Assembly (NCBI RefSeq): GCF_000333035.1
Contig: NZ_BANU01000015.1
Span: 1 to 64,000 of the forward strand
Direction: 5' to 3'
DNA length: 64,000 bases
From: Gordonia sihwensis NBRC 108236
Lineage (GTDB): Bacteria > Actinomycetota > Actinomycetes > Mycobacteriales > Mycobacteriaceae
Below the pieces are notes generated by a model. The model saw only the letters and a program-made list of their open reading frames with translations. It ran no database searches and had not been told where the DNA came from. The first letter of the stretch is position 1, and every line of letters starts with the position of its first letter. The position numbers were made by a program, and so were the translations under genes. Of the stretch, positions 1-64,000 are shown piece by piece.

Positions 1-13
1 TCAGCGGAGTCGG

Positions 14-39
14 GGGTGTCGCTCAACGAGGCGACACCC
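14..39 (-). terminator. Possible hairpin terminator after the sirtuin gene
   Basis: A perfect inverted repeat, GGGTGTCGC and GCGACACCC, with an 8-base loop lies just beyond the stop codon of the leftward sirtuin gene. There is no T tract on either side, so it is a GC-rich hairpin and not a classical intrinsic terminator. Its position is what suggests the role. Confidence 0.4.
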
Positions 40-46
40 GCCGCCG

Positions 47-796
47 TCAGATGATCAGCGGCAGCGTCGCGGCGGCGGTTGTCGGAAGGTACAGGGTCGC
101 CAGAGGGGTGAGCGCGGACGGTTCGGGATTCACCTCGATGATCGGCGTGCCCGCCTCGGCGGCGAGCATCGGCAGTCCCGCGGCGGGGTGGACCACCCCG
201 CTGGTGCCGATGATGATCAGCAGATCGCAGGCCGCGACCGTCTGCGACGCTGTCAGCCAGTCGAGGTTCGGAAGCGATTCGCCGAACCACACGACGCCGG
301 GGCGCAGACTCGCGCCGCACTCGGGGCATCGGGGGCGCACCGACTCGAGTGCGACGTCCGGATCCGCGCGATGCGGGCAGGCCTCGCAGCGCGGAGCCTT
401 GAGACTGCCGTGCAGATGAGCGTCGACCGTCGACCCAGCTCGCTCGTGGAGATCGTCGACATTCTGCGTGATGACGCTGACACGACCGCCCGCGGACTCC
501 TTCTTCCGGCCGAGCTCGGCCACCGCGTGGTGCCCGGCGTTCGGCTCCACCTCGCCAAGACGCGCCGCGCGGTCCCGATACCAGCCCCACACGAGGTCGG
601 AGTCGCGCCGCCACGCCTCGGGCGTGGCGAGATCGGCGGGATCGTAGTTCTCCCACAGTCCGGTCAGGGCGTCGCGGAAGGTCGGAATCCCGCTCTCGGC
701 CGACATCCCCGCGCCGGAGAAGACACAGACATGGTCCGCGGCGGCGATCAGTGCGGCTGCCTGCGACAGCGATTCGGGAGTGACAGTCCTGGTCAC
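47..796 (-). CDS. Sir2-family NAD-dependent protein deacylase (class III-like)
   Basis: This 249-residue protein should remove acyl groups from lysines using NAD. Visible family signatures are GAGMSAESGIPTFRD near residues 28-42 (NAD pocket), TQNVDDLH, the catalytic histidine in LHGSL, and two CxxC pairs (CEAC and CPEC) for structural zinc. A WYRDR segment gives the Y-x-x-R arrangement that in class III sirtuins such as SIRT5 and CobB favours negatively charged acyl groups (succinyl, malonyl), so desuccinylase activity is plausible. The start is GTG, and it overlaps the stop of the upstream HIT gene as GTGA, implying translational coupling. The family call is firm; the acyl preference is inferred. 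Confidence 0.93.
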   Translation of the reverse strand: MTRTVTPESLSQAAALIAAADHVCVFSGAGMSAESGIPTFRDALTGLWENYDPADLATPEAWRRDSDLVWGWYRDRAARLGEVEPNAGHHAVAELGRKKESAGGRVSVITQNVDDLHERAGSTVDAHLHGSLKAPRCEACPHRADPDVALESVRPRCPECGASLRPGVVWFGESLPNLDWLTASQTVAACDLLIIIGTSGVVHPAAGLPMLAAEAGTPIIEVNPEPSALTPLATLYLPTTAAATLPLII

Positions 797-1218
797 GACT
801 GCGACTCCAGCGCCGATCGTAACACGGCGGCGGTCGACTCCAAGTCGCCGGCACGACGCGTCAGGAACCCCTTAGCGAAGGTCAGCTTGTCGCCCGCATG
901 CCTGGGCACCACGTGCAGGTGCGAGTGGAAGACGGTCTGGGACGCGGCGCGGCCGTCGTTCATCGCGAGATTCACTCCGTCGGCGCCGATCGCGCTCGAC
1001 CGCATGGCACCGGCGATCCGCTGACCCGCGCCGAACATCTTTCCGCCGATCTCCGGATCGAGATCGGCGAGACCGGACGAGTGCTTTCGCGGGACCACCA
1101 GGGTGTGTCCCCGCGTGATCGGTGAGAGGTCGAGGAAGGCGATCACGTCGTCGTCGGAGTACACGACGTGGGCGGGGGAGACGCCGGAGACGATGCCGCA
1201 GAAGACGCAGTCGGTCAT
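793..1218 (-). CDS. HIT-family nucleotide hydrolase/transferase
   Basis: This 141-residue histidine-triad protein carries the HIT motif HSHLHVVPR near its C-terminal third, where the middle histidine is the nucleophile on the alpha-phosphate of AMP-linked substrates. The N-terminal CVFCGIVSG is typical of the Hint/HinT branch, whose members hydrolyse adenosine phosphoramidates. Length fits the family. It is the first gene of a two-gene leftward unit; its TGA overlaps the GTG start of the sirtuin. Pairing two adenylate/NAD-related enzymes is suggestive, but the physiological substrate cannot be read from sequence. Confidence 0.92.
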   Translation of the reverse strand: MTDCVFCGIVSGVSPAHVVYSDDDVIAFLDLSPITRGHTLVVPRKHSSGLADLDPEIGGKMFGAGQRIAGAMRSSAIGADGVNLAMNDGRAASQTVFHSHLHVVPRHAGDKLTFAKGFLTRRAGDLESTAAVLRSALESQS

Positions 1219-1248
1219 GGCACCCGAGCGTAACCGCCCGCAACGACA

Positions 1249-1287
1249 CGAGCGCCGGGACCTCCGATGAGGGTGTCCCGGCGCTCG
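1249..1287 (-). terminator. Strong hairpin terminator after the DUF4189 gene
   Basis: A 13-bp perfect stem (CGAGCGCCGGGAC with GTCCCGGCGCTCG) encloses a 13-base loop, 12 bp past the stop of the leftward DUF4189 gene and before the HIT gene. It probably separates the two leftward transcription units. Confidence 0.65.
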
Positions 1288-1299
1288 CGCTTGCTTCGG

Positions 1300-1704
1300 C
1301 TACTGGTGTCCCGAGGTGCAGGCCCAGTCGTGGATGTATCCGCCGCCCGAGTAGTACAGGGCATTCGACTCCGCGGTGTAGAGGTCAGCGCCCCAGGCGT
1401 AACCCCAGTACGAACTGCTTTTGGAGATCGCGCCGCAGGCATTGCGCATCTGCACCACCACCTGGCAGTCGCTGTAGCCGCACCACGACAGGGCCGCGTT
1501 GGACGCGCTCGACCAGTCGGGATAGTCGATGGCGCGACCGGTGGCTCCGGTGCTGGGTGAGAGCGCGATGGCGCCGTAGTAGTTGGCCGCGTGGGCCGGG
1601 GCCGGCGTGATCGCGGCGGGAACGGTGAGCGCCGCACCGACACCGGCGGTCACGAGTGCCGCGGTGGCCAGGCGCTTGCGCAGGCTGATCGGACAAGTCT
1701 TCAT
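1300..1704 (-). CDS. Secreted DUF4189-domain protein
   Basis: This is a small exported protein of 134 residues. The chosen ATG follows a purine-rich AGAGAAGAGAAG site, and the next 40 residues form a Sec signal peptide: basic SLRKR start, long Ala/Val core, then an APAHA cleavage region. The mature part (YYGAIALSPSTG, CGYSDCQVVVQM, CGAISKSS) matches the DUF4189 family of actinobacterial exported proteins, with several paired cysteines suitable for disulfides outside the cell. It lies 28 bp downstream of a lipoprotein gene on the same strand and is probably co-transcribed. Function unknown. Confidence 0.8.
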   Translation of the reverse strand: MKTCPISLRKRLATAALVTAGVGAALTVPAAITPAPAHAANYYGAIALSPSTGATGRAIDYPDWSSASNAALSWCGYSDCQVVVQMRNACGAISKSSSYWGYAWGADLYTAESNALYYSGGGYIHDWACTSGHQ

Positions 1705-1732
1705 GGTCTTCTCTTCTCTGGATCGGCGGCGA

Positions 1733-2530
1733 TCAGCCGACCGGGCTGCGGGTCGGTTCACCGGACTTCGGTGCGTGAGACGGCTTGGCACTCGGCGACT
1801 TGACGTCGGCCGGCTTCGTGACGGTGACGGTCTTGCCCCAGTCGCTCAGGGTGACGGTCATCGAGGCACCCTTGGCAGGTTCGGAGGCGACGCGCACGAC
1901 GTTGTTCTTGCCGTCCTTGGTGACCCAGACTGTCACCGGGATGTCGCCGTCGAGGCCCTTCGCCTGAGGTGAGGTTCCCGTCAGGACCGCGAGATCCTTG
2001 GCCGGGAGGGTTCCGGTGATCTTGGTGGCCTCGACACCGTCGACGGTCTCGCTGCCCTCCTCCTTCGCTCCCTGAATGCTGCGCAGGACGTGCGGCACGC
2101 CCTCGTTGACGTCGAGGATCTTGGAGACGTCGTATATCGACCGGCCGCTGCCGTAGTCGATGTACCCCTTGTCGTCGACGTCGGCGTACATGTGGTCGTC
2201 GACGTATACGAACGGCGCCTCGACGGACTTGCCGCCCATGTCGAGTGTCGCGGTGCCTTCGCCGACCATCTTCGGCTTGGTTCCGATGGACGCCTCGACC
2301 TCGGAGGCGTTGAGGCCCTGCAGCGAGCCCTCCACCTCGATGTCGACCTTCGCACCGGTCAGGGCGGCGGCGGTGTCGGCGGCCGCATCGAGTGAGGTGG
2401 TGGCGGCCGAGTCGGACGTGGTCGTCGAGTCGGTGTCGCCGCTGTCGCTGCTGGAGCATCCCGTCAGCGCGACGGCGGCGGTGACGACGGCTGCCGCCGA
2501 GGCAAGCGCGAATCGCTTCGAACGTTTCAT
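1733..2530 (-). CDS. LppX/LprG-like lipoprotein
   Basis: This is a 265-residue exported lipoprotein. The ATG is set by a good AGGAGG site 9-10 bases upstream and begins a lipoprotein signal peptide ending in the lipobox LTGC (Cys25), followed by a Ser/Asp/Thr-rich linker. The body resembles the LppX_LprAFG fold: repeated beta-strand phrases such as KVDIEVEGSLQGL, GEGTATLDMGGKSVEAPFVYVDDHMYADVDDKGYIDYG, and a GLDGDIPVTVWVTKDGKNNVVRV segment. Mycobacterial relatives carry or insert lipids in the cell envelope. The last ~25 residues are a Pro/Ser/Lys-rich tail. It is divergent from fas across a shared control region, which fits an envelope-lipid role, though this is inference. Confidence 0.8.
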   Translation of the reverse strand: MKRSKRFALASAAAVVTAAVALTGCSSSDSGDTDSTTTSDSAATTSLDAAADTAAALTGAKVDIEVEGSLQGLNASEVEASIGTKPKMVGEGTATLDMGGKSVEAPFVYVDDHMYADVDDKGYIDYGSGRSIYDVSKILDVNEGVPHVLRSIQGAKEEGSETVDGVEATKITGTLPAKDLAVLTGTSPQAKGLDGDIPVTVWVTKDGKNNVVRVASEPAKGASMTVTLSDWGKTVTVTKPADVKSPSAKPSHAPKSGEPTRSPVG

Positions 2531-2685
2531 GAAGTGGGATCCTCCTGATTTTCTCCCCGCAGCAGGCCCCTCCAGCGGATCTGGACGGCTGTCGCGAATT
2601 TCCCTGCAACGGAACTTACAGCGATGAGTGACCTGCGCGAAGAATGAGTCGATCATCGGGATGACACGCGGAGCCCGGACCCGAC

Positions 2686-2701
2686 TGTGATAACGGTCAC
2701 G
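2686..2701. promoter_or_regulatory. CRP/GlxR-like binding site
   Basis: The sequence TGTGATAACGGTCACG matches the cyclic-AMP receptor protein consensus TGTGA-N6-TCACA at nine of ten specified positions. Its centre is about 71 bp upstream of the start point implied by the promoter at 2730-2758, a usual distance for class I activation. CRP (Rv3676) and GlxR of mycolata use this consensus. Occupancy is a prediction. Confidence 0.5.
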
Positions 2702-2729
2702 AAAATTCCTTCGACGCTGGCCGAGGCGG

Positions 2730-2758
2730 TTACCCGCCGGTCTACCAGCGGGTATACC
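2730..2758 (+). promoter_or_regulatory. Candidate fas promoter
   Basis: A TATACC hexamer (2753-2758) sits 17 bp after TTACCC (2730-2735). The -10 is good and the -35 weak, which is common in high-GC actinobacteria. Transcription would start near 2765, just before the inverted repeat at 2773-2796. Confidence 0.45.
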
Positions 2759-2772
2759 TGTCGGTCGCCAAC

Positions 2773-2796
2773 AAACATGAGGGATGCCTCATGTTT
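2773..2796. promoter_or_regulatory. Perfect inverted repeat, candidate regulator operator for fas
   Basis: Two perfect 10-bp arms, AAACATGAGG and CCTCATGTTT, flank the tetranucleotide GATG. The repeat lies just after the predicted start point and 67 bp before the fas GTG codon. Size and symmetry suit a TetR-family dimer. FasR, a TetR regulator responsive to long-chain acyl-CoA, controls fas-acpS in mycobacteria; the TetR encoded at 12510-13160 is another candidate. Which protein binds is unknown. Confidence 0.6.
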
Positions 2797-2863
2797 CTGT
2801 GCGACGATTGGCCACGTTCCAGCGACGGGCCATGTCCGACGTGACGCATCGACAGGAGAGCTT

Positions 2864-5800
2864 GTGACCCTCGACCAGCACCGCACCGGCCAGCACACCG
2901 ACAGAATCGATTCCGGAAGTCTGCTCGACCGTCTCGCCGCAGGCGAGAGCTATGCGATCTGCTTCGGAGGACAGGGCGGCGCGTGGCTGCCGACGCTCAC
3001 CGAACTGGTGAACGACGCCGATCTCGGCGAGACGATCGCCGGAATCGCCGACGACGCGCGCGAGGTCCTCGAGCCGGTCGCCGACGAGCTCGCCGCCGCC
3101 GGCGCCGACCGCTTCGAGCCCCTCACCTGGATCCGCGCGCACGACGAGGAACTGCCGGTTCCCAGTGAGACCGAACTGGCCGACGCGCTCGTCTCGCTGC
3201 CCGGGATCCTGCTCACCCAGCTCGCGGCCGTGTCGAACCTCGGCAAGCAGGGGCTGGACACCACGGTTCTTCCGCCCAGCGCCGTCATCGGCCACTCGCA
3301 GGGGATCCTCGCCACCGAGGCCGTGGCCGCCGACGGCCAGCTGCCGGCAGTCGCGGAGTCCGACCTGCTGGCGATCGCTCAGCTGATCGGCGCGGCGGCC
3401 ACCGTCGTGTCCCGCCGGACGGGTCTGCTCGGCACCCACGAGGCCGCCCCCATGATCTCCGTCGCCGGCGTGAGCCCCGCGCAGATCGACGAACTGCTCG
3501 CCGAGTACGTCGCGGGACAGCCCGCCGACGCCACGGGACTGCCGACCGTCGCGATCGTGAACTCCCGGCGCACCGTGGTGCTGACGGGCTCGCCGCGCCA
3601 TCTCGCGGCGTTCAGTGCGCTCGCCGAGCTCCGCGCGGCCGCCGCGGCCGACGAACGCAAGCGCAAGGTCACCGGCGGCACGCCCTTCTCGCCGGTCATC
3701 GAGGACCTCAACGTCACCGTCCCCTTCCATCACCCCGATCTCGCACCGGCGGTGGAACTGGCCGTCGACTGGGCTCAGCGTTGCGGTCTGGACACCGGGC
3801 TGGTCCGCAGGCACGCCGCGGCCGTGCTCGTCGACCCGGTGAACTGGGTGGAGCTGGTGGGGGACACCGTCGACTCCGGCGCTCGCTGGGTGATCGACTT
3901 CGGACCCGCCGATCTCGCGTCGCGGCTGTCGGCGCCGAACCTGCGCGGGCAGGGCGTCGGCGTGATCGCCGCGGCCACCCGCGGCGGTCAGCGCAACCTC
4001 TTCGTCCCCGGCTCGGCTCCGGAGGTCTCGCGGCCGTGGTCGGTGTTCGCGCCGCGCCTGGTGAACCTGCCCGACGGTCGCACCGTGGTCGACACCGCGT
4101 TCACCCGTCTCACCGGCCGCTCGCCGATGCTGCTCGCGGGCATGACCCCGACCACCGTCGACCCCGCCATCGTGGCCGCGGCCGCCAACGCCGGCCACTG
4201 GGCCGAGCTCGCGGGCGGCGGTCAGGTGACCGAGGAGATCTTCGAGGGCAACCTCGAGCGTCTGCAGGAATTGCTCGAACCCGGCCGCCAGGTCCAGTTC
4301 AACTCGTTGTTCCTCGATCCGTACCTGTGGAAGCTGCAGCTGGGCGGCAACAAGCTGGTCCAGAAGGCACGTGCCAAGGGAGCGCCCTTCGACGGCGTGA
4401 TCGTCACCGCGGGCATCCCCGAACTGGATGAGGCCGTCGACCTGGTCCACGAATTCACCGAGGCCGGCCTGCACTACGTCGCGTTCAAGCCCGGCACCGT
4501 CGACCAGATCCGTCAGGTGGTCCGCATCGCGTTGCAGGTGCCGCACTTCCCGGTGATCGTCCAGGTGGAAGGCGGACGCGCAGGCGGTCACCACTCCTGG
4601 GAGGACCTCGACGACCTGCTGCTGGCGACCTACGCCGAACTGCGCGACCGTCCCAACATCGTGCTCTGCGTCGGCGGTGGCATCGGCACACCCGAGCGTG
4701 CCAGCGAGTACCTGACCGGCGCGTGGGCCACAGCGCACGGCTACCCGGCGATGCCGCTCGACGGCATTCTGGTCGGCACCGCGGCGATGGCGACCCTCGA
4801 GGCCACCACCGCACCCGAGGTGAAGCAGCTCCTCGTCGAGACCCAGGGCTGCGACACCTGGATCGGTGCCGGTCACGCGGAGGCGGGCATGGCCTCTGGC
4901 CGCAGCCAGCTGGGCGCCGACATCCACGAGATCGACAACTCGGCCTCGCGCACCGGCCGCCTGCTCGACGAGGTGGCCGGCGACGCCGACGCCGTCGCGG
5001 AACGCCGCGACGAGATCATCGAGGCCCTCGCCGCGACCGCGAAGCCGTACTTCGGCGACGTCGCGACGATGACCTACCGCGAGTGGCTCGACCGCTACGC
5101 CGAACTCGCCGTGGGCAGCGCGCAGGCGCCCCTCGAGTGGGCCGACATCACCTGGGAGCAGCGTTTCTCCGACATGCTGCGGCGCACCGAGGCGCGCATG
5201 AACGAGCTCGATTCGGGTGAGTTCGTCTCCGCCTTCGCCGGCGATGTCCCGAACCCGCACGAGGCGATCGCCGAGCTGGCCGAACTGTACCCGGCCATCG
5301 ACTCCGACATCCTCCACCCGGCCGACGTCGCGTTCTTCCTCGAGCTGTGCCGTACGCCCGGCAAGCCCGTGAACTTCGTTCCGGTGATCGACAAGGACGT
5401 CCGTCGCTGGTACCGCAGCGACTCGCTGTGGCAGGCGCACGACGCCCGCTACTCGGCCGACCAGGTCTGCATCATCCCGGGCACCGTCGCCGTCGCGGGC
5501 ATCACCCGCGTCGACGAGCCGGTCGGCGAACTGCTGAACCGCTTCGAGGCGCAGGTCACCGCCGACCTGCGGGCCGCCGGTGAGCAGGCACGGGTGGTCG
5601 CGGCCCGCCGTCACCGCGACATCGTCCCGGAGTCGGGACCGCTCAGCGTTCTCATCGAAGCGGAGGACGTGCTGTGGGCCGGCCGACAGGTCCGCAACCC
5701 GATCGCTCTGCTCGGCGACCGCGACGCCTGGAAGCTCTACGACGGCGAGTACGCCGAACACCCCAGCGGCGCGATGGTCGCCTTCGTCCCCGATGCCGAG

Positions 5801-8800
5801 ACGGCCGACGATGAGATCCGGCTCGACCTGGTGGTCCCGGTGTCGGGCTCGATTCTGCGCATCCCGTTCACCGGCGACCTCCGGGCGACCGACGGCGGCA
5901 GCCCTCGGATCACCACGGCCGGCGCGGCGGACGCGATGACCGAACTCCTGACCGTCGCGGCCGGCGGCTCGCTGCTCGACTCGGTCGACGGCGTCGTCAC
6001 GTCGACGGTCGCCTGGAAGGCCGACTCGGTCGCCGACCACAGCGGAGCGACCGCGTCGAGCCTGCCCGGCCCGCTGACCCCGACCACGCCGGTGGCCCCG
6101 AACGGTTTCGCCGTGCCCGACACCCTCGTCGTCGCCTGCTGGCCCAGCGTCTTCAGCGTCATCGGCGCCGCCCGGACCGACGCGGGCCATCCCGTGGTCG
6201 AGGGTCTGCTGGACTTGGTCCACCTCGACCACGCGGTCGAGCTCACCGGTGAGATCCCCGCGGTCGACACCGAGCTGACGGTGACCGCCCGCCTCATCGG
6301 CGTCTCCGACACCGGCGTCGGCCGAGTGGTCGAGGTGCATGTCGAGGTCGCCGCCGCCGACGACTCTCCGATCGCGGTGCTGCGTGAGCGCTTCGCCATC
6401 CGCGGCCGGATCGGTTCGGCCGCGTTGCCCGACCCGGTCCGCGCGGGCGGCGCGGCCGCCGGTGAGCAGCCGGGAACGCGGAAATTCCTGCGCTCGGCCT
6501 CGCTGACCGCACCGGCCCGCATGAACGGATTCGCCGTGGTCTCCGGAGACCGCAACCCCATCCACACCGACGCGCTGGCGGCCCGCCTGGCCGGCTTGGG
6601 CGATCCGATCGTCCACGGCATGTGGCTCTCGGCCGCGGCCCAGCAGGTGCTGGCGGCGGGCGACCGGGAGAACCCGGTTCCCGCTCCGCGCGCCATCCGC
6701 GGCTGGACCGCCCGCTACCTCGGCATGGTCCGGCTCGGCGACACCGTCGACATCCGCATCGACCGCGTCGGCATGGATGCCGGTCGGGAGACCGTCGAAC
6801 TGACCGCCAAGGTCGACGGCGAACTGGTGATGGCGGCGACCGCGCTGCTGGACGCCCCGCGCACGGTGTACGCCTTCCCGGGTCAGGGCATTCAGCACAA
6901 GGGCATGGGCCTGGAGGCGCGCTCGCGCTCGGCGGCCGCCCGCGAGGTCTGGGACCGCGCGGACAAGCACACCCGCGAGGCGCTCGGCTTCTCGATCCTC
7001 GCAGTGGTGCGCGACAATCCGACCACTCTGGTGGCGAAGGGCACCACGTACCACCACCCCGACGGCGTGCTCTTCCTGACGCAGTTCACCCAGGTCGCGA
7101 TGGCGACGCTCGGTGTCGCGCAGATCGCCGAGCTCCGTGAAGCCGGGGCCTTCGTCGAGGGATCCATCACCTGCGGTCACTCGGTGGGCGAGTACAACGC
7201 GCTCGCCGCCTGCGCCGGCGTGCTTCCGCTCGAGGCGGTGCTCGAGGTGGTGTTCCAGCGCGGTTCCGCGATGCACCACCTGGTTCCGCGCGACGAGCAG
7301 GGCCGTTCCGACTACCGCATGGCCGCCATCCGGCCCAGCCAGTTCGGTCTCAAGGACGCCGACGTCGAGGAGTTCGTCGCGTCCGTCGGCCGCGAGGTGG
7401 ACGAGTACCTCGAGGTGGTGAACCTCAACCTGCTCGGTTCGCAGTACGCGATCGCCGGTACCGTCCGCGGACTGGAGCGGCTGGAGGCCGAGATCGTCCG
7501 CCGCGTCGAGGAGTTCGGAGGCAAGCGCGCCTTCATCCTGGTGCCCGGCATCGACGTGCCGTTCCACTCCACGGTGCTCCGCGCCGGCGTGCCCGAGTTC
7601 CGCGGCAAGCTCGAGGAACTCCTGCCCGCCGACATCGATCCCGACATCCTCGTCGGCCGCTACATTCCGAACCTGGTGCCTCGGCTGTTCAACCTGAGCC
7701 GCGAGTTCGTCACCGAGATCGCCGGACTGGTGCCGTCCGATCCGCTCGACGCGGTGCTCGCCGAGTGGGACTCGTGGGCCGCACGGCCCTTCGAGCTGAC
7801 GCGCGTCATCCTGATCGAGCTGTTGGCTTGGCAGTTCGCCAGCCCGGTCCGCTGGATCGAGACGCAGGATCTGCTGTTCACACCGGCTGCCGACGGCGGC
7901 CTGGGCATCGACCGGTTCGTCGAGGTGGGCGTCAAGAACGCCCCGACGCTCTCCGGCCTGGCCCGCAACACCCTGAAGCTGCCCGACTACGCGGCAGCCG
8001 CCGCCGAGGTGCTCAACGCCGAGTCCGACGCAGCGGTGCTGCGCGCGGAGGACTCCGCACCCGAGCCGGTCGAGGACGACGTGGTGCAGGAGGCGCCGGC
8101 GGAGACTGCTGCCGCCGCGGCTCCGGCACCGTCGGCTCCCGCTCCGGCTCCGGCGGCTGCCGCCGGGCCCCGACCGGACGACATCGCGTTCGGCCCGGCC
8201 GACGCGGTGCGCGCGGTGATCGCCCTGTGGACCAAGATGACGCCGGCGCAGATCGGCCCGGCCGACACCATCGAATCGCTGTGCGACGGCGTGTCGTCCC
8301 GGCGCAACCAGCTGCTGCTCGACATCGGCACCGAGCTCGGACTCGGAGCCATCGACGGTGCGGCCGAGGCCGACATGGGGGCGCTCGCGTCCACGGTCAG
8401 CACCCTGGCCCGCGGTTACAAGCCGCTCGGCGACGTGCTCACCGACGCCGTCGGCGACCAGATCCGCAAGATCGCCGGTCCCATCGGCAAGCGCGCCTCG
8501 TACATCACCGATCGCGTGACCAACGCCTGGCAGCTGGGGGAGGGCTGGGGTCGGCACACGCTGGTGGCCGTGGCCCTCGGCTCCCGCGAGGGCGTCAGCG
8601 TCCGGGGCGGCGACTTGGGTGATCTGCTCGATGGCGCGGTCGGCTCGGCCGCCGACTTCGACGCGCTGATCGACCGCGCGGTCCGCAGCGTCGGCCAGGC
8701 CCGCGGCATCGCCGTGGAACTGCCCGCCGCGGCCTCGGCGTCCGGCGGGACGGTCGACGCGGCGGCGCTCGGCGAATTCACCGAGCAGATCACCGGCCCG

Positions 8801-11800
8801 AGCGGCGTCCTGGCACGCACTGCGCACACGATCCTCGATCAGCTGGGGCTGACCGATGTGGTCGACGCCTCGCAGGCCGAGACCGACCCCACCGCTGAGC
8901 TGGCCGACCTGGTCAGCAGCGAGCTCGGCTCCGACTGGCAGCGGACCGTCGCCCCGGCGTTCGACGCCGAGCGCGCGGTGCTGCTCGACGACCGCTGGGC
9001 CACCGCCCGCGAGGATCTCGCCCGCCTGTGGCTGGACTCCGAGGAGGACGTCCACGGACGTCATCACGAGCTGGCCGAGGCGATGACCGGTGCGGGCGAC
9101 CAGGTCGCCGAGCACGCCACCTGGTGGCAGGGCAAGGCCCTGGCCCTCGGATACAGCGAGCACGCCGATGTGTACGGTGCCATCGCCCACGCGGCCCAGC
9201 TGCCCGAGCCCGGCCGGTTCGCCGACGACATCGCCGTCGTCACCGGTGCGTCGAAGGGATCGATCGCCGCGGCCGTGGTCGGCGAGCTGCTCGCCGGCGG
9301 CGCGACGGTGGTCGCGACCACCTCGCGCCTCAACAGCGACCGGATGGACTTCTACAAGGAGCTCTACCGCACTCACGCACGGCACGACGCCGCGCTGTGG
9401 GTGGTGCCGGCCAACCTCGCGTCGTACGGCGATGTGGACGGACTGATCGAGTGGCTCGGCTCCGAACAGACCGAGAACCTCGGTGCCAGCACTGCCGTCG
9501 TCAAGCCGGTGATGCGCCCGACGCTGCTGTTCCCGTTCGCCGCGCCGCGGGTGGCGGGCGATCTCACCGACGCCGGTTCGCGCGCCGAACTGGAGATGAA
9601 GGTGCTGCTGTGGTCGGTGGAACGGCTGATCGCCGGTCTGTCGGCCATCGGAGCCGACCACGACATCGACGCCCGCCTGCACGTGGTGCTGCCGGGATCG
9701 CCGAACCGCGGCATGTTCGGCGGGGACGGCGCCTACGGCGAGGCCAAGGCCGCGCTCGACGCGCTCGTCACCCGGTGGGGCGCCGAGGAGTCCTGGAACA
9801 AGCGGACCACCCTCGCGCACGCCCTCATCGGCTGGGTGCGCGGCACCGGACTGATGGGCCACAACGACGGACTCGTCGAGGCCGTCGAAGCCGCGGGCGT
9901 CAAGACCTGGAGCACGCCCGAGATGGCCGCGGCCCTCGTCGAACTGTGCTCGGAGCAGGCGCGTGAGAGCGCGGTCGCCGAGCCGCTGATCGCCGATCTG
10001 ACGGCCGGGCTCGACCCGGAGAAGATCGATCTGCGGGCCCTGGCGGCTGCTGCCGCCGAGGCACAGACCGAGGACGGCCCTGAGGATAACGGCTCTGCGG
10101 AGAACGGCGCTGCGAGCACCGCGGGCGTCACGGTGGCGGCGCTTCCCGCGCCGGCCCGCGCCGACGTCCCGATCGAGCACGCGTGGCCCGAACTCGATTC
10201 GCGCCCCGAGGATCTGGTGGTCATCGTCGGCGCAGGCGAGGTCGGCCCCTACGGCTCGGCACGCACCCGATTCGAGATGGAGGTGGACGAGAAGCTCTCG
10301 GCCGCAGGCGTCCTCGAACTCGCGTGGACCACGGGTCTGGTGACGTGGGAGGAGACCCCGAAGGCCGGCTGGTACGACGTCGAGTCCGGTGAGCCGGTCG
10401 CCGAGTCGGAGATCGCCGAGCGCTATCACGACGCCGTCGTCGAACGGTGCGGCATCCGCCGCTACGCCGACGAGGGGGCGATGGTCGACAACACCTCGCC
10501 GCTGCTGGAGTCGGTGTTCCTCGACCAGGATCTGACCTTCACCGTCCCGAACGAGGCCGCGGCCCGCGAGTTCGTCTCGGCCGACCCCGAACGCACCCGG
10601 ATCGCACCCAACGCCGAGACCGGCGACTGGACAGTCACCCGCCTGGCGGGCACCGAGATCCGCGTCCCGCGCCGTGCGAGCCTGTCGCGCACCGTCGGCG
10701 GCCAGATCCCGACCGGTTTCGATCCGGTCCGCTGGGGCGTCTCTCCGGACATGGCCGAGTCGGTCGACCGCGTCGCCCTGTGGAACCTGGTCGCGACCGT
10801 CGACGCCTTCGTCACCGCCGGCTTCTCGCCGTCGGAGCTGATGCGCTGGGTGCACCCGGGTCTGGTCGCCAACACTCAGGGCACGGGCATGGGCGGCATG
10901 ACGTCGATGCGGTCGCTGTACGTCGACACCCTGCTCGGGGAGTCGAAGGCCAACGACATCCTGCAGGAGGCGTTGCCCAACGTGGTCGCCGCGCACGTCG
11001 TGCAGTCGTACATCGGCAGCTACGGCGCGATGATCCACCCGGTCGCCGCGTGCGCCACCGCCGCCGTCTCGGTGGAGGAGGGCGTCGACAAGATCCGCCT
11101 CGGGAAGGCACTCTTCTCGGTCGCCGGCGGATTCGACGACCTCGGCATCGAGGGCATCGTCGGATTCGGTGACATGTCGGCGACCGCCGACTCGGCCAAG
11201 ATGACCGCCAAGGGCATCGACGACCGACGGTTCTCCCGAGCCAATGACCGCAGGCGCGGCGGCTTCGTCGAGTCGGCCGGCGGCGGCACGGTGCTGCTGG
11301 CGCGCGGCGATGTGGCAGCTCAGCTGGGACTGCCGGTCCTCGGCGTGGTGGCCTGGGCGCAGAGCTTCGGCGACGGCGTCCACACCTCCATCCCGGCGCC
11401 GGGACTGGGGGCGCTCGGCGCGGCCCGCGGCGAGAAGGCCTCGCCGTTGGCGTCCGCGCTGTCAGCCCTGGGGGTGAGCCCGGACGACGTGGCCGTGGTG
11501 TCCAAGCACGACACCTCCACCCGTGCCAACGATCCGAACGAGTCCGAACTCCATGAGCGTCTGGCCGAGGCGATCGGCCGCAACACCGGCGCGCCGCTAT
11601 TCGTCGTCTCGCAGAAGTCGCTGACCGGTCACGCGAAGGGCGGTGCGGCCGCCTTCCAGCTGATCGGCCTGTGCCAGGTGCTCCGCGACGGCGTCATCCC
11701 GCCGAACCGCAGCCTGGACTGCGTCGACGAGAAGATGCGCGAGTACCCGCACCTGGTGTGGCCGCGCGAGACCCTGCGCATGGGCGGACGCTTCCCGCTC

Positions 11801-12115
11801 AAGGCCGGACTGCTGACCTCGCTGGGCTTCGGTCACGTCTCGGGCCTCATCGCGGTGGTGCATCCGGAGGCGTTCGTCGCCACTCTCGACGAGTCCGAGC
11901 GGGCGACGTACCGTGAGCAGAGCGCCCGGCGTCTGCGCGACGGCCGTCAGCGTCTGCTGCAGGCGATGTGCGGCGGCGATGCGATGTACCAGCGTCCCGC
12001 CGACCGCCGCCTCGGCGACGGTGACGAGCACGAGACCGAAGCCGGGCTCCTGCTCGATCCGGAGGTCCGCCTCGGTGACGAGGGCGCTTACGCCGTGGAC
12101 GGTCTCGCCCGGTGA
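2864..12115 (+). CDS. fas: Type I fatty acid synthase, single-chain multienzyme
   Basis: This 3083-residue cytosolic FAS-I makes acyl-CoAs de novo, supplying membrane lipids and mycolate precursors. Domains in order: acetyltransferase (VIGHSQG, Ser about 145); enoyl reductase from about 416 (GGRAGGHHS, CVGGGIGTP); MaoC-type dehydratase (GDRNPIHTD, about 1227); malonyl/palmitoyl transferase (GHSVGEYNALAA, about 1438); an Ala/Pro linker and acyl carrier domain (CDGVSSRRNQ, about 1806); ketoreductase (VVTGASKGS, about 2125); ketosynthase (active Cys about 2730 in AACATAA, histidines in VSKHDTST and LTGHAKGG). Length matches mycobacterial FAS-I (about 3070). GTG at 2864 is chosen for its GGAGAG site and family N-terminus. 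Its stop overlaps acpS as GTGA. Confidence 0.98.
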   Translation: MTLDQHRTGQHTDRIDSGSLLDRLAAGESYAICFGGQGGAWLPTLTELVNDADLGETIAGIADDAREVLEPVADELAAAGADRFEPLTWIRAHDEELPVPSETELADALVSLPGILLTQLAAVSNLGKQGLDTTVLPPSAVIGHSQGILATEAVAADGQLPAVAESDLLAIAQLIGAAATVVSRRTGLLGTHEAAPMISVAGVSPAQIDELLAEYVAGQPADATGLPTVAIVNSRRTVVLTGSPRHLAAFSALAELRAAAAADERKRKVTGGTPFSPVIEDLNVTVPFHHPDLAPAVELAVDWAQRCGLDTGLVRRHAAAVLVDPVNWVELVGDTVDSGARWVIDFGPADLASRLSAPNLRGQGVGVIAAATRGGQRNLFVPGSAPEVSRPWSVFAPRLVNLPDGRTVVDTAFTRLTGRSPMLLAGMTPTTVDPAIVAAAANAGHWAELAGGGQVTEEIFEGNLERLQELLEPGRQVQFNSLFLDPYLWKLQLGGNKLVQKARAKGAPFDGVIVTAGIPELDEAVDLVHEFTEAGLHYVAFKPGTVDQIRQVVRIALQVPHFPVIVQVEGGRAGGHHSWEDLDDLLLATYAELRDRPNIVLCVGGGIGTPERASEYLTGAWATAHGYPAMPLDGILVGTAAMATLEATTAPEVKQLLVETQGCDTWIGAGHAEAGMASGRSQLGADIHEIDNSASRTGRLLDEVAGDADAVAERRDEIIEALAATAKPYFGDVATMTYREWLDRYAELAVGSAQAPLEWADITWEQRFSDMLRRTEARMNELDSGEFVSAFAGDVPNPHEAIAELAELYPAIDSDILHPADVAFFLELCRTPGKPVNFVPVIDKDVRRWYRSDSLWQAHDARYSADQVCIIPGTVAVAGITRVDEPVGELLNRFEAQVTADLRAAGEQARVVAARRHRDIVPESGPLSVLIEAEDVLWAGRQVRNPIALLGDRDAWKLYDGEYAEHPSGAMVAFVPDAETADDEIRLDLVVPVSGSILRIPFTGDLRATDGGSPRITTAGAADAMTELLTVAAGGSLLDSVDGVVTSTVAWKADSVADHSGATASSLPGPLTPTTPVAPNGFAVPDTLVVACWPSVFSVIGAARTDAGHPVVEGLLDLVHLDHAVELTGEIPAVDTELTVTARLIGVSDTGVGRVVEVHVEVAAADDSPIAVLRERFAIRGRIGSAALPDPVRAGGAAAGEQPGTRKFLRSASLTAPARMNGFAVVSGDRNPIHTDALAARLAGLGDPIVHGMWLSAAAQQVLAAGDRENPVPAPRAIRGWTARYLGMVRLGDTVDIRIDRVGMDAGRETVELTAKVDGELVMAATALLDAPRTVYAFPGQGIQHKGMGLEARSRSAAAREVWDRADKHTREALGFSILAVVRDNPTTLVAKGTTYHHPDGVLFLTQFTQVAMATLGVAQIAELREAGAFVEGSITCGHSVGEYNALAACAGVLPLEAVLEVVFQRGSAMHHLVPRDEQGRSDYRMAAIRPSQFGLKDADVEEFVASVGREVDEYLEVVNLNLLGSQYAIAGTVRGLERLEAEIVRRVEEFGGKRAFILVPGIDVPFHSTVLRAGVPEFRGKLEELLPADIDPDILVGRYIPNLVPRLFNLSREFVTEIAGLVPSDPLDAVLAEWDSWAARPFELTRVILIELLAWQFASPVRWIETQDLLFTPAADGGLGIDRFVEVGVKNAPTLSGLARNTLKLPDYAAAAAEVLNAESDAAVLRAEDSAPEPVEDDVVQEAPAETAAAAAPAPSAPAPAPAAAAGPRPDDIAFGPADAVRAVIALWTKMTPAQIGPADTIESLCDGVSSRRNQLLLDIGTELGLGAIDGAAEADMGALASTVSTLARGYKPLGDVLTDAVGDQIRKIAGPIGKRASYITDRVTNAWQLGEGWGRHTLVAVALGSREGVSVRGGDLGDLLDGAVGSAADFDALIDRAVRSVGQARGIAVELPAAASASGGTVDAAALGEFTEQITGPSGVLARTAHTILDQLGLTDVVDASQAETDPTAELADLVSSELGSDWQRTVAPAFDAERAVLLDDRWATAREDLARLWLDSEEDVHGRHHELAEAMTGAGDQVAEHATWWQGKALALGYSEHADVYGAIAHAAQLPEPGRFADDIAVVTGASKGSIAAAVVGELLAGGATVVATTSRLNSDRMDFYKELYRTHARHDAALWVVPANLASYGDVDGLIEWLGSEQTENLGASTAVVKPVMRPTLLFPFAAPRVAGDLTDAGSRAELEMKVLLWSVERLIAGLSAIGADHDIDARLHVVLPGSPNRGMFGGDGAYGEAKAALDALVTRWGAEESWNKRTTLAHALIGWVRGTGLMGHNDGLVEAVEAAGVKTWSTPEMAAALVELCSEQARESAVAEPLIADLTAGLDPEKIDLRALAAAAAEAQTEDGPEDNGSAENGAASTAGVTVAALPAPARADVPIEHAWPELDSRPEDLVVIVGAGEVGPYGSARTRFEMEVDEKLSAAGVLELAWTTGLVTWEETPKAGWYDVESGEPVAESEIAERYHDAVVERCGIRRYADEGAMVDNTSPLLESVFLDQDLTFTVPNEAAAREFVSADPERTRIAPNAETGDWTVTRLAGTEIRVPRRASLSRTVGGQIPTGFDPVRWGVSPDMAESVDRVALWNLVATVDAFVTAGFSPSELMRWVHPGLVANTQGTGMGGMTSMRSLYVDTLLGESKANDILQEALPNVVAAHVVQSYIGSYGAMIHPVAACATAAVSVEEGVDKIRLGKALFSVAGGFDDLGIEGIVGFGDMSATADSAKMTAKGIDDRRFSRANDRRRGGFVESAGGGTVLLARGDVAAQLGLPVLGVVAWAQSFGDGVHTSIPAPGLGALGAARGEKASPLASALSALGVSPDDVAVVSKHDTSTRANDPNESELHERLAEAIGRNTGAPLFVVSQKSLTGHAKGGAAAFQLIGLCQVLRDGVIPPNRSLDCVDEKMREYPHLVWPRETLRMGGRFPLKAGLLTSLGFGHVSGLIAVVHPEAFVATLDESERATYREQSARRLRDGRQRLLQAMCGGDAMYQRPADRRLGDGDEHETEAGLLLDPEVRLGDEGAYAVDGLAR

Positions 12116-12513
12116 GCATCGTCGGGGTCGGCATCGACATGGTGTCGGTGCCGGAGTTCGCCGAGCAACTCCGCACTCCGGGCTCCTCGTTCGGCGCTCA
12201 CTTCAGCGTGGGGGAGCGGCGTGATGCGGCCGAGCGCACCGGCGACGAGGCGCGTCACCTCGCGGCCCGCTGGGCTGCGAGGGAGGCGGTCGTGAAGGCG
12301 TGGTCGTCGAGCCGGTTCGGCTTGGCGCCGCTCCTTCCGGAGTCCGCGGTCAACGACGTCGAGGTGCAGTCGGACGCTCACGGACGCCCGCGGATCCGGC
12401 TGCACGGCGACATCGCCCAGGCACTCGCGGGACTGTCGATCCACGTATCGCTCACCCACGACGGCGACATGGCCGCCGCCGTGGCGATCCTCGAGGATCG
12501 AAGCGAGAGCTAG
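12112..12513 (+). CDS. acpS: Holo-[acyl-carrier-protein] synthase
   Basis: AcpS transfers 4'-phosphopantetheine from CoA to a serine of the carrier domain, here most directly that of the FAS-I encoded immediately upstream. The 133-residue protein has the canonical GVGIDMVSVPEF start (metal-binding Asp) and HLAARWAAREAVVKAW with the catalytic Glu/Lys, ending in the SLTHDGDMAAAVAIL beta-strand. GTG start and fas stop share four bases, so the two are translated from one message, the arrangement known in mycobacteria. At the other end its TAG overlaps the converging TetR gene by four bases (CTAG). Confidence 0.96.
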   Translation: MSIVGVGIDMVSVPEFAEQLRTPGSSFGAHFSVGERRDAAERTGDEARHLAARWAAREAVVKAWSSSRFGLAPLLPESAVNDVEVQSDAHGRPRIRLHGDIAQALAGLSIHVSLTHDGDMAAAVAILEDRSES

Positions 12514-13160
12514 CTCCGGCCGGAGACCTCTTCGAGCATGAGATAGCCGCCGAGCATCCGCTTGAGTTCGTACACGGTCATCTCATGATCGTGACCGTCC
12601 TGGACCGAGAAGCTCAGCAGCGAGTACGCGGTGTGGACCAGCACCTGGGCCATCATCGCCCGACGGTCGCGCTGATCCGGCGTCAACGGCGCCAGGATCC
12701 GCGCGACCTGGTCGGCGAGGATCCCTTCGTTGATCGAGGCCGTCGCGCGCGTCGCGGGGGTCGACTGCACGGCCAGCCACACCGCGCGGCGCGAGGGATC
12801 GGTGCGCCACAGTTCGGCGAGGTGGTCGAGGAACTTCTCCAGCAGCTCCGGCCACTTGAGTGACGGGATCTCCGAGGCGAACGAGGTGAGTTCGTCGCGC
12901 ACCGCGCTCGAATCGTTGCGGTCCAGTTCGCAGACCACCACGTACTTGTTCGCGAAATACTGGTAGATGGTGCCGATCGGCAGTTCGGCGCGTGCGGCGA
13001 TCTGCTCGCATGTCAGCGATTCGAAGCCGACGTCGATGAGCACCTCGCGGGCCGCGGTGAGGATCGACTCGAAGGTGCGCCTGCTCCGTTCCTGGGTGGG
13101 CCGCTTGCGGGGGACGAGCGGTTCCGGGGAACTGATGTCGGACGTCGAATGCTCGGACAT
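12510..13160 (-). CDS. TetR-family transcriptional regulator
   Basis: This 216-residue regulator has an N-terminal helix-turn-helix around residues 24-67 (RSRRTFESILTAAREV, then LTCEQIAARAELPIGTIYQYF) and a variable ligand-binding C-terminal domain. ATG at 13160 is preferred because the preceding residues in frame are low-complexity and lie between genes; its ribosome binding site is weak. It starts 19 bp after bcp on the same strand, so bcp and this gene may be one transcript, and its stop overlaps that of acpS tail to tail. It could sense acyl-CoA or peroxide stress, or act on the palindrome upstream of fas; none of this is shown by sequence alone. Confidence 0.88.
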   Translation of the reverse strand: MSEHSTSDISSPEPLVPRKRPTQERSRRTFESILTAAREVLIDVGFESLTCEQIAARAELPIGTIYQYFANKYVVVCELDRNDSSAVRDELTSFASEIPSLKWPELLEKFLDHLAELWRTDPSRRAVWLAVQSTPATRATASINEGILADQVARILAPLTPDQRDRRAMMAQVLVHTAYSLLSFSVQDGHDHEMTVYELKRMLGGYLMLEEVSGRS

Positions 13161-13179
13161 GAAGTGATGCCGGGGTCGA

Positions 13180-13653
13180 TCAGATCGACAGGTCGCGGCG
13201 CAGCTTCGCGACATGGCCGGTCGCGCGCACGTTGTACTGCGCGGCACCGATGGTTCCGTCCTCGTTCACCAGGAAGGTGGAGCGGATGACGCCGTTGACG
13301 ATCTTCCCGTACAGCTTCTTCTCACCGAAGGCGCCCCACGCGGCGAGGACCTCCTTCTCCGGGTCCGACAGCAGCGGGAACGTGAGCTGATCCCGCTCGA
13401 CGAACTTGGCCAGCTTCTCCGGCTTGTCGGGCGAGACACCGATGACGTCGATGCCCTCGTCGTTCAGTTCGGCCAGGTTGTCGCGGAAGTCGCAGGCCTG
13501 TTTGGTGCATCCGGGCGTCATCGCGGCCGGGTAGAAGTACACGATCACCTTGCGGCCGGCGTAGTCCGAGAGCGAGACCGGCTTGCCCGTCGAGTCGGGA
13601 AGAGTGAACGCAGGGGCCTTGTCTCCGACCGAAAGTCGTCCATTGGCAGACAT
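13180..13653 (-). CDS. bcp: Thioredoxin-dependent peroxiredoxin (BCP type)
   Basis: This 157-residue cytosolic peroxidase reduces hydrogen peroxide and organic hydroperoxides using thioredoxin. The active site PGCTKQACDFRD shows the peroxidatic cysteine and a second cysteine five residues on, the resolving-Cys arrangement of alpha-type BCP/PrxQ proteins. The fold elements GDKAPAFTLPDSTG and VIGVSPDKPEKLAKF are intact. It is leftward, with the TetR gene 19 bp downstream, and divergent from the DUF3618 gene. A bcp gene also lies near fas-acpS in M. tuberculosis (Rv2521). Confidence 0.95.
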   Translation of the reverse strand: MSANGRLSVGDKAPAFTLPDSTGKPVSLSDYAGRKVIVYFYPAAMTPGCTKQACDFRDNLAELNDEGIDVIGVSPDKPEKLAKFVERDQLTFPLLSDPEKEVLAAWGAFGEKKLYGKIVNGVIRSTFLVNEDGTIGAAQYNVRATGHVAKLRRDLSI

Positions 13654-13765
13654 ACGGCCAGGCTATCGGATTCGGATCGACGTCTGACTCTGTAGGCTCA
13701 GAACCGTTGTGTACTCGCGCAGCGTACAGCCGTCTATACGTCCCGACAGATCACGGAGGATCGCA

Positions 13766-13987
13766 GTGGCCGACGAAACCGCACGCATCGAGCAGGAGAT
13801 CACGAAGGCCCGCGAGGAACTCGCCGGCACGCTCGACCAGCTCGTGGAGCGAGCTAATCCGCAGCGGCTGGCCGACGACGCCAAGACCAAGGCCGTCGCC
13901 ATCGTGAGCCGTCCGCCGGTCAAGTACGGACTCATCGCCGTCGGAGCGCTCGTCGCGGTCGTGGTGGTGCGCAAGATCCTCCGCTGA
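13766..13987 (+). CDS. DUF3618 small membrane protein
   Basis: A 73-residue protein starting at GTG 13766 behind GGAGG (13755-13759). The first ~45 residues are a charged amphipathic helix (IEQEITKAREELAGTLDQLVERANPQ), and a single hydrophobic segment near residues 50-66 is followed by a basic end. This is the DUF3618 pattern: a cytoplasmic helix tethered to the membrane. M. tuberculosis Rv2520c, beside bcp, appears to be the syntenic counterpart. Function unknown. The longer reading frame upstream of the GTG lacks a ribosome binding site. Confidence 0.85.
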   Translation: MADETARIEQEITKAREELAGTLDQLVERANPQRLADDAKTKAVAIVSRPPVKYGLIAVGALVAVVVVRKILR

Positions 13988-14126
13988 GCCGCGCGTGCTG
14001 CAACCGCGGAAGATGACGCGAAACTGCATCTGACCAGCCGATTTTTAATCTCGGCAACCATGGTGTTAATGTTTTCTCCGCAAGGCCGCAGCGGCGCAGA
14101 CCGCCACGGCGATGCAGCAAGGCCAA

Positions 14127-14199
<73 letters not shown>

Positions 14200-14206
14200 C
14201 AGTAGA

Positions 14207-14241
14207 AGCCCTCGTCTGAACCACTCGGTTCGACGGGGGCT
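14207..14241 (+). terminator. Terminator after tRNA-Lys
   Basis: AGCCCTCGTC pairs with GACGGGGGCT (one G-T pair), and an inner GAACC/GGTTC stem closes on a four-base loop. A pyrimidine-rich CTTCTCGTTCCC follows. The hairpin ends the tRNA transcript and precedes the stop of the opposing LysR gene by 29 bp. Confidence 0.75.
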
Positions 14242-14270
14242 CTTCTCGTTCCCAGGGCCTGCTCCCCCGG

Positions 14271-15137
14271 TCAGCCGCGCCGATACCCTCCCGAGAGTTC
14301 GGTGAGCAGATCGGCGACCAGTGGATTCGGGGCGGCGTCGGTGCGCAGTGCCGCCGAGACCGTCAGCGTGAACGCCGGATTGTGCCTGCAGATGATGCCG
14401 GGCTGTTTGAGATCCTCGTACAGCAGAGTCCACGACTCCGGCCGGTTGATGAGATCGAAGGTCACCGGGTGTCCGTCGCGGATCTCGGGACCGAGCAGGG
14501 CGGCGACTCCGGCCTTGGCGAAGACTCGCTCGACGAGACGGTGCAGGAGAACCTGCTTCTCGATCGGCGGTAGCAGCAGGGGGTACTCGGCGAGTTCTTC
14601 GGGCCGGGGCGGCCTCCCGAGCTTGGCGAGACGGTGACGCGGACTGAATGCGACGACGGGTTGCTCGATCCACAGCGGATCGAGGTAGAGACCCTCGTGG
14701 TCGAGGCTGCCGCGGATCAGTGCGATGTCGGCGTCGCCGGCGGCGACGGCCTCGATCCGTTGGGCGAAGGGTTTGATGAGGAAGTCGATCTCGGCGTCCG
14801 GATGGCGGTCGCGGATCGCCGACACGGCCGCCAGCGCCGAACCGGCGAACGACATGTTCGCCGCGATCCGGATCCGGTTGGGCTGTGGGCTCACGGCGGC
14901 GATCGCGGCATCGCGCAAGCCCAGCAGTTCCCGCGCGCGTGGCAGCAGGGTCTCGCCGGCCTCGGTCAGTCGGACCCGGCGGGTGGAGCGGTCGAAGAGC
15001 TCGGTTCCGAGCTCGCGCTCGAGCGCGGCGATCTGGTGACTGATCGCCGACTGCGAGACGAAACACCGTTCGGCGGCCTTGGAGAAGCCGCCGGTGTCGG
15101 CGACCGCGGTCAGGTACTCGAGCTGCCGGAACTCCAT
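14271..15137 (-). CDS. LysR-family transcriptional regulator
   Basis: A 288-residue LysR-type regulator. ATG 15137 is chosen because LTTR proteins begin at the MEFRQLEYL helix; GTGAGGGA precedes it. The winged helix-turn-helix is in residues 1-60 (FSKAAERCFVSQSAISHQIA), followed by the linker helix and a periplasmic-binding-protein-like effector domain. It is divergent from the type II NADH dehydrogenase gene, the usual LTTR arrangement in which the regulator controls its divergent neighbour, and a short perfect palindrome (15220-15233) lies between them. The effector is unknown. Confidence 0.93.
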   Translation of the reverse strand: MEFRQLEYLTAVADTGGFSKAAERCFVSQSAISHQIAALERELGTELFDRSTRRVRLTEAGETLLPRARELLGLRDAAIAAVSPQPNRIRIAANMSFAGSALAAVSAIRDRHPDAEIDFLIKPFAQRIEAVAAGDADIALIRGSLDHEGLYLDPLWIEQPVVAFSPRHRLAKLGRPPRPEELAEYPLLLPPIEKQVLLHRLVERVFAKAGVAALLGPEIRDGHPVTFDLINRPESWTLLYEDLKQPGIICRHNPAFTLTVSAALRTDAAPNPLVADLLTELSGGYRRG

Positions 15138-15219
15138 TCCCTCACTGTATGAGTAGAACAGATAAATGTCATCGGTAAACGAGTGGTCAATCGGGTTGAG
15201 TGGCAACGCAGCTATCCGG

Positions 15220-15233
15220 CACTGTGATCAGTG
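15220..15233. promoter_or_regulatory. Short palindrome between LysR and NADH dehydrogenase genes
   Basis: CACTG and CAGTG flank TGAT, 37 bp before the chosen dehydrogenase start and inside the divergent intergenic region. LysR sites are usually T-N11-A dyads; this one is shorter, so it is only a candidate. Confidence 0.3.
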
Positions 15234-15270
15234 AAAGCACTTGGCGGACAACGCACAGGAGATGAGGCAC

Positions 15271-16566
15271 ATGCGCAGCACCGAGGTCGTGATCATCGGC
15301 TCGGGATTCGGCGGATTGGCGGCAGCCAAGCAGCTGGCGAAGTCGAAGGTCGAGACGGTGCTGATCTCCGCGACGCCGGAGCATCTGTTCCAGCCGCTGC
15401 TGTACCAGGTCGCCACCGGCGTCCTCCCGGCGCAGGAGATCGCGCCGTCGATCGCCGATGTTCTCGCGGACAAGAAGTCGATCGACGTCGTGGAAGGCTA
15501 CGTCACCGCGCTCGACGCCGAGCGCAAGGTGATCACCTACAGCACCGACGACGGCAGCGAGCAGATCGCCTACGAGTTCCTGATCGTCGCCGCCGGCGCG
15601 AGCCAGGGATACTTCGGCCACGACGAGTGGGCTGAGAGCACCTTCTCGCTCAAGACGCGCGACGACGCGATCGATCTGCGGGCGCACCTGCTGGACTGCT
15701 TCGAGGCTCCGCTCGCCGACGAGACCGCGCACACCTTCGTCGTCGTCGGCGCCGGCGCCACGGGTGTCGAGATCGCGGGCCAGATCCAAGAGCTGGGCCT
15801 GCGCTATTTCACCGACGCGCCGGCCACCGTCCACCTCGTGGAGGGGGCGGGCGACGTCCTTCCCGTGTACGGGGGCAAGTTGTCGGACTTCGCGCGCAAG
15901 ACGCTGGAGAAGTCGGGAATCGACGTGATGACCGAGACCGTCGTGACCGATATCGACGGCGACGCGGTGACCGTCCGGGCCGCCGACGGAACCGAGCGGG
16001 TTCTGCGAGCGCGGACGGTGGTGTGGTCGGCTGGAGTGAAGGCCACGCCACTCGCGCAGGTGGTGGCCGAGGCGACCGGATGCGAGACCGACCGCGCCGG
16101 ACGACTGCTCATCAACCCCGACCTCACGGTCGGCGGCCGCGCCGACGTCTTCGCGATCGGCGACATGACGAGCCTCGACAGGCTGCCCGGCCAGAGTCCG
16201 GTCGCGATGCAGCAGGGCCGTCACGCCGCCGACATGATCCGCGGTGACACGGTCCGCGGCACCCGGTTCCGTTACCTCGACAAGGGCAGCATGGCGGTGA
16301 TCAACCGCCATAACGCCGTCGTCGACGCGCCGTTCGGCATCAAGCTCACCGGCTTCCTCGGCTGGCTCACGTGGCTCGGGGTGCACCTGTTCTACCTAGT
16401 GGGATTCCGGAACAGGGTCGGCGCCGTGCTGTCCTGGTTCCGCTCCTTCGCGGGCTCGGCTCGGCCGGGATTCGCGCAGGTGGACCGCTCGGCCGGGCGC
16501 GTCGCCGACGCCGGCGGCGCCGACGGGACCGGCGACCGCCGCCCGCTCGCGGAGTCGGCGGCCTGA
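15271..16566 (+). CDS. Type II NADH dehydrogenase (NDH-2), FAD-dependent
   Basis: This 431-residue monotopic membrane flavoprotein should oxidise NADH and reduce menaquinone without pumping protons, a bypass of the nuo complex encoded later in the window. It shows the FAD dinucleotide fold IIGSGFGGLAAAKQL (residues 8-22), the NADH fold VVVGAGATGVEIAG, the second FAD contact DVFAIGDM, and LTGFLGWLTWLGVHLFYLVG near the C-terminus, the amphipathic membrane segment of NDH-2. Start 15271 has AGGAG nine bases upstream; ATG 15262 and TTG 15241 are possible alternatives. It is divergent from a LysR gene. Confidence 0.9.
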   Translation: MRSTEVVIIGSGFGGLAAAKQLAKSKVETVLISATPEHLFQPLLYQVATGVLPAQEIAPSIADVLADKKSIDVVEGYVTALDAERKVITYSTDDGSEQIAYEFLIVAAGASQGYFGHDEWAESTFSLKTRDDAIDLRAHLLDCFEAPLADETAHTFVVVGAGATGVEIAGQIQELGLRYFTDAPATVHLVEGAGDVLPVYGGKLSDFARKTLEKSGIDVMTETVVTDIDGDAVTVRAADGTERVLRARTVVWSAGVKATPLAQVVAEATGCETDRAGRLLINPDLTVGGRADVFAIGDMTSLDRLPGQSPVAMQQGRHAADMIRGDTVRGTRFRYLDKGSMAVINRHNAVVDAPFGIKLTGFLGWLTWLGVHLFYLVGFRNRVGAVLSWFRSFAGSARPGFAQVDRSAGRVADAGGADGTGDRRPLAESAA

Positions 16567-16624
16567 GCCGTCCGGGACGACCGCTCGACGCCGGGAACGT
16601 GCGCAGGTCGTTCGCGTGAATGAT

Positions 16625-16640
16625 GTGTGGCGCTCCACAC
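16625..16640. promoter_or_regulatory. Perfect palindrome upstream of the transpeptidase gene
   Basis: GTGTGG and CCACAC flank CGCT, about 35 bp before the -10 box at 16674. It could be an operator for the L,D-transpeptidase gene or a small hairpin ending the NADH dehydrogenase transcript. No T tract follows, which favours an operator slightly. Confidence 0.35.
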
Positions 16641-16673
16641 GCGTCCGAGGTGCAGGCGGTCTGGCGCCTCTCG

Positions 16674-16713
16674 TACAATGGGCAGCCGGAACAGGCTCCG
16701 TCTCTGCGGAGCC
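16674..16713 (+). promoter_or_regulatory. -10 box and 5'-leader hairpin of the transpeptidase gene
   Basis: TACAAT (16674-16679) is a good -10 element; no convincing -35 is seen. The leader contains a 7-bp hairpin (GGCTCCG with CGGAGCC, 16694-16713), followed by GGGAGC and the ATG at 16738. Confidence 0.4.
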
Positions 16714-16737
16714 CGCTGAATTCTTCTTGGGAGCACA

Positions 16738-17946
16738 ATGCGTTTTCGTCGGATGCGCGGCCGTCGGTTCGGGGCCAAGGTCACTGCCGTTTTTGCCATG
16801 CTTGCCGCCATCGCGCTGATCTCGTCCTGCAGCAGCTATGACGGTCAGGTCCACGCGAACGGTGAGTTCGGGGACATGATCAAGCCTGCACTCGCGTTCA
16901 CCGACGAGTCGGGCAAGCCTCTGCAGAAGGGTGAGGTGGGCGTCCAGCCGGGTGCGCCGATCGTCGTGACCGCGACCGAGGGCACCATCCGCAATGTCAA
17001 CATCCCGAAGTCGGACGGCACGCCGATCAAGGGCGTGCTGAGCGAGGACGGCACCAAGTGGACCAGTGCCGAGCCGTTCGGATACGACAGGTCGTACACG
17101 GTCACCGCGGACGCGATCGGCGTCGGCGGCACCACGACCAGCAAGAGCACTTTCACCACCCGCGCTCCGAACAACGTGACGCAGGCGTACATCAGCCCGC
17201 CCGACGGTGAGACCGTCGGTATCGCGCAGACCATCGGTGTGCGTTTCGACGAGGCGATCCCGGACCGCAAGGCGGCTCAGGCCGCCATCAAGATCACCTC
17301 GACCCCGAAGGTGGAGGGCGCCTTTTACTGGATCAGCGACCAGGAGGTCCGCTGGCGTCCCGAGCACTTCTGGAAGCCGGGCACCAAGGTGAGCGTGAAG
17401 GTCAACACCTTCGGAATCGATCTGGGCGACGGGCTCTTCGGCCAGGAGAACGTCTCGTCGTCGTTCAAGGTCGGCCGCCAGATGGAGTTGTTCGCGGACG
17501 ACAACACCAAGATGGTCACCGTCAAGCGCGACGGCAAGGTCATCCGGACCATGCCGACCTCGATGGGCAAGGAGAGCGCCCCCACCGACAACGGCATCTA
17601 CATCATCGGTGACCGTCTCGATCACATCATCATGGACTCCTCGACCTACGGCGTCCCGACGAACTCCGCCGACGGCTACCGCACCCCCGTGGACTACGCG
17701 ACCCAGATGTCGTACAGCGGTATCTACCTGCACTCGGCTCCGTGGTCGGTGTGGGCGCAGGGCAACACGAACACCAGCCACGGGTGCCTGAACCTCAGCC
17801 CGGACGACGCCCTCTGGGTGGTCCGGAACACGCTGCGCGGCGACCCGGTGACGGTGAAGAACACGATCGGGCCCGAACTGCCCGGCACCGACGGTCTCGG
17901 CGACTGGAACATCCCCTGGTCGACGTGGTCTAAGGGCAACGCCTGA
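16738..17946 (+). CDS. L,D-transpeptidase lipoprotein (LdtMt2/LppS-like)
   Basis: This 402-residue envelope enzyme makes 3-3 cross-links in peptidoglycan, the main cross-link type in mycobacteria and the target of carbapenems. The N-terminus is a lipoprotein signal peptide with lipobox ISSC, followed by Ig-like domains (about 40-250; VKPALAFTDESGKPLQKGEV style strands and WISDQEVRWRPEHFWKPGT) and a YkuD catalytic domain with IYLHSAPWSVW and SHGCLNLS. The nucleophile is Cys350 in SHGC. Size and order match LdtMt2 (Rv2518c, 408 residues), which also lies near fas. A strong terminator follows. Confidence 0.95.
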   Translation: MRFRRMRGRRFGAKVTAVFAMLAAIALISSCSSYDGQVHANGEFGDMIKPALAFTDESGKPLQKGEVGVQPGAPIVVTATEGTIRNVNIPKSDGTPIKGVLSEDGTKWTSAEPFGYDRSYTVTADAIGVGGTTTSKSTFTTRAPNNVTQAYISPPDGETVGIAQTIGVRFDEAIPDRKAAQAAIKITSTPKVEGAFYWISDQEVRWRPEHFWKPGTKVSVKVNTFGIDLGDGLFGQENVSSSFKVGRQMELFADDNTKMVTVKRDGKVIRTMPTSMGKESAPTDNGIYIIGDRLDHIIMDSSTYGVPTNSADGYRTPVDYATQMSYSGIYLHSAPWSVWAQGNTNTSHGCLNLSPDDALWVVRNTLRGDPVTVKNTIGPELPGTDGLGDWNIPWSTWSKGNA

Positions 17947-17966
17947 CCTGCATCTCTCGTCCCCGT

Positions 17967-17998
17967 AAACGCCCGGAACCGCCTGGTTCCGGGCGTTT
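17967..17998 (+). terminator. Strong terminator after the transpeptidase gene
   Basis: A 14-bp perfect stem, AAACGCCCGGAACC and GGTTCCGGGCGTTT, closes on a four-base loop 20 bp after the stop codon. The terminal TTT of the stem gives a minimal U run. Confidence 0.85.
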
Positions 17999-18098
17999 CC
18001 GGTTGTGCGCGGGGTGGTCGGAGCGGCGGTCGGCGCCGCCCCGGACGCGACGTTGACATCGAGCGATGTTAAGCTCGCGAGGCACTCAAAATACGGTA

Positions 18099-18112
18099 CG
18101 ACTGTATAGTCG
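18099..18112. promoter_or_regulatory. Palindrome overlapping a -10 box upstream of the acyl-CoA dehydrogenase gene
   Basis: CGACT and AGTCG flank GTAT, so TATAGT (18105-18110), a near-consensus -10, lies inside the palindrome; CGGTA direct repeats sit on both sides (18094-18098 and 18114-18118). A repressor bound here would block the promoter. The ATG is about 60 bp downstream. The regulator is unknown. Confidence 0.45.
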
Positions 18113-18174
18113 CCGGTAGGGCTGGGCGGCACGCTCAGCGTCGAACACCGCACTCGAGATAGGTAGCTCAACTC

Positions 18175-19317
18175 ATGGCACGACGTCCTTCGTGGGAGAC
18201 CGAGGAACTCACCGCGCTGCGCGACATGGCGCGCGCGTTCTGCGAGAAGGAGCTCGCTCCGAACACCGAACGCTTCATCGAGCAGCACCACGTCGACCGC
18301 GATCTGTGGCTCAAAGCGGGCGAGGTGGGCCTGCTCTGCATGTCGATCCCGGAGGAGTACGGGGGCGGCGGCGGCACCTTCGCCCACGAGGCGGTCCTGA
18401 TCGAGGAGCAGGCGCGGGCCGTCGACTCGTCATGGGGCCAGAGCCTGCACAACGGGATCGTCGCGCACTACCTGCTCGCGTACGGCTCCGAGGAGCAGAA
18501 GCAGCACTGGTTGCCGAAGATGGCCTCGGGAGAGGTGGTCGGTGCGATCGCCATGACCGAGCCGGGAACGGGATCGGACCTGCAGAACGTCAAGACCAAG
18601 GCGATCAAGGACGGTGACGATTACGTCATCGACGGTTCCAAGACCTTCATCACCAACGGCGGCCAGGCCGATCTGGTGATCGTCGTCGCCAAGACCGACA
18701 CCAACGAGGGCGCCAAGGGCATCTCGCTGATCCTGGTCGAGACCGACCGCGAGGGCTTCAGCCGCGGCCGGATCCTCGACAAGGTCGGCATGCGCGGCCA
18801 GGACACGGCCGAGCTGAACTTCTCGGGTGTGCGTGTGCCGCAGTCGAATCTGCTCGGCGACCAGGAGGGGCTGGGCTTCATCCAGCTGATGACGCAGCTT
18901 CCGCAGGAGCGCCTGATCATCGGTGTCGCGTCCGTCGCGGGAATGGAGGTCGCCCTGGAGAAGACGCTCGAGTACACCAAGGAGCGCACCGCCTTCGGCC
19001 GTCCGATCTACGGTTTCCAGAACACCAAGTTCAAGCTCGCCGAGGTCGCGACCGAAGCACACGTCGCCCGGGTGTTCATCGACGACTGCATCGAGCAGCA
19101 CCTGCGCGGAGAACTCGACATCCCGACCGTGGCGATGTCGAAGTGGTGGACCACCGAGAAGGCCATGCAGGTCGCCGACACCTGCCTGCAGCTCTTCGGC
19201 GGCTACGGCTACATGAACGAGTACCCGATCGCCCGCATGTGGGCCGACAACCGCGTCCAGATGATCTACGGCGGCACCAACGAGATCATGAAGGAGATCA
19301 TCTCGCGCGCACTGTAG
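18175..19317 (+). CDS. Acyl-CoA dehydrogenase, long-chain (LCAD) type
   Basis: This 380-residue FAD enzyme catalyses the first step of fatty acid beta-oxidation, introducing a trans-2 double bond into acyl-CoA. Signatures include AMTEPGTGSDLQ, SKTFITNGGQADL, YTKERTAFGRPIYGFQNTKF and LQLFGGYGYMNEYPIAR. The C-terminal motif reads YGGTNEIMKE, with Gly where medium-chain enzymes have their catalytic Glu; as in mammalian LCAD and isovaleryl-CoA dehydrogenase, the base is probably the Glu in LPQERLIIG. It is monocistronic, rightward, and overlaps the converging PLP-enzyme gene by 20 bp. Confidence 0.93.
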   Translation: MARRPSWETEELTALRDMARAFCEKELAPNTERFIEQHHVDRDLWLKAGEVGLLCMSIPEEYGGGGGTFAHEAVLIEEQARAVDSSWGQSLHNGIVAHYLLAYGSEEQKQHWLPKMASGEVVGAIAMTEPGTGSDLQNVKTKAIKDGDDYVIDGSKTFITNGGQADLVIVVAKTDTNEGAKGISLILVETDREGFSRGRILDKVGMRGQDTAELNFSGVRVPQSNLLGDQEGLGFIQLMTQLPQERLIIGVASVAGMEVALEKTLEYTKERTAFGRPIYGFQNTKFKLAEVATEAHVARVFIDDCIEQHLRGELDIPTVAMSKWWTTEKAMQVADTCLQLFGGYGYMNEYPIARMWADNRVQMIYGGTNEIMKEIISRAL

Positions 19318-20812
19318 TGCCCGTCCCGGCCGGCGGCGGATTGGTGAAGGCGGCGAGGAACTCGATGAGCATCTTCGCCGTCACCGGTCGGGGGAGGAGG
19401 TCGATGGCGGCGATCACGGCGCCGATGTCGAGCGCCTCCTCCGACCGCGCCGGGTCGGAGTGCGGGTCGATCCCCGCTCCGATCAGCACGGCCTCGGTGG
19501 CCGCCGAGTCCAGCCCGACGGCGTCCTCGACCGTGACGGCTCCCGACTCGAACGCCGCGGCCAGCTCGCGGAGCGGGCCCGGTGCGTCGATCGGCGGAAG
19601 TGCACGAGCCGCGGTCGCGGCGTCGACCATCGCGGCCGACAGCTCGGCCGCCACCGTCCGGGTCACCGGAGTGATCGTCAGGTGGGTGCTCGCGGCGAGT
19701 TCGGAGCCGTCGGACTGCCGGTAGCGGGGCTGCGCCTGCAGGGTGAATCCACGCGCGTGGACCTCGTCGGCCCACCGGTGGGGGTCGATCGGCCGCGCCG
19801 ACGCGTGGTCGGCGGCCACCGCGAAGACCGGACCGAAGGGGTCGCCGACCACCCGGAGCCCGTCGATGGCGCAGACCTGCTCGAGGAGCACCGTGCGCGC
19901 GGCGGCGATGTCGCCGACGAGTCCGGCGAACCCCTCGGGGCCGAGGAACTGGGTGATCGCCCACGCTGCGGCGGTGCCGGTGGCCGATCGCGACCCGAGC
20001 AGCGTCGGGTTGACCACCGGATAGCCCGGCCAGTCCGCGGTGGCGAAGTAGCCGGCGCGGTGCCGATCCCGATCGGTGTGCAACAGGATGGACGCGCCCT
20101 TCGGGGCGTAGCCGTATTTGTGGAAGTCGGCGGACAGGCTGGTGACACCGGGCACGGACAGGTCCCACGGATCGGACGGTTCGGGCCACCAGGCGAGTGC
20201 GAAGCCGCCGAGACAGGCATCCACGTGCAGCGGCAGCCCGCGTTCGAGCGCCAGCTCGCCGAACTCGGCGATCGGGTCCATCGTTCCGGTCGGATAGTTC
20301 GGAGCGGACGCGACCAGCAGGAAGGTCTCGTCGTCGACGTGCGCGGCGACGTCGGCGGCGGACGGTCGAGTGGAGTCGGGATCCACCGGAACTCGTCGTA
20401 GATCGACGCCGAGCAGTTCGGCGGCCTTGTCGAAGGCGGCGTGCGCCGTCGACGGCGCGACCACATTTCCGTGCCCGCGCGGGAGCCCGGAGGTCCGGCG
20501 GGCCGCGGCGACGGCGAGGAGGCAGCTCTCGGTGCCGCCGGAGGTGACCGTCCCGACGGCGTCGGGGGAGCCGAACGCGCTCCGGGAGAACTCGATCAGA
20601 TCGCGTTCCATCGCGGCGACCGATCCGAAGACCGTGGGATCGAGTCCGTTCACCGGACGGACGAGCTCGGCTGCGTCCGCGGCCAGCCGGTCGAGGACGC
20701 CCAGCCCGCTGTCGTACACGTAGGAGAGGATCCGGCCGCCGTGGGTCGGCGCGTCGGATTCGCGCAGTCGGCGCAGTCTGGCCAGTACCTCGTCCGGGTC
20801 GCGGCTCGTCAC
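19298..20812 (-). CDS. PLP-dependent decarboxylase/lyase, sphingosine-1-phosphate lyase-like
   Basis: This is a 504-residue fold-type I PLP enzyme of the group II decarboxylase superfamily. The PLP lysine lies in SLSADFHKYGYAPKGAS, closely resembling the HKYG(Y/F)APKG signature of sphingosine-1-phosphate lyases and related to glutamate/tyrosine decarboxylases; GGTESCLLAV (phosphate cup) and HVDACLGGFAL (PLP ring Asp) precede it. About 80 C-terminal residues beyond the usual fold (after PPIDAPGPLRELAAAFESG) form an acidic extension. The GTG start overlaps the stop of the upstream transporter as GTGA, so transporter and enzyme are coupled. The substrate could be a phospho-sphingoid base or an amino acid; it is not determinable here. 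Confidence 0.85.
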   Translation of the reverse strand: MTSRDPDEVLARLRRLRESDAPTHGGRILSYVYDSGLGVLDRLAADAAELVRPVNGLDPTVFGSVAAMERDLIEFSRSAFGSPDAVGTVTSGGTESCLLAVAAARRTSGLPRGHGNVVAPSTAHAAFDKAAELLGVDLRRVPVDPDSTRPSAADVAAHVDDETFLLVASAPNYPTGTMDPIAEFGELALERGLPLHVDACLGGFALAWWPEPSDPWDLSVPGVTSLSADFHKYGYAPKGASILLHTDRDRHRAGYFATADWPGYPVVNPTLLGSRSATGTAAAWAITQFLGPEGFAGLVGDIAAARTVLLEQVCAIDGLRVVGDPFGPVFAVAADHASARPIDPHRWADEVHARGFTLQAQPRYRQSDGSELAASTHLTITPVTRTVAAELSAAMVDAATAARALPPIDAPGPLRELAAAFESGAVTVEDAVGLDSAATEAVLIGAGIDPHSDPARSEEALDIGAVIAAIDLLPRPVTAKMLIEFLAAFTNPPPAGTGTTVRAR

Positions 20813-22149
20813 GGGTGTCTCCTCTCGTAGCGGGTCAGCAGCACCAGACTCAGCGTCACCAGGACTGCGGGCAGCACCGAGAATCCCGCGGTGATGCCGA
20901 TGATCGCGCTGCGCGGCTGATCGGCGACCGTGTCGGCCGTCGACGAGACGAACCCGGTGGCCGCGAGCACCAGCAGGTACAGACCCGGTCCCACGGCCAT
21001 GCCCAGCGTTTCGCCCGCGGTCCAGAGGCCGGACAGGGCGCCGCCCTGCTCGCGGCCGGTGCGCGCGGAGTATTCGTCGATCACGTCGGGAAGCATCGCG
21101 AGCGGAAAGGTCTGCATGCCGGCGTAGCCGACGCCGGTGATCGCCAGGACTCCGAAGACCCACGCCCCCGGCGCCGCGATCGCGAAAGCGAGGATCACGT
21201 CCGCGAGCAGGAACAACGCCGACGCCGCGTACAGACCGCGCAGCTTCCCGAAACGTCGTCCCACACGGACCCACAGCGGCATCACCAGCAGCGCCGGTGC
21301 CACGAGCGCGACGAACAGCGGGGTCAGCGCGGCGGAGCTGTCGAGGACGTAGGTCGCCAGATACTGCGCTCCGGCGAGCATCACCGCGCTCGCGAGCGCC
21401 TGAATCACGAAGACCGACAACAGGACCCGATAGTGGTGATGATCGCGGACGGCCCGGAACGCCGCGGCTCCGCCCACCGCGTGCGTCGCGGTCCGCGCCC
21501 GGATCGGCGCCCGACGGCCCGCGGCGCCGGCGACCGCTGTCGAGACGGCCATGCCTCCCGCGATCACGGCCACGGACACCGCAGCCATCACCGCGTAACC
21601 GGCGGCGCCGCCCCCGAGCGCATCGCGGACCGCGGGAGCGCCCGCGCCGATCAACAGGATCGCCAGCGCGAGAACCGCGATCCGCGCCGAGATCAGACGT
21701 GTGCGCGCGTGATAGTCGGGCGTCAGATCGGTGGGCAGCGCGATGTACGGGACCTGAAAGCAGGCGTAGGCCACGGCAGCGGTGGTGAAGAAGACGAGCA
21801 CCCACAGTGCGGCCACCGCGGGCGGCGCGGCCGTCGGTGCGGCGAAGGTGAGGATGAACGTCGGCACGATCGCGAGGGTGCCGATCCACATCAACCGCGT
21901 GCGGGATCCGGTGGCGGCGAACGCGGTGTCGTTGCGAGCGCCGATCAGCGGGTTCACCAGGACGTCGACGATCTTGGGGATCACCACGATCGCCGAGGCG
22001 AGCAGGGCGCCGACCGCGAGAGTGTCCGTGAGGTAGTACGCCAGCACCAGTCCGGGCAGCACGCCGAAGCCACCGGTTCCCAGACTGCCGGCCGCGAAGC
22101 CCGCGGTGACCCGGCGTGACACCGGCGGCGCGGAGGTCGAAACACTCAC
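20809..22149 (-). CDS. GPH/MelB-type major facilitator transporter
   Basis: A 446-residue membrane protein with about twelve hydrophobic segments. The motif VPYIALPTDLTPDYHARTRL matches the glycoside-pentoside-hexuronide:cation symporter family (MFS_2, which also contains MelB and the vertebrate lysolipid carrier MFSD2A), and PLIGARNDTAF resembles the early loop motif with its Asp. The GTG start at 22149 has no clear ribosome binding site, so the exact N-terminus is uncertain (another GTG lies at 22110). It is coupled to the S1P-lyase-like enzyme gene, suggesting that it imports that enzyme's substrate. Confidence 0.85.
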   Translation of the reverse strand: MSVSTSAPPVSRRVTAGFAAGSLGTGGFGVLPGLVLAYYLTDTLAVGALLASAIVVIPKIVDVLVNPLIGARNDTAFAATGSRTRLMWIGTLAIVPTFILTFAAPTAAPPAVAALWVLVFFTTAAVAYACFQVPYIALPTDLTPDYHARTRLISARIAVLALAILLIGAGAPAVRDALGGGAAGYAVMAAVSVAVIAGGMAVSTAVAGAAGRRAPIRARTATHAVGGAAAFRAVRDHHHYRVLLSVFVIQALASAVMLAGAQYLATYVLDSSAALTPLFVALVAPALLVMPLWVRVGRRFGKLRGLYAASALFLLADVILAFAIAAPGAWVFGVLAITGVGYAGMQTFPLAMLPDVIDEYSARTGREQGGALSGLWTAGETLGMAVGPGLYLLVLAATGFVSSTADTVADQPRSAIIGITAGFSVLPAVLVTLSLVLLTRYERRHP

Positions 22150-22207
22150 ACGATCGAGTAGATCAGACGATCAAGACCGGCGGGAGTGTTTGGTGCCGGC
22201 TCGACCG

Positions 22208-22232
22208 GAATACCGAACGGCATCGAATACCG
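22208..22232. repeat. Direct repeats upstream of plsB
   Basis: GAATACCG occurs at 22208-22215 and 22225-22232, 17 bp apart, in the divergent region between the transporter and plsB. It may be a tandem binding site; nothing more can be said. Confidence 0.3.
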
Positions 22233-22263
22233 CCCCGGACCGATCCGCGATCGGCGACAATTC

Positions 22264-22279
22264 AGTTCCCGCCGGAACT
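22264..22279. promoter_or_regulatory. Palindrome upstream of plsB
   Basis: AGTTCC and GGAACT flank CGCC, 40 bp before the plsB GTG start. It could be an operator or a leader hairpin for the lipid operon. Confidence 0.35.
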
Positions 22280-22319
22280 CAGCCGTGTCCGGGGGCAGAT
22301 CGTCGGACGAGGAGATTCG

Positions 22320-24593
22320 GTGAGCGCGATCGTACTGGCGCAGGTGCGGACCGGAGTGGAGCAGGAGATCCTCGACGAGTGGGCGGCGAAGCATCATCCG
22401 GGTGTCGGCGTGGTCAGGCTCGAGGACGTCGACGTGGCCGCTCTCGATCCGGACACCACCCTGATTCCGGCGCGCGTGGTGTGGTTGCCGCCGGTGCGTC
22501 GCGGTGAACGCAAGGTCGCGTTGGCCGACGCGATCGTGCTCTCGAATCCGCGGCGCCCACCGGCCTTCCGGCAGGCGGCCATCCGCAGGCACGGACCGGA
22601 TCGGGTCCGCGTGGTGCAGGGCGTCCCCGCCACAGTGGCCGAACTCGGCGCTCGCTACGACGAGCGGCAGGCCGAGGGGACGTCGTTCGCAGGCTTCGTC
22701 GGCATGCAGGCCGCGATCTCGGCCGAGCGCGCGGAACTCGAACTCGTCGGAACCCGGTACAAGGTGCCGCGACTGGTGGCCGAGCAGATCAGCTCGTCGG
22801 CCAGATTCCAGGCCGCGGCCGCCGAACTCGCGGCCGAACTCGGGCGGTCCGCCGCATCCGTGGCGCAGGAGGCCACCGACAAGATGAGCGCCTTCGTCGC
22901 AACCCAGAGCAGACTGGTCCGCGACGTCTTCACCTCCACTTTCAGCGGACTTTACGAGCGCGCATGGTCGGTGTCGGCGGATCTGGACACCCTCGGACGT
23001 CTGCGCTCGGTCAACAAGTCGAGTTCGCTGGTGTTCCTGCCCTCGCACCGGTCGTACGTCGACTCGCTGATCCTGGCCAGTGTGCTGCATCAGCACGACT
23101 TTCCGCCGAACCTCGTGCTCGGGGGTGAGAACCTGGCGTTCTGGCCGATGGGACCGATCGCCCGCCGCGCGGGCACCGTGTTCATCCGGCGCAAGTTCGG
23201 CGCCGACCCGGTCTACAAGCTGGCGATGCGCTCGTACCTCTCCTTCATCGTCGAGAAGCGCTTCAATCTGGAGTGGTACATCGAGGGCGGCCGAAGCCGG
23301 ACCGGCAAGCTGCGGCCGCCGATGCTCGGTCTGCTCGCCTACGTCGCGGACGCTGTGGAGGCGCTCGACGCCGCGGACGTGGTGGTGGTGCCGACCTCGA
23401 TCGTCTACGACCAGCTTCCGGAGATCGCCGCCATGGCGAAGGAGTCGGCCGGGGGCACCAAGAGTCCCGAGGACCTCAAGTGGCTGCTCAAGTACGCTCG
23501 CGCCCAGCGGACGTATCGCGGCGAGGCCCGCGTCCGGTTCGGTGAACCGTTCTCGCTCCGCGAAGCGCTGGCCGAGGCGGGGACCGGGCGGGCACGCCTG
23601 GAGAAGGTCGCGTTCAAGGTCATGGACGAGATCAACGCCGCGACTCCGATCTCGGCGACGTCTCTGGCCGGGTTCGCATTGCTCGGCGCCGCGGACCGGG
23701 CGTACACGGCGCGGGAGATCGAGGTGATTCTGGCGCCGTTGCTGACCTACATCGACACCCGCGGCCTGCCCGGCCCCGACCCGTCGCTGTGCCGCGGGCT
23801 CGGGCTGCTCACCACGCTCCGCGAACTCACCGACGCCGGTGTCCTCGAGACCTTCGACGGCGGCCCGGAGCAGGTGTGGTCCATCGCCCCCGACAATCAT
23901 GCGGTCGCCGCCTACTACCGCAACGGCGCGCTGCACCACTTCGTCGGCCGGGCGATCGTCGAACTGGGGATGCTCGCCGTGTCGGCGGGCGACGTGGTGG
24001 AGGGAGGCCCGGCGCCCGACGCGCAGGCCGGCGCCGACGAGGGGCTGCTCGCTCCCGCGCAGCAGGAGGTGCTCCGCATCCGCGATCTGCTCAAGTTCGA
24101 GTTCTTCTTCCCCGCCAAGCAGGAGTTCCTCCATCGGCTCGGAGCCGAGATGGATCTGCTCGCTCCCGGTTGGCGGACCGACCGGCGGACCAAGGAATGG
24201 GTGCATGCGGCGCTGCTGGCGAGCGCGGGGCAACTGTTCGCCCGCCGCACGCTGCAGACCTTCTTCGACGCGCAGCTGGTGGTGGCGACCCGGCTGGTCG
24301 CCCTCGGATCCGAGGAACTCGACAAGGAGGAGGTGTTGACCGAGTGTCTGGGCCTGGGCCGCCAGTTGTCGTTGCAGGGCGTGGTGCACAGCAAGGACTC
24401 GGTGTCCCGGGAACTGTACGACGGCGCGTACCGGCTGGCCGACAACCGTGGCGCGGTGCACGGTGATTCGGCGAGCGAGGTGGCCTCCCGCCGCAGAGCC
24501 TGGCTCGACGAGGTGGAGGAGATGCGGTGCAGGCTCGCCCGGATCGCCGAGATCGAAGCGGCGCAGGCCGCAGCGCGGGAGGCGGACGCATGA
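22320..24593 (+). CDS. plsB: Glycerol-3-phosphate 1-O-acyltransferase
   Basis: This 757-residue membrane-associated enzyme acylates sn-glycerol-3-phosphate, the first step of phospholipid and triacylglycerol synthesis. The catalytic HX4D box is HRSYVD (His243/Asp248), followed by the G3P-binding block FIRRKFG and EGGRSRTGKLRPP, then VVVVPTSIVYDQLPE. An N-terminal region of about 220 residues and a C-terminal helical region match PlsB length. GTG 22320 is preceded by GAGGAG five bases upstream. Its TGA overlaps the ATG of the next gene. The order plsB-plsC-WS/DGAT equals M. tuberculosis Rv2482c-Rv2484c. Confidence 0.95.
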   Translation: MSAIVLAQVRTGVEQEILDEWAAKHHPGVGVVRLEDVDVAALDPDTTLIPARVVWLPPVRRGERKVALADAIVLSNPRRPPAFRQAAIRRHGPDRVRVVQGVPATVAELGARYDERQAEGTSFAGFVGMQAAISAERAELELVGTRYKVPRLVAEQISSSARFQAAAAELAAELGRSAASVAQEATDKMSAFVATQSRLVRDVFTSTFSGLYERAWSVSADLDTLGRLRSVNKSSSLVFLPSHRSYVDSLILASVLHQHDFPPNLVLGGENLAFWPMGPIARRAGTVFIRRKFGADPVYKLAMRSYLSFIVEKRFNLEWYIEGGRSRTGKLRPPMLGLLAYVADAVEALDAADVVVVPTSIVYDQLPEIAAMAKESAGGTKSPEDLKWLLKYARAQRTYRGEARVRFGEPFSLREALAEAGTGRARLEKVAFKVMDEINAATPISATSLAGFALLGAADRAYTAREIEVILAPLLTYIDTRGLPGPDPSLCRGLGLLTTLRELTDAGVLETFDGGPEQVWSIAPDNHAVAAYYRNGALHHFVGRAIVELGMLAVSAGDVVEGGPAPDAQAGADEGLLAPAQQEVLRIRDLLKFEFFFPAKQEFLHRLGAEMDLLAPGWRTDRRTKEWVHAALLASAGQLFARRTLQTFFDAQLVVATRLVALGSEELDKEEVLTECLGLGRQLSLQGVVHSKDSVSRELYDGAYRLADNRGAVHGDSASEVASRRRAWLDEVEEMRCRLARIAEIEAAQAAAREADA

Positions 24594-26098
24594 GTGCGCT
24601 GGCGGAGCGGCTGCGGGCGATCCGGTCCGCGCCCGAGGGCGGGCGGGTCTGTGCCTTCTTCGACTACGACGGCACGCTGATCGAGGGGTTCTCGGCCACG
24701 GCGATCCTGCGGGCGCGTCTGCGCAGCCTCGAGTTCACGCCCGGCGAACTCCTCGACGGACTGATGATCGCCCTGCGCGGCTGCTCGTCGGAGCAGGACT
24801 TCGCCGAGGTGCTCGAAGCCACGCGGCCGGCGTTCGCGGGCAAGACCTACGCCGAGTTGCTGGCGATGGGCGAGCGGCTGTTCAAAGAGGACACGGCGTC
24901 CAAGCTGCGGCCGCAGATGTGGCAGATCATTCGCGCGCACCGGTCCAAGGGACACCGCATCGTGATCGCGTCCTCGGCCACGCGCTTTCAGATCGAGCCC
25001 ATCGCCCGGCAGATCGATGCCGACGACGCGCTCGCGACCGACGTCGAGGTGATCGATGGGATCGCGACCGGCAAGATCCTCGGCAGACCTCTGTGGGGCC
25101 CCGGCAAGGCCGCCGCGGTGCGGCGCCTGGCCGCCGAGCACGATCTGGACCTGGCGTCGTCGTTCGCCTACAGCGACGGAAACGAGGATGTGCCCTATCT
25201 GGAGGCGGTAGGACATCCGGCGGCGGTGTCGCCCCAGCGGGGGCTGCGGGCGGTCGCCGAATCGCGTGGCTGGCCGATCCTGGAACTGCGGAATCCGTCG
25301 CACAACAGGCTCGGCATGCTCGCCCGCACCAGTGCCTTCTACGGCTCGTTTCTCGGCGGCGCCGCCGTCGGATTCGCCAGGGGAGTGCTCAGCGACGACG
25401 GCACGCAGGTGATGCAGAAGGCTGTCTCGTCGGGGATCGACACCGGTTTCGCACTCGCCGGGGTCCGGGTGGACGTCCTCGACGGAGGCGGCTATCTGCA
25501 GTCGGCTCGACCGTGCGTCTTCGTGTTCAACCACCAGTCCAAGCTCGATCTCCCGGTGATGATCCATCTCATCCGCGGCCAGGCCACGGGGGTGGCGAAG
25601 AAGGAGATCCGCGACCTGCCGCTGTTCGGCAGAATCCTGGAGGTCGGGGGTGTGGCGTTCATCGACCGCGCCGACGCCGGCCGGGCGATCGAACAGTTGG
25701 AACCGGTGGTCCGGAAGGTGGTCGACGAGGGGTTCTCGCTCGTCGTGGCCCCGGAGGGGACGAGGTCGGCGACGCCGCGGATCGGTGAGTTCAAGAAGGG
25801 ACCGTTCCACATCGCCATGCAGGCCGGCGTGCCGGTGGTGCCGGTGGTCTTGCGCAACGCGGGCGAGCTGATGTGGCGCGGAGCGCAGTTGATCAAACCC
25901 GGCACGGTCGAGGTCCGAGTGCTGCCGCCGGTGGACACCTCCTCGTGGGTGCCCGAGAAGGTCGGCGAGTACGCGAGCCAGGTGCGACAGCAGTTCCTGG
26001 ACGCGCTGGCCGACTGGCCGGTCACCGCGTTCGACGACGGCCGGATGACCAGGACGATGGGAGTCTTCGAGTGGCAGGAGTCCGAAGGTGACGAGTGA
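24590..26098 (+). CDS. plsC: Fused HAD-family phosphatase / 1-acylglycerol-3-phosphate acyltransferase
   Basis: This 502-residue two-domain protein has an HAD-IB phosphatase-like half with FFDYDGTL (Asp25 and Asp27) and SYSDGNEDVPYLEAVG, and a PlsC half with NHQSKLD (HX4D, about 315) and APEGTRS (about 387). It should add the second acyl chain to lysophosphatidate. The HAD half could dephosphorylate phosphatidate or lysophosphatidate, feeding diacylglycerol to the WS/DGAT gene that follows; that is an inference. It is ATGA-coupled to plsB, and its end overlaps the next gene by 11 bases. Confidence 0.93.
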   Translation: MSALAERLRAIRSAPEGGRVCAFFDYDGTLIEGFSATAILRARLRSLEFTPGELLDGLMIALRGCSSEQDFAEVLEATRPAFAGKTYAELLAMGERLFKEDTASKLRPQMWQIIRAHRSKGHRIVIASSATRFQIEPIARQIDADDALATDVEVIDGIATGKILGRPLWGPGKAAAVRRLAAEHDLDLASSFAYSDGNEDVPYLEAVGHPAAVSPQRGLRAVAESRGWPILELRNPSHNRLGMLARTSAFYGSFLGGAAVGFARGVLSDDGTQVMQKAVSSGIDTGFALAGVRVDVLDGGGYLQSARPCVFVFNHQSKLDLPVMIHLIRGQATGVAKKEIRDLPLFGRILEVGGVAFIDRADAGRAIEQLEPVVRKVVDEGFSLVVAPEGTRSATPRIGEFKKGPFHIAMQAGVPVVPVVLRNAGELMWRGAQLIKPGTVEVRVLPPVDTSSWVPEKVGEYASQVRQQFLDALADWPVTAFDDGRMTRTMGVFEWQESEGDE

Positions 26099-27539
26099 TT
26101 CCGGCGCACCGCGCGAGCCGGTGGTGGACCGGCCTCTTGCATGGGGCACCGAACCGGAGATGAGTGCGGTCGACACGGTCATGTGGCGCGGCGACGCCGA
26201 CCGCCGGTTGCGGTCGACGATCTCGATGCTCGAGGTCTACGACTGTGAACCGGATTGGGATCGGCTCGTGGCGGCGCACGACTGGGGAAGCCGGATGGCG
26301 CCGCGGTTCCGTCAGCGAGTGATCGAATCGCCGCTGCGCACCGGCACCCCGAGTTGGGAGGTGGACCCCGACTTCGACTTGCACTACCACCTGCGGCGCG
26401 TCCGGGTGGCCGGCGACGGATCGATGCGCGAGGTCCTCACCCTCTGCGAACAGCTCGCGATGACACCGCTCGACTCGGCTCGACCGCCGTGGGAGGGCTA
26501 CCTCATCGACGGGCTGGCCTACGGCAAGACCGCGTACTTCTTCAAGGCGCATCATGCTCTCACCGACGGACTCGGTGCGATTCTCGTTCTCGCGCAGCTG
26601 CATTCCACCAGCCGCGAGCCGATACCGGGCAAGCCGCAGCCGCCCGCCCCCGCACCCGGGGATCTGTCGTCTCTCGACGTGCTGAGCCGCCAGATCGGGG
26701 AGGAGATCCGCCGGCTGCCGAAACTGGCCGGACTCGCCGTCGCCGGAGTCCGGGCGATCGGTGATCCCAAGCGGACCCTGCGCCGCGTGCTTCGGTACGG
26801 CCGATCGGTTCCGAGAGTCGCCGGAATGATCAGTCCGCCCGGATCACCGCTGCTGGCCGCTCGCAGCCTCTCGTGGCGGTTCAGTGCGTTCGAGGTGGAC
26901 TTCGCCGCGCTGCGCGCCGTGAGTTCGGCGACCGGCGCGTCGATCAACGACGTCTACCTCGGCGGCCTGATCGGCGGCTTCCGGCGGTACCACGAGAGCA
27001 TGGGGACGGTGGTCGACACGATTCCCGTCGCGATCCCCATCTCGGTCCGTGAACCCGGCGATCCCGATGGCGGAAACCGGATCGCCGTCGGGCGGCTCGC
27101 GGGACCGATCGGGATCGACGACCCGTTCGAGCGTGTGCTGACCATCCGGGAGCAGGTCCGCGCGGCGCGCGCCGAGCCCGCGGTCGACATCCTCAACACC
27201 ATCGGGCCGGTGGCGGCTTGGCTGCCCGGCCCGCTGCTGGCGCAGTTCAGCGGCACCACGTCGCAGAACGATCTGCAGGCCAGCAATGTGCCGGGGATTC
27301 CGTGGGAGACGTTCGTCGCCGGCGCCCGTGTGGAGCGGATGTTCCCCTTCGGCCCGCTGCCCGGCTGCGCGGTGATGGCCACGATGATCACGCACAACGG
27401 CACGGCGTGCCTCGGCCTGAACTTCGACGCCGCCGCCGTCACCGAGCCGGAATTATTCGCCGAGTGCCTCGTCGACGGCTTCAACGAGGTGCTGGACCTG
27501 GGCGATGACCCGGGTGACCGCCTGAAGCGGGTGGTGTAG
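26088..27539 (+). CDS. Wax ester synthase/diacylglycerol acyltransferase (WS/DGAT)
   Basis: This 483-residue bifunctional acyltransferase transfers acyl-CoA to diacylglycerol or fatty alcohol, forming triacylglycerol or wax esters at the membrane surface. The active site HHALTDG (about 155-161) matches HHxxxDG, with PPWEGYLIDG before it and INDVYLGGLIGGF after. Length is normal. The GTG start has AGGAG seven bases upstream and overlaps the HAD-PlsC gene, so the acylation steps plus the terminal step are on one message, as in Rv2482c-Rv2484c. Its stop is four bases from the stop of the opposing DUF4352 gene. Confidence 0.94.
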   Translation: MTSDSGAPREPVVDRPLAWGTEPEMSAVDTVMWRGDADRRLRSTISMLEVYDCEPDWDRLVAAHDWGSRMAPRFRQRVIESPLRTGTPSWEVDPDFDLHYHLRRVRVAGDGSMREVLTLCEQLAMTPLDSARPPWEGYLIDGLAYGKTAYFFKAHHALTDGLGAILVLAQLHSTSREPIPGKPQPPAPAPGDLSSLDVLSRQIGEEIRRLPKLAGLAVAGVRAIGDPKRTLRRVLRYGRSVPRVAGMISPPGSPLLAARSLSWRFSAFEVDFAALRAVSSATGASINDVYLGGLIGGFRRYHESMGTVVDTIPVAIPISVREPGDPDGGNRIAVGRLAGPIGIDDPFERVLTIREQVRAARAEPAVDILNTIGPVAAWLPGPLLAQFSGTTSQNDLQASNVPGIPWETFVAGARVERMFPFGPLPGCAVMATMITHNGTACLGLNFDAAAVTEPELFAECLVDGFNEVLDLGDDPGDRLKRVV

Positions 27540-27543
27540 GCGG

Positions 27544-28254
27544 TTAGGCCAGATCCACCGAGGCTCCATTCGAGAACATCGAATCGTGCAGTTCCACGGC
27601 TGCGGGAACAGCGCCCTTCGGCATATCGAATACGAGCTTGACGTCGACTGCGTTGCCCGGGTTGATGTTGTCCCAGACGGTGATGTCCGACCCGCCGAGC
27701 GCGATCTGCGCTGTCGTGTCGGGCTCGAATGTCCGGTCTTCGGAGTCGGTCAGCTTCTGGGCGGTCGGAGAGAAGGACTGGGGCTTCTTCCCGATGTTCT
27801 TCACTGTGACCGACAGGATGACGAACTGCCCTTGAGCCTGCTCGGTGAGGTAGGGATTGTCACCCACAGAGGGCACGCCCTTCTCGACACCGGTGACAGT
27901 GAACTCGAACTTGCCATCCCGGACGGGAGTGTTGAGCCCCGCATCCTTCGACTTCTTGTCAGACTTCTCGTTCGTTTCATCGTCTGGGACAGCGGTCGCT
28001 GTGTCGGCTCGCTGGGAAACGGTCGCCGCGCTCTTCGCAGTCTTGTCAGTGGACTTGTCGTCATCGCCGCCGCTCATCGCCGCCGCGATGATCACCACTA
28101 CGACGACGATGCCGACGATCCATGGCCACTTCTTGCGCTGCTTGGCCGGCGGCACGGGCGGTTGCATCCCTGGGCCGACGGGTGGATGGCCATACTGTGG
28201 ATGGCCATACTGCGGGTAGGGGCCATTCGGTGGAAGGGGTGGCTGATTGGTCAT
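27544..28254 (-). CDS. DUF4352-domain membrane-anchored protein
   Basis: A 236-residue protein: a Pro/Tyr/Gly-rich cytoplasmic N-terminus with a duplicated PQYGH unit (residues 1-40), one transmembrane helix (about 43-60), a charged Asp/Lys/Thr linker (61-115), and an extracytoplasmic DUF4352 beta-sandwich (GKFEFTVTGVEKGVPS, FVILSVTVKNIGKKPQSFSP, LVFDMPKGAVP). The ATG follows CAGGAG. Such proteins are common on actinobacterial surfaces; the role is unknown. A/T content appears a little higher than in neighbouring genes, hinting at later acquisition. Confidence 0.85.
   Translation of the reverse strand: MTNQPPLPPNGPYPQYGHPQYGHPPVGPGMQPPVPPAKQRKKWPWIVGIVVVVVIIAAAMSGGDDDKSTDKTAKSAATVSQRADTATAVPDDETNEKSDKKSKDAGLNTPVRDGKFEFTVTGVEKGVPSVGDNPYLTEQAQGQFVILSVTVKNIGKKPQSFSPTAQKLTDSEDRTFEPDTTAQIALGGSDITVWDNINPGNAVDVKLVFDMPKGAVPAAVELHDSMFSNGASVDLA
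28184..28213. repeat. 15-bp tandem duplication inside the DUF4352 gene
   Basis: Two adjacent 15-bp copies (GGATGGCCATACTGT and GGATGGCCATACTGC) encode the doubled PQYGH unit of the proline-rich N-terminus. It is an in-frame expansion and may vary among strains. Confidence 0.85.
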
Positions 28255-28402
28255 CGTGCTCCTGAATGTGCGTGTGCGCAATGCGCGGAAACCGTACGAA
28301 TCTTAGGAGTCGGCAATGTCTTGTTCGGGGATATCAGCGAGCCCGGTGGACGATTAGACCGATCAGCCGACAAGCGTTTGGAAGTTCGCTGTGCCACAAC
28401 GC

Positions 28403-28437
28403 ACTTCGCCGGCGAGGTGGTGCCTCGCCGGCGAAGT
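28403..28437 (-). terminator. Strong hairpin terminator after allantoinase
   Basis: A 15-bp perfect stem (ACTTCGCCGGCGAGG with CCTCGCCGGCGAAGT) and a five-base loop lie 30 bp past the allB stop. The T-rich flank (CGTTTT) is on the plus-strand side, so it might work in both directions. Confidence 0.75.
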
Positions 28438-28467
28438 CGTTTTCCGTTGTCTGACCAGGTGATGGGA

Positions 28468-29859
28468 TCAGACGTCTCCGCGGCGCAGCATCCGGCCGCG
28501 GGGGTTCTCGAAGTCGACTTTCTGACCGCGAAGCCAGGTGCCCGTGACGACGCCGGCCAGGGCGCGGCCGTCGTACGGACTGATCGGGTTCTTGTGATGC
28601 AGGTTGCGGACGTCGACCACCTGCGCCGAATCGGGCTCGAAGATCGCGAAGTCGGCGTCGCAGCCGAGGGCGATGCGGCCCTTGTTGGTCAGCCCGGCCA
28701 GAGCCGCGGGCTTGGCCGACATCCATTCCATCACCTGCGGCAGGCCGATGCCGCGGCGCTTGGCCTCGGTCCAGATCAGCGACAGTCCCAGTTGCAGTGA
28801 TGCGACGCCGCCCCAGGCGACGCCGAAGTCGCCGCCCTCGACGTCTTTGAGGTCGACCGTCGACGGCGAGTGGTCGGACACGATGCAGTCGATGGTGCCG
28901 TCGAGCAGCCCCTGCCAGAGCAGTTCTCGGTTCGACGCCTCGCGGATCGGCGGACAGCATTTGTACGCGGTGGCGCCGTTGGGGATCTCCTCGGCGAGCA
29001 GCGTCAGGTAGTGCGGACACGTCTCGACGGTGAGCTTGACGCCGTCGCGGCGCGCCGAGGCGATCATCGGCAGTGCGTCCGAGGACGACAGGTGCAGGAT
29101 GTGCGCGCGGGCGCCGGTCCAGCGGGCGCGCTCGATCACCTCGGCGACCGCCACGTTCTCTGCGCCGCGCGGGCGGGAGGCCAGGAAGTTCGCATACTGG
29201 TTGCCCTCCGCGGTGGGCGCGTGGTCGATCGCCCGCGAGTCCTCGGCGTGAACGATCATCAGGGAGTCGTACTTCGCCAGCTCCGCCATATCCGCTTCCA
29301 TCTCGTCGGCGGTGAGATGCGGGAACTCGTCGACGCCGGAGTGCAGCAGGAAGCACTTGAAGCCGAAGACGCCCTCGTCGTGCAGCCCGCGGAGGTCGCC
29401 CTCGTTGCCGGGAATGGCGCCGCCCCAGAAGCCGACGTCGATGTAGGTCTTGCCCGCGGCTGCCCGCCGCTTGATGTTGAGCGCCTCGACCGTGACGGTG
29501 GACGGAATCGAGTTCAGCGGCATGTCGATCAGCGTGGTGACGCCGCCCGCGGCCGCCGCCTTGGTGGCGGACTCGAAGCCCTCCCATTCGGTGCGACCCG
29601 GCTCGTTCACGTGCACGTGGGTGTCGACCAGCCCCGGAATCATCACTTGATTCGACGCGAGTTCGATGACCTCGGCACCCTGCAGGCCGCTGCCGAGCGG
29701 CTCGATCGCGGTGACGCGGCCGTCGCGGATGCCGATCTCGCGGGCCACGATCCCCGCCGTCGTCAACATCTGCTCGCCGCGCAGGACCAGATCGAACGCG
29801 GTCGCGGGCTCGGCGGACACTGACTGCGCCGTCTCGTTGCTCTCCGGGCTGGTACTCAT
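28468..29859 (-). CDS. allB: Allantoinase
   Basis: This 463-residue amidohydrolase opens the hydantoin ring of allantoin to give allantoate. Metal ligands of the cyclic amidohydrolase fold are visible: GLVDTHVHVNEPGRTEW, the lysine in GFKCFLLHSG (usually carboxylated), VHAEDS, HILHLSSSDAL and VSDHSPS. The start at 29859 has GGAGGAG upstream; a GTG six codons earlier is less likely. It is divergent from the NCS1 permease, and two of the shared 17-bp palindromes lie between them, so it should be induced together with the permease when the IclR-type regulator is relieved. Confidence 0.96.
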   Translation of the reverse strand: MSTSPESNETAQSVSAEPATAFDLVLRGEQMLTTAGIVAREIGIRDGRVTAIEPLGSGLQGAEVIELASNQVMIPGLVDTHVHVNEPGRTEWEGFESATKAAAAGGVTTLIDMPLNSIPSTVTVEALNIKRRAAAGKTYIDVGFWGGAIPGNEGDLRGLHDEGVFGFKCFLLHSGVDEFPHLTADEMEADMAELAKYDSLMIVHAEDSRAIDHAPTAEGNQYANFLASRPRGAENVAVAEVIERARWTGARAHILHLSSSDALPMIASARRDGVKLTVETCPHYLTLLAEEIPNGATAYKCCPPIREASNRELLWQGLLDGTIDCIVSDHSPSTVDLKDVEGGDFGVAWGGVASLQLGLSLIWTEAKRRGIGLPQVMEWMSAKPAALAGLTNKGRIALGCDADFAIFEPDSAQVVDVRNLHHKNPISPYDGRALAGVVTGTWLRGQKVDFENPRGRMLRRGDV

Positions 29860-29921
29860 GTGCGGCTGCTCCTCCACGTGGTCGCCGGACAGATCTGTCG
29901 AGGAGAGAATACCGCAGAGTA

Positions 29922-29938
29922 ATTCCTCATGGTGGAAT
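29922..29938. promoter_or_regulatory. IclR-type operator, copy 1 (allB side)
   Basis: ATTCCTCATGGTGGAAT is a 17-bp dyad with ATTCC and GGAAT arms, 63 bp upstream of the allB start codon. It shares the arms and CATGGTGGAA core with the sites at 34687 and 34759 next to the iclR-type gene. Confidence 0.75.
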
Positions 29939-30021
29939 CACATCGTCGTTTTTTGGAACGGTGCCCAGCGGGCGTGCGACGTGCTCGGGGGTTGACATCT
30001 GACCGAGCGGTAGGCGTAAAT

Positions 30022-30038
30022 ATTCAAAACCACGGAAT
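30022..30038. promoter_or_regulatory. IclR-type operator, weaker copy 2
   Basis: ATTCAAAACCACGGAAT keeps the ATTC...GGAAT arms at the same 17-bp spacing but has a degenerate centre. It is exactly 21 bp (two helical turns) from the next copy, consistent with cooperative binding on one DNA face. Confidence 0.5.
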
Positions 30039-30042
30039 CTTA

Positions 30043-30059
30043 ATTCCACACAGTGGAAT
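30043..30059. promoter_or_regulatory. IclR-type operator, copy 3 (permease side)
   Basis: ATTCCACACAGTGGAAT is a 17-bp dyad with perfect five-base arms, 45 bp before the permease start codon, where a bound repressor would block the rightward promoter or leader. Confidence 0.75.
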
Positions 30060-30104
30060 CAGCGGTTGGCGGCAAGGTCCTCCGCGACGAGTGAAAGTCC
30101 TGCC

Positions 30105-31658
30105 ATGAGCACCGAATCATCCGGAGTGATCGAGGACGCCGGCCCCGCCTGCCGCACTGAGTCCGCGGTGTCGTTCGACGACGTCGCCGTGCGGACCGAG
30201 CAGGGACTGCCGGAATGCGTGAGTCCCGCCCTCTACAACGCCGATCTGGCTCCGACCAAGCGGGCCGGACGACGATGGAGCGCGTACAACATCTTCACGC
30301 TGTGGGCCAACGACGTGCACAGCCTCGGCAACTACGCGTTCGCGATCGGCCTGTTCGCGCTCGGCCTGGGCGGATGGCAGATCCTGCTGGCCCTCGGCCT
30401 CGGCGGACTGTTCCTGTTCCTGCTCCTGAATCTCTCGGGATTCATGGGCGAGAAGACCGGCGTCCCGTTCCCGGTGATGAGCCGGATCTCGTTCGGCATC
30501 CGTGGTGCGCAGATCCCCGCCCTCATCCGCGGCGCCGTCGCCATCGCCTGGTTCGGCATCCAGACCTTCCTCGCGTCGGTGGTGCTGCGCATCCTGATCG
30601 TCGCGCTGATCCCGTCGGCCCAGAACCTCGATGCGAACAGTTTCCTCGGACTCTCCACCCTCGGCTGGATCTCGTTCGTCTCGCTGTGGGTGATCCAGCT
30701 GGTGATCGTCAGCTACGGCATGGAGATGATTCGCCGGTACGAGGCCTTCGCCGGACCCGTCATTCTCATCACCATGATCGCGCTGGCCGTCTGGATGCTC
30801 GGCCAGGCCGACTGGGCCATCGCGTGGACGACGCCGGACTCGCTCACCGGCGGTGAGATGTGGGCCAAGATCGTCGGCGGCGCCAGCCTCTGGGTGGCGA
30901 TCTACGGCACGTTCGTCCTCAACTTCTGCGACTTCACCCGCAACGCGAAGTCGAAGGGCTCCATCGTGCGGGGCAACTTCTTCGGCATTCCGCTGAACAT
31001 GCTGCTCTTCGGCGGCATCGTCATCACCCTCGCCGGCGCGCAGTTCCGGATCGACGGCCGGGTCATCGAATCGCCGGCCGACATCGTCCAGGCCGTGCCG
31101 AACACGTTCCTGCTGGTGCTCGCCTGCCTCGCGCTGCTGATCCTGACGGTCGCGGTCAACATGATGGCGAACTTCGTCGCACCGATCTACGCGCTGAGCA
31201 ATCTGTTCCCCAAGACGCTGAACTTTCAGCGCGCGGCGCTGGTCTCCGCGGTCATCGGTCTGGTGATCCTGCCGTGGAACCTCTACAACTCGCCCGCGGT
31301 CATCAATTACTTCCTCGGCGGACTCGGTGCCCTGCTCGGCCCGCTGTTCGGCATCGTGATGGCCGACTACTGGCTGGTCCGGCGATCGCGGGTCAATGTT
31401 CCCGAGTTGTTCACGGAGGACCCCGACGGCGCCTACCACTACCGGGGCGGCGTCAACCCCCGCGCGGTGATCGCACTGATCCCGACGGCGGCGTTCGCTC
31501 TCGTCCTGGCTTTCGTGCCGGCCTTCGAAGTGGTCTCGGAGTACTCGTGGTTCATCGGGGCCGCCGTCGGTGCGATCCTCTATCTGCTCGTCGCCGATCG
31601 CAAGGGACCGTTCGCCGACGTCTCCGGCGAGGCCATCGCCGTCGCCAGCACGCACTGA
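30105..31658 (+). CDS. NCS1-family allantoin/nucleobase permease
   Basis: This 517-residue integral membrane protein has about twelve transmembrane segments and the NCS1 signature around WSAYNIFTLWANDVHSLGNYAFAIG (written in parts: WSAYNIFTLWAND, then HSLGNYAFAIG) and the GIMMADYWLVR-like block IVMADYWLVRRSRVNVPELF. NCS1 members carry cytosine, purines, hydantoins or allantoin by sodium or proton symport. The position between allantoinase and a racemase-family gene indicates allantoin. ATG 30105 is preferred, with a weak GAAAG site; an upstream TTG is less likely. Confidence 0.92.
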   Translation: MSTESSGVIEDAGPACRTESAVSFDDVAVRTEQGLPECVSPALYNADLAPTKRAGRRWSAYNIFTLWANDVHSLGNYAFAIGLFALGLGGWQILLALGLGGLFLFLLLNLSGFMGEKTGVPFPVMSRISFGIRGAQIPALIRGAVAIAWFGIQTFLASVVLRILIVALIPSAQNLDANSFLGLSTLGWISFVSLWVIQLVIVSYGMEMIRRYEAFAGPVILITMIALAVWMLGQADWAIAWTTPDSLTGGEMWAKIVGGASLWVAIYGTFVLNFCDFTRNAKSKGSIVRGNFFGIPLNMLLFGGIVITLAGAQFRIDGRVIESPADIVQAVPNTFLLVLACLALLILTVAVNMMANFVAPIYALSNLFPKTLNFQRAALVSAVIGLVILPWNLYNSPAVINYFLGGLGALLGPLFGIVMADYWLVRRSRVNVPELFTEDPDGAYHYRGGVNPRAVIALIPTAAFALVLAFVPAFEVVSEYSWFIGAAVGAILYLLVADRKGPFADVSGEAIAVASTH

Positions 31659-31705
31659 CGTCCGGCACGCCCCATTCCCGTCCATTCCCCCGAAGGAGCG
31701 AATCC

Positions 31706-32428
31706 GTGCGGATCCTCGTCGCCAACGTCAACACCACGCAGTCCATGACCGACGCGATCGCGGAGTCGGCCCGGGCCGTCGCCGCGCCCGGGACCGAGAT
31801 CGTCGGCGTCACTCCGCGCTTCGGCGCGGACTCCTGCGAGGGCAACTTCGAGTCGTACCTCGCCGCTATCGCCGTCATGGATGCGATCACGTCCTATCCC
31901 GAGCCCTTCGACGCCGTCGTCCAGGCCGGCTACGGCGAACACGGCCGAGAGGGACTCCAGGAATTGCTCGACGTGCCCGTCGTCGACATCACCGAGGCGG
32001 CCGCCTCGACGGCCATGTACCTCGGTCACAAGTACTCGGTCGTCACGACGCTCGACCGCACCGTTCCGCTGATCGAGGACCGACTGCGCCTCGCCGGTCT
32101 CGCGACGCGCTGCGCGTCGGTGCGGGCGTCCGGCCTCGGCGTCCTCGAATTGGAGTCCGACCCGGAGCGTGCCGTGGAGGCGATCGTCGCGCAGGCGCGC
32201 GAAGCGGTCGAGCGCGATCACGCCGAGGTGATCTGCCTCGGCTGCGGCGGAATGGCCGAGCTCGAGGAGAAGGTCAGGGCCGCGACCGGCGTTCCCATCG
32301 TCGACGGCGTGCGTTCGGCGGTCACCGTCGCCGAGGGGCTCGTTCGCATGGGGCTGTCGACCTCCAAGGTGCGCACGTACGCACCGCCGCGTGAGAAGAA
32401 GGTCGTGGGCTGGCCGTTCCAGATCTGA
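31706..32428 (+). CDS. Asp/Glu/hydantoin racemase-family protein (allantoin racemase-like)
   Basis: A 240-residue protein of the hydantoin/aspartate racemase family; members in purine clusters interconvert allantoin enantiomers. GTG start behind AAGGAG, 47 bp after the permease on the same strand. The second catalytic cysteine is present (LGCGGM, Cys180), but the first, normally in an A-C-F-G-D-P-G motif, is replaced: residues 74-80 read AGYGEHG. A two-base racemase needs both, so this protein may use another residue, act as a one-base enzyme, or do a different reaction. Family call firm; activity uncertain. Confidence 0.85.
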   Translation: MRILVANVNTTQSMTDAIAESARAVAAPGTEIVGVTPRFGADSCEGNFESYLAAIAVMDAITSYPEPFDAVVQAGYGEHGREGLQELLDVPVVDITEAAASTAMYLGHKYSVVTTLDRTVPLIEDRLRLAGLATRCASVRASGLGVLELESDPERAVEAIVAQAREAVERDHAEVICLGCGGMAELEEKVRAATGVPIVDGVRSAVTVAEGLVRMGLSTSKVRTYAPPREKKVVGWPFQI

Positions 32429-32452
32429 TCCGCCGACCACCGAAGCATGGAA

Positions 32453-32491
32453 CCGCCCGGCACGCGGTGGGGGAGCACGCGTACCGGGCGG
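32453..32491. terminator. Bidirectional hairpin between converging purine genes
   Basis: CCGCCCGG pairs with CCGGGCGG and an inner ACGCG/CGCGT extends the stem. It lies between the stop of the racemase-family gene (plus) and that of allE (minus) and probably serves both. Confidence 0.6.
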
Positions 32492-32517
32492 AGTGCGGGG
32501 AGACGATCTGCCTGAAG

Positions 32518-33342
32518 TCAGAGCAGGATCTGGCGGTTGACGTCCTTGTAGAGCAGATACCGGAAGTTCGACGGCCCACCGGCGTAGCAGGCCTGCGGGC
32601 AGAACGCGCGCAGGGAGAGGTAGTCGCCCTCCTGCACCTCCACCCAGTCGCCGTTGAGGTGGTAGACGGCCTTGCCTTCCAGCATCAGGAGTCCGTGCTC
32701 CATGACGTGCGTCTCGGCGAAGGGGATGGTGGCGCCGGGCTCGAAGGTCACGACGTTGACATGCATGTCGTAGGCGAGGTCCTGCGGATCGAGCATGCGG
32801 GTGGTGCGCCATTTGCCGTCGGTGCCGGGCATCGCGGACGGTTCGATGTCCCGCTCGTTCCCGAAGCGGACCGACGGCGCATGGCCGTCGACGGGCTGAT
32901 AACGCTTGCGGATCCAGACGAAGGTCGCGTCGGCGTCTGCGTCGTTGCGTGCCGACCACGCCGTGCCCGCGGGGAGGTAGGCGAACCCGCCCTCGGTGAG
33001 CGTCTGCGCATGTCCGTCGGCGACCACCGACAGCGCGCCGGAGGTGACGAACAGGAAACCCTCCACCTCGGGCTGCGGCTCGGGCCGGTCGGCGCCTCCA
33101 CCGGGCTGGACCTCCATGATGGCCTGGAAGAACGTGGTGGAACCGCCGGCGACCGGCCGATTCAGGATCCAGCCGCGCGTGCGGGTCCACTCGGGGAAGA
33201 CCGACGTGACGATGTCGGAGAGGACACCGCGGGGGATCACCGTGTACGCCTCGGTGACCACGGCCCGATCCGTGAGCAGCGCGGTCTGCGGCGGCAGGCC
33301 GCCGCGGGGAGTGTAGTACGACGCTTTCTGCGGTGGGGTCAC
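32518..33342 (-). CDS. allE: (S)-ureidoglycine aminohydrolase
   Basis: This 274-residue bicupin hydrolyses (S)-ureidoglycine to (S)-ureidoglycolate and ammonia. The C-terminal cupin retains the manganese site: ETHVMEHG (Glu, His, His) and the glutamine in CPQACYAGG; SYYTPRGGLPPQTALLTDRAVV is the conserved N-terminus (here cited as SYYTPRGGLPPQ and ALLTDRAVV). GTG start with AGAGGAG. It lies 30 bp after the DUF6986 gene on the same strand, forming a two-gene leftward unit. Its substrate-forming partner, allantoate amidohydrolase, is not in this window. Confidence 0.95.
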   Translation of the reverse strand: MTPPQKASYYTPRGGLPPQTALLTDRAVVTEAYTVIPRGVLSDIVTSVFPEWTRTRGWILNRPVAGGSTTFFQAIMEVQPGGGADRPEPQPEVEGFLFVTSGALSVVADGHAQTLTEGGFAYLPAGTAWSARNDADADATFVWIRKRYQPVDGHAPSVRFGNERDIEPSAMPGTDGKWRTTRMLDPQDLAYDMHVNVVTFEPGATIPFAETHVMEHGLLMLEGKAVYHLNGDWVEVQEGDYLSLRAFCPQACYAGGPSNFRYLLYKDVNRQILL

Positions 33343-33372
33343 GACGTCTCCTCTGTGGGGTGTGAGTTCGGT

Positions 33373-34653
33373 TCAGGCGAGCGGAGTGGTGATGCGACCG
33401 AGGGCGACGGCCCGGACCGTCTCCATCGGGAGGTCGGTGGCGGCTTCCACATCGTCGGCGGGGAGTGCGCCGCAGACGGCGCCGCGGTCGATGAAACCGG
33501 CGAGTGCGCGGGCCGTGGCCGGCTCGTCGAGAATCCCGGAGTCGATGCGGTGCATGTAGTTCCGCAGACGCGCGGCGGCGGGAGCGAAGCCGTCGCGGTA
33601 GAAGGCGTAGGTGGCCAGGAAACGGGTCACGAGCTGGTTCGGGTGCAGATCCCACCCCTGGTAGATGCCGCGCTCCAGGTGGCGGCGGACGAGTCGGGCG
33701 TGCAGCCGCCAGGCCGCCGCCCGCTCCCGGTCGTCGCCGACGGGCAGGACGTTGGTGGAACCGTCGGACAGGTGAACGCCGGTGCCCGCGACGGCCAGCT
33801 GCATGACGTTCTTGGCGTGGTCGGCCGCCGGGTGCTCCATCGATTGGTACGCCGCCGCGATGCCGAGCGACGCCGAGTAGTCGTAGGTGCCGTAGTGCAG
33901 TGAGCTGACCCGTCCGTCGCCCGCATGGATCAGCCTCGCCACCGGAGCCGTGCCGTCGGGGCCCAGGACGGCCTGCGGCGTCTCCACCTGGACCTCGAAC
34001 CGGATGCGCCGGGACGGGAGGCCGTGCGCCTGTTCCAGCGCTGCCGCGACCTGGACCATCGCCTCCACCTGGTCCACCGAGGTGACCTTCGGAAGCGTGA
34101 GGGTGAGGCCGTCGGGCAGCGGCCCTCCGGCCGCTAAGGCGCCGATGAAGGCGTCGAGCGTGCGCAGCCCGCGGCGCCGGACGGGAGCCTCGAAGCATTT
34201 GAAGCGGATGCCGATGAACGGCGGGAGCGCGTCGGAGTCGATCGCGGAGCGCACCGCTGCGGCGGCGGATGCGACGTCGGCGTCCTCGGCGGCGTCACCG
34301 CGGTCGCCGTATCCGTCCTCGAAGTCGAGACGGAGGTCCTCGATGGGTTCGGACCTCAGTTTGGCCGCGACGAGATCGGCGAGCCGTTCCGGCGTGGACT
34401 CGGGCGCGGCGCCGAGTCCGATCATCGCCGCGACCGCGTCGAGGCCGCCGGCCGCGCGCGCGGCGTCCAGTGCGGCGGCGCCCCACTGTCGCGGGAGTTC
34501 GGGTGTGTAGCGGTCGGCGGGAACGTACACGGTGTGGACCGGCTGGCGTCGACCGTCGTCGCCGGGGTAGCGGCGTGCCAGGTCCTCGTCCGCCTCCGAC
34601 AATCGGCTGTCGACGTCGGCCAGAAACGAGTCGCTGAGATAGCCGCTGGTCAT
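33373..34653 (-). CDS. DUF6986 protein, HpcH/citrate-lyase-like aldolase superfamily
   Basis: A 426-residue protein related to the HpcH/HpaI aldolase, citrate lyase beta and malate synthase superfamily of TIM barrels. Residues 110-116 read DFEDGYG, like the DFEDS stretch of malate synthase, and VQVETPQAV places a conserved Glu at 224 where the family binds magnesium. It is the first gene of a leftward pair with allE and is divergent from the IclR gene across two operator-like sites. In this setting it may condense or cleave a glyoxylate-derived acid, the end product of ureide breakdown. Chemistry unproven. Confidence 0.75.
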   Translation of the reverse strand: MTSGYLSDSFLADVDSRLSEADEDLARRYPGDDGRRQPVHTVYVPADRYTPELPRQWGAAALDAARAAGGLDAVAAMIGLGAAPESTPERLADLVAAKLRSEPIEDLRLDFEDGYGDRGDAAEDADVASAAAAVRSAIDSDALPPFIGIRFKCFEAPVRRRGLRTLDAFIGALAAGGPLPDGLTLTLPKVTSVDQVEAMVQVAAALEQAHGLPSRRIRFEVQVETPQAVLGPDGTAPVARLIHAGDGRVSSLHYGTYDYSASLGIAAAYQSMEHPAADHAKNVMQLAVAGTGVHLSDGSTNVLPVGDDRERAAAWRLHARLVRRHLERGIYQGWDLHPNQLVTRFLATYAFYRDGFAPAAARLRNYMHRIDSGILDEPATARALAGFIDRGAVCGALPADDVEAATDLPMETVRAVALGRITTPLA

Positions 34654-34686
34654 TCACCCTCCCGGTCGGTCGAATGCGGAATTACA

Positions 34687-34703
34687 ATTCCGCATCGTGG
34701 AGT
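34687..34703. promoter_or_regulatory. IclR-type operator, copy 4
   Basis: ATTCCGCATCGTGGAGT, 34 bp upstream of the DUF6986 start codon. It matches the shared dyad with one arm mismatch. Confidence 0.65.
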
Positions 34704-34707
34704 CTAG

Positions 34708-34727
34708 TGTGAATTGTGCGCTTCACA
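34708..34727. promoter_or_regulatory. Second, different inverted repeat between DUF6986 and iclR-type gene
   Basis: TGTGAA and TTCACA face each other across eight bases, between the two IclR-type sites. It does not match the 17-bp operator; it could be a site for another regulator such as a GntR-type nitrogen or carbon regulator. Confidence 0.4.
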
Positions 34728-34758
34728 CAAGCGGACACGGATTGTGGAGACGCTTTAT

Positions 34759-34775
34759 GTTCCGCATGGTGGAAG
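34759..34775. promoter_or_regulatory. IclR-type operator, copy 5 (autoregulatory)
   Basis: GTTCCGCATGGTGGAAG, 37 bp before the GTG start of the IclR-type gene. The core CATGGTGGAA is identical to copy 1 upstream of allB, linking the two intergenic regions. Confidence 0.7.
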
Positions 34776-34812
34776 ATAGAGTTCTGGTGTCCCAGACCTG
34801 AGGAGCGAGACG

Positions 34813-35589
34813 GTGGCCGCAGCGGCAAGCGAGGGCAAGACGGGCGGCGTGCAGTCCGTCGAGCGCGCATTCGAATTGATGGAGTTGATCGGCCGAGCCG
34901 GCGGCGAGTGCTCGCTCAGCCACCTCTCCGGCGAGTCGCCGCTGCCTCCGCCGACCATCCACCGGCTGCTTCGCACGCTCGTCGGCATCGGATACGTCCG
35001 GCAGCTGCCGAACAAACGGTACGCGCTCGGACCTCGACTGATCCGCTTGGGCGAGGTCGCCAACCGGCAGCTCGGCGCGGTCGCGGATCCGGTGCTGGAG
35101 GCGCTGGTGGCCGAGCTGTCGGAGACCGCGAGCCTCGCGGTCCTCGACGGAGACATGGTCATCTACACCGCGCAGGTGCCGTCGCCGCACACCATGCGCA
35201 CCAACAACGAGGTCGGACGACGGGTCAACCTGCACAATTCCGGGGTCGGCAAGGCGATCCTGGCAGAGCTCGACGACGCCCGGATCCTCAAGCTCGTGTC
35301 GCAGGCGGGCATGCCCGCGACGACGAAATACAGCGTCACCTCCCTCTCCGGCGTCTTCGCGGAGGTGGAACGGGTGCGCTCGAACGGCTACTCGGTGGAC
35401 GAACAGGAGCAGGAACTCGGCGTCCGCTGCGTCGCGATGGCGGTTCCCGGGGCGCCGACCCCGATGGCCGTCGGGATCTCCGGTCCGACGTCGCGGATGG
35501 ACGATGAACTGCAGGAGCGGGCGATCCTCGCGCTCCGGCGGGCCACCGGCGTGATCTCGGAGGCGTTGATCGGCGCCAGGGAGGCCTGA
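34813..35589 (+). CDS. IclR-family regulator, probable repressor of the allantoin cluster
   Basis: A 258-residue IclR protein: winged helix at about 13-75 (SVERAFELMELI, then PPTIHRLLRTLVGIGYVRQ) and an effector-binding domain with VNLHNSGVGKAILAEL, EVERVRSNGYSVDEQE and CVAMAVPG. GTG start with AGGAG seven bases upstream. The best-known purine relative, AllR of E. coli, represses allantoin genes and is released by glyoxylate; a similar role here is inferred from location and from the 17-bp dyads in its own promoter and at the allB/permease region. Confidence 0.92.
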   Translation: MAAAASEGKTGGVQSVERAFELMELIGRAGGECSLSHLSGESPLPPPTIHRLLRTLVGIGYVRQLPNKRYALGPRLIRLGEVANRQLGAVADPVLEALVAELSETASLAVLDGDMVIYTAQVPSPHTMRTNNEVGRRVNLHNSGVGKAILAELDDARILKLVSQAGMPATTKYSVTSLSGVFAEVERVRSNGYSVDEQEQELGVRCVAMAVPGAPTPMAVGISGPTSRMDDELQERAILALRRATGVISEALIGAREA

Positions 35590-35608
35590 GCGACGCGACC
35601 GGCCGCGG

Positions 35609-36376
35609 TCAGCCCGGCCAGTACATACTGTCCGGAGTCGCCCGTGCGCCGAAGATCGCCTGGCCCACCCGGACACAGGTGGAGCCCTCTTCGACGGCGA
35701 GCTCGTAATCGCCCGACATGCCCATCGAGAGTCCGCCGTCGCCGAGGAGGTCCGGGTCGGCGTCGCGGGTCCGGTCGCGGAGGTCGCGCAGCAGCCGGAA
35801 GCACGAGCGCACCCGATCGGTGTCGTCGGAGAAGACCGCGAGCGACATCAGTCCGCGAACGCGCAGGGCGGAGTAGTTCGGCAGCTGCCTGAGCAGCGCA
35901 GGCAGCTCGTCGGGCGCGAGCCCGTACTTGCTGTCCTCGCCCGAGGTGTTCACCTGCACGTACACGTCGAGGCCGCGGCCCGCGGCCTGCAGTCTGCGGT
36001 CGAGCGCCTCGGCCACGCGGAGGCTGTCGAGCGCCTGGAACTCGTCGGCGAAAGCGGCCACGTCCTTGGCCTTGTTGGTCTGCAGGTGCCCGATCACCGA
36101 CCAGGAGACGTCGAGGTCGGCGAGGGCGCCGTGCTTTCGCTTGGCCTCCTGCACCTTGTTCTCGCCGAGGCGACGACAGCCGGCGGCGACCGCGTTGACG
36201 ATCCGCTCCTCGGGCACCGTCTTCGACACCGGAAGGAGCTGCACCTGAGCCGGATCACGTCCGGCCCGACGCGCGGCGGCGTCGATCCGTGCCTGCACGG
36301 CGGCGATGTTGCGCCGGAAGTCCTCGACGGCGACGGCGGTGGTGTACTGACGGCTCTGCTCGGCGGATTCGGTCAT
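35609..36376 (-). CDS. YggS/PLPBP pyridoxal-phosphate homeostasis protein
   Basis: A 255-residue fold-type III PLP-binding protein without known enzymatic activity that buffers PLP and affects amino acid metabolism. The PLP lysine is Lys52 in LLPVSKTVP; ENKVQEAKRKH, WSVIGHLQTNKAKDV and LSMGMSGDYELAVEEGST are family blocks. ATG 36376 begins the conserved region; ribosome binding is weak. Mycobacterial yggS normally lies by ftsZ, so this copy outside the division cluster may be a paralogue. Confidence 0.93.
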   Translation of the reverse strand: MTESAEQSRQYTTAVAVEDFRRNIAAVQARIDAAARRAGRDPAQVQLLPVSKTVPEERIVNAVAAGCRRLGENKVQEAKRKHGALADLDVSWSVIGHLQTNKAKDVAAFADEFQALDSLRVAEALDRRLQAAGRGLDVYVQVNTSGEDSKYGLAPDELPALLRQLPNYSALRVRGLMSLAVFSDDTDRVRSCFRLLRDLRDRTRDADPDLLGDGGLSMGMSGDYELAVEEGSTCVRVGQAIFGARATPDSMYWPG

Positions 36377-36430
36377 GCCACCGATTATCCCGGGCCGGCA
36401 CGCCACAGCGCGCCGGGCCTGCGCCAGGTG

Positions 36431-37399
36431 TCAGATCTCCACCATCCGGTGCTCGCGAGCCGGGCGCCGCTGGCCGCGGATCGCGATCAGTTCGCGGGCG
36501 TGTCGGTCGAGGGCGACGTCGCCGGGAAGCCTCGGCGTCCACGTCGGTGCCGGCGCGGCGTCACCGTCCGCGTCGAGCGCTGCCAGCACCGTCAGACCGT
36601 GGGCCGCGAGGCGGCGCGTCTGCCGCCCGTCGCGCGGCCAGTGGGCGTGGACGTGCACCGAGACATGCATGGTCTGGCGGCCGGTGTGGATCAGACGCGC
36701 GCTGACCTCGACCACCTGTCCGATGCGGATCGGCTCGTAGAAGCGGACGCCGCCCATGTAGACGGTCACCGCTTCGCCGCCGCACCACCGCACCCCGCAG
36801 AGGTACGCGGCGTCGTCGATCCAGCCCATCACCCGGCCGCCGTGGGTGTTGCCGCCCCAGTTGACGTCGGTGGGGGCGGCGAGGAAACGGGTGGAGGCCT
36901 CGGGTGCGGTCGACGGCGCGCCGTAGTCGGCCCCGGCCATCGCCGCGGTGATCCGATTGCGGACCTCGGTGCGTTCGGCGGCGTACGCGGCGCGGTCGAG
37001 GTCGTCGGGCAGGACGGGCCGCCATTGACGGACCGGTGTCGGCGTGCCGTCGTCGTCGACGGCGACGAACACCAGGATGCAGCGACTCGCCTCGGTGAAC
37101 TCGCCGAGCCGCGGATCGGCCGAGGCCACCCGGCATTCGATGTGCATGCTCGATCGGCCGGTGAGGATGAGCGTGGCCGTCACCTCGACGATGTCGCCGG
37201 AATCGATGTCCCGCCCGAAGCTGATGTTCCCGACGTACGCGGTCACGCTGTAGCCGCCGGACCAGGCCGCCGCGCACGCGTAGGCCGCCTTGTCGACCCA
37301 TTCGAGGATCCGACCGCCGCGGACACCGCCGCCGAGGGTCGCGACATCGGTCGGGGCCGCCATGAAACGCAGGGTGATCTGCCGGTCGCTGAGGTGCAT
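36431..37399 (-). CDS. Double-hotdog acyl-CoA thioesterase
   Basis: A 322-residue protein made of two hotdog domains in tandem: AAPTDVATLGGGVRGGRILEWVDKAAY (about 14-40, cited as AAPTDVATLGG then GGRILEWVDKAAY) and AAPTDVNWGGNTHGG with GRVMGWIDDAAY (about 174-200), each with the aspartate-bearing helix. The likely reaction is hydrolysis of acyl-CoA to free acid and CoA. ATG with AGGAG; the longer upstream frame has no support. It is 122 bp downstream of the thiolase gene on the same strand and may share its transcript. Confidence 0.85.
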   Translation of the reverse strand: MHLSDRQITLRFMAAPTDVATLGGGVRGGRILEWVDKAAYACAAAWSGGYSVTAYVGNISFGRDIDSGDIVEVTATLILTGRSSMHIECRVASADPRLGEFTEASRCILVFVAVDDDGTPTPVRQWRPVLPDDLDRAAYAAERTEVRNRITAAMAGADYGAPSTAPEASTRFLAAPTDVNWGGNTHGGRVMGWIDDAAYLCGVRWCGGEAVTVYMGGVRFYEPIRIGQVVEVSARLIHTGRQTMHVSVHVHAHWPRDGRQTRRLAAHGLTVLAALDADGDAAPAPTWTPRLPGDVALDRHARELIAIRGQRRPAREHRMVEI

Positions 37400-37521
37400 C
37401 GCCTTCTCCTGTTCGTGGATTCGGCAATGCTGGACCACGTGCCGAACGCACCGGCGAGCGGGGTGCCGATGCGAGAACTCCGTGATCCGCGGGTAACGCG
37501 GGCGACATCGGCCGGTAGCCC

Positions 37522-38730
37522 TCAGACGCGCTGGATGATCGCTGCGAGCCCCTGACCTCCGCCGATGCACATGGTGGCCAGACCGTACAGGGCGTCGCGG
37601 CGGCGCAGCTCGCGGGCGAGCGTGCCGAGCATCCGGGTCCCGGTGGCGCCGACGGGATGCCCCAGCGAGATGCCCGAACCGTGGACGTTGATCCGAGCGG
37701 CATCGTCGGCTCCCAGACCCAGCTCGCGAGTGCAGGCGAGAGCCTGGGCGGCGAAGGCCTCGTTCAGTTCGATCAGATCCATATCGGCGAGGGACAGACC
37801 CGCGCGGGCGAGGGCGGCGCCGGTCGCGGGAACCGGTCCGATGCCCATGTAGGCCGGGTCCACTCCGGCGACGGACCACGAGACCAGGCGTGCGATCGGC
37901 TCGAGACCCAGCTCCTGCGCCCGCTCGGGGTGCGTCACCAGACAGACCGCCGCCGCGTCGTTCTGCCCGCTGGCATTGCCCGCGGTGACCGTCGCGTCGG
38001 GGTCGGAGGCGGCCAGGATGGGCCGGAGCCGCCCGAGGGTCTCCATCGTCGTATCGGCACGGGGATGTTCGTCGGAGTCGACGACGATGTCGCCCTCCTT
38101 CGAGGGAACCGTGACGGGCACGATCTCCTCGGCGAACACGCCGGACCGCTGTGCCTCCACCGCTCGCCGATGCGATTCGACGGCGAGGGCGTCCTGGTCG
38201 GTGCGGGAGATCCCGTACCGCTCGCGGAGATTCTCAGCGGTCTCGAGCATGCCGCCGGGGACCGGGTGATGGCGCCCGCCCGCGGTCACACGCCCGCGCG
38301 CCAAGCCGTCGTGCAGCATCACACCAGGCCCGCGCACGCCCCAGCGCATGTCGGTGCTGTAGAAGGGGACGTTGCTCATCGACTCGGTTCCGCCGGCGAC
38401 GGCCAGGCCGCACGCGCCGGTGGCCACCTGCATGGCGGCCATGATCACCGAGTACAGACCGGAACCGCAGCGGCGGTCCACCTGCGCGCCGGGCACCGTC
38501 ACGGGCAGTCCGGCGTCGAGTGCGACCACGCGTCCGATGGCGGGGGCCTCGCTGGTGGGGTACACGTTGCCGAGCACCACGTCGTCGACGGCTTCCGGGT
38601 CCAGACCCGTGCGCTCGATCAATGCGCGGAGCGCGATCTCGCCCAGCCGGGCCGCCGACAGCGATCTGAGCGCACCGCCGTACCTGCCGATCGGAGTGCG
38701 GACGGGTTCACAGATGACGACATCACGCAT
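37522..38730 (-). CDS. Acetyl-CoA C-acyltransferase (thiolase)
   Basis: A 402-residue thiolase that cleaves 3-ketoacyl-CoA or condenses two acyl-CoAs. The nucleophilic Cys is in VDRRCGSGLYS (about residue 89), followed by ELNEAFAAQ, the catalytic His in GSGISLGHPVGATG, and the second Cys in CIGGGQG. The start is set by the canonical MRDVVICEPVRTPIG N-terminus. It is divergent from the crotonase gene; the pair could be steps of one beta-oxidation branch. Confidence 0.93.
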   Translation of the reverse strand: MRDVVICEPVRTPIGRYGGALRSLSAARLGEIALRALIERTGLDPEAVDDVVLGNVYPTSEAPAIGRVVALDAGLPVTVPGAQVDRRCGSGLYSVIMAAMQVATGACGLAVAGGTESMSNVPFYSTDMRWGVRGPGVMLHDGLARGRVTAGGRHHPVPGGMLETAENLRERYGISRTDQDALAVESHRRAVEAQRSGVFAEEIVPVTVPSKEGDIVVDSDEHPRADTTMETLGRLRPILAASDPDATVTAGNASGQNDAAAVCLVTHPERAQELGLEPIARLVSWSVAGVDPAYMGIGPVPATGAALARAGLSLADMDLIELNEAFAAQALACTRELGLGADDAARINVHGSGISLGHPVGATGTRMLGTLARELRRRDALYGLATMCIGGGQGLAAIIQRV

Positions 38731-38811
38731 ATCGGCCAGCCTGTCACGCGGTCGCCTTGACAGAACGCCGAACTCCCCAAAAGATCGGGGTTCCGGCGAA
38801 GGAGTGCAGTG

Positions 38812-39579
38812 ATGAACGACGTCAGGGTGGAGCGCGACGGCGACGTGACGGTGGTGATCATGGCCCGGCCGGAACGGCACAACGCGGTCGACGCCGGCAT
38901 GGCGCGCGAACTCGCCGCCGCCTTCCGCGAATTCGAGGCCTCCGAGGCCCGGGTGGCGGTGCTGGCGGGCGACGGTCCGTCGTTCTGCGCCGGTGCCGAT
39001 CTCAAGGCCGTCGGCACCGAGCGCACCAATGTGCTGACGCCGGACGGAGACGGCCCGATGGGACCGACCAGGATGGACCTCGACAAGCCGGTCGTCGCCG
39101 CGATCAACGGGCACGCGGTGGCCGGCGGGCTGGAACTGGCACTGTGGTGCGATCTGCGGGTCGCCGACGAGGACGCCACGTTCGGCGTGTTCTGCCGCCG
39201 GTGGGGCGTACCGCTGATCGACGGCGGAACGGTCCGCCTGCCGCGCCTGATCGGACACAGCCGTGCGATGGACCTCATCCTGACCGGCCGTCCCGTCGAC
39301 GCCGCGGAGGCGCTGACGTTCGGTCTGGTGAACCGCGTGGTCCCGGCGGGCACCGCACGGGAGGCGGCGGTCGCGCTCGCCCACGACATCGCGCGCATGC
39401 CCGCCACCTGCATGCGCGGCGACCGTCGCTCGGCCCGCGCACAGTGGGCGGACTCCGAGGAGGCCGCGCTGCGCCGGGAGTTCGCGATCGGCATGACCTC
39501 GCTGCGTGCCGACGGTGTCGGCGGCGCGCAGCGTTTCGCGGCGGGCAGGGGACGCGGCGGGTCGTTCGACGACATCTGA
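38812..39579 (+). CDS. Crotonase-family enoyl-CoA hydratase/isomerase
   Basis: A 255-residue crotonase-fold protein. PSFCAGADLKAV is the first oxyanion-hole block, and INGHAVAGGLELALWCDLRVA carries the Gly of the oxyanion hole and one Glu (cited as INGHAVAGG and LELALWCDLRVA). The usual second catalytic Glu position falls in RRWGVPLIDGGTVRLPRL, with Asp where many hydratases have Glu, so hydratase activity is less certain than the family. ATG 38812 with AAGGAG seven bases upstream; the GTG one codon earlier is possible. Divergent from the thiolase gene. Confidence 0.88.
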   Translation: MNDVRVERDGDVTVVIMARPERHNAVDAGMARELAAAFREFEASEARVAVLAGDGPSFCAGADLKAVGTERTNVLTPDGDGPMGPTRMDLDKPVVAAINGHAVAGGLELALWCDLRVADEDATFGVFCRRWGVPLIDGGTVRLPRLIGHSRAMDLILTGRPVDAAEALTFGLVNRVVPAGTAREAAVALAHDIARMPATCMRGDRRSARAQWADSEEAALRREFAIGMTSLRADGVGGAQRFAAGRGRGGSFDDI

Positions 39580-39645
39580 CCCGGACACCCTGAGTCGGGC
39601 ATCCGGCACTCCCGCGCCGGGCCGCGTCGCAGTAGGGTCTCAGAC

Positions 39646-40194
39646 ATGGGTGACGCTACGACTCCGGAGACCTTCGCAGCGCCGAGGCTCCGGGCACTGG
39701 AACGGGCCGATCTGCAGTTCGTCCACGGCCTTTTCAACGATCCCGAGGTGATGCGCTACTGGTTCGAGCCGGCGCACGTGACCATCACCGACCTCGAGGA
39801 GACATTCGCCCGGCAGCAGCGGTGCGGAGACCGTGAGCGCCGCTTCATCGTCGACGCCGCCGGACGCCGGGTGGGGCTGGTCGAGTTGGTGTACATCGAC
39901 CAGGTGCACCGCAACTGCGAATTCCAGATCATCATCGCGCCCGGCGAGCAGGGACGCGGATACGCCGGCGCGGCGACGCGCGCGGCGCTCGACTTCGCAT
40001 TCCGCTCGCTCAACCTGCACAAGGTGTACCTGCTGGTGGACACCGAGAACGCCGCGGCCATCCACGTGTACGAGAAGGCGGGGTTCGTCGTCGAGGGGGT
40101 GCTGCGCCGAGAGTTCTTCGCCGACGGCGCCTACCGGGACGCCACGCGGATGGGCATCTTCCAAGACGACTACCTGGCCGCCGCGAGGAGTTGA
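39646..40194 (+). CDS. speG: GNAT acetyltransferase, SpeG (spermidine N-acetyltransferase)-like
   Basis: A 182-residue GNAT protein strikingly like SpeG: LERADLQFVH, VMRYWFEP, RRFIVDAAGRRVGLVELVYI, EFQIIIAPGEQGRGYAG (acetyl-CoA loop), NLHKVYLLVDTENAAAIHVYEKAGF and RREFFADGAYRDATRMGIFQ align with successive blocks of the E. coli enzyme. SpeG acetylates spermidine and spermine, protecting against polyamine excess. It precedes a lipase gene by four bases, which is probably a chance co-transcription. Confidence 0.85.
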   Translation: MGDATTPETFAAPRLRALERADLQFVHGLFNDPEVMRYWFEPAHVTITDLEETFARQQRCGDRERRFIVDAAGRRVGLVELVYIDQVHRNCEFQIIIAPGEQGRGYAGAATRAALDFAFRSLNLHKVYLLVDTENAAAIHVYEKAGFVVEGVLRREFFADGAYRDATRMGIFQDDYLAAARS

Positions 40195-40198
40195 GACG

Positions 40199-41143
40199 GT
40201 GGCGGCGCGGCTTTCACTGCTGATTCTCCTCGTCGCGCTGGCCTGTGTCCCCGGAACCGCGACCGCGGCTCCGGCCCGGCTGCCGGTCCCGTACGACTTC
40301 CTCGCCGGAATCCGCGCCGAGCTGGCGAACCCCGGCGGCTCGCTGCCGGGCACCAACGACTTCTCGTGCCGACCGACGCCGCGTCACCCGCACCCGGTGG
40401 TGCTGCTGCACGGCAGCGGCGGCGGCCGCCAGACCAATTGGGCCACACTGGCTCCGGTACTCAAGAACGACGGCTACTGCGTCTTCGCCCCGACCTACGG
40501 TGCGCTCGCGCGAGTCTGGCCGGTCTCCGCGCTCGGGGGCCTCGGTCCCAAGCTCGACAGTGCTTGGGACGTCAAGCGATTCATTGACCGCGTGCGGGCC
40601 GCCACCGGCGCGGACCAGGTGGATCTGGTCGGGCACTCGCTTGGCACCGAGATCCCCACGTACTGGATGAAGTACCTCGGCGGCCGCGGAGAGGTGGCGC
40701 ACTACGTCTCCCTCGCGCCGTACTGGCGGCAGGGCCCCGACGACGACGATGCGCGCGGTGAGGCGATCGCGTCGTTCCGCCGGAGCCTCGGCATCGCCGA
40801 ACCCGTCCGGCCGGCCTGCCCGGAGTGTTCGTCGCCGCCGAAGGATCTCGATTTCAACAGAGCCGTCCGCGAGCCGACGCCGTATCTGCCCGGCGTCGCC
40901 TACACCAACATCGTGACCCGCGACGATGAGATCGTGACGCCGTACACCGCCGGGCTGCTCGACGGTCCGCCCGGCACTCGGGTGCGCAACATCGTCGTAC
41001 AGGACGGTTGCTCCCGCGACCGTTCCGACCACATGTCGATCACGTCGAACAGACGCAGCGCGGCGCTGGTACTCAACGCCCTGGATCTGGCGCATCCGCG
41101 TCCGGTGCCCTGCGTCGACGTGTCACCGGTGACAGGAGGATGA
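40199..41143 (+). CDS. Secreted alpha/beta-hydrolase lipase
   Basis: A 314-residue exported lipase/esterase. GTG start with GAGGAG eight bases upstream; residues 1-26 are a Sec signal peptide ending TATAAPA. The oxyanion loop is VVLLHGSGGG, the nucleophile is in VGHSLGT, the acid in TRDDEIVTP, and the histidine in RSDHMS. Four cysteines in the mature part suit disulfides. This is the lipase class 2/EstA-like group of actinobacteria, acting on acyl esters outside the cytoplasm. Confidence 0.9.
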   Translation: MAARLSLLILLVALACVPGTATAAPARLPVPYDFLAGIRAELANPGGSLPGTNDFSCRPTPRHPHPVVLLHGSGGGRQTNWATLAPVLKNDGYCVFAPTYGALARVWPVSALGGLGPKLDSAWDVKRFIDRVRAATGADQVDLVGHSLGTEIPTYWMKYLGGRGEVAHYVSLAPYWRQGPDDDDARGEAIASFRRSLGIAEPVRPACPECSSPPKDLDFNRAVREPTPYLPGVAYTNIVTRDDEIVTPYTAGLLDGPPGTRVRNIVVQDGCSRDRSDHMSITSNRRSAALVLNALDLAHPRPVPCVDVSPVTGG

Positions 41144-41146
41144 ATC

Positions 41147-41455
41147 ATGACGCAGAAACCGGAGCCCGTGACCCAGGCGGAGGCGCTCGCCCAGACCCCC
41201 GATGCCTGGACCGTCGACGACGGGATGCTCGTGGCCGAGTACCGGCCGGGCAACATGGTCCGCGGTCTGGAGATGGTGACCGCCGTGGTGGCGGCGGCCG
41301 AGGAGGCCGGTCATCACCCCGACGTCGACCTGCGGTATCCGACGGTGGCCTTCCGGCTGGTGACGCACAGCGTCGGTCAGCTGACCTCCTTCGACGTCGC
41401 GCTGGCGCAGCGGATCGACGCGATCGCCGCGGAGAAGGGAATCGAGCCCGCGTAG
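41147..41455 (+). CDS. 4a-hydroxytetrahydrobiopterin dehydratase (pterin carbinolamine dehydratase)
   Basis: A 102-residue PCD: EEAGHHPDVDLRY and VTHSVGQLTSFDVALAQRID carry the conserved His-His-Pro and Thr-His...Asp residues. It dehydrates the carbinolamine formed by aromatic amino acid hydroxylases, or serves in molybdopterin-related roles in bacteria lacking them. AGGAGG precedes the ATG. It starts three bases after the lipase stop, so the two are likely co-transcribed. Confidence 0.93.
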   Translation: MTQKPEPVTQAEALAQTPDAWTVDDGMLVAEYRPGNMVRGLEMVTAVVAAAEEAGHHPDVDLRYPTVAFRLVTHSVGQLTSFDVALAQRIDAIAAEKGIEPA

Positions 41456-41465
41456 CCTGACGCTC

Positions 41466-41993
41466 ATGCCGACCCCCGAGTACGTCCTGAAGCTGCGCGA
41501 GCACATCGGTCATGACCCGCTGGTGCTGATCGGTGTGACCGCCGTGATCCTGCGGGAGGACGCGAACGAAGTTCGGGTTCTGCTGGGACGTCGGTCGGAC
41601 AACGGCGCGCTGGCGCCCATCACCGGGATCGTCGATCCCGGTGAGGAACCCGCGACGGCCGCGCGGCGGGAGGCGTTGGAGGAGGCGGGAGTCGACATCG
41701 AGGTGGAGCGGCTGGCGTGGGTGCACCAGTTGCCCCGGCGCACGCACGTGAACGGCGACCAGGTGGACTACCTCGATCTGACGTTCCGCTGCCGCTGGCG
41801 GTCGGGCGACCCAGTGCCGTCCGACGGCGAACTGACCGAGGTGATGTGGCGACGTCTCGACGACCTCGACGATCTCGGCTCCGACGACCTGAGGAAGCGG
41901 ATCGAGCTCGCAGTCAGTGGCACCGGTGCGACGGCCTTCGGCGGCGCTGAGTCAGCCTCGGTAGAAGGCGGCGGAGGTCGCGAGGTCGAGTAG
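41466..41993 (+). CDS. Nudix hydrolase
   Basis: A 175-residue Nudix protein. The Nudix box runs GIVDPGEEPATAARREALEEAGVDI (cited as GIVDPGEEP then RREALEEAG), with all catalytic glutamates. An N-terminal extension (PEYVLKLREHIGHDPLVLIGVTAV) is typical of an actinobacterial subgroup annotated as ADP-ribose or dNTP pyrophosphatases. Substrate unknown. The last 42 bases overlap the stop end of nuoN on the opposite strand. Confidence 0.92.
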   Translation: MPTPEYVLKLREHIGHDPLVLIGVTAVILREDANEVRVLLGRRSDNGALAPITGIVDPGEEPATAARREALEEAGVDIEVERLAWVHQLPRRTHVNGDQVDYLDLTFRCRWRSGDPVPSDGELTEVMWRRLDDLDDLGSDDLRKRIELAVSGTGATAFGGAESASVEGGGGREVE

Positions 41994-43613
41994 CCACTGG
42001 GGGAACAGACCCAGCACGAGGGTCAGCGCCGCCGACAGCGCGATCGGCACCGAGGTCAGCAGACTCGGAGTGACCACCTCGGGAGCATCCTGCGGGGGAT
42101 CGGAGAAGAACATCGCGACGATGACCCGGATGTAGAAGTACGCGGCGACGGCGCTGCAGAGGACGCCGACGATGACCAGCGGCCAGGCGCCGTCGTCGCC
42201 GGCCGCGCTGAAGACCGCGAACTTGGCGATGAATCCGCTGGTGAGCGGGATGCCGGCGAATGAGAGCAGAAACAGCGACATCATCGCCCCGACCAGGGGT
42301 CGCCTGCGGCCGAGCCCGGCCCACGCGGCGATCTCGGTGCTCTCGCGCCCGGCGCCGTCGCGGACCACCGACAGCAGCGCGAAAGCACCGAATGCAGACA
42401 ACGCGTAGGCGCAGACGTAGAACAGCGTGGCGGCCACGCCGTCCTTCGACATCGTGATCGCCCCGACCAGTGCAAAACCGACGTGGCTCACCGAGGAGTA
42501 GGCGAGCATGCGCTTCAGGTCGCCCTGGGTGACGGCCATGAGCGTCGCGACCACCATCGTGAGAATCGCGACCGCCCACAGGGCGGGCCGCCACTGCGGC
42601 TCCAGCGCGCCGAACGATACGTGCAGCACCCGCAGCAGTGCGCCGAACGCCGCCACTTTGGTCGCGGAGGCCATCAGCGCGGTGACCGGAGTCGGAGCGC
42701 CCTGGTAGACGTCGGGTACCCACGAGCCGAACGGCACCGCGCCCACCTTGAAGAGCAGTCCGACGGCGAGCAGGGTCACCGCGAGCACCGCGAGCGTGCG
42801 GTCGGCGGCCGGTTCGAGCTCACCGCCCGCGACGGCGTCGCCGATGGCCGACAGCGACAGCGATCCCGTCGCGCCGTAGGCGAACGAGGCGCCGAACAGG
42901 AAGATCGCCGACGAGAACGCACCCAGCAGGAAGTACTTGAGCGATGCCTCCTGCGACAGCAGCCGGCGTCGCCGTGCGAGTCCGCACAGCAGGTACAGCG
43001 GGAGCGACAGCACCTCGAGCGCGATGAACATGGTGAGCAGATCGCCGCACGCACCGAACAGCATCATTCCGCCGACGGCGAGCAGTGCGAGCGGGTAGAC
43101 CTCTGTGGTGATCGCCCCCGCGCGCCCGGCGACGAGTTCGTCGGGGGAGCCGGGAACGGTGGCGCCGGAGGGAGTGAAGGCGTCGGCGGGGAGATCGGCG
43201 TCGGCGGCGTCGCCGCTCGACCCGCCGACCGCGATGCGCTCGCCCGCCGCGGTGCGCACCTCCAGCGGCGCCCACACCCGGTCGAGCCGGCGCTCGCCCA
43301 TCACCGCGATCGAGCCCAGCGAGACCACCAGCACCGCACCTTGCAGCAGCAGCGCCGGACCGTCGATCACCACGGCACCGGACATCGCCACCGAGGCGCC
43401 GTCCGCCATGAAGGACGCGGTGACGAACATCAGCGCCACGAAGGCCGCCACCAGGGCGCCTCCGGCCAGCCACAGCTGGGCGCGGTAGCGCCGCTGCTTC
43501 GGAGCGAAGGCCTCCACCAGGACCGCGATCACTCCGGCGCCGAAGACGATCAGCATGGGGGAGAGCCGGAAGTAGTCGATGCTGTGAGCGTCGAGAGCAC
43601 TCGCGAGGGTCAT
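41952..43613 (-). CDS. nuoN: NADH-quinone oxidoreductase subunit N
   Basis: This 553-residue antiporter-like subunit lies in the membrane arm of complex I and translocates protons. It has ~14 hydrophobic helices and LFKVGAVPFGSWVPDVYQGAPTPV with the buried Lys of the family (cited in part: KVGAVPFGSW, DVYQGAPTPV). A polar insert at about 107-172 (rich in Ala, Asp, Gly, Pro) interrupts the usual order, seen in actinobacterial NuoN. The ATG overlaps nuoM's stop as ATGA. Final gene of the operon. Confidence 0.97.
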   Translation of the reverse strand: MTLASALDAHSIDYFRLSPMLIVFGAGVIAVLVEAFAPKQRRYRAQLWLAGGALVAAFVALMFVTASFMADGASVAMSGAVVIDGPALLLQGAVLVVSLGSIAVMGERRLDRVWAPLEVRTAAGERIAVGGSSGDAADADLPADAFTPSGATVPGSPDELVAGRAGAITTEVYPLALLAVGGMMLFGACGDLLTMFIALEVLSLPLYLLCGLARRRRLLSQEASLKYFLLGAFSSAIFLFGASFAYGATGSLSLSAIGDAVAGGELEPAADRTLAVLAVTLLAVGLLFKVGAVPFGSWVPDVYQGAPTPVTALMASATKVAAFGALLRVLHVSFGALEPQWRPALWAVAILTMVVATLMAVTQGDLKRMLAYSSVSHVGFALVGAITMSKDGVAATLFYVCAYALSAFGAFALLSVVRDGAGRESTEIAAWAGLGRRRPLVGAMMSLFLLSFAGIPLTSGFIAKFAVFSAAGDDGAWPLVIVGVLCSAVAAYFYIRVIVAMFFSDPPQDAPEVVTPSLLTSVPIALSAALTLVLGLFPQWLLDLATSAAFYRG

Positions 43614-45199
43614 CGATGACCTCCTTCACCGGCACTGACGGCCGGGGTGCTGATCGGGGCCGGGGACACCGCCGGATCGATGTAGTCCAGCACCAGCCGC
43701 GGGAAGAAACCGAGCACCAGCAGTCCGACGATCAACGGCGCGACGACCGCCTTCTGCCGCAGATCGAGATCCCGTATCGGCACCTGCGCTCCGGCGTCGA
43801 CCGTGGCGCTGAGCCGTTCGGGTCCGCCCATCATGCGCTGATACGTCCACAGGATGTAGACCGCCGACAGCACCAGGGCCGACGCGGCGACGATCGCGGC
43901 GACGGGATACCGCGTGAAGGTGCCGATGAGGACCAGGAACTCACTCACGAACGGCGCCAGTCCGGGAAGGGAGAGAGTCGCCAGACCGGCCACCAGGAAC
44001 GTGCCTGCCAGCACCGGGGCGAGCTTCTGCACCCCGCCGTAATCGGCGATCAGCGAGCTGCCCCGCTGGCTCACCAGGAATCCCGCCACCAGGAACAGCG
44101 CGGCCGTCGAGAGACCGTGGTTGACCATGTACAGCGCCGAGCCGGACTGTCCCTGCCCGGTGAGGGCGAAGACGCCGAGGACGATGAACCCGAAGTGTGA
44201 GATGGAGGTGTACGAGATCAGGCGCATCACGTCGCGCTGCCCGATGGCGCACAGCGCTCCGTAGACGATGCTGACGACGGCGAGCGCGGAGATCCACGGT
44301 GCGAACCGGGCCGACGCGTCGGGGAAGAGACCGATGCAGAACCGCAGCATCGCGAAGGTGCCGACCTTGTCCATGACGGCCATCATCATCACCGCGGCCG
44401 CGGGCGTGGTCGACACCGCCGCGTCCGGCAACCAGGTGTGCACGGGCCACAGCGGTGCCTTGACCGCGAAGGCGAAGAAGAATCCGAGGAAGAGCAGGTC
44501 GAGCGTCGCCTGGGAGGCGTCGAGGCCACCGGCGGACGCGGCCGCGGCGAGGTCGGAGAAGCTGAATGTCCCGGCCCCGTCCGGACCCAGACCCGACCGG
44601 GAGCTCACCACGTACAGCCCGATCACCGCCGCCAGCATGATCAACCCGCCGAAGAGGTTGTAGAGCAGGAACTTGACGGCCGCCCGCGACCGGCGTCCCT
44701 CGTCAGCGGCGCCGAAACCGCCGATGAGGAAGTACATCGGCACCAGCATCGCCTCGAAGAAGATGTAGAACAGCAATACATCGGTCGCGACGAAGCTCAT
44801 CAGCACCATCGACTCGACCGCGAGCATCAGCGCCACGTAGATGTGCACCCGGCGATTGCCGGCATCGCTCACGTCGCGCCATCCGGCGAGCAGCAGGATC
44901 GGTGTCAGCACCGCCGTCAACAGGATCAGCGCCAGCCCGACCCCGTCCAGCGCGAGGCTGTAGCGGGCGCCGAACGCCGGGATCCAGCTGACGTCCTCGG
45001 TGAGTTGGTAGCCGCCGGTGCCGGACGAGAATCGGGTGACGACGACGACCGCCCAGCCGAGGGTGAGCAGCGACGCCCCGAGCGAGACCCGGCGGGCGTC
45101 GGCGGCCCGGCCGGCGGGCAGGAGCATCACCACGAGCGAGGCCACCGCGGGCAGCAGCCACAGCACGGTGAGCCACGGAACGGTTCCGGAGTTCGTCAC
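43610..45199 (-). CDS. nuoM: NADH-quinone oxidoreductase subunit M
   Basis: A 529-residue membrane proton-translocating subunit with [34 protein letters not shown] (buried Lys and the discontinuous-helix Pro) and [18 protein letters not shown]. It sits between nuoL and nuoN. The GTG start overlaps nuoL's stop as GTGA and the stop overlaps nuoN's start, so translation is continuous along the operon end. Confidence 0.97.
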
Positions 45200-47097
45200 A
45201 GCGCGCTCACCACCAGGGTCAGGGCGGCCACCGCGACGGTGCCCGCGAGTATCGAGAGGGCATACGACCGGACGAAGCCGTTCTGTCCGCGCCTGGCCAG
45301 GACCGACAGTCCGGTGACGCCGGCTCCGACCCCCGCGGGCACCGCGCCGAGACCACGGTCCTCCGCCCGTACCAGCCCGGCGGTGAGCCGGGCACCGGGG
45401 ATCGCGAAGACCCGTTCGTTGAAGGCGTCGCCGTACAGGTCGGCGCGCGCCGCGACGGTGAGACCCGAGACGTCGGCCGGTGCCGTCTCCGGGACATCAC
45501 CCCGCCCGTACTGACGCCAGGCGATCGCCGCGCCGACCACCACTACGGCCAGCACGATCACGGTCACGAACCAGGCGGGCAGCGGACCGCTCTCCTCGGG
45601 GACGGCGCCGACCACCGGCGCGAGGAAGTCGGCGAGCGAGCCGCCGATCGCGAGCAGACCGCCCGAGAGCAGGGAGCCGGCCGCCAGCACGATCATCGGC
45701 CCGGTCATCGACCGCGGCGCCTCATGCGGCTTGGCGTCGGGTGCCCACCGCTTCTCGCCGAGGAAGGTCAGAACCATCACGCGCGTCATGTAGAAGGCGG
45801 TGACTCCCGCGCCGACGACGGCCACCCCGCCCAGCAGCCATCCGCGAACACCGCCGTCACCGAAAGCGGCCTCGATGATGTGGTCTTTGGAGTAGAAGCC
45901 CGCGAACGGCGGGACGCCGATGATCGCGAGGTAGCCGAACCCGAACGTGACGAACGTGATCGGCATGGCGGCCCGGAGCCCTCCGAAGCGCCGCATGTCG
46001 GTCTCGTCGTTCATCGCGTGCATCACCGAGCCGGACCCGAGGAACAGTCCGGCCTTGAAGAATCCGTGGGTGAGCAGATGCAGGATCGCGAAGGCGTACC
46101 CGGCGGGCCCGAGTCCGGCGGCGAGGACCATGTAGCCGATCTGACTCATGGTGGAGGCGGCGAGCGCCTTCTTGATGTCGTCCTTGGCGCAGCCGATGAT
46201 CGCGCCGAAGAGCAGGGTCACCGCGCCGACGACCACGACGGCGGTCTGCGCGTGCGGAGCCAGATCGAACAGCGGCGCCGACCGGGTGATCAGGTAGACG
46301 CCCGCGGTCACCATGGTCGCCGCGTGGATCAGCGCCGAGACCGGGGTGGGGCCCTCCATCGCGTCGCCGAGCCAGGCCTGCAGCGGCACCTGCGCCGACT
46401 TCGCGCACGCGCCGAGCAGCAGCATGAAGCAGATCGCCGTCAGCGTCGCCTCACTCGCGGTGGCCGCCGAGCCGAAGACACCGTCGAAGCTCACCGAGCC
46501 GAAGGTCGCGAACATGACGGCCAGCGCGATCACCATGCCGATGTCGCCCACCCGATTCATCACGAAGGCCTTCTTGGCCGCCGTCGCGGCGCTCGGCTTG
46601 TGCTGCCAGAAGCCGATCAGCAGGTACGACGCCAGACCGACGCCCTCCCAGCCCAGATACAGCCCGAGGTAGCTGTCGGCGAGCACGAGGATCAGCATCG
46701 CCGCGACGAACAGGTTGAGGTACGCGAAGAACCGGCGGCGGTCGGGATCGTGACTCATGTAGCCGATCGAGTAGACGTGGATCAGCGCGCCGACGACGGT
46801 GATCAGCAGCACGAAGCACATCGACAGCTGGTCCAGGCGCAGCGCGGCGTCGACGCTGAAATCACCGGCGGTGATCCACCGGTAGCTTCCGCTGGTCACT
46901 GTGCGGGCCCCGCCGTCGCGCCCGATCATGCCGATCCACATCGCGATTCCGAGAACCGCCGACACCGTCACCAGCGCGGTGGCGGCGAGGTGGCCCCAGC
47001 GGTCGGTGCGGCGGCCGGCGATCAGCAGGACGGCCGCGCCGAGGGCGGGCAGTCCGGGGATCAGCCAGAGCAGGGCGCTGGTGAGATCGTGGCTCAT
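45196..47097 (-). CDS. nuoL: NADH-quinone oxidoreductase subunit L
   Basis: This 633-residue distal proton-pumping subunit carries [36 protein letters not shown] (shown in parts [20 protein letters not shown] and [10 protein letters not shown]), the conserved Lys and Glu of the channel, plus the long lateral helix toward the C-terminus. nuoK precedes it by four bases. Standard length for actinobacteria. Confidence 0.97.
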
Positions 47098-47101
47098 CGG
47101 T

Positions 47102-47401
<300 letters not shown>

Positions 47402-47417
47402 CGGCGTTCCTCCAACG

Positions 47418-48209
47418 TCATCGGTCCTCCAGCGCCGGATCGGACTCCGCCTCCCGCGCGGCGTCGATCTCCCGCGCGGTGATCGTCGCGTTCACCGACA
47501 GCTTCGACGGCGATCCGTCCGGCTCGCGCGCCGGAACGTCGACGGCGTTGTGCCGCGCGTACACGCCGGGCGGAGGCAGCGGTGTGACGTGACCGCCGTT
47601 CTTGAAGCGCTCCACCGACCGCTCGCGCTGCCCGCGGCGCGGACCGAAGCGCTCGCGGTGCGCCAGGACCATCGCTCCGAGGGTGGCGGTGATCAGGAGT
47701 GCGCCGGTGAGCTCGAAGGCCCACAGATAGCGGCCGAAGATCAGTTCGGCGAGCGCGCGGATGTTCTCGTTGCCGCCGCCGGGCGCGGCGGAGTGGCTGT
47801 GATCGGGGGCGCCGGCGAAGGTCGCCAGCGAGGCGGTGCCGATCGCGGCGATCAGCAGAACGGCGAAGCCCAGGCCGAGCCCCGCGGCCGCGAATCGCTG
47901 GCCCCGGATGGTCTCCACCAGCGACTCCGAGGAGTCGATTCCGATCAGCATCAGCACGAACAGGAACAGCATCATCACCGCGCCGGTGTAGACCACCACC
48001 TGCACCACACCGAGGAAGAGAGCGCCCTGCATCACGTAGAAGACCGCCAGCACGATCATGGTCATCGCGAGGAAGACGGCCGAATAGACGGCTTTGGGAC
48101 TCAGCACCACCCCGAGCGCCCCGATCACCACCACCGCGCCGAGCACCCAGAAGGTGACGGCCTCGGTGCCGGAGGTACGGACGAGTTCCTCGACCAGCAT
48201 CGACGTCAT
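47418..48209 (-). CDS. nuoJ: NADH-quinone oxidoreductase subunit J
   Basis: A 263-residue subunit with five transmembrane segments in the first ~183 residues ([20 protein letters not shown] is the conserved TM3). A long polar C-terminal tail (about 184-263) is beyond the usual length and typical of actinobacterial NuoJ. ATG 48209 overlaps the nuoI stop; the longer upstream frame is inside nuoI. Confidence 0.95.
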
Positions 48210-48724
48210 GCGTCGGGCCCCACGTCGCCGCGATAGTAGTTCTCCGCGCGGGTTCCCTCGGCCATCGGGTGCGGCGTGGGCCTCATCCCCGGTTCCATCG
48301 GAGCCAGCAGCTGGTCCTTCTCGTAGATCATTCCGGCGCGCGTCGGCGCGGCCATCTCGTACTCGTTGGTCATGGTCAGCGCGCGGGTGGGGCAGGCCTC
48401 GATGCACAGTCCGCATCCGATGCAGCGCAGGTAGTTGATCTGGTACACGCGCCCGTAGCGCTCACCGGGAGAGTAACGCTCGTCGTCGGTGTTGTCGGCG
48501 CCCTCGACGTAGATCGCGTCGGCGGGACACGCCCACGCGCAGAGTTCACAGCCGATGCACTTCTCCAGTCCGTCGGCGTACCGGTTGAGCTGGTGTCTGC
48601 CGTGGTAGCGCCGGGCGGTCGGTTCCTTCTGCTCCGGATACTGTTCGGTGATCGTCTTGCGGAACATGCCGGAGAAGGTGACGCCGAAGCCGGCGAGAGC
48701 GTCGGGGAGTCTGGAATCAGACAT
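48206..48724 (-). CDS. nuoI: NADH-quinone oxidoreductase subunit I
   Basis: A 172-residue ferredoxin-like subunit with two 4Fe-4S motifs, [12 protein letters not shown] and [12 protein letters not shown], carrying electrons (N6a, N6b) toward Nuo[16 protein letters not shown] is canonical. It overlaps nuoH by eight bases. Confidence 0.97.
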
Positions 48725-49994
48725 GAGGGGCCTCCTTGGACGTCGAGCGCGGAAGCATGGGATCGGGCAGCACCTGGCCCGGCAGCGGCGGGACGGGGAA
48801 CCCGCCCGCCATCGGATCGAACGGGGCGGCGGGATCCGGACGGTCGGGCGCGGGCCCGGGACGCCGGCCGACCACCCGCGCGATCGTGAACAGCAGCGCC
48901 GCCGCGACGACCAGACCGGCGGCCGCCAGGATCACCCCCGCCGTCCACTCGGACGAGTCACGGGTGGCCTCCCGGATCACGGCGACCACCATCACCCAGG
49001 CCAGGGCGAACGGGATCAGGACCTTCCATCCCAGACCCATGAACTGGTCGTACCGCAGTCGGGGAAGCGTGGTGCGGAGCCAGAAGAAGACGAACAGGAA
49101 GGCCCACATCTTGCCCACGAACCAGAGCAGCGGCCACCATCCCGAGTTGGCGCCGTCCCAGATCGACAGGGGCCACGGCGCCTGCCAGCCGCCCAGGAAT
49201 AGCGTTGTCGCGAGCGCCGACACGGTGGCCATGTTGATGTACTCGGCGAGCATGAACATCGCGAACTTCAGCGACGAGTACTCGGTGTGGAATCCGCCGA
49301 CGAGCTCGCCCTCCGCTTCGGGGAGGTCGAACGGTGCGCGATTGGTCTCACCGACCATCGAGATCGCGTAGATGACGAACGACGGCAGCACCAGCAGCAC
49401 GTACCAGTGGTGGACCTGGCCCGCGACGATCTCCGAGGTCGACATCGTGCGCGAGAGCAGGAAGACCGCCGCGAACGACAGGCCCATCGCGATCTCGTAG
49501 GAGATCACCTGCGCGGTGGAACGGAGTCCCCCCAGCAGCGGATAGGTCGATCCCGACGACCAGCCGGCGAGGACGATCCCGTACACGCCGATCGACGCCA
49601 TCGCCAGCACGTACAGGACCCCGACCGGCAGGTCGGTGAGCTGCAGCGGTGTGTGATGACCGAACACCGACACCTCGGGTCCCATCGGGATCACGGCGAA
49701 CGCCATGATGGCCGGGACCACCGAGATGATCGGCGCCAGGAGGTAGAGCACCTTGTCCACGCCGAACGGGGTGAGGCCTTCCTTGAGTGCCAGCTTCACA
49801 CCGTCGGCCAGGGATTGCAGCGCCCCGTGCCAGCCGACCCGGTTGGGGCCGATCCGATACTGCATCCGCGCCATGATCTTGCGTTCGGCGAGGATGGCGA
49901 CGAGCACGGTCAGAACCAGGAAGACGAAGATGAGGACCGACTTGCCCAGCATCAGCCACCAGGCGTCGTGTCCGAAGCTCGACAGGTCAGGCAT
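48717..49994 (-). CDS. nuoH: NADH-quinone oxidoreductase subunit H
   Basis: A 425-residue quinone-site membrane subunit, with [41 protein letters not shown] and [23 protein letters not shown] (shown as [13 protein letters not shown]). The last ~50 residues are a Pro-rich tail absent in E. coli. Standard position after nuoG, which it overlaps by eight bases. Confidence 0.97.
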
Positions 49995-52386
49995 GATCGT
50001 CCCTCCCGATCGTGACGATCGCGCCCGGCTCCGCCTCGAGTATCGGGCAGACCCGCGAACCGGGGGAGTTCATCGGCAGCCACACCACGCGGTCGGGCAG
50101 ATCCGTGACCGTCAGGGGAAGGGCGATCGCCCCGTGATCGGTCGAGACGACGACGCGCTCGCCGTCGGCGGCGCCGATCTCCGCGGCGGTGGCGGCCGAG
50201 AGCCGCACGGTGGCCGGCCGTGCCGTGCCCGCCAGATGCGGCTCTCCGTCCTGCATGCGGCCGAAGTCCAGGAGCATCCGCCACGACGCGAGCACGGCCT
50301 GGCCCGCCTCCGGCGCCGGCGGCTCGCCGCGCTCGGCGGCCGGTCCGGGCGCCGGCCGATGCCGTTCGCCGGTCCAGCCGCCGATCTCCGCGAACTCGCG
50401 GTGAATGGTGCCCGGGTCGTCGCACCGCAGGTCGAAACCCATCTCCCGCCCGAGCGCGTGGAGCACGCGGTGATCCGAGAGCGGCAGCGCGGCTCCGTTC
50501 GACTGCGCCGGCGGCAGGGCCACGTCGAAGGGACGCGGGCGCCCCTCCCAGTCGACGAACGTGCCCGGCTTCTCGGCCACGGCGGCCACCGGGAGCACCA
50601 CGTCGGCGTGTGCGGTGACCGAACTGCGGCGAAGTTCCAGACTGACCACGAAACCGGCGGCCGCGAGTGCCGCATCGCCCGCCGACGGACTCGGCAGATC
50701 CCCGAGTTCCACGCCGCCGACGAGCGCGGCCGACAGGTCTCCGGTGGTGAGCGCACTCAAGATGTGCGCGGTGTCGCGGCCGGGTGCTGCCTGCGGTTGA
50801 ACACCCCAGATCGCTGCGACGTCGCGCCGGGCCCGTTCGGAGGAGAGCGGCCGGCCGGCCGGAAGCAGGTTGGGCGCCGCACCGACGTCGAGGGCGCCGC
50901 GTTCGCCCGCCCTTCTCGGCACCCAGGCCAGTCTGGCGCCGGTGGCGGCGGCCACCTCGGCTGCGGCGGTCAGCGCACCGGGACACCCGGCGAGGCGCTC
51001 CCCGATCAGGAGCGCCGCGCCGGGTGCGGAGAGCAGTTCGTGCACGCGGGGGCCGCGCAGCACCGCGGCCTCTCGCCCCGGCACGCACTGCAGGACGGAG
51101 CCGCCGAGCTTGGCGGCACCGGGGCTGGTCCACGGTGCGACGGTGTGCACCGCCTGACCGTGACGCCGGACCGCTTTGCGCAGGCGGAGGAAGAGGATCG
51201 GGCATTCCTCTTCCGGTTCGAGTCCGGCGAGGACCACCGTCGACGCCTGCTCGAGCTCGGCGTAGGTCAGTCCGATCCCGCTGCCCGCCACATGTGCCGA
51301 GAGGAAGTCATCCTCCTCCGCCGAGTGGGTGCGGATCCGGAAGTCGACGTCGTTGGTGCCGAGCGCCACGCGGGCGAACTTGCCGTAGGCGTAGGCGTCC
51401 TCCACGGTGGCGCGGCCGCCGACGAGCACTCCGGTCCGACTGCCCGCGGCACTCAGGCCGCGCGCCGCGGCGGCGAGCGCGTACGACCACGGAGCCGGGT
51501 GCAGCTCACCGTCGTCGCCGCGCACCAGCGGTGTGGTGATGCGATCGGGCCGGGAGGTGTAGGTGAACGCCCAGCGGCCTTTGTCGCAGTTCCACTCCTC
51601 GTTCACCTCGGGGTCGTCGCCGGCCAGCCGTCGCAGCACTTCGCCGCGCCGGTGGTCGGTGCGCTGGGCGCAGCCGGCCGCGCAGTGCTCGCACACGCTG
51701 GGCGAGGAGATCAGGTCGAAGGGCCGCGAGCGGAACCGATACGCGGTGCCCGTCAACGCTCCCACCGGACAGATCTGCACGGTGTTGCCGGAGAAGTACG
51801 ATTCGAAGGGTTCGTCGGCGTACGCGCTGACCTGCTGCAACGCGCCGCGTTCGGCGAGCTCGATCAGCGGATCGCCCGCGATCTCGTTGGAGAAGCGGGT
51901 GCACCGGGCGCACAGTACGCACCGTTCGCGGTCGAGCAACACCTCGCTCGACAACGGAACCGGTTTGGTGAACGTCCGTTTGACGCCGCCGTAGCGCGAC
52001 TGCGGCCGTCCGGCCGACATCGCCTGGTTCTGCAGGGGACACTCGCCGCCCTTGTCGCACGTGGGGCAGTCGAGCGGGTGGTTGATGAGCAGCAGCTCCA
52101 TCACGCCCTCCTGGGCGCGGCGGGCGTCGGCCGAGGTGAGCTGGGTGCGGACCACCATCCCCTCGGTGGCGACGATGGTGCACGAGGCCATCGGCTTGCG
52201 CTGGCCCTCCACGTCGACGAGGCATTGCCGGCAGGCACCGGCGGGCGCCAGCAACGGGTGGTCGCAGAAGCGCGGAATCGCCACGCCGATCAGTTCCGCG
52301 GCGCGGATCACGAGGGTGCCCTTCGGGACCGAGACCTCGACGTCGTCGATCGTCAGGGTGATCAGGTCGGTCGCCGCGGCGGTCAT
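49987..52386 (-). CDS. nuoG: NADH-quinone oxidoreductase subunit G
   Basis: A 799-residue iron-sulfur subunit of the peripheral arm. Clusters: 2Fe-2S N1b (RFCDHP, GACRQC, MASC), His-Cys3 N4-type [26 protein letters not shown] with QICPVGALT, and the extra N7 ligands CEHCAAGC and WNCDKGR as in E. coli and Thermus. The rest is a molybdopterin-oxidoreductase-like fold lacking cofactor. ATG 52386 overlaps the nuoF stop. Confidence 0.97.
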
Positions 52387-53765
52387 CGCGCGCCTCCCTC
52401 GGACTCGGGCGACACGGACGCGAAGACCGTCGACTTCTCGGGGTCGAACGGGCAGCCGCCCGGATGCCCGTCGTGCGGGAAGTGCGCCAGGTACTCGTCG
52501 CGGAAGTGGGTCAGCGAGCTCATGATCGGGGCACCGGCGGCGTCGCCCAGAGCGCAGAACGACTTGCCGACCACACTGTCGGTGACGTCGGTGAGCGTGG
52601 TGAGGTCGGCTTCGGTGGCGTCGCCGGCCTCCAGGCGACGCATCAGCTGCACCAGCCAGTAGGTGCCCTCGCGGCAGGGGGTGCACTTCCCGCAGGATTC
52701 GTGTGCGTAGAACTCCGTCCACCGCAGGACGGCGCGGACCACGCACACCGTCTCGTCGAAGATCTGCAGCGCCTTGGTTCCGAGCATGGAGCCCGCGGCC
52801 CCCACTCCTTCGTAATCGAGCGGGATGTCGAGGTGCTCGGCGGTGAACATCGGAGTCGACGACCCGCCGGGCGTCCAGAACTTCAGCTCGTGACCGGCGC
52901 GCACGCCGCCGGCCCGCGCCAGCAGCTCGCGCAGGGTGATCCCGAGCGGTGCCTCGTACTGGCCCGGCCGGGCGACGTGGCCGGAGAGGGAGTACATGGT
53001 GAAGCCCGGCGACTTCTCGGTTCCGAACTCGCGGAACCAGTCCGGTCCGTTGCGCATGATCGACGGCACGCTGGCGATCGATTCCACGTTGTTCACGACG
53101 GTCGGACTGGCGTACAGCCCGGCGACGGCGGGGAACGGCGGCCGCAGTCGCGGCTGTCCGCGACGGCCCTCCAGTGAGTCGAGGAGCGCGGTCTCCTCAC
53201 CGCAGATGTAGGCGCCCGCGCCGGCGTGCACCACCAGGTCGAGCGCGAAGCCCGACCCGAGGACGTCGCGGCCCAGCAGCCCGGCGTCGTAGGCCTCCTC
53301 GACGGCGGTGCGCAGGCGGCGGACCACGCCGGCCACCTCGCCGCGCACGTAGATGAAGGCATGGTGGGCACGGATCGCGTAGGCCGCGATGATCACCCCC
53401 TCCACCAGCGTGTGCGGCGAGGCCAGGAGCAGCGGCATGTCCTTGCAGGTGCCCGGCTCCGACTCGTCGGCGTTGACCACGAGGTAGTGCGGTGTCCCGT
53501 CGCCGCCGGGTGCCGGGCCCTGCGGGATGAACGACCATTTGGTGCCGACCGGGAAGCCCGCGCCGCCGCGGCCCCGGAGCCCGGACGCCTTGACCTGCTC
53601 GATCACCTCGTCGGGCGACAGTCGCAGCGCGGCCTTGAGCCCCTGATACCCGTTCTGGCCCATGTAGCTGCGCAGCGTCCACGACTCCGGCTCGTCCCAG
53701 TGTCTGCTGAGTATCGGAACGCGGGCCGGTTCCGGGGTGGACGAGGGCAGGCTCACGGCGATCAT
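52383..53765 (-). CDS. nuoF: NADH-quinone oxidoreductase subunit F
   Basis: This 460-residue NADH- and FMN-binding subunit is where electrons enter the complex. [16 protein letters not shown] binds [22 protein letters not shown] binds NADH, and [12 protein letters not shown] with SFCALGD holds the N3 4Fe-4S cluster. ATG at 53765 overlaps nuoE's stop as ATGA. Confidence 0.98.
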
Positions 53766-54427
53766 TTCGGCGCCTCCTCCACGCCGGCCAGCAGGCGTGC
53801 CGTCTGGCGGAACGTGCACAGTGTGTCCGATCCGCGCGTCGGCGATCGCGGCACGCCGGCGCGCAGATCGTCGAGGAGCTGTTGCACCGATTCGGGAGTC
53901 TGGTCGTCGAAGAACTCCCAGTTGACCATCACCACCGGCGCGTGGTCGCAGGCCGCATTGCACTCGACGTGCTCGACGGTGACCCGCCCGTCGGCGGTGG
54001 TCTCGCCGGGGCGGACGCCGAGCTCATCGGTGATCCGGGAGGCGATCGCATCGCCGCCCATCACCGCGCACAGCGTGTTGGTGCAGATCCCGACCAGGTA
54101 GTCGCCGGTGGGTGCGCGGCGGTACATCGAGTAGAAGGTCGCCACCGACGCCACCTGCGCCGCGGTCAGGTCGAGCTGCTCCGCGCAGAAGGCGATCCCG
54201 GCTCGGGTGAGGTAGCCGTCGTGACTCTGGACCAGATGCAGCAGCGGAAGCAGCGCCGAGCGCGACTGCGGGTAGCGGCCGATGATCGTGGCCGCGTCGT
54301 CGGCCAGTGCCGCGGTGTCCTCGGCCGAATAGTGCTCGGGACCGGCGAACTCCACCGGCGGATGCGGGACTCCGGTCGAGTAGACCGGCGGACCGGCCGA
54401 CAACTCCAGGCGGACGGGTTCATTCAT
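53762..54427 (-). CDS. nuoE: NADH-quinone oxidoreductase subunit E
   Basis: A 221-residue thioredoxin-fold 2Fe-2S subunit: CTNTLC and CNAACDHAP provide the four cysteine ligands of N1a. [13 protein letters not shown] is conserved. ATG 54427 overlaps the nuoD stop. The tail beyond residue ~190 is longer than in E. coli. Confidence 0.97.
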
Positions 54428-55731
54428 CGGTCGACGCCTCCCATCACCGGATCGATGCTGGCGACCGCGGTGATCACGTCGGCCACCAGGCCGCCCTCGC
54501 ACATCGCGGCCACGGCCTGCAGATTGGTGAACGACGGATCGCGGAAGTGGACGCGGTAGGGCCGGGTGCCGCCGTCGGAGACCATGTGGACACCGAGCTC
54601 GCCGCGTGGCGACTCGATCGCGACGTAGCACTGACCGGACGGCACGCGCATCCCCTCGGTCACGAGCTTGAAGTGATGGATCAGCGCTTCCATCGACATC
54701 CCCATGATCTCGGCGATGTGCTCGGGGGAGTTGCCCAGACCGTCGGGGCCGACGGCGAGGTCGGCGGGCCAGGCCAGCTTGCGGTCGGCCACCATCACCG
54801 GTCCCGGCTCTAGGGCGTCCAGGCACTGCCGGGCGATCCGGACGGACTGCTTCATCTCCTCCACGCGAATGAGGTAGCGGCCGTAGGCGTCGCAGCCGGT
54901 ATCGGTGACGACGTCGAACTCGTAGTTCTCGTAGCCGCAGTACGGATCCGATCTACGCAGGTCGTACGGTAGTCCGGCGGCGCGGAGGACCGGGCCGGTG
55001 ACGCCAAGCGCCATGGCGCCCGTGAGGTCGAGGTAGCCGACGCCCTGGGTCCGGGCCTTCCAGATGTAGTTGTCGGTGAGCAGTGACTCCACCTCGCCGA
55101 TCTGGGCGCCGAGCGCGTCGAGGACGGCGGCGATCTTCGCCTCGGCGCCGTCGGGCAGGTCCTGCGACACTCCGCCGGGACGGATGAACGCGTGGTTCAT
55201 CCGCAGTCCGGTGATGTCCTCGAAGAGGTCGAGGATCGTCTCGCGGGCGCCGAAGCCGAGGAACATCGGCGTCACGGCGCCCAATTCCATGCCGCCGGTC
55301 GCGAGAGCCACCAGATGCGAGGCGATGCGATTGAGCTCCATGAGCAGCACCCGGATCACGCTCGCGCGCGCGGGGATGTCATCGGTGATGCCGAGCAGCT
55401 TCTCCACCGCCAGGCAGTAGGCGGTCTCGTTGAAGAACGGCGAGAGATAGTCCATCCGGGTCACGAACGTGACCCCCTGCGTCCAGGTCCGGTACTCGAG
55501 GTTCTTCTCGATTCCCGTGTGCAGGTAACCCACTCCGCACCGCGCCTCGGTGACGGTCTCGCCGTCGATCTCCAGGATCAGGCGAAGCACCCCGTGCGTC
55601 GACGGGTGCTGCGGGCCCATGTTGACGACGATCCGCTCGTCGTCGGGGGCGGCGGCCGCGCGTTCGCGGACCGCGCTGACGACCTCCTGCCAGTCGCGGC
55701 CGGCGACGGTGAACGTGGATTCTCCGGTCAT
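54424..55731 (-). CDS. nuoD: NADH-quinone oxidoreductase subunit D
   Basis: A 435-residue subunit forming the quinone site with Nuo[16 protein letters not shown] and [12 protein letters not shown] are the conserved loops holding the quinone His and nearby residues; [16 protein letters not shown] follows. The start shares one base with the nuoC stop (TGATG). Confidence 0.97.
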
Positions 55732-56423
55732 CAGTTGTACCGCCTCCGCTGATCGGGCGGCGCGATCGTCGCACCCTTGTACTCGACCGGGATGCCGCCG
55801 AGCGGATAGTCCTTGCGTTGCGGGTGGCCCTCCCAGTCGTCCGGCATCTCGATGCGGGTCAGCGACGGGTGTCCGTCGAAGACGATGCCGAAGAAGTCGT
55901 ACGTCTCCCGCTCGTGCCAGTCGTTGGTCGGATACACCGGCAGCAGGGAGACCACGTGCGGGTCGGCGTCGGGTATCGCGACCTCCAGCCGGACACGGCG
56001 GTTGTGGGTGATCGACCGCAGCGGGTACACGGCGTGGAGTTCGCGTCCGGCCTCGTCGGGGTAGTGCACCCCGCTGACACCGAGGCACAGTTCGAAGCGG
56101 AGGGCGGGTTCGTCGCGCAGCGCGGCCGCGACCGGCAGCAGGTGCTCCCGGGTCACGAAGATCGTCATCTGGCCGCGGTCGACGACGGTCTTCTCCACGG
56201 CGTCGTCGAACGGGACGCCGCGGCGGTCCAGCGCGGTCTCCAACTCGTCGAGGATCTCGTCGAAGTAGCCGCCGAAGGGGCGGGTCGTGTTGCCCGGCAG
56301 TGTGATCGGTGCGACGAGGCGACCGTATCCCGATGTGTCGCCGGTCCCGGTGACGCCGAACAGGCCGTGTCGTGCTCCGATCACCTCGTGCTCGGGCCGC
56401 GGCCGCGACACCTCGCCGTTCAT
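55731..56423 (-). CDS. nuoC: NADH-quinone oxidoreductase subunit C
   Basis: A 230-residue structural subunit: [20 protein letters not shown] and [12 protein letters not shown] are signature blocks. The N-terminal ~80 residues are actinobacterial in style. NuoC is a separate protein from NuoD here. ATG 56423 overlaps nuoB's stop. Confidence 0.96.
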
Positions 56424-56974
56424 CGCAGCAGGCCCTTCATCTCGATGGTCGCCGGGGCGGAGAGGGCGGCGGCCTCGGCGGCGCGGATCGCCTCCTCCCG
56501 GTGGACGCCGAGCGGCATCTGCTGAATCTGCTCGTGGAGCATCAGGATCGCGTTGAGCAGCATCTCCGGCCGCGGCGGGCAGCCGGGGAGGTAGATGTCG
56601 ACCGGGACCACGTGGTCGACGCCCTGGACGATCGCGTAGTTGTTGAACATCCCGCCGGAGGACGCGCAGACGCCCATCGCGAGGACCCACTTCGGCTCGG
56701 CCATCTGGTCGTAGATCTGGCGGAGAACCGGTGCCATCTTCTGGCTGACGCGTCCGGCCACGATCATCAGATCGGCCTGCCGGGGAGACGCCCGGAAGGC
56801 CTCCATGCCGAAGCGCGCGAGGTCGTAACGGCCGGCTGTGGTGGCCATCATCTCGATCGCGCAGCAGGCCAGCCCGAAGGTCGCGGGCCACAGGGACCCC
56901 TTGCGCATGTAGCCCGCCAGCTTCTCGACTGTGCTCAGCAGGAACCCGCCGGGGAGTTGCTCTTCGAGTCCCAT
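56420..56974 (-). CDS. nuoB: NADH-quinone oxidoreductase subunit B
   Basis: A 184-residue subunit holding cluster N2, the last electron donor to quinone: CCAIEM (paired Cys), GVCASSGG and LPGCPPRPE supply the four ligands. [23 protein letters not shown] is canonical (shown as [10 protein letters not shown]). GGAGG precedes the ATG. Confidence 0.97.
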
Positions 56975-57011
56975 TGCCCGCCTCCTTCGGTCGTGCTCGT
57001 TCGCAGTGCTC

Positions 57012-57374
57012 TCAGTCCCAGCGGAGTCCTCCGCGACGCCATTCGTAGGCGTAGGCCACTGAGACGTTGACGAGGAAGAGGGCGACGGCGATGAGCCCGA
57101 ACCACCCGAGACTCTCGGAGGCCACCGCCCAGGGGTAGAGGAAGACGATCTCGATGTCGAAGATGATGAACAGCATCGCGGTGAGGTAGTACTTCACCGG
57201 GAATCGCTGGACGACGCCGGCGGTCGGGGGCAACGGTTCGATGCCGCATTCGTAGGCCTCGAGTTTGGCGCGGTTGCGGCGGCGAGGGCCGATCACGGAG
57301 GCGATGACCACGGAGACGAGTGCGAACGCCAGCGCGATGGCACCCAGTACGAGGATCGGTCCGTAAGCGTTCAT
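57012..57374 (-). CDS. nuoA: NADH-quinone oxidoreductase subunit A
   Basis: A 120-residue three-helix membrane subunit with [11 protein letters not shown], the conserved loop with Cys near the quinone tunnel, and [23 protein letters not shown] (shown as [14 protein letters not shown]). First gene of the nuo operon; the promoter should lie in 57375-57511. Confidence 0.97.
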
Positions 57375-57457
57375 GCCGGCGTAGCCTCCACTTCCGCAGT
57401 GCTGGTCGAGACGGCCATCACGTGCCAGATGATCTGTGACTCAACCCACACCCTACT

Positions 57458-57471
57458 CACGTAATTGCGTG
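57458..57471. promoter_or_regulatory. Near-perfect palindrome upstream of nuoA
   Basis: CACGTAATTGCGTG is palindromic at 12 of 14 positions and sits 84 bp before the nuoA start, in the 137-bp region between the receiver gene and the operon. It is a candidate operator; no regulator is assigned. Confidence 0.4.
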
Positions 57472-57511
57472 TGCTGTGGGACTTCTCGGTGAAGTCGCGA
57501 GTCCGCGAGGG

Positions 57512-57922
57512 CTACCGCAACAGCGCGACGACGGTCCGCGGCAGCTCCAGCGGATCCACCGGGAGATCGGCGGTGGCGTCGGCCCGCGACCAGTCGGCGA
57601 GCCAGCGGTCGGCCCGGCGAGCGATGAGCACGAGCAGCGGGGGGCACGGGTCGTATTCGTCGCGGATCTGCTTGGCCAGACCGAGCCCGCCGGTGGGCGC
57701 GGACTCGCCGTCGAGCACCGCGAGATCGACCGTCCCCTCGTCGAGGTGAGCGAGCACCATCGGCGCGGTGGCCACCTCGATGTACTCCAGATCGGGAAGG
57801 TCGGGGTGGAGGCGTTCGCCGAGTGCGCTGAGGACCTGGCGGCGGGTGCCGGAGTCGTCGGAGTAGACGAGGACCCGCGCAGTGACGCGATCGTCGGCCG
57901 GAGAACTGTTCGAGCGGCTCAC
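57512..57922 (-). CDS. Stand-alone receiver-like protein upstream of nuo
   Basis: A 136-residue single-domain response-regulator-like protein: acidic pair YSDDSG, putative phospho-acceptor Asp in DLAVLDGESAPTGGLG, but no Lys at the usual fifth-strand position (it reads DLPVDPLEL). There is no output domain. M. tuberculosis Rv3143 is a similar lone receiver at the same place, just upstream of nuoA. It may act by protein contact, possibly on the complex, and may be non-phosphorylated. Confidence 0.8.
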   Translation of the reverse strand: MSRSNSSPADDRVTARVLVYSDDSGTRRQVLSALGERLHPDLPDLEYIEVATAPMVLAHLDEGTVDLAVLDGESAPTGGLGLAKQIRDEYDPCPPLLVLIARRADRWLADWSRADATADLPVDPLELPRTVVALLR

Positions 57923-57982
57923 GGTGTCGACCCTAGTGCGATGCGGTCGCCGTCTGGGTGCTTTCGCCGAGCGGGTGCTCGG

Positions 57983-58819
57983 TCACCGGTGTTCGATCGC
58001 GTACCGGACGCGAGCCGCCGCGGCGGCGACCGCGGTGTGAACGTCGTCGCCGGTGATGAGGCGGGTCACCAGTGCGGCGGTGAAGGTGTCGCCGAGTCCC
58101 TTCGCCCAGGTCGCGATCTCCGGGCCCGACACGGTCCGGTGCTCGTCGGCGGTCACGATGAGGTTGTCGATCACGCCCTCGTCGGTGTGCACGCCCGTCA
58201 CGATCACGGTGCAGTGATCGGAGGGCGCGCGGCCGGCGGGGAGGAGGAGTCTGCGTGCCAGGCCGGTGATGCCGGAGTCGGCCTCATCCGAGGCTTCGCC
58301 GGCGGGGTGTCCGGGGCCGACGAGGTGCTCGAGTTCGAATCGGTTCGGCGTGAGTACCGCCGCCAGCGGCACCAGCGCGTCGCGGAGTGCCGGGGCGACG
58401 GCGGGGTCGGTGTAGAAGCCGACGTCCGAGTCGCCGAAGGTCGGATCGAGGATCAGCGGCGGACGCTCGCGCTCGTCGAGTGAGCGGTACCACGCGGCGA
58501 TGGCGTGCGCCTGTCCCGGCGACGCCAGATAGCCGACGGCTATCGCCTCCACCGCGCGCAGGGCGCCCGTGGCGCCGAGGTCGCGCAGGGCGGCGTCGAT
58601 CCATTCCGGCGTGACCTCGACGGTCTGCACCGACGGGTAATGGGGGAGATTGCTCAGGACGAGTGTGGGAACGGCCGCACAACGGACACCGGCCTCTTCG
58701 TAGACGGGCATGGCCGCGTTGAGACCGACGGAGCCGAAGACCAGTTGCGACCCGAAGGCGACCACTCGTGCCGGGCGCGGATCGAGTTCGAAGTCGCGGG
58801 CGTCGTCGGTGGTGTACAT
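57983..58819 (-). CDS. pdxY: Pyridoxal kinase
   Basis: A 278-residue ribokinase-fold enzyme that phosphorylates pyridoxal to PLP. GSQLVFGSVGLNAAMPVYEEAG, LSNLPHYPSVQ and ILDPTFGDSDVG align with PdxY/PdxK, and the anion hole ATWAKGLGDTFTAAL carries the catalytic Asp. ATG 58819 begins at the conserved region; the ten residues before it are dispensable. It links to the PLP theme of yggS elsewhere in the window. Divergent from the alkylation operon. Confidence 0.9.
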   Translation of the reverse strand: MYTTDDARDFELDPRPARVVAFGSQLVFGSVGLNAAMPVYEEAGVRCAAVPTLVLSNLPHYPSVQTVEVTPEWIDAALRDLGATGALRAVEAIAVGYLASPGQAHAIAAWYRSLDERERPPLILDPTFGDSDVGFYTDPAVAPALRDALVPLAAVLTPNRFELEHLVGPGHPAGEASDEADSGITGLARRLLLPAGRAPSDHCTVIVTGVHTDEGVIDNLIVTADEHRTVSGPEIATWAKGLGDTFTAALVTRLITGDDVHTAVAAAAARVRYAIEHR

Positions 58820-58926
58820 GGCGCTCGACACCTTACCGGTACGACACACATGATCGACGCCACTGGGACCTCACACTCGGCGTCGCCAGAACGTCTGCTC
58901 TATGAATGGAAAGCGAGGTGAGTGCG

Positions 58927-59436
58927 ATGACGAGACGACACGCGGTGGTGGACACCGAACTGGGCCGGTTGACCATGGTCGCCGACGGCTCGGCACTGAC
59001 AGCCGTCTACTTCCCCCACCACTGGCATCTGCCGCCCGAAACGGAGTACGGGGAGCCGACCGCCGCCGACGACCCGGTGTTCGTCCAGGCGGCCCGGGAA
59101 CTCGACGAGTACGTCGCCGGCGACCGGCGTGAGTTCGACGTCGAGATCGCGACCTCCGGAGACGATTTCTCCGAACGGGTGTGGGCGATGCTGAGAGAGA
59201 TCCCGTACGGGGAGACGACGACGTACGGTGAGCTCGCGCGCAGGCTCGGCAACCCGCGCCTGGCACAGCGCGTCGGTCAGTGCGTGGGCCGCAACCCGAT
59301 CAGCGTGATCATTCCGTGCCACCGCGTGATCGGCGCGGACGGCTCGCTCACCGGGTACGCCGGCGGGCTGGATCGCAAACGTCGGCTGCTGGAGATCGAA
59401 GAACCGCCGGAGGTGTCCGATGCCCGCCTGTTCTGA
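58927..59436 (+). CDS. ogt: Methylated-DNA-cysteine S-methyltransferase, first copy
   Basis: A 169-residue suicide repair protein that moves O6-alkyl groups from guanine to its own Cys131 in IIPCHRVIGADG. SERVWAMLREIPYGETTTYGELA (shown as IPYGETTTYGELA) is the DNA-binding helix-turn-helix, and GYAGGLDRKRRLLEIE ends the fold. ATG with GAGGTGAG; GTG at 58918 is possible. First gene of the alkylation-repair operon. Confidence 0.94.
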   Translation: MTRRHAVVDTELGRLTMVADGSALTAVYFPHHWHLPPETEYGEPTAADDPVFVQAARELDEYVAGDRREFDVEIATSGDDFSERVWAMLREIPYGETTTYGELARRLGNPRLAQRVGQCVGRNPISVIIPCHRVIGADGSLTGYAGGLDRKRRLLEIEEPPEVSDARLF

Positions 59437-59445
59437 CGATCCACG

Positions 59446-59949
59446 ATGAGGGAGCCCTTCGACCGGATCGTCGCGCAGCACGGAGCCGTTGTGCTGCGCG
59501 TGTGCCGCGGTGTGCTCGGTGCCGGCCCGGATGCGGACGACGCGTGGTCGGAGACCTTTCTGGCGGCGCTGCGAGCGTGGCCGGATCTGGAGGAGGGCAC
59601 CGACGTCGAAGCCTGGCTGGTCCGGGTGGCGCAACGGAAGGCGATCGACGTCATCCGGGCGCGTGCGCGGAACGCGGTGCCGATCGACGAGGTGCCCGAA
59701 CGGGAGTCGCAATACGGGCTGCCGGGAACCGGGGACGCGGACGTGTGGGACGCGGTCGCCGACCTCCCGCCCCGGCAGCGTCTGGCGGTCGGCTACCACT
59801 ACCTCGCTCGGCTCAGTCACGTCGAGACGGCCGAGATCATCGGCGGAACGCCCGCGGCGGTCCGGCGCGCCGCCGCCGACGGCATCAGATCCCTGCGCAA
59901 GACCTACGGCACCACCGGCACCTGCTCGGAGAAGGGAGGCCCGCGATGA
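59446..59949 (+). CDS. ECF-like sigma factor inside the alkylation-repair operon
   Basis: A 167-residue sigma-70 family protein: region 2 about 4-72 (DDAWSETFLAALRAW and AWLVRVAQRKAIDVIRAR) and region 4 about 100-155 (LPPRQRLAVGYHYLARLSHVETAEIIGGTPAAVRRAAADG in short blocks). No anti-sigma gene or membrane protein is adjacent. It begins nine bases after ogt without a clear ribosome binding site and overlaps the second methyltransferase as ATGA, so it is made with it. It probably directs transcription of repair genes on alkylation stress. Confidence 0.9.
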   Translation: MREPFDRIVAQHGAVVLRVCRGVLGAGPDADDAWSETFLAALRAWPDLEEGTDVEAWLVRVAQRKAIDVIRARARNAVPIDEVPERESQYGLPGTGDADVWDAVADLPPRQRLAVGYHYLARLSHVETAEIIGGTPAAVRRAAADGIRSLRKTYGTTGTCSEKGGPR

Positions 59950-60530
59950 CGGACCTGTTCCCGGTCGCACCGGACGACCTCGGCCGGCTGCACGCCCGGC
60001 TCACGACAGCCGCTGACGAGAACGCGCTGCTGGACGTGGCGTATCGGACGGTCGAGACCCCGATCGGGCCGCTGCTCCTGGCCGCCACCGAGGCCGGATT
60101 GGTCCGCATCGCGTTCGAGAGCGAGGACTTCGACGCGGTGCTGGACGTTCTGGCCGCGAAGGTGAGTTCCCGGATACTTCGCGCGCCGCGTCGGCTCGAC
60201 GTCGTCGCAGCACAGTTGGACGAGTACTTCCGCGGCCGGCGCCGGCAATTCGACGTGGCGCTGGACTTCCGGCTGTCGTCCGGCTTCCGGCAGACGGTGC
60301 AGCGGTATCTGCCGCACATCGGGTACGGGCACACGCAGTCGTACCGGGAGGTCGCCGAGTCGGTGGGTAACCCGGGGGCCGTGCGCGCGGTCGGCACCGC
60401 ATGCGCCACCAACCCGTTGCCCGTCGTCGTCCCATGCCATCGGGTGCTGCGCGCCGACGGGAGCCTCGGCGGCTATCTGGGGGGCGTCGAAGCGAAGACG
60501 GCACTGCTGACGCTGGAGCGTGTCGCGTGA
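59946..60530 (+). CDS. Second methylated-DNA-cysteine methyltransferase, coupled to the sigma factor
   Basis: A 194-residue MGMT with an N-terminal helical extension (about 1-32, DDLGRLHARLTTAADENALL) ahead of the usual fold. The acceptor is Cys164 in VVPCHRVLRADGS; IGYGHTQSYREVAESVG is the DNA helix and GYLGGVEAKTALLTLE ends it. The ATG overlaps the sigma stop. Like Ada, it might sense alkylation through its own modification and pass this to the sigma factor, perhaps through the extension; this is a hypothesis. Confidence 0.93.
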   Translation: MTDLFPVAPDDLGRLHARLTTAADENALLDVAYRTVETPIGPLLLAATEAGLVRIAFESEDFDAVLDVLAAKVSSRILRAPRRLDVVAAQLDEYFRGRRRQFDVALDFRLSSGFRQTVQRYLPHIGYGHTQSYREVAESVGNPGAVRAVGTACATNPLPVVVPCHRVLRADGSLGGYLGGVEAKTALLTLERVA

Positions 60531-60643
60531 ACGGGAGCCCGAACTAGCTCTTCGGCGACGACGATCCGGGGCGGCCGCCGCCCGAGCTCCCGGACGGCGC
60601 GGCGCTGGTCCGCGGGTGGCTCACGCCGCACCAGCAGCGGTGG
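60527..60643 (+). other. Interrupted 5' end of alkB with an in-frame amber codon
   Basis: GTG 60527 overlaps the methyltransferase stop as GTGA and opens the alkB frame, but codon 7 is TAG (60545-60547). The codons after it (LFGDDDPGRPPPELPDGAAL, then VRGWLTPHQQRWL) resemble the normal AlkB N-terminus, and no ATG, GTG or TTG occurs in frame between TAG and 60644. So the stop looks like a nonsense mutation or a sequencing error, not a real gene boundary. Confidence 0.75.
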
Positions 60644-61204
60644 TTGGTCGCGCAGTACCGCCGGTGGGCGGCCGGACCGGTGCCGCCGCATTCGGCGCGC
60701 ATCGGGGAGCATCGGATGAGCGTGCGGACCGTCTGCCTCGGCTGGCATTGGCGTCCGTACCGGTACTCGCGCGACGCCGTCGACGTCAACGGGCGCCGGG
60801 TGCTCGGCTTCCCGGACTGGATGGTGCGGCTGGGGCGCCAGGCGCTGACGGCGGCCGGCGATCCGAGCGCCGAGCGGTACACGCCCGACACGGCGCTTGT
60901 GAACTACTACGACGCCGGCGCGAGGATGGGGATGCATCAGGACCGGGACGAGGTGTCGCGCGAGCCGGTGGTCTCGCTGTCGATCGGCGATACGGCGCGT
61001 TTCCGGTTCGGCAACACCGAGAACCGGAGTCGACCGTACCGGGACTTCGACCTGGAGTCGGGGGACCTGTTCGTCTTCGGCGGACCGTTGCGGCTGGCGT
61101 ATCACGGCGTGCAGCGCATCCATCCGGGCACCGCGCCGGACGACTGCGGTCTCGCGGCGGGCCGGATCAACATCACCATGCGGGTCACCGGGCTGTCGGA
61201 GTGA
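60644..61204 (+). CDS. alkB: AlkB-family DNA dioxygenase (5' end lost to an amber codon)
   Basis: A Fe(II)/2-oxoglutarate oxygenase that removes 1-methyladenine and 3-methylcytosine from DNA. MHQDRDE is the HxD iron ligand pair, the distal His is in LAYHGVQRIHPG, and GRINITMRVTG supplies the arginines for 2-oxoglutarate. LGWHWRPYRYSRDAVDVNG is family-typical. From TTG 60644 it has 186 residues, missing ~33 codons of the natural frame; initiation could also be at ATG 60716. It may be expressed as a truncated form or be a pseudogene. Confidence 0.75.
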   Translation: MVAQYRRWAAGPVPPHSARIGEHRMSVRTVCLGWHWRPYRYSRDAVDVNGRRVLGFPDWMVRLGRQALTAAGDPSAERYTPDTALVNYYDAGARMGMHQDRDEVSREPVVSLSIGDTARFRFGNTENRSRPYRDFDLESGDLFVFGGPLRLAYHGVQRIHPGTAPDDCGLAAGRINITMRVTGLSE

Positions 61205-61254
61205 TGGCGAGCCGAAGCCGGTGACGGGCGAGTGAGGATTTCAGGAAGGACACC

Positions 61255-61875
61255 ATGACTGCAGAACCCGAGGACGTCACCGGCTCCGGCCTGGTGGTCG
61301 GCGACGACGGCCTCGCGCGCCCGGTGTGGGCGAGCACCGATCCGCTCCTTCGCGAGTACTACGACACCGAGTGGGGTGTGCCCGTGCGTGATGAGCAGGG
61401 CCTCTACGAACGACTCAGTCTCGAGGCCTTCCAGTCGGGGCTGTCGTGGGCGACGATTCTGCGCAAACGCCCCGCGTTCCGCCGGGCCTTCGACGGCTTC
61501 GATCCGGAACGCGTGGCCCGCTACGGCGAGGCCGACGTCGCCCGACTGATGAACGACGCCGGGATCGTGCGCAACCGAGCGAAGATCCTCGCCGCGATCA
61601 CCAACGCCGGGGCCACCCTGTCGCTGCGCGAGAAGGGCGGTCTGGCCGAGTTCATCTGGAGCTTCCGGCCCGACGAGACGCCGCGTCCGCGCACGCACGC
61701 GGACGTGCCCACCCAGTCGCCCGAGTCGAAGGCGCTGGCGAAAGCGCTGAGACGCGAAGGCTTCTCCTTCGTCGGACCGACCACGATGTACGCGCTGATG
61801 GAGGCGGTCGGAATCGTCGACACCCATCTGCTGGGCTCTCATCGCCGGGGGACGTCGGGGGTATGGCCGGACTGA
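61255..61875 (+). CDS. tag: DNA-3-methyladenine glycosylase I
   Basis: A 206-residue Tag glycosylase that excises 3-methyladenine. REYYDTEWGVPVRDEQGLYERLSLEAFQSGLSWATIL (shown as YYDTEWGVPV and LEAFQSGLSWATIL) and SKALAKALRREGFSFVGPTTMYALMEAVGIVDTH (shown as GFSFVGPTTMYALM) are near-identical to the family, with the zinc-binding Cys/His partly altered. AGGAAGG precedes the ATG, 50 bp after alkB. Confidence 0.95.
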   Translation: MTAEPEDVTGSGLVVGDDGLARPVWASTDPLLREYYDTEWGVPVRDEQGLYERLSLEAFQSGLSWATILRKRPAFRRAFDGFDPERVARYGEADVARLMNDAGIVRNRAKILAAITNAGATLSLREKGGLAEFIWSFRPDETPRPRTHADVPTQSPESKALAKALRREGFSFVGPTTMYALMEAVGIVDTHLLGSHRRGTSGVWPD

Positions 61876-62067
61876 CGCCGGCGCCGTGTGGGCGAGGGTT
61901 TGTGCCGCTTACTACAGCTAGCGACGCAGGTCAGCGGAATCAGAAGTGTGTGCAACGTCTCGCATTCGCGAGTCGAGTCGTTTTGAATCACCGGCAGCGG
62001 GACAATGGATGCGACTAAATATCAGAGAGTTCCACAAGAACGACGATCAGATAAGAGGTTTCCACCT

Positions 62068-64000
<1,933 letters not shown>

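Follow-up and report, generated by a model that had tools for sequence, protein, structure and literature searches.

A sigma factor-methyltransferase gene pair as a candidate switch for alkylation repair in actinobacteria

In many actinobacteria, the repair of alkylated DNA is probably turned on by a pair of overlapping genes, one encoding an ECF sigma factor and the other an O6-methylguanine methyltransferase (here called MGMT2) with a predicted additional N-terminal helix. We analyzed the pair in the window, meaning the whole 64-kb stretch of DNA under study, and in its relatives. The account that we favor, with slightly more than even confidence, is a self-regulating, Ada-like alkylation response in which MGMT2 takes the role that an anti-sigma factor would have beside a sigma factor of the ECF122 type. 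An earlier note on this DNA knew of no description of such a pair, but the association is in print: the passages on ECF122 in a 2022 review (PMC8999054, citing Casas-Pastor et al. 2021) describe a group without an anti-sigma factor, with 6-O-methylguanine DNA methyltransferases as conserved neighbors and an "unknown mechanism," whose model member is WP_057211282.1 of Cellulomonas sp. Root930. Since this description matches the pair in its ECF sigma factor, with no anti-sigma gene recognized among the neighbors scanned, its methyltransferase neighbor, and its actinobacterial (Cellulomonas) model member, the sigma factor of the window likely belongs to the described group; the same passages of PMC8999054 differ from the present analysis in giving neither a mechanism nor a promoter. 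Among the titles and abstract beginnings of the literature matches listed, the sigma-MGMT pair is named in PMC8999054 alone. In a study of Curtobacterium, a methyltransferase gene is reported to be elevated following UV, with no link to a sigma factor in the passages retrieved (PMC12029717). To the literature searched, the present analysis adds the promoter-like element, statistics on the overlap, the extra helix, and the comparison with unpaired genes; the primary classification paper for ECF122 may hold a promoter prediction.

In the window, the sigma factor gene (positions 59446 to 59949, plus strand, as are all features below) begins with ATG, encodes 167 amino acids, and is the second gene of an operon. 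The first gene, MGMT1 (58927 to 59436), encodes an Ogt-type O6-methylguanine methyltransferase (PF01035, E = 1.3e-35) that contains the motif PCHRV. The sigma gene stop overlaps the start of MGMT2 in the sequence ATGA (59946 to 59949), and MGMT2 (59946 to 60530) encodes a 194-residue methyltransferase resembling Ada-C and OGT (Pfam Methyltransf_1N, E = 3.3e-11; DNA_binding_1, E = 2.5e-29), with PCHRV at the active site around Cys164. An AlkB-type 2OG-Fe(II) oxygenase gene follows (60527 to 61204; PF13532, E = 5.5e-49 for the portion after an internal TAG), and its expected start overlaps the MGMT2 stop, likewise in relatives. The alkB-like frame is broken by this in-frame TAG (60545 to 60547), six codons past the start used in relatives, and is unbroken in all three relatives compared; the TAG represents either a recent loss or a sequencing error. 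The gene for Tag, a DNA-3-methyladenine glycosylase I (61255 to 61875; PF03352, E = 3.8e-68), comes next and is followed by a gene that we take to encode isocitrate dehydrogenase. The reading of this locus in the earlier note was thus borne out: the sigma gene and an intact MGMT2 overlap by ATGA at 59946 to 59949, and MGMT1, the AlkB-type oxygenase, and Tag place the pair in an alkylation-repair operon. As to its remark that a recognizable anti-sigma gene is lacking, no anti-sigma family was matched among seven neighboring proteins (Pfam). Nor was an anti-sigma gene recognized by eye among the gene clusters present in at least 5 of the 88 distinct loci described below, two of these clusters being without an assigned identity.

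The sigma protein scored 63.5 bits against the TIGR02937 sigma70-ECF model, for which the cutoff is 42.9. Its domains are sigma2 and sigma4 only (PF04542, PF08281, and PF04545; Sigma70_r2, E = 1.6e-14; Sigma70_r4_2, E = 9.8e-7), both over the cutoff and without any other domain, as in ECF group 4. A structure prediction from a 43-row alignment (mean pLDDT, 86.4; pTM, 0.48) contains three helices in residues 5 to 75, a loose linker, and four helices in residues 98 to 155, with no further domain. The Ada zinc domain (PF02805) was matched in neither the sigma factor nor MGMT2 at E values up to 0.1. Cys20 of the sigma factor (59503 to 59505) is conserved in 84 of 87 sigma factors, and 74 of the 87 have exactly one cysteine.

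To place the pair among its relatives, an alignment of 12 sigma factors was scanned against one genome per species (84,980 species). At least 560 relatives were confirmed; the best 80 were kept, all of which carry actinobacterial titles. Directly 3′ of the sigma gene, on the same strand, an MGMT2-like gene was present in 79 of these best 80 loci, the neighbor by which ECF122 is described; at the single exception (L085), the contig ends. Together with the window and 11 regions of relatives in the genus and the order, these 79 loci gave 91 pairs, of which four are second copies of a locus already counted. The first nucleotide of MGMT2 is exactly 1 nt ahead of the sigma stop codon in 77/91 pairs, or 73/87 without the second copies, a constancy beyond chance, with the start at this −1 offset being chosen, if present, wherever several MGMT2 starts were possible. 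An in-frame arrangement or natural fusion of the two genes was found in 0/91 pairs. The earlier note had proposed a search for fused or overlapping genes, and the overlap was thus recovered, mostly at one and the same offset, while the fusion was not. MGMT1 lies within 200 nt upstream of the sigma gene in just 41/87 loci, and the gap between them varies (39 of 43 gaps are between −4 and 64 nt). The genes after MGMT2 occur in varying combinations across loci and include those for AlkB, Tag, a PF09859 oxygenase, AlkA, and an Ada-type zinc domain.

The pairing extends well beyond close relatives. In a sample of 394 genomes spread over the class, the sigma factor was found at E values up to 1e-25 in at least 52, a lower bound because nine candidates were scored per genome. 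Eight more distant sigma factors in this sample (37 to 44% identity) were each followed by an MGMT2-like gene (8/8). The relative in Cellulomonas composti, with a sigma factor 63% identical to that of the window, has the same pair and the same promoter-like element. One locus (L142, genome G361) appears as a decaying copy, with the sigma match in two pieces lacking the middle, no element, and a full-length MGMT2 match. Three plasmid records (NZ_LR134464.1, NZ_CP110616.1, and NZ_AP024649.1), from Tsukamurella, Rhodococcus, and Arthrobacter, also carry sigma relatives, two of them with a methyltransferase annotated under the match; the sigma-MGMT2 unit may move. MGMT2 also matched 16 phage records: one, an unannotated fecal record, was 61% identical across 68% of the query, and the other 15 were below 60% identity.

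The paired MGMT2 proteins appear to be active methyltransferases. PCHRV, Asn156, Tyr133, Arg147, and Glu191 are present in 87/87, and the N-terminal extension is likewise present in 87/87, with Leu15 conserved in 87/87 and Leu19 and Ala23 each in 86/87. Against the earlier note's own test, that neither the neighborhood nor the extension might be conserved in relatives, both clearly are. An AlphaFold2 model of the MGMT2 of the window from a 60-row alignment (mean pLDDT, 95.2) has a helix at residues 9 to 25 followed by a normal MGMT fold; successive blocks of residues 1 to 30 have mean pLDDT values of 74, 88, and 88. The extension helix (residues about 8 to 26, encoded at 59967 to 60023) includes the conserved Leu15, Leu19, and Ala23. 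The 31 best-matching solved structures align to the model from residue 28 to 32 onward, and helix 9 to 25 falls outside the aligned range of the Mycobacterium tuberculosis OGT and Escherichia coli Ada-C structures. When solved chains were searched with a profile, the extension was reached by engineered fusions alone. The extra N-terminal helix claimed in the earlier note is therefore a prediction of good confidence that lies outside the aligned range of solved MGMTs. Taken together, the intact residues, the MGMT fold, and the helix suggest that MGMT2 is an active-looking enzyme plus one helix. MGMT1 is without this extension.

Natural variants without the sigma factor provide a comparison for the helix. 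In six genomes lacking a sigma match, a member of the MGMT2 clade is present, in one case with an in-frame stop. No sigma gene was found within 5.5 to 6.5 kb around these six unpaired genes (L180 to L185), and the promoter-like element was absent from all six regions. Judged by eye, the helix motif is lost in 4/6 of the unpaired proteins and kept in 2/6. Upstream of one of the two that keep it (L183) is a remnant that begins, by eye, like the sigma factor, as after a recent deletion.

A promoter-like element accompanies the pair in most loci. The putative promoter of the window, ACCTCAC-N17-CGTCT (58868 to 58896, with CTCAC from 58870), lies 30 nt before the MGMT1 start, and no element directly precedes the sigma gene itself. 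The short form CTCAC-N17-CGWCT has this single match in the 64-kb window, where 0.64 would be expected by chance; a single match is no surprise, and so the case rests on relatives. For 87 of the 88 distinct loci, the search covered the 150 nt upstream of the leading gene, taken as MGMT1 where it is close by and as the sigma gene elsewhere; locus L062 was left out as too near a contig end. The element, as CTCAC-N16-18-CGTCT or CGACT, was present in 72/87 loci, the window included, with a spacer of exactly 17 bases in 71, compared to an average of 0.1 loci and a maximum of 1 in 50 dinucleotide shuffles. The remaining 15/87 loci lack an exact element within 150 nt. A wider search (900 nt before sigma, with CG[AT][CT]T as the second box) gave 102 sites in 84/88 loci and none in 4/88. 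The element stands ahead of the leading gene, be it MGMT1 or sigma, or ahead of both; 18 loci have two sites, as a rule one before each gene, and where MGMT1 lies 3 kb from sigma (L058 and L076) it has its own copy. Flanking positions that were not part of the search pattern are conserved as well (A at −2, 86%; T at +6, 80%; C at +28, 99%), giving gA[CT] ahead of the first box, [AG]TT behind it, and AC behind the second. In layout, two short boxes at a fixed spacing resemble an ECF promoter, CTCAC being the presumptive −35 box and CGTC the presumptive −10 box. Among the distant sigma factors, CTCAC-N17-CG[AT][CT] was present in 7/8 loci. In loci L135 to L141, which hold more distant sigma factors with an MGMT2-like partner, the second box reads CGTT rather than CGTC in 7/7, which suggests that the second box and the sigma factor may have changed together.

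To estimate where else the element occurs, 58 sigma-bearing genomes were searched with the strict pattern CTCACRTT-N14-CGTCT. These comprised 42 of the 52 from the class sample (excluded were the eight distant ones, one divided between two contigs, and one in decay), 11 from the genus, and 5 from the order. The pattern gave 32 matches in 26/58 genomes, and a reversed control pattern gave 1. The other 32/58 genomes are without a strict match, among them that of the window, whose element reads CTCACACT and hence escapes the strict pattern. Sorted by position and downstream frame, 19/32 matches lie upstream of sigma or its MGMT1, within about 1 kb; in one of these genomes (G048), another small frame stands between. 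Five of the 32 lie just after MGMT2, all in one genus (L203 to L207), and in three of these the element is 73 nt before a frame that resembles, by eye, a short-chain dehydrogenase. One match is 7 nt before a distant PF09859-type DNA-repair oxygenase gene (L219), and 7/32 were left without assignment. In a looser form, the element is found in genome G009 (L162) 25 nt before a PF09859 gene, behind which lies the gene for a free-standing Ada-type zinc protein; this site is some 0.34 Mb away from sigma. The looser pattern AYCTCAC-N17-CGWCT is at background level, occurring in 50/59 genomes of the genus, most of them without the sigma factor. A weak candidate site ahead of an AlkB-like match in locus L088 was discarded, as the match covers only the end of the protein. 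The placement of the element and the repair genes at the loci suggest that the regulon is small and consists mainly of alkylation repair.

These observations are compatible with the following scheme. The sigma factor would direct RNA polymerase to CTCAC-N17-CGTCT before its own operon, MGMT1-sigma-MGMT2-alkB-tag, and in some genomes also to the same element before other alkylation-repair genes. Because the sigma stop and the MGMT2 start overlap, the two proteins would be made in step, and unmodified MGMT2 would hold the sigma factor inactive by means of its N-terminal helix. Irreversible transfer of an alkyl group from damaged DNA to Cys164 would then reshape MGMT2 or lead to its degradation, freeing the sigma factor so that the operon fires, and newly made, unmodified MGMT2 would shut the operon off again. 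That MGMT2 is the inhibitor we infer from two points: a self-regulated sigma factor without a brake would tend to lock on, and MGMT2 is the one near-universal linked gene, overlapping and in the anti-sigma place. A gene downstream of a sigma gene and overlapping it is where an anti-sigma factor would be expected, and the position and overlap of MGMT2 are consistent with such a role. Release upon alkylation is suggested by the helix, which is mostly missing where the sigma factor is missing, together with the reported destabilization of MGMT proteins by alkylation and movement of their active-site loop (according to the relevant passages of PMC7216122). The helix might instead serve DNA binding or stability. 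We hold only tentatively, at somewhat below even confidence, the more specific claim that MGMT2 is a suicide-enzyme anti-sigma factor, with each repair event using up one inhibitor and freeing one sigma factor and new MGMT2 resetting the system.

The same gene order could result if MGMT2 were a mere repair enzyme and the overlap a matter of operon packing, with the sigma factor controlled otherwise, by transcription alone, proteolysis, or an unlinked anti-sigma factor. The catalytic residues that are intact in every paired MGMT2, the further repair genes in the same operons, and the alkB start that overlaps the MGMT2 stop also in relatives would all be expected then. MGMT2, however, is near-universal at these loci, whereas MGMT1, AlkB, and Tag are not, and the extension is carried by MGMT2 rather than MGMT1 and is mostly missing where the sigma factor is missing; we therefore regard this explanation as rather unlikely. 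Control might also have the opposite sign, with alkylated MGMT2 binding the sigma factor, or the sigma factor together with polymerase, and switching it on, much as methylated Ada switches on sigma70 in E. coli. We consider an activator role unlikely, and a shade more so, since ECF sigma factors usually need no activator, the position of MGMT2 is that of an anti-sigma factor, and MGMT proteins are reported to be destabilized by alkylation (PMC7216122). A sensor within the sigma factor itself, with Cys20 alkylated directly or by transfer so that sigma activity is altered, would account for the conservation of this residue and for its being the sole cysteine in most sigma factors. Cys20 is nevertheless present, by eye, in just 2/8 of the distant sigma factors despite the same partner and mostly the same element, and a merely structural cysteine in sigma2 would look alike, which makes a Cys20 sensor very improbable.

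Contact between the two proteins was sought by covariation in 87 sigma-MGMT2 pairs (Neff, 63). The top signals joined sigma residues 45, 52, 60, and 61 with MGMT2 residue 62 (z up to 16.7). They were rejected as evidence of contact: when the tree was inferred from the other columns, these traits changed just 2 to 3 times along it and so mark one deep clade split. Columns of the extension are underrepresented among the top 100 covarying pairs (12, versus 22 expected). In 42 loci, the partial correlation of distances was 0.57 for sigma and MGMT2 given MGMT1 and 0.25 for sigma and MGMT1 given MGMT2; these values are given little weight because adjacent genes share ancestry.

Like E. coli Ada, the proposed system would link a suicide methyltransferase to a repair regulon (MGMT, AlkB, and AlkA) under positive self-regulation, but its regulator would be a separate sigma factor, and the Ada zinc domain is absent from both proteins. 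Classical ECF sigma/anti-sigma operons such as SigR-RsrA likewise consist of a self-regulated sigma gene and then a closely coupled partner, but the partner here is a DNA-repair enzyme plus one helix rather than a protein with an anti-sigma domain. If MGMT2 controls the sigma factor, it would be, to our knowledge, the first known self-inactivating repair enzyme to gate a sigma factor, and the pair would offer a route to inducible alkylation repair in actinobacteria without Ada. If, further, MGMT2 acts as a suicide anti-sigma factor, the cell would count alkyl lesions one by one, and the logic of Ada would be split over two proteins, with activation replaced by release from inhibition, across Actinobacteria. 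Given the conserved promoter-like element, the overlap of constant offset, the helix, and natural variants that lack the sigma factor, the mechanism of ECF122 is open to direct experiment.

Whether the sigma system replaces Ada was assessed from their co-occurrence. Of the 59 genus genomes, 4/12 with the sigma factor lack Ada, versus 2/47 without it (Fisher P = 0.013, ignoring kinship); discounting one short, weak Ada match raises the former to 5/12 (P = 0.003). Across the class sample, 22/52 genomes with the sigma factor lack Ada, versus 98/342 without it (P = 0.053, ignoring kinship), and 30/52 sigma-bearing genomes have both. Replacement is thus suggestive in the genus and weak in the class, and the coexistence together with the weak class-wide trend argues against a simple replacement of Ada; the sigma system occurs both alongside Ada and in its absence. 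In the genome of the window, the Ada zinc domain PF02805 was not matched at E values up to 1e-5, and four matches to MGMT domains were found. Two of these are genes besides the operon, one Ogt-like with PCHRV (L003, C55) and one with PWHRV (L004, C57), the mark of alkyltransferase-like proteins that are unable to take up an alkyl group.
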